Of a DNA stretch of 33,593 nucleotides, positions 1 to 33,593 are shown piece after piece. The position numbers were made by a program, and so were the translations under genes. The notes below the pieces were generated by a model that had not been told where the DNA came from, did not search any database, and was given only the letters and a program-made list of their open reading frames with translations. Positions within the stretch are counted from its first letter, which is position 1. The number at the start of each line of letters is the position of its first letter. The stretch comes from a virus. The stretch is from the IMG/VR virus record IMGVR_UViG_3300043420_001530, positions 1 to 33,593 of that record. One strand, written 5' to 3'.

Positions 1-169
1 CATCGGCTTTGCAGCCAACGACAAACGCATTGATCGCATCACGCACTCCGGTTTCCAGCGCCTGGCCATCGGCAGTTTCGACGGCGGTGATGTACGCCTG
101 TGCGTCAGGGTCATAACCGCTTGGTGGCGCCGCCGCAAACTGAAACGGGTTGATGTAGATGATGCTCAT
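1..169 (-). CDS. Tail protein, N-terminal fragment (cut by window edge)
   Basis: Fifty-six residues are visible, starting with an ATG at 167-169; the gene runs off the left edge. The N-terminus reads [11 protein letters not shown], then a Pro/Ala stretch and a segment ending AINAFVVGCKAD. From memory, this opening is typical of tail-associated proteins of phages with LamG-like domains, encoded beside tail fibres, but the diagnostic domain lies outside the window. The start codon overlaps the stop of the upstream gene as ATGA, so translation is probably coupled. A role in the tail or receptor-binding apparatus is inferred from position at the end of a fibre cluster. Confidence 0.7.
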   Translation of the reverse strand, partial: MSIIYINPFQFAAAPPSGYDPDAQAYITAVETADGQALETGVRDAINAFVVGCKAD

Positions 170-833
170 GCCTTCTCCCAGATCAATGATTCGCGTTCAG
201 GGGTAGTTGGATCGTCTGGCAGGAACTGCCCGTCAACATCACGCGCCTGCACCACAACCCACAACGCGCCATCGGCATCAACCCATTCCTGGCCCAGCTC
301 CTGCGCATCAGGTCGCACGGTGCCGCCCAATGCAGCGATGAATGACTCGGGCAGGTGGCAACTGATCGCAAGGCCTCTCACTTCCTGCAGCAACTCAGCG
401 CTCACCAGATCAAGCCGGCGCAGAGACAGCCAGGCAGCGCGGAAGTCGTCGCTGTCGCCACCACCAGCAGCAGCGAGGAGCGTTGCAGGAAGGCTGATCG
501 CAGCGGCAGGTGCTGCAGTCATGCCGCCGCCTAACAGTGCGTTGATCGCCGGGTGGTTGAGCAGTGTCCGCTTGAACGTGCGCCAGTCAGGAGCCGGCGG
601 CACAGGCACGGGCTCGATCAGCTTCCAGCCGTGTCGCCACTCACCGGCGGCCAGATCGACTGACCACTGCTGCCGGATGCTCCAGCTTTCAGGGGCTTCC
701 GGCTTCGGCTCGCGCACGATGCGCAGCACCTGAAACCGTGGATCCAGACCGATCACTGGCGCATCATCCGCCCGAGGGTAGGCCAGCACCTCTTCGGTCT
801 CTGCATCCCAGAGGGCAAAATTGCTGGTCATCT

Positions 834-837
<4 letters not shown>
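166..837 (-). CDS. Tail-fibre-associated protein of unknown function (223 aa)
   Basis: A soluble 223-aa protein with no signal peptide or membrane segment. The N-terminal half is Trp-rich (a WSIRQQW block followed by a GEWRHGW block). A Pro-rich hinge, PVPVPPAP, sits near residue 80, followed by a helical Ala/Leu-rich region and an acidic C-terminus ending [10 protein letters not shown]. This layout recalls small fibre-linked or chaperone-like proteins of phages, but I recognise no specific family. The start overlaps the stop of the collagen-like gene by ATGA, and its own stop overlaps the next start the same way, so the three genes form a coupled set. MKM offers an alternative start two codons in, but the overlap favours the first Met. 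Confidence 0.75.
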
Positions 838-2219
<1,382 letters not shown>

Positions 2220-2222
2220 CGA

Positions 2223-2468
2223 TCAGCTCTTGGTTACAGAAATGAGATTTCCGCTGCCGTCGTACGTCAGTGCCAGAGTTGCGACTGTCGTACCGCCTGA
2301 GCCGCCTCTCTTGTAGACGACACCGGTCAGGTTCGTTCCGCTGTAAGTCAGGCTGATGTAGTCGTGAGCTGGGATCTCAAGTCCCTCGACGGTCGGGACA
2401 GGGCTAACCGAGCGGCCGACAACGGCAACCTCAGGAACACTCCTGCCGTTGATACTGACTACAGGCAT
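2223..2468 (-). CDS. Small beta-rich virion protein (81 aa)
   Basis: An 81-aa, beta-rich protein without cysteines. It starts MPVVSINGRSVPEV and ends in a two-strand module, GVVYKRGGSGGTTVATLAL then TYDGSGNLISVTKS. The C-terminal pattern resembles short structural proteins encoded beside fibre genes in cyanobacterial phages, from general memory rather than a search. It lies 3 bp upstream of the collagen-like gene. The 52-bp gap before it contains a perfect hairpin and a YTAGAAT element, so a transcript may begin here and run through the end-of-tail genes. No strong ribosome-binding site is visible. Confidence 0.7.
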   Translation of the reverse strand: MPVVSINGRSVPEVAVVGRSVSPVPTVEGLEIPAHDYISLTYSGTNLTGVVYKRGGSGGTTVATLALTYDGSGNLISVTKS

Positions 2469-2492
2469 CGCCCATGTAAGACCTGGTGTACA

Positions 2493-2509
2493 CCCATTCT
2501 ATGAATGGG
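2493..2509 (-). promoter_or_regulatory. Perfect hairpin with an embedded TAGAAT element
   Basis: Seven-base arms CCCATTC and GAATGGG with a 3-base loop. The coding strand reads CATAGAATGG, one instance of the intergenic motif found before many genes (TAGAAT at 2496-2501). No T-run follows, so it is not a typical terminator. An operator or a structured promoter is possible. Confidence 0.4.
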
Positions 2510-2520
2510 ACCACTGCGTC

Positions 2521-3330
2521 TTAGCCGGTGGGCAGCGTGTAAGCCTGATCAAGCCCGCCGACGGTCATCACCTCGGCCAGCGCCGCAAGTTCAGCCTCCG
2601 TGAACTGCGCGGCAGCGCAGAGCAAATCAACGCAGGCTTGAATCGCCGCAGGGTTCGGTCGGCCGGCTTTCGCGTCCCCGATGGCCGCAATAAATTCGAC
2701 GCAGGCCGTCAGGACAGTTGAGCTCGAGGTGGCCTTCTCTCGGATCGCGGTATAGGCGGCGCTGACGAGAAGAGCGTCGTAGAAGCTCCGGTAATCACAG
2801 TCATGGCTCGCAGTCTCAACCGGCGGCACTGCAGGCCAGTTGCCGTATGCATTGCTGTTGTCGATGCTCGTCTCACCGCTCTCTGGGTCAACAATGGCGA
2901 CGCCGCCGCTAGTCAGGTATCCAGCCAGCTCCGAGGTTTCCAGGCAGGCTTCGATAGCAGAGATTTTGAGTGCAGCCGCATCGCGAATGGACTGCCGCCA
3001 AGCGCGAATCTCAGGCGGGCAAGGGGTTCCAGTGTCCGCCTCCCGAGTGATGAGCCAGTCAGTTGGCGCCAGCAGCGATCCAGCCGTCGTTCTGGTCGTT
3101 GAGCTCCAGAGGGTCTTCAGCTCTTCCAGGTCCTTGGGGATCAGAGCACCCTGGTCGTCGTAGCCCCAGTAGAAGCGCTGATCCCAGCTCGGGGGCTCCG
3201 GCGCTTCGGTAATGCCGATCGCGGCGCGCTCCTGGGGAGTTGCCAGTCGGAGCCAGTTACTGGGATACTGAATGCCAGCGTGAGTGAAAGCCCGATCCAG
3301 CGCGAGAGGCTTGCCGTCAAGAAGAAACAT
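2521..3330 (-). CDS. Tail assembly chaperone-like protein (269 aa)
   Basis: 269 aa. Around residues 80-120 it has the layout of the phage tail-fibre assembly chaperone family (Phage_tail_APC): an LL..TDW core (LLAPTDWLITREADTG), then Pro-rich residues and EIRAWRQSIRDAA. The N-terminus (MFLLDGKPLALDRAF) and the Trp-containing WDQRFYWGYDD segment resemble fibre-linked proteins. The C-terminal half is Ala-rich and helical, and unfamiliar to me. A ribosome-binding site (AGGGAG, about 9 bases before the ATG) supports the start. Position between the largest fibre gene and the collagen fibre fits a role in fibre folding or attachment. The chaperone assignment is an inference from one motif. Confidence 0.7.
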   Translation of the reverse strand: MFLLDGKPLALDRAFTHAGIQYPSNWLRLATPQERAAIGITEAPEPPSWDQRFYWGYDDQGALIPKDLEELKTLWSSTTRTTAGSLLAPTDWLITREADTGTPCPPEIRAWRQSIRDAAALKISAIEACLETSELAGYLTSGGVAIVDPESGETSIDNSNAYGNWPAVPPVETASHDCDYRSFYDALLVSAAYTAIREKATSSSTVLTACVEFIAAIGDAKAGRPNPAAIQACVDLLCAAAQFTEAELAALAEVMTVGGLDQAYTLPTG

Positions 3331-3386
3331 GGTCTCAGCTCCCTAGGTACAGGTTAGCCAGCGCGGCATTGAAGTCTTGTTCACTA

Positions 3387-6113
3387 CTAGCGGGCGCGGG
3401 CGTACTGGAAGGGCGATTCGGCGAAGGCGGCGTAGATGTATTGACTGGTGTTTTGATTAAGTTCAGCAAGGGATGACAAAATCTTAAATCCATTACTCAG
3501 TAAATCCATGTACCCCCCTGGCGCCTCAATTGAAGTGCCATCGGGGAACAGAAGGGAGTTTGCTGCGTTGTAGCCAAGCCTTGCGGCATCTACAACAACC
3601 CAATCAGCAGTTTGACTTGTGTTTTTTAGTAGCACCCACCTCGGGCGGAAATTACAGAACACAAACGGCCCATCCGCGCTGCCGTTGCCGGTGTAGCTGC
3701 CGAAACTAGAGTACCCGCCTAGTTCAGACCAGCAATATGCAACATAGGTCGCAGTGCTTGTATTCACATCAGCGTTGGTGCCAATGCTGAACACAGTGCT
3801 GGTAGGAGCTGTGTCGTTCCAGTAGGTATTGTCGTCAGCAGTTGCTGCTGTGGAGTTCAGCAGCAGGTAGTCAGTTTTGGGATCTGCGGTGTTGGCTGCG
3901 TGGTACACAGCCCAATCGTTTGCAGCACTGCGGCATTTGACGATGATCAGGCTCGGTGCGACATTAAGCCCATGCCCAACAGTGGCATTGGATCCTGTGC
4001 CTGTATATGTCACCACGCTGAACCCCGCACTGGGATTAGCCCTCACCTGAGAAGTGATGGAGCCATCTGTGTTGGTGACGGTGGAGCTGCCGGCGTCCCA
4101 GGCCCAAGCGACGTAGGCTTCAGTGCTGGTGTTGTATTCGACATCGGCACCGAGATCAAAGCCATCTGAGTTGAATGCAGTCAGGCCGTCAGCGTTGGTG
4201 ACTTCGGCATCTTCCGTATTACTCTCAAGCTCCTCAGTTGCACCACGCACAGTATCCAGCAGCTTGTGGTTGTCGAGCTGAGCGCGATTCTTGATCCACA
4301 CCAAATCCGGTGAAAACTCCAGCCCAGAAATCGTCTGCGTACTGCCATTGCCCGTATAGAGCTTCACATCCATGTACTCACTAGGCTTTGTGACTACTGG
4401 GGCGGGCAGATTTGCCGTGCAGAGCGCCTTGAAGCCGCTGGGGGCGGTGTAGGCGAAGGGACGTTGGCCGAAGTTGCAGGTATAGACGCAAGCCTGAATG
4501 CTAGACCCTTCAGAGATAGCGGGGAAGTGCGTACCGGTTATACCGCTAAAGGCTGGATTAGCGCCCGTGGCAGGGTTCCCACTATTCTGCCAGGTTCCAT
4601 TTTTGGAAAAGAAGATCCTGCCATTGTCAAGATCAAGTGCGACACCTATCAGGTCGCCGGGAGCGTAAGAAGACCCGTAAGATGTATTTCCAGGGTAGAC
4701 AGTTCCTGTTGAGTAGTATCCGTAGCCGTTGCTTTGCCCAACATACTGGTCTAAGGAAGCACCACTTGGCATTGCACCAAGAATGTAATAACTAGCACTC
4801 CCTCCAATGAGCACCTCCCAATACCACTTGCCAGTAGAGACACCAATAGTACCAATCTTTGCAGCGTAGCCACTTGCATTAGACCAGCTTGCCTGAAGAT
4901 TTCCATCGGAAAATGTTACGACTCCGTTTACGCCTGATGCCAACGGATTGAGTGTGCAATAGTTCCCCCTCACCTCACCACCCAGTCCCGTATCCGTCTC
5001 GGTGCCATTAGTGGGAACGTCTACGAGGCTGTCGATGTCACCAGCCCCGCCATTTATTAGGGTTATACCATTCACTCTCACAGCGTACAATAAAAGCCTA
5101 CGCGCAGCACCAGAGGAGCAGTAGATTTCTAGGTACCTGGGAGTGCCGCTAACGGGAATGCTTATCCAATTAAGCGTGTAACTGGTAAGCGCAATATCAG
5201 TGCCAGCAATTACAGCCTTGCTCGCATCTAATAGCCTTGCTCTATAGTCTACATAGCCAGAGTAGGATTGCATATAAAGCTGAACGCTTGCAATACTCGG
5301 GAAGCCTCTTAGGTCAAATCTGGCCCGCGTGACATTTCCTGAGCCGTACTCATCGCCAACCCAGTAGACATAGTTAGCTAGGCTGCTGTCGTGGACATTA
5401 AAGCCCGTACCGTTATAGTCAAGGCTTGCATTCGTTGGCAGTATGTCTATCCAGTAGGGAGTGCCACCATTCGGAATAGTGCCGGATGAAGCGCTAGTCG
5501 TCGATGTGTTGGCGTAGTTAACCCCGGCGGCGGCTGAGATGTTGTTAACCGTCCACGTATTCCCATTCCCACTAGTGTCCGTCCCTAATGCGGCGGCGGT
5601 GCTGTTATCAGCGAAATCAAGGTGGAAGCCGTTGGTGCCGTAGGTGCCGATGTACGCCTTCGGTTGCCAGATGCCGTTGGTGTCGAACTCACCGAAGCTG
5701 GTGGGGTCTAGGTTCTGACCATCAATAAAGTGCACATCCGCCAAGTAAAGATCACACCCTGATCCAATGGCGCTAGGTGTAATAGAAGTGCCAGAACCTA
5801 CTGATGCGCCGTTGACATATGTGCCGCTGGATGACACAACAATGTGCATCCACGCCGATGGATCTCTGAATACAGCAGTTGATCCGTTCAGTTGATCGCT
5901 TGCATTGAATGCAACACCGCTGATGATCGTCTGCGCTGCGCCAAGTTTGCAGCGCTTCACCCAGCACGAAAACGTACCACTGCCGGCATAACTCGCAAGC
6001 GAAAGCGATGCGCTGTCGACTGAATTGAACCGCAGGCTCCTGGAGATGGCGTAACCAGTAGGCGCCGCAGCAGCACTGGCCAGCAGCAGGGGATTGGCGC
6101 TTCCGGGAATCAT
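3387..6113 (-). CDS. Large tail protein with LamG-like and SPRY-like domains (908 aa)
   Basis: The ATG at 6113 overlaps the upstream stop as ATGA. An in-frame start 66 bases earlier would lie inside that gene and adds an implausible basic leader, so I prefer 6113. Residues about 28-195 form a concanavalin/LamG-like lectin fold (GTFSCWVKR, FIDGQNLDPTSFG, GFHLDFADNS). Residues about 425-555 are SPRY-like (GKWYWEVLIG, GDLIGVALDLDNGRIFFSKNG). The rest has repeated beta modules (VTYTGTGSNATVGHGL; AYVAWAWDAG and TYVAYCWSELGG) and ends AESPFQYARAR. Such proteins decorate phage tails and may bind glycans or other receptors. The gene ends with three tandem in-frame stops (TAG TAG TGA at 3381-3389). 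Confidence is high for a virion protein and moderate for receptor binding. Confidence 0.88.
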   Translation of the reverse strand: MIPGSANPLLLASAAAAPTGYAISRSLRFNSVDSASLSLASYAGSGTFSCWVKRCKLGAAQTIISGVAFNASDQLNGSTAVFRDPSAWMHIVVSSSGTYVNGASVGSGTSITPSAIGSGCDLYLADVHFIDGQNLDPTSFGEFDTNGIWQPKAYIGTYGTNGFHLDFADNSTAAALGTDTSGNGNTWTVNNISAAAGVNYANTSTTSASSGTIPNGGTPYWIDILPTNASLDYNGTGFNVHDSSLANYVYWVGDEYGSGNVTRARFDLRGFPSIASVQLYMQSYSGYVDYRARLLDASKAVIAGTDIALTSYTLNWISIPVSGTPRYLEIYCSSGAARRLLLYAVRVNGITLINGGAGDIDSLVDVPTNGTETDTGLGGEVRGNYCTLNPLASGVNGVVTFSDGNLQASWSNASGYAAKIGTIGVSTGKWYWEVLIGGSASYYILGAMPSGASLDQYVGQSNGYGYYSTGTVYPGNTSYGSSYAPGDLIGVALDLDNGRIFFSKNGTWQNSGNPATGANPAFSGITGTHFPAISEGSSIQACVYTCNFGQRPFAYTAPSGFKALCTANLPAPVVTKPSEYMDVKLYTGNGSTQTISGLEFSPDLVWIKNRAQLDNHKLLDTVRGATEELESNTEDAEVTNADGLTAFNSDGFDLGADVEYNTSTEAYVAWAWDAGSSTVTNTDGSITSQVRANPSAGFSVVTYTGTGSNATVGHGLNVAPSLIIVKCRSAANDWAVYHAANTADPKTDYLLLNSTAATADDNTYWNDTAPTSTVFSIGTNADVNTSTATYVAYCWSELGGYSSFGSYTGNGSADGPFVFCNFRPRWVLLKNTSQTADWVVVDAARLGYNAANSLLFPDGTSIEAPGGYMDLLSNGFKILSSLAELNQNTSQYIYAAFAESPFQYARAR

Positions 6114-6910
6114 CAGCTCAGGTTGGAGATCAGGGTGGCGGTGATCTTGGTGCTTGATTCGACGGCGTAGACCAGGCAATTAACAGCGCTTGCCGCGGTG
6201 CTCAAGTTTGGTGGTGTCCCGCCGGTGAAGTCCCAGTTTGACCCATAGGCCAGCGTGTGACCGCCGGCTCCATCTTGCGTGATCCAGATGCAGCCGCTTT
6301 GTCCCGCGACGACATTACTCGGGTTGTCCAGCAGTGCACTGGTGTCAAGCGTCAGAGAGAAGTTGTTGCTATCCGCGAAATCCGGCGTAATCGTCGCCCC
6401 GCTCGTCAATGCCGTGATCTCACCGCGCTGCCCCTTCGTCCAGGTCTGCGCCCCATCGAGCAAGCCGTAGCCCGTGATCGCCTGACCAGCAGCAAACGTG
6501 ATCGCGCCGGTCATCGTGCCGCCTGACTTCGGCAGGGCCGCATCAGCCAAGTCGTAGGCGCTCTTCACCGCGTTCGGGGTGGCTGCCTTATCTGTGCTCG
6601 TGCTGTTGACCGCGTCTTCAAGCTGAAGAACGCCCGCCTGCGTTGTCGAACCTGCCGCAACCCTTGCCGCTGCGATGACGCTTGAGGTTGCTGTATTGAT
6701 CAGGTCAATCGTGACGTCTGAGCCCATGTAGCTCAGCGGTCCGCTCGCGCCGTACCTGCCAAGCAAGGTATTGGCCGGCGCGTCGCCGAACATCCCGGGG
6801 ACAAGCCAAATAACCTGCCAGGTGTTACTGATCGCAGGATCCGCCAGGAAGCGGTTGTTGACCCGGTCGATAAAGACCGGCCGGCGCTGAGGATCGCGAT
6901 TGGCGGCCAT
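6113..6910 (-). CDS. Tail fibre protein with phage fibre repeat
   Basis: 265 aa. Residues about 86-122 match the phage tail-fibre repeat (Phage_fiber_2 type): STTQAGVLQLEDAVNS, then TDKAATPNAVKSAYDLAD. LPKSGGTMTGAITF follows at 126-139, the classic segment after this repeat in T4/T2-like and lambda-like fibres. The N-terminus begins MAANRDPQRRPVFIDR and probably anchors to the tail. The C-terminal 120 residues are a beta-rich knob (ITPDFADSNNF, GGHTLAYGSNWDF). It is ATGA-coupled to the 908-aa protein downstream. CCTAGAATTG lies between it and the preceding gene. The family call is firm at the repeat; the receptor is unknown. Confidence 0.88.
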   Translation of the reverse strand: MAANRDPQRRPVFIDRVNNRFLADPAISNTWQVIWLVPGMFGDAPANTLLGRYGASGPLSYMGSDVTIDLINTATSSVIAAARVAAGSTTQAGVLQLEDAVNSTSTDKAATPNAVKSAYDLADAALPKSGGTMTGAITFAAGQAITGYGLLDGAQTWTKGQRGEITALTSGATITPDFADSNNFSLTLDTSALLDNPSNVVAGQSGCIWITQDGAGGHTLAYGSNWDFTGGTPPNLSTAASAVNCLVYAVESSTKITATLISNLS

Positions 6911-6928
6911 TATCCCGATTTTTCTTCA

Positions 6929-6934
6929 ATTCTA
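6929..6934 (-). promoter_or_regulatory. Intergenic YTAGAAT motif
   Basis: The coding strand reads GCCTAGAATTG, eight bases after the stop of the 469-aa gene and upstream of the fibre-repeat gene. It belongs to a recurring set of intergenic motifs and may be a -10-like promoter element. No -35 box is evident. Confidence 0.45.
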
Positions 6935-6941
6935 GGCGTCG

Positions 6942-8351
6942 TCAACGAACGATCACAGGGCCGCCTGCGGCTCCTGGTTCGACGATCTCGAGCACAGGGA
7001 ATGTCATCCCCCCAGTGGTGACGCTGTCTTCAAACTGCTGGGTGCCGGCATTGAAGATCTGCAGGCGTTGCGTGCCGCGCTCCAACCACCAGTCGTTCTG
7101 CCGGGACCAGATGGCCAGTGGCGTCTCTGCGTCATTCCAGAGCAGTGGCCTGGCATCAGGCCTGATCGAATCCCTCGGGTCGCCGCCCGGGAACAGGATG
7201 ATCCCAACGGCGTCGGCGACGGTTATTGCAAAGCGGTCCCAGTTCAGCTGCCTGAGCCGGAAATACTCCATGATCTCCTCGCTCGAGTAACGGCGCTCGG
7301 CATCGGCCTGAAACTCGAGAAAAATCCGTTCATCGCCAACGGGGTAGTCATCCGGCTCTAGCCAGGGCACGCCACACTGCCAGCGGATCGAGTGGATGTG
7401 CTTGCACTCGCGCCGCTCGTCGCGCCGCCGCGGAAGGGTTCGCCACTGGCGGTAGTAGCCAACGCCCTCACGCTCCCAGGCAGAGTTCACCGACCGCGCG
7501 GCATTCGGCTTGGGGAACAGGTCCCTGGGCTGTCCACCCTGGGGACGCTCCAAGTTCGCCAGCGCCCCGCCTAGATGATCCGGGCAGCAGCAGAAGAACT
7601 TGAACGATGAGCACAAATGCCTCGTGCCATCTGCCCTGAAGCTCCTCGGCGCGGTTGGGTCGTAGGGCAGGTTGTCCCAGTAGATCCGACCATTGCGCTC
7701 GATCCGCCCCGCCGGACGAGACAAATCAAAGGTCAGCGTCAGCGCGCCAGGATTTACGGCGATCAAGGTCAGCGCAACACTCCCGGCGTCTCGTTCCACC
7801 AGGTCATCGGGGTAGGTTGGCCCGTCGGCGGAATCCTCGAACTGATCTCCGATGAAGATCGAGAAGACACTCACCTGAGCCGTCGTCAGGACACCGGTGA
7901 CGTCATAGGTCAGCGTGTGGTTCGCAGGATCAGGGTCTGATGTATTGAACGTGATCGCTGCGCTCTGGATGGCGCTGGGCAAGATCAACGATCCCCGGGT
8001 CCGGCAGCTGGCGTACCAAGCCTTCTCGGGAGAGGTCGCACTCGGGAACAGCGTTGTGATCTCTTTGGATGTCCCGTCAACAGCGCCGGTGACGAACCGC
8101 GCCAGGCTGTGAATCTGATAATCACCCCAGCTCCGTCCCGTCCCGAAGAAATACTCCTGCCCCAGCCGCCAACGCTTGTAGTCGCTGTTGCGGTTGTAGG
8201 CCTCAAGGACCGAGGGATGGGTCGTACTTCCGTACTGGCCCAGGCCTTCACCCTTGCTGGGATAGATGCCGGCAGCTCGGGGGCGCAGCGGCTTCGACAC
8301 CGAGCCCATCGACATGCCGCCGTCGAGCCGAGAGCCGACGCGCTTGCCCAT
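6942..8351 (-). CDS. Virion protein with Cys/His cluster (469 aa)
   Basis: 469 aa, of no family I can name. The N-terminus contains GLGQYGSTTHPSVLEAYNR and WRLGQEYFFGTGRSWGDYQ. A beta-rich middle (residues 120-215) is followed by a compact Cys/His cluster: H245, C247, C254-C255-C256, H259, then C316, H318, H320 and C326. This could bind zinc or form disulfides. The C-terminal 120 residues are Trp-rich (NDWWLERGTQRLQIFNAG) and end at a beta-rich tail. Position between head-proximal and fibre genes suggests a tail hub, nozzle or baseplate-like component, which is inference. Its ATG overlaps the upstream stop by one base (TAATG). Confidence 0.75.
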   Translation of the reverse strand: MGKRVGSRLDGGMSMGSVSKPLRPRAAGIYPSKGEGLGQYGSTTHPSVLEAYNRNSDYKRWRLGQEYFFGTGRSWGDYQIHSLARFVTGAVDGTSKEITTLFPSATSPEKAWYASCRTRGSLILPSAIQSAAITFNTSDPDPANHTLTYDVTGVLTTAQVSVFSIFIGDQFEDSADGPTYPDDLVERDAGSVALTLIAVNPGALTLTFDLSRPAGRIERNGRIYWDNLPYDPTAPRSFRADGTRHLCSSFKFFCCCPDHLGGALANLERPQGGQPRDLFPKPNAARSVNSAWEREGVGYYRQWRTLPRRRDERRECKHIHSIRWQCGVPWLEPDDYPVGDERIFLEFQADAERRYSSEEIMEYFRLRQLNWDRFAITVADAVGIILFPGGDPRDSIRPDARPLLWNDAETPLAIWSRQNDWWLERGTQRLQIFNAGTQQFEDSVTTGGMTFPVLEIVEPGAAGGPVIVR

Positions 8352-9283
8352 TACCCAAAGCGACGGGCGTAGTAGCTGCTGGCCCCACCCCCTGCCGCCA
8401 TGGCTCGCTCACGGGCGCGAGCTCGTGGGGATGTCGCACCCGTCGCTGCTGCCGTTGCCTCGACTGCCACGTTCTTATCGAGGACGCTGTCCGTTGGATC
8501 GATGTCTTTGTATGCCCGATCTAGGACACTGCCCCGCGATGCGTTGTTCGAGACGGAATAGCTCGGCCGGCCGGACTGCAGACTGCCCAGCCCCGCGCCG
8601 GGCGCGCCGCTTGCCGTCGAGCCTGATCGCAGCGAACTGAGCTGCTCACTGACCGCAAACTCCCGCTGCGCCTTTTGCTCGTCCTCGAGCTCTTGTGCAC
8701 GAGCCTTGGCGTCATCGCGCTCTTTATTTGCAGTGACCAGGCTTGTCTGCAGTTGCTGCGACTGTTGCGCAAGAGTGTTGACTTGTTCCTCGACCTTAGT
8801 CTTCAGAACGCTTTGATAGTCCCGCAGCGAAGCCTGAAACGCGCGCTCGTAGAGTTGATTGCCCGACAACCCTTGATCTGTCTGGTCGAGACCAAGAGCA
8901 TTCGCAGCCCGATAACCCAGGGTGTTCGCGCCGCTCCCGGGAATCAGCCGGCGAAAATCTGCGTCGGTGAAGCCTGCTGCACGGGCGCGCTCTAGCGCCC
9001 CAAGCCCGAGTCCGCCTGTTGCTGGGTTGACGAATTGCGTAAGCTCGTTGCGGCTTGCCGGCTGCCACGCGGGGGCCTGCGGCGCCGGATCTCCGTTGTA
9101 GACGCTGAACGACCGCTGACCCAGTGACTGTGCAGCCCGCTCCGGTAGGGCCTTGATGCCGCTGCCTGGTAGCAAGCGCTTGATGTCAGCGTCGCTCAGA
9201 CCCGATCGACGCGCCTCCTCCAGGCGCGCCAAGCCAAAGCCGCCTGTCTCTGGATTGAGGAATCGGGTTAGAGCGTTAGCCAT
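8351..9283 (-). CDS. Virion protein with duplicated 51-residue motif and coiled coil
   Basis: 310 aa. Residues 5-55 and 81-131 are two copies of one 51-residue unit; by eye 30 of 51 positions are identical. The shared core is NPxTGGxGLxxLExAR, then DADxxRLxPGSG and RAAxxLG. A long charged helix at about 150-215 (EEQVNTLAQQSQQLQ and following residues) should form a coiled coil. The tail is Ser/Gly/Ala-rich and ends SSYYARRFG. I recognise no family. The unit resembles a small helical binding module. It is followed by a TAATG junction to the 469-aa gene. A structural or linker role in the tail is inferred from neighbours. Confidence 0.75.
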   Translation of the reverse strand: MANALTRFLNPETGGFGLARLEEARRSGLSDADIKRLLPGSGIKALPERAAQSLGQRSFSVYNGDPAPQAPAWQPASRNELTQFVNPATGGLGLGALERARAAGFTDADFRRLIPGSGANTLGYRAANALGLDQTDQGLSGNQLYERAFQASLRDYQSVLKTKVEEQVNTLAQQSQQLQTSLVTANKERDDAKARAQELEDEQKAQREFAVSEQLSSLRSGSTASGAPGAGLGSLQSGRPSYSVSNNASRGSVLDRAYKDIDPTDSVLDKNVAVEATAAATGATSPRARARERAMAAGGGASSYYARRFG

Positions 9284-9292
9284 GGAACCGAA

Positions 9293-9832
9293 TCAGAAGA
9301 AGCCGCCTTGCGCAAAGACGTGCACGCGGGTGGCAGAACTCGGTGCCGTCAGCGCCGCAGTGACACCGACATAGAGCAGTGCGGTGGACGGAACATACAG
9401 GCCGGTATTCTTCTTATCGGTCTCACTCGGATACGTCGCCATCGTCGCCGCTGGCGAGCCCAGGTTCGGCACCGGAATCGATAACGGCGGCAGCGAGATG
9501 TTGACTCGCTGACCCGCGGAGTTGCCGCCCGGGATCGCAGCACTGGCCACGCAGGCCGTGTTAGTCGCCGCGATCGCTGTCGCACTGGCTGCCGTGCTCA
9601 GGAAAACCAGGACTGTGCTGGTTGTCGTTGAAGCCTGATTGATGACGATCGACATCGAGTCGATTACAGCGCCATCATTGCCGCTGCAGTCAACCAGCAA
9701 CGTGCAGCCTGCGCCAGACGGAGTATTGAAATCTGTCGCGCTGGTCAGTGCAGCAGTGCCGCCAATCGTCGCAAAAGAATGCAGCGGGCGATCGACGAGC
9801 AGAGGCTGCTTGTTGCTCGAGCTTGTAGCCAA
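9293..9832 (-). CDS. Beta-rich virion protein, TTG start (179 aa)
   Basis: 179 aa of mostly small and beta-forming residues (Ala, Ser, Thr, Val), with few charged residues. It starts MATSSSNKQPLLVDRPLHSF and ends VHVFAQGGFF. The first codon is TTG, supported by a purine-rich ribosome-binding site, GGGAGTAGGA, directly upstream. The composition is typical of phage decoration or tail proteins, but no family is identified. A 59-bp gap precedes it, holding the motif GTTAGACTG just after the previous stop, so it may head its own transcript. Confidence 0.7.
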   Translation of the reverse strand: MATSSSNKQPLLVDRPLHSFATIGGTAALTSATDFNTPSGAGCTLLVDCSGNDGAVIDSMSIVINQASTTTSTVLVFLSTAASATAIAATNTACVASAAIPGGNSAGQRVNISLPPLSIPVPNLGSPAATMATYPSETDKKNTGLYVPSTALLYVGVTAALTAPSSATRVHVFAQGGFF

Positions 9833-9875
9833 TTCCTACTCCCGGCCTGCTGCCTGGTTGCCAGATCGTGTGCTC

Positions 9876-9881
9876 AGTCTA
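9876..9881 (-). promoter_or_regulatory. Intergenic YTAGACT motif
   Basis: The coding strand reads TCGTTAGACTGAGC, about ten bases after the stop of the 169-aa gene and about 44 bases before the TTG-start gene. It is nearly identical to the copies at 17953 and 29647. Confidence 0.45.
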
Positions 9882-9891
9882 ACGACGAGGC

Positions 9892-10401
9892 TCAGGACGG
9901 CTTCGGGACATTGCGCTGCGGACCGCCGCCCAGGCTGACCGCGGTCGACATGCCCATCGGCTGAACCGGGGCTGCAGGGGCTTGCTGCTGAGCGGCGTCG
10001 ATCTGTGCCAGTGAACCGCCGCCAGCGAAACCGTAACCCGGAGTTCGCGGTTGATCGGCTGCGCCTTTTGCAGGTTCAGCGGCAGCAATGATGTTCGCGG
10101 CAGGACCAGGAACAGTCAGCAAAGGTTCTTCCTGTGCGACGAATTCACGGCCATCGCCATAGGGATTCACGCGTGTTGTCAGTCCATCAGAAATGGCGTC
10201 ATACCTGAACTCTGGGGGAGCAGGTCTACCTTTCGTGGACTCGTAGTTGCGCGGGTTAGTGGGGACCATTCCACTCGCTGCCGTGAAGCGAGTTTTCGCC
10301 TCTCTCGCAGCGGCGCGATCTTCGTACCAGCGCCCGGGTTGCGGGGTCTCACCGCGGACGGGACCAGTGTTGTACTTGACCTGGGTGTGACGGTTGTTCA
10401 T
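9892..10401 (-). CDS. Hypothetical Pro/Ala-rich virion-cluster protein (169 aa)
   Basis: 169 aa. The N-terminal half is charged (MNNRHTQVKYNTGPVRGE, DRAAAREAKTRF) and contains a probable ordered segment around PPEFRYDAISDG. The C-terminal half is Ala/Gln/Pro-rich and probably disordered (AAQQQAPAAPVQPMG). No family is recognised. A GGAGG lies 13 bases upstream of the ATG. The gene is separated from the 396-aa gene by 3 bp and was probably co-transcribed with it. A minor virion protein or assembly factor is the likeliest role by position only. Confidence 0.65.
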   Translation of the reverse strand: MNNRHTQVKYNTGPVRGETPQPGRWYEDRAAAREAKTRFTAASGMVPTNPRNYESTKGRPAPPEFRYDAISDGLTTRVNPYGDGREFVAQEEPLLTVPGPAANIIAAAEPAKGAADQPRTPGYGFAGGGSLAQIDAAQQQAPAAPVQPMGMSTAVSLGGGPQRNVPKPS

Positions 10402-10404
10402 GGA

Positions 10405-11595
10405 TCAGCGCAGGCCTCCCTGCATGTAAAGGCGGGCGCGGCCCAGGTAGGTATTGACCAGCTCGGTCGCGGGATTCAGATTCCTGTCACGGGTGCTCAG
10501 CGGGGACGGCGGGGGCTCGGTCAGGCCAGGCACTCCCTGCTCCCGCACAGGTGTCATGCCCGTGTCAGGTTGCGTCATACCGGCTGTTGTGCTTTGGCTC
10601 GGCAGCGCGGCGGGACCATTGAAGACATCGGCGACCGTTGCGCCGCCGTAGCCCGCCTGAGGCTGCCCGGGTCGATTGGATCCCGGAGCGAGGGCTTCGG
10701 TCGGATCACCGCTTGCAGTCAGTGGCGCGCCTCGCAGCATCTCGGTGGCGGGGATGCCAAGATCAGTGCCGGAGTATGCGGTCAGGACCTGATCGCTTGG
10801 CCCGTAATTCGCCCAATCTGTCTCGAGGCTTCCGGGGATGGAACCAGCCGCAACGAGATCAGGCAGCTTGCCATCCGCGGCTGCTTGCCAAATCTGCCGC
10901 GTCCTTGCATCACGCTCTCGGCCTTGCAGCTCATTGACGTTGGCCTGAGCCTGCTGGAGCGCTGTTCCGTCAAAGCCGACCAGTCCTCGCTGACCCGCCT
11001 GAGCGGCGCTTTCGGCGTCGGCCGGCATGGCAATGCGTTCTGCGCCCATCCCGCCGGTCGATCCTGGGGCGTCCAGTAATCCCTTGGCTCGCTGCTGCTC
11101 CAGGAAGCGATCGACGATGTTCTTCCCGTCGGCACCCTTCGGTGCATTCTTGTTGGCTTCAATCCATGCGGAAATGTCAGCTCGCTGCGCGTAACCAGCT
11201 TCCCCGGCTCGAGGACCACCGCCCTGGCTGACCGGCCCCGCGGCGACCTTCAGTGCCTTGTTCTCCTCGCGGTCCCAGAACGGAGTCGCCTGCTGCAGCA
11301 TGCGGGTCGCCTCCGATGCACGCGCATCGCGATCGTCGCTCAGGACAGGAGGACGCCCGGTCGGCCATGTCGATGGGTCGACTGCAGTTCCGGGCTCAGG
11401 GACGCCAGCCGGCCAGTTCGCTCCGGTCATACCGGCATTCAGAGCCGGGACCGCCGCTGCGGCTCTCGCGCCCCTGCCGCCATACATCCTTCCGCCTGCT
11501 GCGACGTATCCAGATTGAGGAGCAGGGGCAGTCGCAGGCGAAGCAGTGCGTGCCTGGATGGCACGACGCATTTCATGAGGGGAACGGATTGCCAT
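10405..11595 (-). CDS. Hypothetical low-complexity virion-cluster protein (396 aa)
   Basis: 396 aa, rich in Ala, Gly, Pro, Arg and Gln. The first 90 residues are low complexity (MAIRSPHEMRRAIQART; YVAAGGRMYGGRGARAAAA). A more ordered helical middle contains ISAWIEANKNAPKGADGKNI and EQQRAKGLLDAPGS, and the C-terminus ends NTYLGRARLYMQGGLR. No family is recognised. A ribosome-binding site (GGAG, about 7 bases before the ATG) overlaps the end of the upstream gene, which supports this start. Being next to the connector-like gene suggests a virion or assembly role. Confidence 0.68.
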   Translation of the reverse strand: MAIRSPHEMRRAIQARTASPATAPAPQSGYVAAGGRMYGGRGARAAAAVPALNAGMTGANWPAGVPEPGTAVDPSTWPTGRPPVLSDDRDARASEATRMLQQATPFWDREENKALKVAAGPVSQGGGPRAGEAGYAQRADISAWIEANKNAPKGADGKNIVDRFLEQQRAKGLLDAPGSTGGMGAERIAMPADAESAAQAGQRGLVGFDGTALQQAQANVNELQGRERDARTRQIWQAAADGKLPDLVAAGSIPGSLETDWANYGPSDQVLTAYSGTDLGIPATEMLRGAPLTASGDPTEALAPGSNRPGQPQAGYGGATVADVFNGPAALPSQSTTAGMTQPDTGMTPVREQGVPGLTEPPPSPLSTRDRNLNPATELVNTYLGRARLYMQGGLR

Positions 11596-11597
11596 CC

Positions 11598-12083
11598 CTA
11601 TCTCCAGTTCATGGAACCTGTTGCCTGCAGGACACGGGTTCCTACGGCGGTATCTGCTGGCCCCGGGACGGCCATGATGAATTCTGCGCCGGCTCGCTCA
11701 AAGGCGTAACGGCGAACCTCTTCGCGGCGGTAGTTCGCCACGTAGAGGGTTTCAGCGAGCATGTCCACCTCCCGCAGGTAGACCTCGCGGTAGTCCTTCG
11801 CCGCCTTCAGCGGATCGGACTGGAAGATCGCGCGATCGGTATCACCCGTGATGCGCTCGATGCGACTGGGCTGCGGCTGGTCCTCAACGCGAAACACTTG
11901 AGAGACCCGATACGCCTTGTCACAGCGATCAAGATGCTCGATGATCCTGGAATAGAAGTAGCTATCCGGCACTCGAGCCATGGCCTCTTCCAGGCGGGCA
12001 ATATCACCCGCAGGGACGCCAGCGCTCACGTTGTAGCCCAGGTGAAAGCGAGCTCTCGATTTGTCGTAGTCGCTTAGTTCCAC
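11598..12083 (-). CDS. Probable head-tail connector (neck/adaptor) protein
   Basis: 161 aa, helical and charged, starting with GTG (ELSDYDKSRARFHLGYN). It contains PAGDIARLEEAMARVPDSY, a second helix with EHLDRCDKAYRVSQ, and VDMLAETLYVANYRREEV near the end. The pattern resembles compact helical neck proteins that dock under the portal, conserved in cyanobacterial phages as far as I recall. I have no search to confirm it. It lies in the usual place between capsid and tail genes. The 34-bp gap before it carries CCTAGAATCG. GTG is the only plausible start: the frame meets no ATG before the conserved N-terminus. Alternative: a tail completion protein. Confidence 0.65.
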   Translation of the reverse strand: MELSDYDKSRARFHLGYNVSAGVPAGDIARLEEAMARVPDSYFYSRIIEHLDRCDKAYRVSQVFRVEDQPQPSRIERITGDTDRAIFQSDPLKAAKDYREVYLREVDMLAETLYVANYRREEVRRYAFERAGAEFIMAVPGPADTAVGTRVLQATGSMNWR

Positions 12084-12105
12084 CAGGTATCAGCGATCTC
12101 GACCG

Positions 12106-12111
12106 ATTCTA
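12106..12111 (-). promoter_or_regulatory. Intergenic YTAGAAT motif
   Basis: The coding strand reads TTCCTAGAATCGG, starting six bases after the stop of the helix-hairpin-helix gene and 22 bases before the GTG of the connector-like gene. Confidence 0.45.
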
Positions 12112-12117
12112 GGAAGC

Positions 12118-12549
12118 TCAGCCGATGTAGATCAGATCGGCAGCAATCACTTCGTCCCAGTCCACACGGCCAATCTTGCGGAGCTGATCCAGGTTCGTGA
12201 AGCGCTCGCCCGATAAGCTCATGCGCAGCTCCACGACTTTCTTCGCGGTGGAGTAGCCCACGCCCTTGACGGCTTTGGCGATCGCTTCGGCAGAGGCAGT
12301 ATTGATGTTCAGGCGCGTGTCGACGGGGATCACCGACTCCGGGATCGCATCTTCGTCGACGGGACGCTCAGCAGACTGAGGCAGCGGAGTCTCGCCAGTG
12401 CGCCCCTTGCCGGGCTCATAGGAGACGAGGTCCGCCAGGGCGATGTACTGGATCGAGCCCTGCGCGTTCTTGATCATGGCCCAGTCCTTGTCGTGATGGG
12501 CGATGAACTCAACGATCTGTCCGTTCTTCGTGTTCTGGTACAGCGCCAT
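12118..12549 (-). CDS. Helix-hairpin-helix (ComEA-like) DNA-binding protein
   Basis: 143 aa from the ATG at 12549; a TTG three codons earlier is a weaker alternative. Residues 1-45 form a small beta domain (ALYQNTKNGQIVEFIAHH). A Pro/acidic linker follows. Residues about 80-143 are a ComEA-type double helix-hairpin-helix: LNINTASAEAIAKAVKGVG, then YSTAKKVVELR, FTNLDQLRKIGRV and WDEVIAADLIYIG. Such domains bind DNA backbones without sequence specificity. Position right after a terminator and before the connector gene suggests a virion or packaging protein touching DNA near the portal vertex. That role is inference; the fold call is strong. Confidence 0.85.
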   Translation of the reverse strand: MALYQNTKNGQIVEFIAHHDKDWAMIKNAQGSIQYIALADLVSYEPGKGRTGETPLPQSAERPVDEDAIPESVIPVDTRLNINTASAEAIAKAVKGVGYSTAKKVVELRMSLSGERFTNLDQLRKIGRVDWDEVIAADLIYIG

Positions 12550-12559
12550 AACGCACAAA

Positions 12560-12591
12560 CAAAAAAGGGCGCCTGATCATTCAGACGCCCT
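12560..12591 (-). terminator. Intrinsic terminator after the capsid genes
   Basis: On the minus strand, AGGGCGTCTGA and TCAGGCGCCCT form an 11-bp stem with one G-T pair and a 4-base loop ATGA, followed by TTTTTTG. It sits 33 bases beyond the stop of the capsid companion gene and should end most transcripts of the capsid pair. Confidence 0.9.
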
Positions 12592-12623
12592 CATTGTAGG
12601 GATAAACCCCAGGAGCCCTTGAC

Positions 12624-13259
12624 TCAGGACTCGGTGATGTACGGCAGCCGCACGTCGTTCAGGTCGGAGGCCACGTCATCGAGGAAGTAGAACACGTCCA
12701 CGATGATCGGGGTGCCACCTGTCACCGTCGAGGTCATCGCCGAACCAGCCACCTGGGAGCCGTTGTCCGAGAACACCTTGAGGGTGCGGGCAGCGGTCTG
12801 AGCGACGGGAGTGACGATGCTCTTGAAGGTCGACGTCGGAGCAATGGTGGTGCTTGCCACCACGACATCAGCGGCCACGGTGGCCAGGTCGTTGTCGGCC
12901 AGGGCATTGTCATCGCCAACGGCGGTGGCAACCTTCAGCTCGTTGCTGTTGGTGCCAACGATGCCGGAGAAGGCAGTGCCAACTCCGCGGTCCTTACGCA
13001 TGTCAGGCACACGCAGGGACAGGCCGTACACCTTGGCGCCCGAGGGCACCACGAGCGAAGTGATGTCAGCACGAGGCTTGTCATCACCGCGTAGGTCAGG
13101 GCTGGGGATGGTGATGTCCCAGCTGGTGGCACCAGTGCCAGTGATCAGCGCGTAACCGGTGACGTGGTAGTACACGCGGCCAGGGATCGCCACAACGGGC
13201 TGGCCCTGATACGAGCTGAGAGCGTTGACCCAGTTACCCGGGTAGATCTTCTTCGCCAT
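12624..13259 (-). CDS. Capsid companion / decoration-like virion protein
   Basis: 211 aa, beta-rich, no cysteine. It starts MAKKIYPGNWVNALSSYQG and contains VVAIPGRVYYHVTGYALI, a middle segment with VYGLSLRVPDMRKDRGVG, and the C-terminal TPIIVDVFYFLDDVASDL. It follows the major capsid gene by 15 bp, has the clearest ribosome-binding site in the window (TAGGAGGT, about 6 bases before ATG) and is followed by a strong terminator. This points to a highly expressed protein made in proportion to the capsid protein. A decoration or head-stabilising protein is the natural guess, but no family is recognised. Confidence 0.75.
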   Translation of the reverse strand: MAKKIYPGNWVNALSSYQGQPVVAIPGRVYYHVTGYALITGTGATSWDITIPSPDLRGDDKPRADITSLVVPSGAKVYGLSLRVPDMRKDRGVGTAFSGIVGTNSNELKVATAVGDDNALADNDLATVAADVVVASTTIAPTSTFKSIVTPVAQTAARTLKVFSDNGSQVAGSAMTSTVTGGTPIIVDVFYFLDDVASDLNDVRLPYITES

Positions 13260-13274
13260 GTCTAGTACCTCCTA

Positions 13275-14417
13275 TCAGTAAACGAAGGAGTACGCCACGG
13301 TCACGAAGTCCTTGTTCAGGATCTCGAAACCGGCGAAGAGGGACCAGATCATGATGATGAAACGACTGAAATCGTCGTTGTTGTTCAGCAGAATCTGGGC
13401 GTTGTTGCCGCCGATGCCCACGCCAACGGCCTGAGGGCCGAAGAACAGCATCGGAGCAGCAGTGGTGACGGCCGAAGTAATCGACGCGTCGGTGATGGTC
13501 ACTTGCAGGCTCTTCTCGGGAAGGTTGGTGCTTTCAAACCAACGCACGCCCTCAAAGAGGAAGCCGGACGGCATCACGGGCTGACCAGCAACGAAGCCGG
13601 CCTGGCCATAAGCGGGACCCATACCACGGAAGAACGTAGCGTTGGGAGCCAGCTCGGGTTGCATGGGGTTGACCATGCCATTGCCTGCATAACGAGCGAT
13701 CTCACGGAACGCATCGTTTTGACGCAGGTGCATCATTGCGGTGGGATCCGCAATGCAGCGATAGTACCCATCAGCGAAGGTGGGTACGTTTCGCTTGCGC
13801 ATGTCCTTGACCACCTCGAGGAGGTCGGTCTTGACATCAAACTTGGCCGATTCACCGGCACCGTAAGTCAGGAAGGGCGCACCAGACGCCTTCGACTTCT
13901 TCAGGGGGTAGAAGTAACCACCTTTGGTGCTATCAGCGGCGCCATTGGCCTCCGCTTTGAACAGCTCATCAGCGAACACACGATCACGCCAGCGGCGGTA
14001 ATCGTCGAGAAGAGTGAGACTTCCGATCGATTGATGGAAGACGTTCAGGTTACCGGTATCCAGCAGAAGACGCTGTGCGGTAAGTAGAGTCTCGCGTGCA
14101 ACTTTGAACGTAGAAGGTGCACTTGTATCGGTAGGATCTGCAGGTCCGGTATATTCCTTGAGCGAAACAAGGACCTTATCCTTAACGATACTGCGCGAAG
14201 ATGCTGTGCCGAGAGTCTGATCAGCGGTACGCTCACGGCTATCTTTGGTACCAGGAGCACCCCAGAAGCGGTAGCGATCAAGCTGAACTGTTTGACCGGG
14301 TTGTTTAGCGAAATCGTGAACAACAACCGGCTCGACCGCCATCTCCACAATGTAGGAAGGATGCGGGCGATACAGCTCGGCACCAAGCAGCTTCGGAAAA
14401 TCGTTATCAATCCACAT
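13275..14417 (-). CDS. Major capsid protein (N4-gp56-like, HK97 fold)
   Basis: 380 aa. Key segments match the N4-gp56 class of HK97-fold capsid proteins: VVVHDFAKQPGQTVQLDRYR near the N-terminus; VLVSLKEYTGP; the helix STFKVARETLLTAQRLL; YRCIADPTAMMHLRQNDAFR, which corresponds to the family's hallmark position recalling peptide-binding loops; and GVRWFESTNLP near the end. The length suits a capsid protein without a large prohead propeptide. The gene follows a divergent gap with a candidate -10 element and is followed by a companion gene with a very strong ribosome-binding site. Its own GGAG lies 11 bases before the ATG. The homology is from recall; capsid identity is also backed by context. 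Confidence 0.85.
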   Translation of the reverse strand: MWIDNDFPKLLGAELYRPHPSYIVEMAVEPVVVHDFAKQPGQTVQLDRYRFWGAPGTKDSRERTADQTLGTASSRSIVKDKVLVSLKEYTGPADPTDTSAPSTFKVARETLLTAQRLLLDTGNLNVFHQSIGSLTLLDDYRRWRDRVFADELFKAEANGAADSTKGGYFYPLKKSKASGAPFLTYGAGESAKFDVKTDLLEVVKDMRKRNVPTFADGYYRCIADPTAMMHLRQNDAFREIARYAGNGMVNPMQPELAPNATFFRGMGPAYGQAGFVAGQPVMPSGFLFEGVRWFESTNLPEKSLQVTITDASITSAVTTAAPMLFFGPQAVGVGIGGNNAQILLNNNDDFSRFIIMIWSLFAGFEILNKDFVTVAYSFVY

Positions 14418-14507
14418 GGGATGAAACGCTCCAAATTGTCGAGGTGCGAGAAGGCAGGCGAACTGCCTCCTGTGTCTGACTATAGTAAGGTTTTGTAGGG
14501 CGAAAAA
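14418..14507. promoter_or_regulatory. Divergent intergenic region with palindromic ACTATAGT
   Basis: This 90-bp gap separates the capsid gene (minus) from the endonuclease gene (plus). ACTATAGT at 14479-14486 is a perfect palindrome offering a -10-like TATAGT in both directions; no good -35 box is seen. A hairpin, AGGCAG/CTGCCT with a 5-base loop, lies at 14452-14468 in the presumed capsid leader and may affect its stability or translation. Confidence 0.4.
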
Positions 14508-15269
14508 TTGGACGCTACAGACGTCCGCGGACTGCTCGGGCTACTCCTCGCGGATGGGAGTCTTGTCCCATATCGCTGTCCTGGAGGGGGTTATATCCAG
14601 TTGACCCTGACAGCGGGGATCCGGGAGTCCGCGTTTCTCGAGGAGAAAGTGGCCGAATTCCGCCAATTCATCCCCACGAAGGCGCAGATTGTTCACTACA
14701 AAACGAAGCCGCGCGCCAATGGTCGCAGTACATCTGTTCTGCGCTTCCGAGTTTCGACGACCAAGCTGCGGCCGGTCTACAACCTGCTCTACCCGCGGGG
14801 CGACCGCGAGCTCACGCAGACAGCGCTCGACATGCTCGGCGCTCAGGCTGCGGCATGGCTCTGGGCGGAGGGGGCCAGGCCCGCAGACGACGGCAGTGTC
14901 GACCTGGCGCGAGTCGGGCACGGCTTTGACGAGGCTCTACTGGTCTGCCAGTGGCTGGGGATCCTGACCGGCGCAGAGTCCTCGCTGAGTGAGACGCACG
15001 TCCGTCCGCGTCTGCACTTCGAGCCGGCCCAGGCCCGCAAGATCCGCGAGGCCCTGCTTCCCTATGCGCCGCGAGCGCGCATGCATCTGTTCACTGACGA
15101 GGTCTGGGATGTCAGCACCATTCGTAGCGCTCGCACTGAGCTACTGCTTGGGACGCGGGAGGATCAGGCTGCTGGGTTCACGCAAGCGCCCCTGGTTGGA
15201 GATCACGCGGCGGGAGACGGATCTGACCTATCTGCTGCATCAGAGCCGGCAACTTCACAAGCTGCATGA
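14508..15269 (+). CDS. LAGLIDADG homing endonuclease, N-terminal part
   Basis: Starts at TTG with AGGG about 7 bases upstream; an in-frame TAG immediately upstream excludes earlier starts. Residues 6-16 (VRGLLGLLLADGSL region) form a LAGLIDADG motif whose acidic Asp would be catalytic. YIQLTLTAG, KLRPVYNLLYPRGDREL and a helical LGAQAAAWLWAEGA segment follow, the layout of the LAGLIDADG_2 type. Homology in this frame ends near residue 215. The last 38 residues read like out-of-frame translation, while matching sequence continues in the +1 frame from 15154. Free-standing homing endonucleases cut intron- or intein-less alleles and spread beside conserved genes. This one sits directly next to the capsid gene. 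Confidence 0.75.
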   Translation: MDATDVRGLLGLLLADGSLVPYRCPGGGYIQLTLTAGIRESAFLEEKVAEFRQFIPTKAQIVHYKTKPRANGRSTSVLRFRVSTTKLRPVYNLLYPRGDRELTQTALDMLGAQAAAWLWAEGARPADDGSVDLARVGHGFDEALLVCQWLGILTGAESSLSETHVRPRLHFEPAQARKIREALLPYAPRARMHLFTDEVWDVSTIRSARTELLLGTREDQAAGFTQAPLVGDHAAGDGSDLSAASEPATSQAA

Positions 15270-15690
15270 CGGTCCACTCGACCTGGTGATCGACACAGTC
15301 CAGACCGACGGGTTCTACGACGATCGCCGGCTGCGCTGTCACGGCGAAGGGCTGTATCGCGTCTACGAGCTGCTCTACCCACGCGACACGTACACCATCT
15401 CCGACGACCTGCTGGACATCGCGGGGCATCGCGGCATCGTCTCGCTGTGGTGCGACAAAGGGCGCATCCGCAACAACCGCTACGAGATCCCATTCGGCAC
15501 CCGGGCGCGGAACTACGCCGATACGCGGATGGTCCGTCGCTGGCTGCGGCGACTCGGTTATACGCCTGACCAGTTCAACCAAATCGGACGCGATCGCTGC
15601 ATTCGCTTCAGTGGATGCAATGCTGATGACTTCGCCCGCAAGCTGAGGCCGCAACTGCCGCGTCATCGCGTTGCATCACTCAGGCGTTAG
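15154..15690 (+). pseudogene. LAGLIDADG homing endonuclease, C-terminal part (frameshifted)
   Basis: In the frame one base ahead of the upstream half, the sequence continues as GRGRIRLLGSRKRPWLEITR, then LTYLLHQSRQLHKLHDG, LYRVYELLYPRDTYTI, a GIVSLWCDKGRIRN segment and a helical C-terminus to 15690. This parallels the first half (LLLADGSL; YIQLTLTAG; RPVYNLLYPR; AWLWAEGA), so the protein is a tandem two-domain endonuclease. The second LAGLIDADG helix is degenerate (LLLG-GRI). Reading CTT GGG then skipping one base at about 15153 rejoins the frames. No convincing independent start exists for this half; the only option is a GTG at 14989 deep inside the first half. It may be a sequencing error, decay or a recoding site. 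Confidence 0.6.
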
Positions 15691-15750
15691 CGTGAATCAG
15701 CCGAATTTGGCTCCCCGAAGAAGAACGACGTCAGGGGATCTACTTCCAGG

Positions 15751-15779
15751 AGCTCGGGTTTTTGTCGTTTCCCTGAGCT
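15751..15779 (+). terminator. Possible hairpin downstream of the endonuclease
   Basis: AGCTCGGG and CCCTGAGCT can pair with one bulged base around a T-rich loop. There is no T-run after the stem, so it is a weak candidate. The rest of 15691-15889 shows no gene I can support. CTCTAGCAT at about 15858-15866 might be a promoter element for the next ORF. Confidence 0.25.
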
Positions 15780-15889
15780 GGTGAGTGAACCGCCGTGCGC
15801 CTGATCACCGTGCGGCGGCGCCTGGCTGCATCATCCAGATACCGCAGTGCCCGCTTTCTCTAGCATGGCCGTATCTTGGTGGACATTAT

Positions 15890-16051
15890 ATGGAAGACCG
15901 CAATGCAGCGAAGCCCCTCGAGGGCGCATGCAGTCTCGAATCATCGAAGAGTCCGCCCGCTGATCCACTGGATTCTGGACTGCGGCGCAAGTTCCTGCTC
16001 TACTGCGAAGAAAACCCTGGCGCGGAAGAGTGCCGCGTGCATGACGTCTGA
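15890..16051 (+). CDS. Mini CP12-like protein (53 aa)
   Basis: From ATG 15890 (GGTGG 7 bases upstream) this encodes 53 aa; a GTG at 15785 would add 35 unlikely residues. The C-terminus, YCEENPGAEECRVHDV, matches the C-terminal loop of CP12: Cys, eight residues, Cys, then R-x-aromatic-D, with a Pro in the loop and acidic residues before the second Cys. In CP12 these cysteines form a redox-sensitive disulfide and the tail inserts into GAPDH, allowing GAPDH and phosphoribulokinase to be sequestered. A preceding ADPLDSG also recalls CP12, but the central AWD-VEEL region is absent. Known cyanophages carry cp12. Here the gene is coupled by TGATG to a virion-type gene. The match covers only about 20 residues. 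Confidence 0.55.
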   Translation: MEDRNAAKPLEGACSLESSKSPPADPLDSGLRRKFLLYCEENPGAEECRVHDV

Positions 16052-16851
16052 TGGCACTGACGCAGACTGCCGCTTACGAGGAACTGCGTAGTCGTTACGG
16101 CGGCAGTGATTCAACGCTGCCCTCGTTCCTGAGGCCCTACTACACCAAGTACAACGCGATCACGAAATCCCTGGACCTGGGGACCACTGACATCTTGATC
16201 GCTGACCTCGGTGGACAGATCGGGTCGCAGGCCGGCGCCAGCACGCTCTACTTCAAGGTGGTCCTGCCGCGGCGAGTCGATCTCCAGGTTCGCAAACGCA
16301 GCACCGGTGCATTCACCGATCGGTTTGTGAGCGTCGGGATTCTTGATGCCGATCGCAATCCAGTTCCGATCGATACCGCCGGCTACGGGTATCAGGGCGA
16401 TCGCTACGACACGTCAATCGACGAAAGCCTGCTTGGACTGCCGGCGGGGCTGTACTACATCACGGTCTCAAGCAACCAGTGGCAGTCCGTCCCTTACGCG
16501 ATCACAATCAGCGTTGGGCGCTATGCCTTGCTCGACGGCGCAGCACTCGGGCGCGCTCCACTGGCCGCACGGATCCCGCTGATCAAGATCGCTGGTCCTG
16601 CAACGGGGACACTGCTCGGCACTGGCACGCTCGTCAATCCCAACGCCATCAAAGAAGCGACCGGCACAGCAGGAGGTGCAGCAGTGCCTGCGCTGACATT
16701 GACCATCATGCGTGGCGCCGCCGGTGGATCCATGCTGCCCAGCGGTCGACTGAAGGCAACATGGCGGCTGAGTGGCGCAGCAACCGGTACATCCGCAAGC
16801 ACCGGTACGCTCACCAGCGAGATACCTTACGGCGGCGGCTACGGCTACTGA
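16051..16851 (+). CDS. Beta-rich virion-type protein (266 aa)
   Basis: 266 aa. After a helical N-terminus (MALTQTAAYEELRSRYGG), residues about 40-165 form a beta-sandwich resembling pre-peptidase C-terminal/jelly-roll modules: LDLGTTDILIADLGGQIG, YFKVVLPRRVDLQVRKRS, LPAGLYYITVSSNQWQSVPY. The C-terminal 100 residues are Gly/Thr/Ala-rich with short repeats (GTLLGTGTL, GTSASTGTL) and end YGGGYGY. No enzyme motif is visible. Its ATG overlaps the stop of the CP12-like ORF (TGATG). Being in a plus-strand block amid minus-strand virion genes, it is probably structural, but that is inference. Confidence 0.72.
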   Translation: MALTQTAAYEELRSRYGGSDSTLPSFLRPYYTKYNAITKSLDLGTTDILIADLGGQIGSQAGASTLYFKVVLPRRVDLQVRKRSTGAFTDRFVSVGILDADRNPVPIDTAGYGYQGDRYDTSIDESLLGLPAGLYYITVSSNQWQSVPYAITISVGRYALLDGAALGRAPLAARIPLIKIAGPATGTLLGTGTLVNPNAIKEATGTAGGAAVPALTLTIMRGAAGGSMLPSGRLKATWRLSGAATGTSASTGTLTSEIPYGGGYGY

Positions 16852-16873
16852 ACCTGGCCCTAATCGCGCCGCC

Positions 16874-16879
16874 TAGAAT
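16874..16879 (+). promoter_or_regulatory. Intergenic YTAGAAT motif on the plus strand
   Basis: GCCGCCTAGAATCG lies 20 bases after the stop of the 266-aa gene and 33 bases before the ATG of the next plus-strand gene. Its orientation follows the gene direction, which argues for a directional signal rather than chance. Confidence 0.5.
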
Positions 16880-16912
16880 CGTTCTACTGCCCACGGAAGG
16901 TCCAGAGAGGAC

Positions 16913-17329
16913 ATGGCGTTTTCCCAGTATCTTGCCGACAAAATTCTGGTATGGATCAAGGGATCGTCGTTCCCTACTGCGCTGACCACGGTCTATGTCA
17001 GCCTGCATTCCGGTGATCCCGGCACCGCTGGCACTAACAACAATGTGCAGGCCACAGTGACCGGCAGCGCAAACCGCACTGCGATCACGACCTCGACCTT
17101 CAGCACGGTTGGCGCGGCATCTGGTGGTGGCTTTCAGATCACCAACAGCAACTCGGTGCAGATGACCACCAATGCTGCTGGTAGTGCCACGGTGACGCAC
17201 TTCGGGGTTTGGGACGCAGTGACCGGCGGCAACTTCCTGGCCTCAGGTCAGCTCACATCTTCTGTTGATGTGGTCGGCGGCGATACCGTTCAGTTCAACG
17301 CCAGCGCCCTGGCGATTCGCCTGGTCTGA
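16913..17329 (+). CDS. Virion-type beta-sandwich protein (138 aa)
   Basis: 138 aa. The pattern LTTVYVSLHSGDPGTAGTN, followed by TATVTHFGVWDAVTGGNFLA and GDTVQFNASALAIRL, is found in a common family of small phage structural proteins (tail or head decoration type). The start is supported by GAGAGG before the ATG. It is coupled by TGATG to a 42-aa basic protein. The 61-bp gap before it contains a plus-strand CCTAGAATCG element. The family resemblance is from memory; function is unknown beyond a likely place in the virion. Confidence 0.78.
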   Translation: MAFSQYLADKILVWIKGSSFPTALTTVYVSLHSGDPGTAGTNNNVQATVTGSANRTAITTSTFSTVGAASGGGFQITNSNSVQMTTNAAGSATVTHFGVWDAVTGGNFLASGQLTSSVDVVGGDTVQFNASALAIRLV

Positions 17330-17457
17330 TGGGCAAGATCAAAGCATCGCCAACCGGCGCGCGCCACAAGGAGCCGACCGAGAAAACAACGCGCCAAGGA
17401 CAGGGCCGGCGCAGCAAGCCCAACCACGGCCGCAAGAAGAAGCGCGGCCAGGGCTGA
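17329..17457 (+). CDS. Small basic protein (42 aa)
   Basis: Forty-two residues, very rich in Lys, Arg and Gly: MGKIKASPTGARHKEPTEK, then RQGQGRRSKPN and RKKKRGQG. The ATG overlaps the upstream stop as TGATG, and the gene ends 10 bp from the convergent gene on the minus strand. Similar short, Lys/Arg-rich ORFs follow small structural genes in other phages. A nucleic-acid-binding or packaging role is possible, but no fold can be assigned. Coupled translation is the main support that it is real. Confidence 0.6.
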   Translation: MGKIKASPTGARHKEPTEKTTRQGQGRRSKPNHGRKKKRGQG

Positions 17458-17467
17458 GCTACGGGTA

Positions 17468-17920
17468 TCAGACGGAGAAGTCGACCTCGAGCTGATACTT
17501 CAGCGTCGAGTAGTCCTTGTGCTCAACGACAACCCAGAGGCGATCGCCGGCCAGCACGGTGAAGGGGCCGAGGGCCACGGGCGATGTGCCGCTGGAGGGC
17601 TTCTTGCGATCCAGGCAGTTCACCGCGGCGCTCGGCACTGCGATACCGTTGATCTGACGCAGGACAGCCACATCGCCCACAGCGCGATGGGAGGCCGTGA
17701 AACCGTTCTCGCTGTAAGCGCGCAGGGTGATGGTGTAAGCGCCTGCGTTGGTCCCAGCGCCGTCGGTGATCTCGTACTGATCAACAGCGCCGAGGATGCC
17801 ACTCAGGCGGGAGAAGTCGCTCTTGGTATCACCGGACTTCGGGCCAACCAGCTCGGTAGGGCCGGTGATCACCCGCTTGCCGTCAATGCCTTTGCGATTG
17901 ATCTTGTCAATGACGGCCAT
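17468..17920 (-). CDS. Hypothetical beta-rich protein (150 aa)
   Basis: 150 aa starting MAVIDKINRKGIDGKRVITG. The middle is beta-rich (DQYEITDGAGTNAGAYTITL, VAVLRQINGIAVP). The C-terminal 45 residues form a beta module (PFTVLAGDRLWVVVEHKDY, LKYQLEVDFSV). No family is recognised. It is convergent with the plus-strand block, 10 bp away. A 45-bp gap before it carries CTCGTTAGACTGG. The composition suggests a virion component, perhaps a decoration protein, with low certainty. Confidence 0.68.
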   Translation of the reverse strand: MAVIDKINRKGIDGKRVITGPTELVGPKSGDTKSDFSRLSGILGAVDQYEITDGAGTNAGAYTITLRAYSENGFTASHRAVGDVAVLRQINGIAVPSAAVNCLDRKKPSSGTSPVALGPFTVLAGDRLWVVVEHKDYSTLKYQLEVDFSV

Positions 17921-17952
17921 ACGGGTTCGCCATTCCTATACGCGATGAAGCC

Positions 17953-17958
17953 AGTCTA
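17953..17958 (-). promoter_or_regulatory. Intergenic YTAGACT motif
   Basis: The coding strand reads GCCTCGTTAGACTGGC, beginning right after the stop of the endolysin gene and about 33 bases before the ATG of the 150-aa gene. Confidence 0.45.
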
Positions 17959-17965
17959 ACGAGGC

Positions 17966-19132
17966 TCAGTAATCCCAGATCGCGGCGGGTTTTGCTCCCG
18001 GTCGTGGATGGAATCGACCGTTTTCACGGGTATCGATATGGATGAAGCCACGCGTGCGGCCATCGCCGTAGCCGCCGCTCCAGCGCTGCACGAGCCACTG
18101 GTGGAACTTGCTGATCGATTCGCCCACGGGATAGATGTCCAGCGCCATGCCGCGGACGTGATAGCTGTTCTTCGCGCCGCCGACCTGCGTGTTGATCGGC
18201 TCAGGGCGGAAGCCACTGGTCACGCCGATCGAGCCATTCCAGGCTGAGCGGATCGCATCAAACTGCTTGCAGAGCTCGATCAATGCTTTCTCCTCTGCGC
18301 TGCCCGGCCGAGGCTTGCGGCGTGCATCGTATTGCAGCACTTCGCCCACGGTGATGTACTTCCCCACCGGTGCGCTGAAGTCATTCCAGTTCACCTTGGC
18401 AGCCGGAGCGGGAGCGGGCAAAGCCTTTTCCTCGATCCAGTGCGGCATGAAGATCGCCCAGCGACCTGCGCCACCGTTCAGCGTCACCCAGGCATGACTG
18501 TCGCCCGGAATCTCATCGACCTTGGTGACAGCGACCAGTTCACCCTTGGCGATCGCTTTCTTGCCGGCATCTGAGAGATAGTGGCTGTCGATTGCAGCCT
18601 TCTTGAGCAGCGTGTCGTGCTGAGCGATGAATTTCACGATTCCGTCGTCTTCTTGCATCCAGATCGCACCTTCATGGGCGCGGCGTTTGACCAGCCCTTG
18701 CAGCGTTCGTCCGCCGGCCTTGACGTACAGCGCCAGGGCGGCCGGCATCTGCTGGTAGATCTCGGGCCTCTTGAATCCCTCGCGCAGGACCTTCGAGATC
18801 GTCTCGAACCCTTCTGCATCGAAGAACCGCGCGCCAAGGTTCCACGCGAAGCTCAGCAGAACCGCCTGACGCTTCGGGCCGAAGCGCGCCCAGCCCGGGA
18901 TGACTTCCATCGCGGGGATGAACTCCCGGCGCAGAAGCTCCTCGAGATGAGCGCGGCAGATCCTGGCGTCGCAGACATCACCCATGTGGACCGGCTCGCC
19001 ATTGGGGTAGCGAGTCAGGCCGGCGCAGATGGTCGCGATGCCGATCGGATCGAGATAAGCCTCGAGCTCAATGCCCTCGAACTCCTCAATCAGCGCCGTC
19101 GCCGTAGAGAGCGTCAGTGGATGGGTCGCCAT
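17966..19132 (-). CDS. Bifunctional endolysin: GH24 muramidase plus M15-type peptidase
   Basis: 388 aa from the ATG at 19132; a TTG four codons earlier has no better signal. Residues 14-165 form a GH24 lysozyme: LIEEFEG, with E19, then D28 and T34, matching the E-8-D-5-T catalytic spacing of T4-type lysozymes, and LLSFAWNLGARFF and RTLQGLVKRRAHEG later on. Residues about 190-245 form a small beta domain. Residues about 255-388 resemble M15_3 peptidases: VTSGFRPEPIN, YHVRGMALDIYP and GFIHID, with predicted zinc ligands H325, D332 and H365. One protein could thus cut both glycan strands and peptide cross-links of the cell wall. No signal peptide is seen, so a holin is needed; none is obvious here. 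It overlaps the upstream gene by 47 bp. Confidence 0.9.
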   Translation of the reverse strand: MATHPLTLSTATALIEEFEGIELEAYLDPIGIATICAGLTRYPNGEPVHMGDVCDARICRAHLEELLRREFIPAMEVIPGWARFGPKRQAVLLSFAWNLGARFFDAEGFETISKVLREGFKRPEIYQQMPAALALYVKAGGRTLQGLVKRRAHEGAIWMQEDDGIVKFIAQHDTLLKKAAIDSHYLSDAGKKAIAKGELVAVTKVDEIPGDSHAWVTLNGGAGRWAIFMPHWIEEKALPAPAPAAKVNWNDFSAPVGKYITVGEVLQYDARRKPRPGSAEEKALIELCKQFDAIRSAWNGSIGVTSGFRPEPINTQVGGAKNSYHVRGMALDIYPVGESISKFHQWLVQRWSGGYGDGRTRGFIHIDTRENGRFHPRPGAKPAAIWDY

Positions 19133-19400
19133 AGATGGCAGCAAAGCGGCGTGTCGTCCGTGCCATCGGCTCGCGACCTTCCATCATTTCGACAGCAAGG
19201 TGTTGAGCCGCCGGATCGCTGTAGCCCTTGGACTGCAGCAGCTCGTAGATCCGGAAGAATGCATCTGTACGTATATCCACTGCATCGCCGTGCGTGACGG
19301 CTTCTGCAGCGAGATGTTCAGCGGCGCCACGAGGAATGCCCTGGCCAGCGAATTGCCGCGCCAGGGCATCAAACATCTCGGGGCTGCCGGCTAAACGCAT
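19086..19400 (-). CDS. Hypothetical helical protein before the endolysin (104 aa)
   Basis: 104 aa, helical and Ala/Glu-rich: MRLAGSPEMFDALARQFAGQG, then AAEHLAAEAVTHGD, FFRIYELLQSKGYSD and a second AAQHLAVEMMEGRE. The two AAxHLAxE segments look like a short internal repeat. There is no membrane segment, so it is not a standard holin. Its 3' end overlaps the endolysin start by 47 bp. CTCGTTAGATTAGG lies in the gap before it. Function is unknown. Confidence 0.62.
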   Translation of the reverse strand: MRLAGSPEMFDALARQFAGQGIPRGAAEHLAAEAVTHGDAVDIRTDAFFRIYELLQSKGYSDPAAQHLAVEMMEGREPMARTTRRFAAIYGDPSTDALYGDGAD

Positions 19401-19422
19401 TCACGTTTCACGCAGTAGCCCT

Positions 19423-19428
19423 AATCTA
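19423..19428 (-). promoter_or_regulatory. Intergenic YTAGATT motif
   Basis: The coding strand reads GCTCGTTAGATTAGGG between the 105-aa gene and the 104-aa gene. It differs by one base from the TAGACT copies. Confidence 0.4.
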
Positions 19429-19446
19429 ACGAGCGTGATCTGCGGC

Positions 19447-19764
19447 TCAGGTCAACCCGATATTCGCCAGAATTTCGGGGTTGGCCGCAATCGCCTGCAT
19501 GCCAGGGAGTACATCCTGACTGCCAGCGAGGGTGGCACGCTGCAGGCTTTGCTTGAAGCCGTTGGCCAGAGCAGAGGCCATCTGAGCGCGCTGCGTCATC
19601 TGGTTCTGCTCCACGCCTTGCCGGGTCTGCTGGGTCGCCTGAGCAACCTGAGCCGCCGTGGGCCCGGCCTCCAGCTCAGCCCGGGCGGCAGTGTTGCCGT
19701 GCGCGGGTTGACCCTGGAAGGCCAGACCTCCATTCAGGCTGTAGCCATCGGGGAGTCGTGACAT
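19447..19764 (-). CDS. Hypothetical Gln/Ala-rich protein (105 aa)
   Basis: 105 aa: a short ordered N-terminus (MSRLPDGYSLNGGLAF), then a long helical Ala/Gln-rich stretch (AAQVAQATQQTRQGVEQNQ, MASALANGFKQSLQRATL) and a C-terminus PEILANIGLT. A strong ribosome-binding site, GGAGGA, lies 5 bases before the ATG. It follows the scaffold-like gene by 12 bp. A small assembly or head protein is possible; no family is recognised. Confidence 0.68.
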   Translation of the reverse strand: MSRLPDGYSLNGGLAFQGQPAHGNTAARAELEAGPTAAQVAQATQQTRQGVEQNQMTQRAQMASALANGFKQSLQRATLAGSQDVLPGMQAIAANPEILANIGLT

Positions 19765-19776
19765 CGAATCCTCCGA

Positions 19777-20787
19777 TCAGCCTTCAGAAACCAGCACCTT
19801 GGAGCGCAAGGCCTCGGGGGATGCCTGGCTCAGCATCTGCCAGGCGGCGGCGGGGTTGCGCTCGCTGAGCTGGGAGAAGGCTGCCCAGAAGTCATCGCCA
19901 CCACCGGCTTGCACGTCAGGAGCGGGCATGTCGAGCTGCGGGCGCTGGTATGCGGGAGCAGCAGGGGCGGGAGCGGCAGCAGGGGCGGGAGCGAAGCGGC
20001 GCTCGTTGGCAGCCACTTCAGCAGCCAGGCGATCCTGGGGCAGCTCAACGGGATAGGGGCCGCCGGGGCCGAAGAACTCGTTGACGTAGTCCGACAGCAT
20101 GTCGGGGTTCGTCAGCATCGTGTGGTACGCCGCATTGTCTTCTGCAGCGGCCTGGATGACGGTATGGGAGTTCTGCAGTTGCTCCTGGATGGTCTGCAGT
20201 TGCTGGGCCACCTCGGCGGTCTGACGCGCCTGAGACAGCAGAGCATCTTCCACCACGCAGGCGTAGCGGTTCAGCAGGGCAGGAGCTTCAGCGCCGAAGT
20301 GTTGGAGGACTTCAAGACTTTCGCTGCTGACGTTTTGCAGATACTCGTCGCTGGCGGCCGCGCTCTGCTCGCTGCTGTAGCTCGGCGCCTGTGTCGGCAG
20401 GGGCTGGGAATAGGCCTGCGTTTGTGGGAACGCTGAGGTCAGCGGCGCCGAGACGGACGGAGCCGCCTGGTAGCTCACCGGGGCCTGCGGATAAGCCACC
20501 GGGGTAGGGGCTACCGGTTGGGTCGGAACCGAGGAGTACGCCTGGGGCTGGGATTGCTGCGTCCCGCTCAAGCTGGCGAGGAGCCCCTGGTACGCCGCCT
20601 GCCAGGGATTGGCCTGCGGAGCCGAAACCGGAGCCTCCGGGGAATAGGCCGGAACCTGGGGCGTCTGGTACGAAGACGGAGCCGTCTGAGGTGTCGACGG
20701 GGAGACCGCGGTCGGCGCGGCCACGCTGGATGGGATCGAGGGCTGCGGGGTCGCCGGAGCCGTCGCCATCGTTGTACTGTCCTGCAT
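19777..20787 (-). CDS. Scaffold-like head assembly protein (336 aa)
   Basis: 336 aa. Residues 1-150 are low complexity, rich in Pro, Ala, Gln and Ser. Residues about 155-250 are helical with a coiled-coil tendency (LLSQARQTAEVAQQLQTIQ) and an ordered block, YHTMLTNPDMLSDYVNEFFG. The C-terminal third is Ala/Pro-rich, with a final helix (FSQLSERNPAAAWQMLSQ). Position just after the portal and composition fit a scaffolding protein. The start has GAGAG about 9 bases upstream. Its first 476 bp overlap the portal gene in another frame. The scaffold call rests on context and composition, not sequence homology. Confidence 0.7.
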   Translation of the reverse strand: MQDSTTMATAPATPQPSIPSSVAAPTAVSPSTPQTAPSSYQTPQVPAYSPEAPVSAPQANPWQAAYQGLLASLSGTQQSQPQAYSSVPTQPVAPTPVAYPQAPVSYQAAPSVSAPLTSAFPQTQAYSQPLPTQAPSYSSEQSAAASDEYLQNVSSESLEVLQHFGAEAPALLNRYACVVEDALLSQARQTAEVAQQLQTIQEQLQNSHTVIQAAAEDNAAYHTMLTNPDMLSDYVNEFFGPGGPYPVELPQDRLAAEVAANERRFAPAPAAAPAPAAPAYQRPQLDMPAPDVQAGGGDDFWAAFSQLSERNPAAAWQMLSQASPEALRSKVLVSEG

Positions 20788-22525
20788 AGGTCAGTTCTCT
20801 CTTGAGGAATTCGAGAGCTCGATAGACGTAAGGGGTCAGGTCGAGCTTGGGATCCGCGAGCAGGGGAAGGTCCGGAGCCTGCGGGTGTGGGACCTGTCGC
20901 ATGTTTTGGATCAGCGACAGGAAAGTGCCAATGCTTTGCTGAGTGGCCTGCGCCATGCGGAATGGGTAGCCACTGAGCATTGCGCTGCGCTCTTCATCGG
21001 TCTTATCCGGGAAGAGATACCGCAGTGCCTCGATGCTGTTGACACCGAGCTCCTGCAGGTTGCGGACAACAATGCTTGAGTTCAGTATATCTTCTGTGGA
21101 ATCCTCAAACACCGGGCCCTTCCAGCGCCACTCGACCTTGCGGTCACCATCAGGGATCAGACCGACCACGCCAGGCGGGAGCTGACGCGCCTGGACCGCC
21201 TCGCGGATCTTGCTTTCGAGTGTGGCTTCGTATTCCTGGTAGACCTGCTGGAACTGAGCGATCGCTTCCTGGAATTGCGCATTATCCGGGAACTCCTCGC
21301 GCATGGGAACCGGCGGGGGGTCGAGACCGATGGCTGCAGAAAACGAATCGCGGAAGATGCGCTCCTCGTGGTAGATCACCAGCGCCAGAAGCTTGCACAA
21401 ACCGTAGGTCAGTAGTCCACGGCACTTCCGTGCCGCAGTCGTTGCAGCACGACCGTACAGCGACTTGATTTCATAGGCCGTGGCGCCGGAACTGATCCCC
21501 AGCTCATCCACGCCGCCCATGGCATTGCGCAGTTCTTCGCGGTACTGGCGGGCGTAGAGATTCTGGTCACCGGAGACCGCATCGGGCGTGATGTAGGCCA
21601 CGCGGTCGGTCGCCTCGATGTTGGCGATGATCCGCGGCACCTTGACGCCACCAGCGCCGCCACCGGAGCCCAGCGGGCTGCTGACCCGGGTCGAGGGGCG
21701 ATTCGCGGCGTAAAAGCCGGCCTGCGAGCTGATGGTCGGGCGCATGTCTTCGCCATCACCCGACTCCACCAGGTCCTGCTTCGGCCGACTGGAGACCAGC
21801 GTCGGGTTCCCGTAGAACGTGATGTTGGCTCTGATGTTCCGGATCAGCTCGTCATGCGTGACGATGTGGTCCGCCAGCCAGTCGAAGTCACCGGTGGCGT
21901 CCATCCCGGTCGAGCGCATGTTGTTGAACGCTTCGACCCCAGGGATGAAGCCCAGGCTGTTGCGCAGGGTCCGGGTGCTGTTCGGCGCGTAATTCAGCGA
22001 GGCGATGCCGGCATCAAAGCTCGGCTTCTCGGTTGTGATCGATTCCCTGATCGTGTCGCGGCGGACCTGGAGCTTGACGTAGCGCAGCGAGCCGCCGTCA
22101 CCGGCAATGCCCGGCACAGCAGCCAGTCCGTCGCGGACCGTGAAGCTGTAGATCAGCTCAACCTCTTCCAGTTCACCAGCCGCGTCGTAGTACGCCCTGT
22201 AGTTCTCCTTGCTGAACCACATCAAGCGGTACGTATCCCGCACCGGACGGAAGTACCAGAGCCCTTTGCCGTCAAGCAGGAAGTCATCGATGATGCCCTC
22301 GAGCCGGGAATCGATCTCGTTCTCCTGGATCAGCGCTGCCAGGAAGCTCTTGCGAAAGCCGAACGTGTCCTGCGCGGGGAAGAATTCCAGCCCCTGGCGC
22401 AGCATGAACAAGCGCATCTGCGAGAGATGCGAGTTCACCACCATGGTGTCGACGCCGGCGGTTCCGTCCCGCTTGCGCGCGGACTCCAGAATGCGGCGGA
22501 AGCGCTCAGGCTTGGGCTGGCTCAT
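20312..22525 (-). CDS. Portal protein
   Basis: 737 aa. It has typical portal features: charged helical N-terminus (RFRRILESARKRDG), DSRLEGIIDDFLLDGKGLWY, THDELIRNIRANITFYGNP, NLYARQYREELRNAMGGVDE, a long helical stem region with FRDSFSAAIGL, and a crown-like region ending near LEFLKRELTYAGQY (about residue 582). The portal ring forms the DNA channel at one capsid vertex. The gene follows the large terminase by 9 bp, the classic order. The last about 158 residues are Gly/Pro-rich with a basic end (RGRQRRVSAKRQQRKS) and lie entirely over the start of the scaffold-like gene in another frame. I am confident of the portal call, less of the extension. Confidence 0.88.
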   Translation of the reverse strand: MSQPKPERFRRILESARKRDGTAGVDTMVVNSHLSQMRLFMLRQGLEFFPAQDTFGFRKSFLAALIQENEIDSRLEGIIDDFLLDGKGLWYFRPVRDTYRLMWFSKENYRAYYDAAGELEEVELIYSFTVRDGLAAVPGIAGDGGSLRYVKLQVRRDTIRESITTEKPSFDAGIASLNYAPNSTRTLRNSLGFIPGVEAFNNMRSTGMDATGDFDWLADHIVTHDELIRNIRANITFYGNPTLVSSRPKQDLVESGDGEDMRPTISSQAGFYAANRPSTRVSSPLGSGGGAGGVKVPRIIANIEATDRVAYITPDAVSGDQNLYARQYREELRNAMGGVDELGISSGATAYEIKSLYGRAATTAARKCRGLLTYGLCKLLALVIYHEERIFRDSFSAAIGLDPPPVPMREEFPDNAQFQEAIAQFQQVYQEYEATLESKIREAVQARQLPPGVVGLIPDGDRKVEWRWKGPVFEDSTEDILNSSIVVRNLQELGVNSIEALRYLFPDKTDEERSAMLSGYPFRMAQATQQSIGTFLSLIQNMRQVPHPQAPDLPLLADPKLDLTPYVYRALEFLKRELTYAGQYNDGDGSGDPAALDPIQRGRADRGLPVDTSDGSVFVPDAPGSGLFPGGSGFGSAGQSLAGGVPGAPRQLERDAAIPAPGVLLGSDPTGSPYPGGLSAGPGELPGGSVRLGAADLSVPTNAGLFPAPADTGAELQQRAERGRQRRVSAKRQQRKS

Positions 22526-22534
22526 TGGTCTATG

Positions 22535-24079
22535 TTAGTTCCACTCAACATGCGCAGCTCCGCGCCGCATGAGGCCCTGAACGACCATGTTCAGGCTGTC
22601 TGCACAGTCGTCGTGAGGACTATGACCGAAGTTCGTGATCTCATCGATCATGTAGCCGAAGTCCCGGTACTTGTTGAAGATGATCTTCTTGCCCTGGAAC
22701 AGGCCGAGGATCCCGCGCAGGCGAGCCAACTTGTCGCCGCGGAAGCCCTTCACCGGTGAGACGTGCAGGTTGTAGAGCTGCCATTCGTTGAACAGGATCC
22801 GCTTGAGGTCCCCCTCGAAGCTCTTCTGATACGCCACAACCTCCGGCCAGATCGTCACCGGTGAGTTCGTCGCAAAGTATTGACCTTCGTCATTAGTGGC
22901 CAGCAGGTTCCACTCCAGCAGGAGCTCGCACAGGGCTTCGACCTTCTCGATGTTCCCCATCGAGCGCATGCGCCGGTAGTCGATGATGTAGCACTTGTCA
23001 TCGAGCCGCCCCGCCAGCGTGAAGACGGTCCAGTCGTTCCTCTCGCTCATGCCGGCCGAGAGGTCGATGCCGACGCCGATCATGTCGTAGGTATCCGGCA
23101 CTTCGCCGCGGACAAACAGCTCAGGGCTGATGCCGAGCTCCGTGGAGCGTACCGGCTGGTTCAGGTACTGGTACGAAAATGCAATGCGGTCGGTGTTCTG
23201 CAGCTTGAGCAGATACTTCGTCGACCACATCTCGGGCCAGTAGGACTTAGGCCGGCCATCCTCGTCGTAGCGCAGGGCAGACTGCGTGATCGTCTTCCAG
23301 CCTTTCTTCTCGGTGAAGGTCGTGGCGAACAGGTCGTCGAAGTGGAATCGCGTGCCTAGTGCGATTGCGCGAGCGCCCTGGAACATGGTCGGCACAATCA
23401 CATTGTTCCAATTCGCTTCCATTTCGCGTCTGATCATCGGATTGGCAATCGCCGCGGCACTCTTGATCGCGTCGTCCACCACGATCAGACTCGAACGCTT
23501 GGACGTGATCGTCCCTTTCAGGCCAGCACAGGCGACCGTGAAGGCGTCCTCACCCCGGACATCAACCCCGGCGAAGTCCCAGTCGATGCTCCAAAGTTCG
23601 TCCGAGGTTCGGACCTTTGATAACTTGACGCAAGGGAAAACCTCCTGATATTCTTTTGAGCAGATCAGATTCTTGATCGCAGCACTCTTATTCCTGGCGA
23701 CATCTACGTTATACGAAACGTAGAGTATTCTGAGCAGTTTTTTCGCTATCGCGTGCCTGCCAATCAGCCAGCCTAGAAGCAGGCCGAGCACGGTCGACTT
23801 CGCGCTGCCGCGAGGACTCAATAAGCATGTGTTGGGGCCGGCAATATCATTTAGATGATCGTTGGACTCGCCCGTCAGGAATACTTTGTGCCATTCTTTC
23901 ATGTGGCGAGCGGGCGGCTTGCCCATCAGCTCGCAGAAGTAGCCGAAGTTCTCGCGTGCCTTGAGAACATGGGGAGGGATGACCTCCTCGACGACCTCGA
24001 CCTCTGGCTCCTTCTTGATACTCTGTGCCGCCTTGAGGGCGCTGCGTTTGCGCGCTAAGGCAATCGATACGCCTGCCAT
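22535..24079 (-). CDS. terL: Terminase large subunit
   Basis: 514 aa from ATG 24079; a TTG three codons earlier is less likely. The ATPase domain shows Walker A SPRGSAKST (residues 88-96), Walker B LIVVDDAI (about 198-205; DD instead of the common DE) and a coupling motif with LGTRFHFDD (about 241-249). The RNase H-like nuclease domain has GVGIDLS with D339, and a C-terminal HDDCADS with D490, D491 and D494. TerL pumps DNA into the prohead and cuts concatemers. It is directly upstream of the portal gene, as usual. The N-terminal 40 residues are charged and may contact the small subunit. The type of packaging (cos or pac) cannot be told here. Confidence 0.95.
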   Translation of the reverse strand: MAGVSIALARKRSALKAAQSIKKEPEVEVVEEVIPPHVLKARENFGYFCELMGKPPARHMKEWHKVFLTGESNDHLNDIAGPNTCLLSPRGSAKSTVLGLLLGWLIGRHAIAKKLLRILYVSYNVDVARNKSAAIKNLICSKEYQEVFPCVKLSKVRTSDELWSIDWDFAGVDVRGEDAFTVACAGLKGTITSKRSSLIVVDDAIKSAAAIANPMIRREMEANWNNVIVPTMFQGARAIALGTRFHFDDLFATTFTEKKGWKTITQSALRYDEDGRPKSYWPEMWSTKYLLKLQNTDRIAFSYQYLNQPVRSTELGISPELFVRGEVPDTYDMIGVGIDLSAGMSERNDWTVFTLAGRLDDKCYIIDYRRMRSMGNIEKVEALCELLLEWNLLATNDEGQYFATNSPVTIWPEVVAYQKSFEGDLKRILFNEWQLYNLHVSPVKGFRGDKLARLRGILGLFQGKKIIFNKYRDFGYMIDEITNFGHSPHDDCADSLNMVVQGLMRRGAAHVEWN

Positions 24080-24091
24080 GTCTACCAATGT

Positions 24092-24125
24092 ACCGGTTTC
24101 TCACTATTCGTGTGCGCGAACCGGT
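24092..24125 (-). promoter_or_regulatory. Inverted repeat upstream of terL
   Basis: ACCGGTT (24092-24098) and AACCGGT (24119-24125) are perfect inverted 7-mers with a 20-base spacer in the 69-bp gap before the large terminase gene. It could be an operator or a leader stem. It ends 13 bases before the start codon. Confidence 0.4.
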
Positions 24126-24148
24126 GCGGCTGGCGGAAAATTTCAGCC

Positions 24149-24661
24149 CTACTTCTCGTTATCCAGTTGTGCCCACACGGACTCGAACGCCGCATCCAGG
24201 GCCGCGATCACCTCGTCGTTGCCCTTGAAGATCTGACGCAAGGACCGCATCACCGCGTCGGCGCCGGCCAGGATCAGGCCACGGCGATCAGACGACTTCG
24301 TCATGCGATCGATCTCAACCAGATGCCCGCGCAGCTCCTTCGAGAGATGCGCAATCCGACTGGCGGCGGCATCGGGTTTGACCAGGTCTGCCGCGACTTG
24401 CTGCCGCAGGAAGTCCACATCAGCCTCAAGCTTGCAGACCTCGCCCAGGAGAAGCTGTCTGCGGTTCAGCTTGCGGTAGTGCTTGTTGACCCAACGCTCG
24501 AGCGCCGTGAAGCTGTCCTCGTAACCCAGGACACTGGCGTAGAGCCAGATCTCGATCACCGAGTACGTGTTCTCGGCGTAGTTCATGAACCCCTCACGCC
24601 GGTCGTCATCCAGCGCCGCCAAGAAGCGTGCGACCGCGCCGTCATCGATTGGGCTCATCAT
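24149..24661 (-). CDS. Small terminase subunit-like protein
   Basis: 170 aa, helical. It contains TYSVIEIWLYASVLGYEDS, ALERWVNKHYRKLNRRQ, a coiled-coil-like EVCKLEADVDFLRQQV, and the C-terminal VIAALDAAFESVWAQLDNEK. There is no ATPase motif. Size, helical character and position directly upstream of terL fit a TerS-type DNA-recognition subunit. No helix-turn-helix can be assigned with confidence. Its ATG overlaps the upstream stop as ATGA; a second Met follows at once. Confidence is moderate because TerS proteins diverge quickly. Confidence 0.65.
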   Translation of the reverse strand: MMSPIDDGAVARFLAALDDDRREGFMNYAENTYSVIEIWLYASVLGYEDSFTALERWVNKHYRKLNRRQLLLGEVCKLEADVDFLRQQVAADLVKPDAAASRIAHLSKELRGHLVEIDRMTKSSDRRGLILAGADAVMRSLRQIFKGNDEVIAALDAAFESVWAQLDNEK

Positions 24662-25188
24662 CCGTAGAACCGCGCCCCCTGCGAACGGATGGCGCCGCGA
24701 GCGTCGGCGCGCAGCTTCTTCTCCTCGGTGGTCTTCTGCTGCATGTTGCGCCGCTCTTCCTGCCCGGTCAGACCGATCTGGCGCTCCTGACTGTCATAGC
24801 CGTACTTCGTGCCGGCAAGGGTCTGATCTGCCGTGTACTTCGCTCCCTCCAATGCGCGGCCTGTCGTCAAGTCAGTCAGGTCGCGAGCAATCGCGCCCTC
24901 CTGCGCCATCAGCTTTCCTGCATTGGCTGTCTTGAGGTTCTCTATACCCGCCTGGTAGTTCCCTAGCGAACCCAGGAAAGCATCGTTGTACGCGATAGCC
25001 GATCCGGTATTGACCTGTGTCTTTCCGACATCAAAGATGGTTCCCGCACCAAGGCCAGCGATTGTCTCGTTGTCCTTGTACTTGCTCATCAAGTCGGTAA
25101 TGGTTTTCATCCCACTATCGACATAGTTGCCGGCCACCGTTGAGGGGATATAGGACCCGGACGATGACGTGTTGGCGTAAGAAGACAT
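24658..25188 (-). CDS. Gly/Thr-rich virion-type protein (176 aa)
   Basis: 176 aa. A Ser/Thr-rich N-terminus (MSSYANTSSSGSYIPST) is followed by helical and Gly-rich segments (TIAGLGAGTIFDVGKTQ, LGSLGNYQAGIENLK) and a charged C-terminus (QEERRNMQQKTTEEKKLRAD, then AIRSQGARFYG). An AGGACC ribosome-binding site lies about 9 bases upstream. It is ATGA-coupled to the TerS-like gene. Similar helical proteins with Glu/Arg tails are found among internal virion proteins of cyanophages, as recalled. A role in ejection is plausible but unproven. Confidence 0.65.
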   Translation of the reverse strand: MSSYANTSSSGSYIPSTVAGNYVDSGMKTITDLMSKYKDNETIAGLGAGTIFDVGKTQVNTGSAIAYNDAFLGSLGNYQAGIENLKTANAGKLMAQEGAIARDLTDLTTGRALEGAKYTADQTLAGTKYGYDSQERQIGLTGQEERRNMQQKTTEEKKLRADARGAIRSQGARFYG

Positions 25189-25199
25189 GATTTAGGTCC

Positions 25200-25787
25200 T
25201 CAACCGAAGAGAGCGGCTGCTGTTGCACCGAGACCTGCGAGCAGTGACGCGGTCTTCATGAGGCTCGGCCTCCTGGCAGCCTCCTGCGCGGCCAGGTTCT
25301 TGTCCTGCGCCTGACGGTAGAAGTCGAGCACCTGCTGCGTGGTGGCCGCGTCGTAGTCGGCAAGCTTCAGCTCTTGGCTAGTGATGTCGCCAAGAAAGTC
25401 GCGCTTGGTGCCACCCTGGGCTCGAATGGTGTTATCTGTCAGAGATCGGTCAAGCTGGGTTTGCTGATCCGTCTCTTGCTGCCTCAGCTGCCCCTTGGCG
25501 CCGATCAGGGTCGGCATAAAGTCGGCCTGCATCTGCATGCGTTGCCGTTCACTATCAAGGGTGAAGTCCCGTAGCAGCCCAAATCGCTGTTTAAGCGCCT
25601 CAAGCTTTCGCGGATCATTAGGATCACGCCGCGCCTCATCTAGCGCGCGCTGTGCCTGAATGATCCTCAGCTGCTGGTCGTAGTCCTCTACGCTCCCTGG
25701 CGCTGGTTTCCCCGTGAGCGTAGTGCGGGCCCAGTTTCCTACTCCCTCCTTGATTTCGGACAGCAGGTCGGGATTCTGGCTAGCCAT
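25200..25787 (-). CDS. Helical protein with C-terminal hydrophobic segment (195 aa)
   Basis: 195 aa, mostly charged helix (AQRALDEARRDPNDPRKLEA, SERQRMQMQADFM). The last 20 residues are hydrophobic and small: MKTASLLAGLGATAAALFG, possibly a membrane-inserting tail. It might be an internal or ejection protein, or a holin-like protein, though holins rarely carry so long a soluble part. The gap before it carries CTCCTAGAATCAG. It lies 11 bp upstream of the 176-aa gene and should be co-transcribed with it and the terminase genes. Confidence 0.65.
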   Translation of the reverse strand: MASQNPDLLSEIKEGVGNWARTTLTGKPAPGSVEDYDQQLRIIQAQRALDEARRDPNDPRKLEALKQRFGLLRDFTLDSERQRMQMQADFMPTLIGAKGQLRQQETDQQTQLDRSLTDNTIRAQGGTKRDFLGDITSQELKLADYDAATTQQVLDFYRQAQDKNLAAQEAARRPSLMKTASLLAGLGATAAALFG

Positions 25788-25813
25788 TACTTGCAGTTCT
25801 CACGCTTGCACTG

Positions 25814-25819
25814 ATTCTA
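25814..25819 (-). promoter_or_regulatory. Intergenic YTAGAAT motif
   Basis: The coding strand reads GCTCCTAGAATCAG, about ten bases after the TAA of the 148-aa gene and 26 bases before the ATG of the 195-aa gene. Confidence 0.45.
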
Positions 25820-25828
25820 GGAGCGCCT

Positions 25829-26275
25829 TTATGAGAGGCCCCTGAGAAGCCCCGCGGCGTAGGTATTGCTCCGGATGCTGTTATTCGCTCGCCGTGTACG
25901 TTGATTCTGATTAAACCCGCCAAGTCGATCCAGCAGCGCCAGCGGATCACCGATCTCCACGCCCGCTGCCTGCTCGCCTGGCATCAGAGACCCGAACAAG
26001 GCGCCAGCCATACGCAGTGCATTGCCTTGTCGGTTGGCGCGGCGAGTCAAGTCGTTCTGCAGCGCGAGTGCTTCAAGCTGTCTCTGCTGTCTGCGGTTCT
26101 CGCTCAACTCCGCCAACTCTTTGCCAGTAAGACCCGCCTCGATCAGTGCGTTCTCGCCGGGGATCTTGGCGAGTGCCATGCCGTCCCTGCTCAGGACATC
26201 TTCAAACCCGGGGACAGGCTCGACGGGCCGGAAGCTTGCCAGGTACGACGCGGCAAGTCCGCTGTTGAATGACAT
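25829..26275 (-). CDS. Hypothetical helical protein (148 aa)
   Basis: 148 aa. It starts MSFNSGLAASYLASFRPVEP, continues with an Arg/Gln-rich helix (ELSENRRQQRQLEALALQN), Gly/Ala patches, and ends NTYAAGLLRGLS. A strong ribosome-binding site (GGGAGG, 8 bases before ATG) overlaps the end of the preceding gene, 3 bp away. It belongs to the run of Ala/Gly/Arg-rich proteins upstream of the terminase, probably internal virion proteins. No family recognised. Confidence 0.68.
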   Translation of the reverse strand: MSFNSGLAASYLASFRPVEPVPGFEDVLSRDGMALAKIPGENALIEAGLTGKELAELSENRRQQRQLEALALQNDLTRRANRQGNALRMAGALFGSLMPGEQAAGVEIGDPLALLDRLGGFNQNQRTRRANNSIRSNTYAAGLLRGLS

Positions 26276-26278
26276 CGA

Positions 26279-27007
26279 TCAGCCTCCCAAGATGGCGTTG
26301 GTCATCGCGATGTTCTGCTGTGCGCCACCCTGGGCCTGAGCAAGCAAGCCTTGCGCGATCGCCTGCTGAAGCATCTGGTCGTTCTCGATCTCGGCCATCG
26401 AGGCACGATTACGCAGAGCAAGCTGAGAGGCCTGCTCCTGCAGAGGCATCAGCATGCGCATGCGCTCCGCCTCGGACTCAGCGGCGGCTCGAGCCACTGC
26501 CTGCTGATTGCGGATTGCGCGCGACTCGGGAGAGCCCTCAAGTACATCCAGCAAAGCGTTAGCCGACGTCTTGCCCACCCCCGGGCCGAGCATCCCGCCG
26601 ATCGTCGCGCCTACCAGGGCTCCAACGCCCGGGATGGGAATCAACGCCTGCCCGATCGCTGCGCCACCGAGGCCACCCCCCAGTCCGCCCAGTCCGACGC
26701 CGGCGGCTTCCGCCAGATTGCGACCAGCCGAGTCATTCGGATCGCTCAGCTCGTTCGCAGCAGCCAGCAGGGACAGCAGGGTACCAGCACCAGCCACGCG
26801 GCCAACGCGAAGTCCCGTGGGCTTGCCACCGCTCATGGTGAACGGATTCACGGCTTCCAGCAGTTGATCGCCCGCAAGGCGCATCCTGGTGCCAAGCGGC
26901 GGGATCACTTGCGGATCGATGACCGGATTGTCGCGCTGCCTTTCGCCGCCCGACGCGCCGAGAGCTCCTGGGCGCCCCAGATAGATGTCTGTGTAATTGC
27001 GAGCCAT
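26279..27007 (-). CDS. Glycine-zipper protein, possible membrane-inserting virion protein
   Basis: 242 aa. Residues about 100-150 are a striking Gly-rich hydrophobic segment (GVGLGGLGGGLGGAAIGQAL, then GALVGATIGGMLGPGVG) of the glycine-zipper type that packs in membranes. It is followed by a charged helix (RAAAESEAERMRMLMPLQEQ). Podovirus ejection proteins that open a channel through the cell envelope often mix such helices. This suggests a DNA-ejection role, as inference. CTTCTTAGAATGG lies in the 57-bp gap before it. The start lacks a strong ribosome-binding site. Confidence 0.68.
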   Translation of the reverse strand: MARNYTDIYLGRPGALGASGGERQRDNPVIDPQVIPPLGTRMRLAGDQLLEAVNPFTMSGGKPTGLRVGRVAGAGTLLSLLAAANELSDPNDSAGRNLAEAAGVGLGGLGGGLGGAAIGQALIPIPGVGALVGATIGGMLGPGVGKTSANALLDVLEGSPESRAIRNQQAVARAAAESEAERMRMLMPLQEQASQLALRNRASMAEIENDQMLQQAIAQGLLAQAQGGAQQNIAMTNAILGG

Positions 27008-27039
27008 CTGCCGGGCCGGGATGTTGTCCTATGCCGCCC

Positions 27040-27045
27040 ATTCTA
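27040..27045 (-). promoter_or_regulatory. Intergenic YTAGAAT motif
   Basis: The coding strand reads CCTTCTTAGAATGGGC in the 57-bp gap between the 109-aa gene and the glycine-zipper gene. Confidence 0.45.
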
Positions 27046-27064
27046 AGAAGGAGAATATCTTCGC

Positions 27065-27394
27065 TCAGCCGAGCCATTTAGCGCCGGCGGCCTTGCCAAA
27101 CGCGCTGCCAAAACCGCCCGCCAGTCCGGATAGCCCCTGCCCAAGGACACCGGTAATCAGCCTCAGGGGGTTATTCGCCGCCCTTGCTGCCGTCTCGGCG
27201 GCAGCCTTGGCGGCATCGGCTTGATACTTCTGCGCGCGTAGGTACGCATTAGCCTGCACGGCTTGCCCGGCGAGTGTGCCCACCATTGCGGACTCCTCTT
27301 TCGGCTGATTGCCGAGAGCAGCGGACCCTGCATCGGATCGAACACTGTCGTAGCCAGGAACCATGCCGATGTCGCCGAAAGATCCGTAGGCCAT
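27065..27394 (-). CDS. Small Ala/Gly-rich protein (109 aa)
   Basis: 109 aa. The N-terminus MAYGSFGDIGMVPGYDSV is followed by an Ala-rich helix (QKYQADAAKAAAETAARAA) and a Gly-rich hydrophobic C-terminus (LRLITGVLGQGLSGLAGGFG). The latter could insert in or lie on a membrane. It resembles its neighbours in composition and is 5 bp after the 449-aa gene. Internal virion protein is the likeliest role; no family recognised. Confidence 0.66.
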   Translation of the reverse strand: MAYGSFGDIGMVPGYDSVRSDAGSAALGNQPKEESAMVGTLAGQAVQANAYLRAQKYQADAAKAAAETAARAANNPLRLITGVLGQGLSGLAGGFGSAFGKAAGAKWLG

Positions 27395-27399
27395 GAGTA

Positions 27400-28749
27400 T
27401 TACGAAATGGGCGGAGAAGTCTGCTCCTCTTCTGGCTCGACAGGCGCTTTGCCTTTTAGAGCCCGTCGAATTGATTCTAGGGTTTGCCCGGCCAATGCTC
27501 CTCCGGTGAGAGCAAGACTGCTGTACCCGAGAGACTTCCTCAGCATCGTTGAATCGATCTCTTGCTGCAGCGGCGCATAGGCTGCATCTGCGGAGTTCTT
27601 TGCAGCCTGAGCCTGAGCAATATCAGTGGCGCTGGAGCTCTCATCGCGCATGACGCGATTCAGTGCCGCCTTGGCGCTCTCGAATTCCTCTCGAGCATTC
27701 GCTGCCCGCTTCAGGACACCAGCAGCACGAAGCTTGTCTCCGGCCCGGCGAATACCCATGCCAGCACCTATCGCCGCAGCGGCCGCAGGGAGGATGCCAG
27801 TCGCTAACGGAAGACTCTTGCCCAGGAATGTCACCTCAGGCCCCTGGATACCCTCCAGCGTCGCCTTGACCGGCAGGGCGTTGCCAAAGAGATACGACTT
27901 GTACGCCTCGTACTCTGAGCGGGAAACATCCGGTCGCTCTTTGACGAACTCGTCGTACGGCAGCAGCGAGCCAGAGCGCCCCAGGAAGAAGCGGCTGGCA
28001 GCCTCGCCAAGCGGATCGGCGGAGACGGTCGGATCTGCCTCGCTTGGAATGACGGCCTTGTAGCCGGGTTGCCGGCCGGCGTTGCCCACCGCCATCGACG
28101 TCGCAATCACCGCTGGCACAGCGGTCGCCAGGCGCATCGTGCGGTTCTGCAGCAGTGGGCCGCGCAGCGTCTGATCTCTGTATGGCTGACTGGCGCCGTG
28201 AACAGCATTCAACACTGCAAGGCTCGCCAAGGCCTGCGGGGCGTTAATGAACCACCAGATGTTGCGCAGGCCCTCAGATGCCAGGTCACCAGCAGCGAGC
28301 CCGGAGAGCTGAGCAGTCGACTCGCGCATGGAAGCCGCCGGACGATCCGCGCCAGTCACCGGATCACGGATCACCCCAAGCTCGGGCGTGAGCCGGCGCA
28401 GTTCCGCGTCTTTTCCGCGTGCCTCGCCCAGGGCCTGCTTGTATTCAGTGGAGTAACCCCCTAGTGGCAGGCCCTCCACCGCTTTTGCGACGTAGCCAGC
28501 GACTGACTTCTCCTCGGGCTGATCCGGGAGCAAGGAGCGGAGTTTCCGGCCTGCGCCCGTCTCGCCGAGCGTCTGAGGCAGAGCCTGTCGCCCGATCTCA
28601 ATGATCGGGGAACTGCCGAACATGTCGGCGACGGGTGAGGGGTCCTCGTCGAGCGTTCGCTTATAGGAGCGTGGGTTCTTGCCGAACTCCGAGCCGAAAA
28701 TGCTCAAGAAGTCCTGCATCGAAGTCTGCGGCAGAAGCGGATCAGCCAT
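27400..28749 (-). CDS. Probable internal/ejection virion protein (449 aa)
   Basis: 449 aa. Hydrophobic segments lie at about 164-186 (WWFINAPQALASLAVLN), 206-225 (RLATAVPAVIATSMAVG) and 313-333 (LPLATGILPAAAAAIGAGMG). The first two flank a loop, then an acidic region contains RPDVSRSEYEAYKSYLF, recalling segments of ejection proteins I associate with cyanophages. The C-terminal part is helical and charged. The gene overlaps the upstream stop as ATGA. A near-terminal site inside the gene reads CCCTAGAATCAA and may promote the next gene. No family is certain. Confidence 0.72.
   Translation of the reverse strand: MADPLLPQTSMQDFLSIFGSEFGKNPRSYKRTLDEDPSPVADMFGSSPIIEIGRQALPQTLGETGAGRKLRSLLPDQPEEKSVAGYVAKAVEGLPLGGYSTEYKQALGEARGKDAELRRLTPELGVIRDPVTGADRPAASMRESTAQLSGLAAGDLASEGLRNIWWFINAPQALASLAVLNAVHGASQPYRDQTLRGPLLQNRTMRLATAVPAVIATSMAVGNAGRQPGYKAVIPSEADPTVSADPLGEAASRFFLGRSGSLLPYDEFVKERPDVSRSEYEAYKSYLFGNALPVKATLEGIQGPEVTFLGKSLPLATGILPAAAAAIGAGMGIRRAGDKLRAAGVLKRAANAREEFESAKAALNRVMRDESSSATDIAQAQAAKNSADAAYAPLQQEIDSTMLRKSLGYSSLALTGGALAGQTLESIRRALKGKAPVEPEEEQTSPPIS
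27474..27479 (-). promoter_or_regulatory. YTAGAAT motif inside the end of the 449-aa gene
   Basis: The coding strand reads ACCCTAGAATCAA about 80 bases before the ATG of the 109-aa gene. It matches the intergenic set although it lies in coding sequence. Confidence 0.3.
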
Positions 28750-29345
28750 CAGCCAGGACCTGAGTAGCCGCGCAGGTCAAACGGATCGCGCAGCGTCGAG
28801 AACGAGTCACGCTGCCCCAGCAGGCTGCCACCCATGGCGCCAGATGCCAGCAAGGCCATCGCAAGTTGATCCTGATCAGTCAATGCCGACTGCTCTTCCG
28901 CGGCCAGCAATCCAGGCTGCATTCCCTGCTGCTGCTGGTAGACATCCTCGTAAACGCTCTGCGCATACTTTCGGGGCATCAGCATCTGGATCGGCAGGTT
29001 GGCGAACTCACCAAGCTGCTGAGCCTGAACCAGCTTGTTCTCGTATTCAGATCGAGAGAGGCTTGGGCGGTTCCGCAGCCCCTTACCTTCCTGTGTCGGC
29101 AGCAGCCGCCTGCGTGCAGCATGGCGAGCAAGACCGCCGAGGCCCATCGATGGGATCAGGCCCAGCGCGGCCTCTTCCAGCATCATGCCTGCTCTCTGGC
29201 CGAAATCGGCTTCCGGTGGCGCCCACGCCGTGCCACTCGCGGCGATTGAGAACAGGTCTCCGGCATAGCGCATGCCCGCATCAAGAGGGCCGACCGGCTT
29301 CGCTGCCTTGAAGAGGTCGCGTAGGAGGCCAGTGAAACGTGCCAT
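28749..29345 (-). CDS. Hypothetical virion-cluster protein (198 aa)
   Basis: 198 aa: a basic N-terminus (MARFTGLLRDLFKAAKPVG), a middle with hydrophobic patches (MMLEEAALGLIPSMGLGG), an NRPSLSRSEYENKLVQ segment and a Gln-rich helical C-terminus. The RPxxSRSEYE signature is shared with the 449-aa protein (RPDVSRSEYE), so the two may be related or contact a common partner. ATGA overlaps join it to both neighbours. A role in internal or ejection complexes is inferred. Confidence 0.68.
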   Translation of the reverse strand: MARFTGLLRDLFKAAKPVGPLDAGMRYAGDLFSIAASGTAWAPPEADFGQRAGMMLEEAALGLIPSMGLGGLARHAARRRLLPTQEGKGLRNRPSLSRSEYENKLVQAQQLGEFANLPIQMLMPRKYAQSVYEDVYQQQQGMQPGLLAAEEQSALTDQDQLAMALLASGAMGGSLLGQRDSFSTLRDPFDLRGYSGPG

Positions 29346-29623
29346 CAGGCCATGCCTCCATCGCCAGCATCAGCGGGACCAAACGGGCCGCCGGTCCAGA
29401 AGGAAGTCCAATCTCCGAAGTAGCCCTTCATCTTGGGATCCTTCGTCTGGCTACCAAACTCTCCGGCCAGGCCGATGTTCTTCTGAATCTCGGCTCCAGC
29501 GAAACGAATCGGGGTTCCGCTCTCGTAAGCAAAGGTCACCGGCGTCTCTTGCCGGGTCGACTTGTTGTCGATACCCTGCCCGAGCGCGGTCTCAATATCC
29601 TTGCCGTCGTAGCGGAAGGTCAC
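29345..29623 (-). CDS. Hypothetical small protein (92 aa)
   Basis: 92 aa: MTFRYDGKDIETALGQGIDN, then TPVTFAYESGTPIRFAG and a Gly/Asp/Phe-rich C-terminus (MKGYFGDWTSFWTGGPFGP). No family, signal peptide or membrane segment. ATGA overlap with the next gene suggests coupling. Upstream, 106 bp separate it from the 1068-aa gene; that gap holds a hairpin, a 17-codon ORF and the CTCGTTAGACTGA element. Confidence 0.66.
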   Translation of the reverse strand: MTFRYDGKDIETALGQGIDNKSTRQETPVTFAYESGTPIRFAGAEIQKNIGLAGEFGSQTKDPKMKGYFGDWTSFWTGGPFGPADAGDGGMA

Positions 29624-29646
29624 CGATCGATCAGCCTATTTCGGTC

Positions 29647-29652
29647 AGTCTA
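29647..29652 (-). promoter_or_regulatory. Intergenic YTAGACT motif
   Basis: The coding strand reads GCTCTCGTTAGACTGACC, about 25 bases before the ATG of the 92-aa gene. The TAG also serves as the stop of a 17-codon ORF. Confidence 0.45.
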
Positions 29653-29703
29653 ACGAGAGCCTTTGCTGATCACATTCCTGTAGAAGTTGGCCTTCTTGAC
29701 CAT
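29650..29703 (-). CDS. Possible 17-aa basic peptide
   Basis: ATG to TAG encodes MVKKANFYRNVISKGSR, with a purine-rich CAGAGAAG directly before the ATG. It sits between two genes just after a hairpin, like a leader peptide. The length is too short to prove; chance is possible. Confidence 0.3.
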   Translation of the reverse strand: MVKKANFYRNVISKGSR

Positions 29704-29708
29704 CTTCT

Positions 29709-29733
29709 CTGAGTAGTTGTCCGGACTACTCAG
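29709..29733 (-). terminator. Hairpin at the end of the 1068-aa gene
   Basis: Nine-base perfect arms, CTGAGTAGT and ACTACTCAG, with a 7-base loop. The stop codon of the large gene lies inside the stem. No T-run follows, so it may protect the 3' end or control the small ORF rather than end transcription. Confidence 0.4.
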
Positions 29734-32700
29734 ATCCCCCGAATCCGCTGAATTCGCTCGCGCGCCATGCGTTGCGCAGCGGTTTCAGCCTGCGGAGCTG
29801 GAGCGGAGTTCAGCATCGAGGGGTCCACGACTCCAGCGGAGGTTGTTGGCTGGGCCGTCGGTGTCGCAGGCGCGGGAGCGGCATTCACCATGCCCTCGCT
29901 CAGGCTGGCATCTGCCGTGGTCTGCGGAGCCTCGGGGGTGGGCTTCGCCTGTGCACGACGAGCCAGCCAGTTACGCGTGCGGTCGGCCAGCGCCGGGTTC
30001 ACCGAACCACCGCTACCAACGGGCCACCGGGCGGCCATGCGCTCCAGGTCTTCTTCGCTGCGGGCGTTGTCCAGGGCCCGCGCGAATTGCATGCGATCTG
30101 CTAGCAGCGCCATTGCGGCCTCCTGCTCGGGCGAGCCGACCTCGGCACCAAGGTTGGCAGCCACGCTGGAATAGGGGATCCGCTGCCTCCGGCCCGTCTC
30201 TGGGTTGACACCCAGATCGAACGACCTCTGATACGCGGAACGCACAGCCTGCCGCGGTGGTTGCGTACCCGTGCCTTGAACCCTGCGGCCAGCGAGTTCT
30301 TCCGCTGTCTTCGGACTTCTCGTGCCAGAGATCTTCATCTCCCGGTTGATCCGTCCCCGGCGCCAGCCCTCTAGGTTGGAGCGAATCTCCTCGAGATTGG
30401 TCCGATTCCGGGGGCGGATACCTTCGCCCGCGTAGTCGCCCAACCCTGGGGACATGTTCACCGTGGTCTCTCGGCTGGGGACCTGGATCTGCCTGACCGG
30501 CGGAGCCATGATCTCAGCTAGCACTTCCTCCGCTGGACGCCCCTCCTGCACGGCAACGCGAGCAGCCAGATCCGCCATCATCTCCACCTGAGCGTCACTC
30601 TTCGGGGCGCCGGGCTGAAGCATGCCTTGAGCCGCAATTTGCAGCGCCCGGTCCTGCTCGCTGGCGAGCTCGGCGCTGCTGAGTTGTTTCACTCCAAAAC
30701 CCCCGCCGTAGATGAAGTCCTCATCTTCGGGGGCTAAGCCGAACGCCCCGTACCGCGCCTGCTCCTCCTGACCAAGAGCCTCAAGAACGTCAGAGACGTC
30801 CTCTGGCGACGATTGCTGCGCAGCCCGCACCCGCGGTTGCTGACCCGCAGCGCTTCTTGTCTTGACGCCTTCCTCCAGGATCCGCGCAGCGTTGGAGCCA
30901 GGCGCAAAGAGCTGCCTTGTGGCGCCGCCGCGTCCCATTTCGGCCGCAGCAGTCAGCACACGCCGCGGATCGACCAGGCCAGTCTTGGGCGAGAAGCTCT
31001 GCTTCGCCAGGTCCTGCGCCCAGGCAACCGCAACAGCAGTGGGGACTCCGCGGCCAGTCCTGGACTTGTAGTCCTCGAGAGCGCCGCGCAGTCTGGCGGC
31101 AGCGACCATGGTCGGATCGCCGGCAGCAGTCGCCAGGCGGTTGGTCAGGATCTCGGGATTGATGTTCCCTTTGTCCAAGATTTCCAGAACCTCGCCCGTC
31201 GCGTCCCGCAATGGAGCCTCTACTGCAAAGCGGCCAGCAGCAACTTCTCGCGCGAAGTCGGGTGTCGACATCCCGCCCTTAGCCTCCGCCTTGAGGCGAG
31301 TCAGTACGTCCCTCATCAGGGGTGCGACGCCCGACTCGACAGCGGCAAGGCCGTCCTCGACGATGTAGCCCAGGCCAGTCTGCTCGTTCCAGCGTGGGAT
31401 CAGGCGGGTCTCACTGCCATCCGATCGCACGGCGATGAGAGGCTTCATTGGATCGAACCCAGCCCCGACCAGGATCCCCTCGGCGGCGAACGCGTCAGGG
31501 CTGATCGGCGCGCCTTTCCGATGTCCAACGATCCGCCCGTTCTCCATCACTGGGACTTGCTCGAAATACCGCACGCCAGAGCCCTCAGCGCTCGCTCGCA
31601 GGGCGCCAAGGCCAAGGATTGGCTTTGTGGAAACCTTCTTCGTCGTCGCGAGCGCGGGATCCTCCTCTCGAATCCGTTCGACCAGCCGATTAGCGTCGCG
31701 ATTGACGCTTGAGCCGATTCGGTAGCCATCCTCGCTGTCCGTGATGGACTTACTCAGTGGGGCCTTGGGATCCGGGATGTCGCGCTTCAGCTTCAGACCG
31801 GATGGCCTGTACACCGGAACGGGGTCGCCGTTGCCAGGAGGAGTCAGATAGCCGACAAGAGAGCCTTCCTGCCGCTCAGGCGGAAGGCGTACGAAACGCC
31901 CAGCAGCCTCTGCGGCGAGCAGAGCGCTCTCTCCGATTAAGGGAGTGGCGGTCTCCTCTAGGACCTGGCTGTAGCGCTCAGCCCGAGTCACCTCGCGAGT
32001 GCGCTCAGAGCTGTAAGGGTTATCAGCGTCGGCTGCAATGGTCTCGACAATCTCCCGCGGATCGACCTGCACTTCACGCCAACGGTCCTCGCCGGTTGAA
32101 ACCAGTGCGGGAACCCTGTAATAGTCCGTACTATCCGCCGATCGACCACTCCGGACGCGGACTTCCGACGGGTCAACCGCTAGAGCATCAGCGGAAAACT
32201 TCGGATCATCGCGTAGGAGCTCGTTCAGGAGGTCCCGCTCCTGTGCCATACCCCCGAGATACTCTTTGTAGGCCTCCCATTCGATGGGCCAAGACCCCGA
32301 TGTAGCCGGATCCTGCCCTCGAACGGCTAAAAAGTCCTCTGGAGTGAGCCTGAATGCCGCCGGATTGGGACGAGGTCCGCGCTGCATCGCCGGATCGACA
32401 AGGACGACGCTGTCAACAGGCTCTCCAGCCGCGTTGACGCCTGTCAAAACGCCCTGAATGCCGCGATCTGGGGCGTTTTGAGGGTCAAATCCATTGGATT
32501 GACGTGCAAAACCGTCCTTCCACGCCAGTCGGGACCCGGGCGGCAGCGCCTCGAAGCCGCGACGTGTGAAGGGAGACTCCGTTGCGCCGAGAGCAGCAGG
32601 ACCAGCGGGGGCTTGGTCGCCGGCCAGTCGGACATTGAGCGACAGTTGACTGTCCAGATCGCCGACGATCGAGCGGTCGCCGGTCAAAACCTGGCTTCCA

Positions 32701-32936
32701 GGGGGCAGATTGCGGGTCAATTCGCGCAATACGGCTTCTCGCGTCCCTGGAGCCTGGGCTGCCTGGCGAGCGAAGTAACGCTGAACGCGCTCCAGGTCTC
32801 CCTGGGCACCCGGAACGACAGGAGGCAGACCCGGGATGTTGAGCTGCCCGGGTACGGGACCGAGATCGCGGCGGGGATCGGCGACATCTTCATCCTGCCA
32901 ACGGAAATTCCCGACTCCACCGATTCGGAGCACCAT
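29730..32936 (-). CDS. Large internal/ejection virion protein candidate (1068 aa)
   Basis: 1068 aa, the largest gene here, mainly soluble and helical, rich in Arg, Glu, Ala, Pro and Gly. Recognisable features are few: acidic and Arg-rich segments; a long ordered middle (TRLIPRWNEQTGLGYIVEDG; a following VAPLMRDVLTRLKAEAKGG helix); a Gln/Ala/Pro-rich C-terminal 120 residues ending with RMARERIQRIRGI. No lysozyme, protease or polymerase motif was found, though large podovirus internal proteins often carry one. No long membrane helix. Position at the start of the structural block and size fit the large ejection protein of podoviruses. The ATG has a weak ribosome-binding site (GGCGGG). The role is inferred. 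Confidence 0.72.
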   Translation of the reverse strand: MVLRIGGVGNFRWQDEDVADPRRDLGPVPGQLNIPGLPPVVPGAQGDLERVQRYFARQAAQAPGTREAVLRELTRNLPPGSQVLTGDRSIVGDLDSQLSLNVRLAGDQAPAGPAALGATESPFTRRGFEALPPGSRLAWKDGFARQSNGFDPQNAPDRGIQGVLTGVNAAGEPVDSVVLVDPAMQRGPRPNPAAFRLTPEDFLAVRGQDPATSGSWPIEWEAYKEYLGGMAQERDLLNELLRDDPKFSADALAVDPSEVRVRSGRSADSTDYYRVPALVSTGEDRWREVQVDPREIVETIAADADNPYSSERTREVTRAERYSQVLEETATPLIGESALLAAEAAGRFVRLPPERQEGSLVGYLTPPGNGDPVPVYRPSGLKLKRDIPDPKAPLSKSITDSEDGYRIGSSVNRDANRLVERIREEDPALATTKKVSTKPILGLGALRASAEGSGVRYFEQVPVMENGRIVGHRKGAPISPDAFAAEGILVGAGFDPMKPLIAVRSDGSETRLIPRWNEQTGLGYIVEDGLAAVESGVAPLMRDVLTRLKAEAKGGMSTPDFAREVAAGRFAVEAPLRDATGEVLEILDKGNINPEILTNRLATAAGDPTMVAAARLRGALEDYKSRTGRGVPTAVAVAWAQDLAKQSFSPKTGLVDPRRVLTAAAEMGRGGATRQLFAPGSNAARILEEGVKTRSAAGQQPRVRAAQQSSPEDVSDVLEALGQEEQARYGAFGLAPEDEDFIYGGGFGVKQLSSAELASEQDRALQIAAQGMLQPGAPKSDAQVEMMADLAARVAVQEGRPAEEVLAEIMAPPVRQIQVPSRETTVNMSPGLGDYAGEGIRPRNRTNLEEIRSNLEGWRRGRINREMKISGTRSPKTAEELAGRRVQGTGTQPPRQAVRSAYQRSFDLGVNPETGRRQRIPYSSVAANLGAEVGSPEQEAAMALLADRMQFARALDNARSEEDLERMAARWPVGSGGSVNPALADRTRNWLARRAQAKPTPEAPQTTADASLSEGMVNAAPAPATPTAQPTTSAGVVDPSMLNSAPAPQAETAAQRMARERIQRIRGI

Positions 32937-32966
32937 TGCCCGCCACGTCGCGCACTCTGTCTACCA

Positions 32967-32972
32967 AGTCTA
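32967..32972 (-). promoter_or_regulatory. YTAGACT motif before the 1068-aa gene
   Basis: The coding strand reads GTCTCTTTAGACTTGG about 30 bases before the ATG. It matches the intergenic motif set. Confidence 0.4.
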
Positions 32973-33207
32973 AAGAGACTCAGCATGGGCCTCCAGCAGG
33001 CGGGGTCGACTTCGGGGCAGAAATCGATTGTTTCGGTCCAAAGAGATGCAAATCTCAGCGAATCTCTCGATCGTTAGCGCACACTCCAAGAGCAACTTTC
33101 ATGACGACCTCAGCGCGCGCGCTTCTTCGTGCGTTCTTAGATGTTCGCCTGCAGCGTTACAACTATTTTCATCTGGCCAATATGCCATTTAGAGCGGCCT
33201 CGCGGGG

Positions 33208-33216
33208 TTTTCCACA
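33208..33216 (+). promoter_or_regulatory. DnaA-box-like site
   Basis: TTTTCCACA equals the DnaA box described for cyanobacterial origins. Only one copy is seen, so binding is uncertain. Confidence 0.25.
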
Positions 33217-33373
33217 GGTCAGAAAAAATCGGAAAATTTCACACGATGAAGCGAGCTTGTGTTGCAAGCGGCTCCCCTGGGCAGAGTGCATTTTTTACTG
33301 CGCCGCGCGGGACGCATCAAACACCCCTTAGAAGTTGAGGGAGCGAGCGAACAAAAAAAAGATTGCGAGTGCT

Positions 33374-33457
33374 AGCAAGCGATAGCGCACGCGTGTACGC
33401 GCCGGGATCATATTGAAGCAAGCGTGATACGAATGCTTAGCGCGCATGTGTAACGCG
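33374..33457. repeat. Imperfect direct repeat, two copies
   Basis: Two units begin AGCAAGCG (33374 and 33417) and contain TAGCGCACGCGTGTACGCG (33383-33401) and TAGCGCGCATGTGTAACGCG (33438-33457), differing by three substitutions and one extra base. The second unit has extra bases between its two parts. Confidence 0.55.
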
Positions 33458-33495
33458 ACGCGCCCCGCTCCCTCTCTCTCGCTAACATCTGACCC

Positions 33496-33535
33496 CATTT
33501 GTATCGCGCACGCTTTACATTTGTACCCACACGCT
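33496..33535. repeat. Iteron-like direct repeats, 22-bp period
   Basis: CATTTGTATCGCGCACGCT (33496-33514) and CATTTGTACCCACACGCT (33518-33535) are two copies; the flanks carry weaker copies starting CGCTAACATCT and CGCTACACTTT. Such arrays can bind replication or regulatory proteins. Confidence 0.6.
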
Positions 33536-33593
33536 ACACTTTACTGGCTTACTATCTATCCCTAATCCAACGCACACACCACGCGCTCCGGGG

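Follow-up and report, generated by a model that had tools for sequence, protein, structure and literature searches.

A minimal, tail-only CP12 gene in S-EIV1-like cyanophages

CP12 is a host switch that plugs a carbon-fixation enzyme, and phage CP12 is a textbook case of viral carbon rerouting. A short open reading frame in a viral DNA stretch of 33,593 nucleotides (hereafter the window) raises the question of whether the tail of CP12 can stand alone as a phage gene, and what such a gene would do. The earlier note on this DNA had proposed a CP12 tail without the central CP12 region in a cyanophage, and this description holds, both in the window, where the Pfam match is limited to profile positions 51-70, and in the relatives, which are likewise tail-only.

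The window comes from a freshwater virus which, judged by its major capsid protein (MCP), is an S-EIV1-like cyanophage. The protein is a full-length homologue of the capsid protein of Synechococcus phage S-EIV1 (KJ410740), with 68% identity over 379 aa (E=2e-168), and S-EIV1 was the sole MCP match among 50,697 phage records. The host of this phage lineage is Synechococcus (S-EIV1). The features of the locus are as follows.

13275..14417, minus strand: major capsid protein, a divergent neighbour by which the phage is grouped with S-EIV1 (S-EIV1 identity; phrog_1357).
14508..15269, plus strand: LAGLIDADG protein, domain 1, a conserved neighbour (PF03161, E=1.4e-5).
15109..15690, plus strand: second LAGLIDADG-like domain, which overlaps the first in the +1 frame and whose internal ATG is conserved (locus comparison).
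15709..15830, plus strand: conserved structured RNA with a kissing loop, CyVA-1-like, leader of the unit formed by mini-CP12 and the 266-aa gene (covariation).
15890..16051, plus strand: mini-CP12 gene, 53 aa (translation; Pfam CP12; 22-copy comparison; shuffle null).
15986..16045, plus strand: CP12-tail codons, profile positions 51-70 with the C-x3-P-x4-C pair (PF02672 profile search of the window; PDB tail-peptide alignment).
16051..16851, plus strand: 266-aa protein of no known family; its start shares one base with the mini-CP12 stop (TGATG), and only its position marks it as virion-type.
16913..17329, plus strand: homologue of the podophage GP4 head fibre gp80 (PF23140, E=3.7e-29; phrog_240 head protein, E=2e-29).

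Re-reading the mini-CP12 frame gave the sequence and the TGATG overlap as first described, with the start ATG at 15890, the stop TGA at 16049-16051 and the ATG of the next gene at 16051. The tail, YCEENPGAEECRVHDV, has the spacing C-x3-P-x4-C, so that the Cys-x8-Cys distance and the Pro of the earlier note stand. The aromatic residue claimed before the final Asp does not, this residue being His in the window and Tyr in a 98%-identical sister sequence (L001). The last residue of the window tail is Val, not an acid. The frame is open upstream to a GTG at 15785, which would give 88 aa. We disfavour this start because the upstream stretch overlaps the 3' half of the structured RNA and the extension is not conserved in relatives; the ATG is favoured by their conserved CATTATATGG start context.

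The profile search against Pfam CP12 (PF02672) that had been suggested as a check matched the 53-aa ORF at E=1.3e-4 and 23.1 bits, above the gathering cut-off of 22.7 bits, over positions 51-70 of the 70-position profile only; the longer 88-aa frame scored 20.8 bits, under the cut-off. The score is marginal on its own, and the case for CP12 identity therefore rests on the relatives. The core AWD_VEEL motif is absent from the window protein, which has no Pfam match before profile position 51 and an unrelated N-terminal part, and the translation contains a single N-terminal Cys (C14) in place of the N-terminal Cys pair. What can be recognised, by homology, is the CP12 tail alone: a homologous C-terminal tail of 20-30 aa with a Cys pair and an acidic end, as in GapB and ADK3. 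No virion-protein family in Pfam or PHROG was found over the ORF, which matched CP12 and two weak PHROGs of unknown function ending in the tail, and we rejected the reading as a virion protein on this ground.

A tail HMM was trained on cyanobacterial and T4-like phage CP12 tails, with genes of the mini-CP12 type left out. The end of the window ORF scored 42.0 bits. Over 18,032 ORF ends from phage loci, scores above 11 bits were confined to ORFs in the mini-CP12 slot and one further contig (L007); the 25 top-scoring ends were all mini-CP12 genes, at 18 to 44 bits, and the next scored 10.8. The top score among 360,640 shuffled ORF ends was 13.3 bits.

Searches with the mini protein by tblastn matched almost only cyanophages, including annotated CP12 proteins and an unannotated stretch of S-EIV1, and close copies were found in IMG/VR. 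The S-EIV1 gene, not previously annotated as CP12, is a 45-aa ORF, MRFYNWLICKLFKRCEIEIIKSPTAAFKSYCEENPSSRSCRIYDV, whose start lies on the stop of the preceding gene (TAATG). At least 21 related phages, S-EIV1 included, carry the same kind of gene, with lengths of 42-73 aa. Seven of seven relatives tested (six IMG/VR contigs and S-EIV1) gave exactly one CP12 match each, above the Pfam cut-off and tail-only; of 45 records whose capsid proteins are related, 14 had a tail-only CP12 match, nine of them above the cut-off. In an alignment of 22 copies neither the first Cys nor the Pro ever changes (22/22 each), the second Cys is present in 21, and both the R/K after the second Cys and the D/E two positions further on occur in all 22. 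The CxxxPxxxxC pair is thus found in the window and in 20 of 21 relatives, and none of the outcomes that the earlier note had named as counting against a CP12 tail (no profile hit above background, loss of the two Cys in homologues, a virion family covering the ORF) was observed. The N-termini are divergent and unalignable, and the AWD_VEEL core, which recruits phosphoribulokinase (PRK), and the N-terminal Cys pair are missing in every copy, while the tail is kept. In most pairs, synonymous changes outnumber the others in the codons of the tail (e.g., 15:4, 11:4 and 9:1). Altogether, the identity of the window ORF as a CP12-tail protein is well supported by these comparisons.

Members of a marine subgroup (L145, L148, L149, L151, L152, L082) also share a second motif in their N-terminal part, CxDG[FV]C...IFFAPI, which is not related to the N-terminus of CP12. 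A tail-only CP12 also occurs in a 125-kb contig (L007, 3971-4135), a few genes downstream of the gene for the large subunit of ribonucleotide reductase.

Synteny, also suggested earlier as a check, places mini-CP12 at a fixed slot. Within the clade whose capsid identity is at least about 85%, the MCP on the opposite strand is followed by the LAGLIDADG pair, the structured RNA and mini-CP12, then sometimes by a 146-aa gene, and then by the 266-aa family, the gp80 head fibre and an endolysin. Where the slot was visible (31 capsid loci), the mini gene was present in 18, one of them without the second Cys, and absent from 13. As these 13 are close relatives with the same locus, the gene is not essential. 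The overlap with a virion-type gene in the earlier note is real as an overlap; the virion type is given by position only, since the 266-aa gene precedes the gp80 homologue and its product has no virion-family match in Pfam or PHROG. Homology of the 266-aa gene to AHV82134, which lies beside the S-EIV1 mini-CP12, is weak only (hhalign E=0.0047, probability 7.5%) and is not claimed.

The LAGLIDADG-like protein has two domains whose halves lie in overlapping frames, the second always in +1, an arrangement conserved in 29 loci. Wherever the junction was inspected, an internal ATG of the second half is conserved, and in the window an SD-like GAGG precedes it. We considered a split gene, coupled initiation and a programmed frameshift; in view of the conserved ATG, internal initiation is no less likely than the frameshift.

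The RNA upstream of mini-CP12 was previously unannotated and, judged by its sequence and pairing, is related to CyVA-1. It spans 122 nt and five helices, with 94% of cells paired and two-sided changes at 26 of 35 pairs, a result matched by 0 of 500 shuffles. Its kissing loop joins the P1 loop GAACNNC to the P3 loop GNNGUUUC and is paired in 25/25 sequences, with three covarying pairs. The first hairpin scored 26.2 bits against Rfam CyVA-1, under the cut-off; downstream of the region that the Rfam model covers, the same partner hairpin also occurs at several CyVA-1 loci of cyanobacteria. About 30 loci of S-EIV1-like phages carry the RNA, whether or not they have mini-CP12, and in a distant capsid clade it lies elsewhere in the genome.

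How does this gene compare with known forms of CP12? The proteins of T4-like cyanophages (S-PRM1, S-CREM1, S-ShM2) resemble it in being encoded by cyanophage genes among tail and baseplate genes and in having the C-terminal Cys-pair tail without the N-terminal pair. They differ in length (70-75 aa) and in matching the profile over about positions 2-70 at 52-59 bits, whereas the mini form matches 47/53-70 only. As cp12 lies between tail and baseplate-hub genes in 7/8 T4-like cyanophages examined, a position beside virion genes is not new, and coupling to such genes is not the oddity it had seemed. In P-HM2, cp12 was not found in the first 30 kb, where the baseplate genes are, and its middle expression (PMC5082946) is therefore uninformative on copies in late clusters.

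Nor is a tail-only form as unusual as was first thought. P-SSM2_066, S-CBS4 gp008, S-CRES3 gp30 and an unannotated S-CBS2 ORF are cyanophage proteins that, like mini-CP12, match mainly or only the CP12 tail. P-SSM2_066 is tail-only or tail-mostly but has 88 aa, and S-CBS4 gp008 (L051, 2836-3078) has 80 aa and matches profile positions 16-70; the latter, annotated as hypothetical, lies near the large terminase gene. The tails of the siphophages S-CRES3 (L053, 2905-3069) and S-CBS2 (L052, about 2926-3099), in contrast to that of mini-CP12, have lost both Cys, which are replaced, and keep ENP...[KR]IYDV; these are possibly redox-independent forms, judging from their residues, and both lie close to a ribonucleotide reductase gene. 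A genome scan with the mini-CP12 alignment returned only three CBS-CP12 loci. The cyanobacterial CP12-C class (Stanley 2013), as it is described in PMC3906501 and compared here by Cys pattern, shares the C-terminal Cys pair and the absence of the N-terminal one, while the phage genes are shorter and have unrelated N-termini. The tails of the GapB extension, ADK3 and argininosuccinate lyase likewise use the CP12 tail alone as a GAPDH-interacting module (PMC9406205, PMC4436894), but are fused to enzymes in plants and algae, whereas mini-CP12 is a free phage protein. The peptide in PDB 3zdf has a similar 23-aa tail but is a laboratory fragment, not a natural gene. CP12 beside virion genes and tail-only or tail-mostly forms (P-SSM2, S-CBS4, S-CRES3) were thus already known; new here are the minimal gene, its occurrence across the S-EIV1-like lineage, the unannotated S-EIV1 copy and the presence/absence at a fixed locus.

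The best PDB match to the tail was this CP12 polypeptide (3zdf_C), followed by 6gfo and 3b1j. AlphaFold2 predicts a disordered leader followed by a helix at residues 30-41 and a turn, with pLDDT of about 85 at the helix and turn, in keeping with the single helix formed by the CP12 C-terminus on GAPDH (PMC3906501). A fold search with the model ranked CP12 in 6kez first, non-significantly. A functional precedent is the extension of GapB, which is homologous to the CP12 tail, is about 30 aa long and alone suffices to inhibit NADPH-GAPDH when oxidised: its terminal acid lies against Arg77 of the NADP site and NADPH-dependent activity is halved, and CP12 acts likewise on A4-GAPDH (reviewed in PMC4436894, PMC3838966). 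An interaction with GAPDH is also known for the CP12-like tails of ADK3 (PMC9406205).

By analogy with GapB, we consider a redox-gated plug of host GAPDH the likeliest role, with a probability of roughly 0.6. The minimal protein would start with a short disordered leader and continue into a single helix and a proline turn, which the Cys pair closes. Once oxidised, the tail would occupy the NADP(H) site of Gap2, the photosynthetic GAPDH of the host, where its acidic end would come close to the arginine that binds the 2'-phosphate of the cofactor, and NADPH-dependent activity would fall. Lacking the core and the N-terminal Cys pair, the protein is not expected to recruit PRK; the Calvin cycle would be slowed at GAPDH only, sparing NADPH for phage nucleotide synthesis. 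The tail-limited Pfam match, the conservation and synonymous bias, the cyanophage lineage, the 3zdf match, the GapB precedent, the predicted helix and turn and the L007 gene close to ribonucleotide reductase speak for this role. Against it, the GapB tail acts in cis and full CP12 may bind more strongly than a tail on its own, 13 close relatives lack the gene, and the window tail ends in Val. The Cys-free tails of S-CRES3 and S-CBS2 also indicate that redox gating is not universal.

The main rival to a brake at GAPDH only is a decoy, in which the tail would occupy GAPDH without bringing in PRK and so block the GAPDH-CP12-PRK complex of host CP12, leaving PRK active, with a net effect that would differ from that of full phage CP12 or even run against it. 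The loss of the PRK-recruiting parts from all copies with conservation of the tail would fit this picture, but it presumes that the tail outcompetes host CP12, and in GapB tail occupancy by itself lowers NADPH-GAPDH activity; we regard the decoy as unlikely. A protein packaged, or working with its co-translated neighbour, for which GAPDH or some other partner would serve just for docking, is less probable again. Several phages do show a TGATG or TAATG overlap, or close spacing, to the next gene, and the S-EIV1 copy is instead coupled to the gene it follows, yet the next gene varies (the 146-aa gene or the 266-aa family), the mini gene can be missing from its slot, and the L007 copy lies by ribonucleotide reductase. 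Slightly more doubtful still is a redox buffer, thioredoxin substrate or metal (Cu) binder that would act through its Cys pair, with incidental resemblance to GAPDH-binding tails: full CP12 is among the targets of thioredoxin and binds both Cu2+ and Ni2+ (PMC3906501), and the second motif of the marine subgroup holds a C-x4-C, but the aromatic before the Cys, the Pro, the R/K, the aromatic and the D/E are conserved as much as the Cys, and the Cys-free siphophage forms retain the tail. A spurious ORF with a CP12-like end by chance, for which its shortness and lone marginal Pfam score could be cited, is ruled out by the 21 further copies, their synonymous bias in most pairs and the shuffle null.

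Returning to the GAPDH plug, it is tempting to extend it to a whole cyanophage lineage, and from sequence we do so tentatively, rating the extension below the plug itself: these phages may carry a stand-alone GAPDH plug without PRK recruitment that uncouples the two Calvin-cycle enzymes which host CP12 and full phage CP12 tie to each other, acting as a brake on GAPDH alone or as a decoy directed at host CP12, and the second, unrelated module of the marine subgroup (CxDGFC...IFFAPIE) may serve another partner. A natural tail-only CP12 that is present or absent at one locus in close relatives makes it directly testable whether phage CP12 acts via GAPDH, PRK or both, and the abundant S-EIV1-like phages gain a carbon-metabolism gene that had not been annotated in them before.
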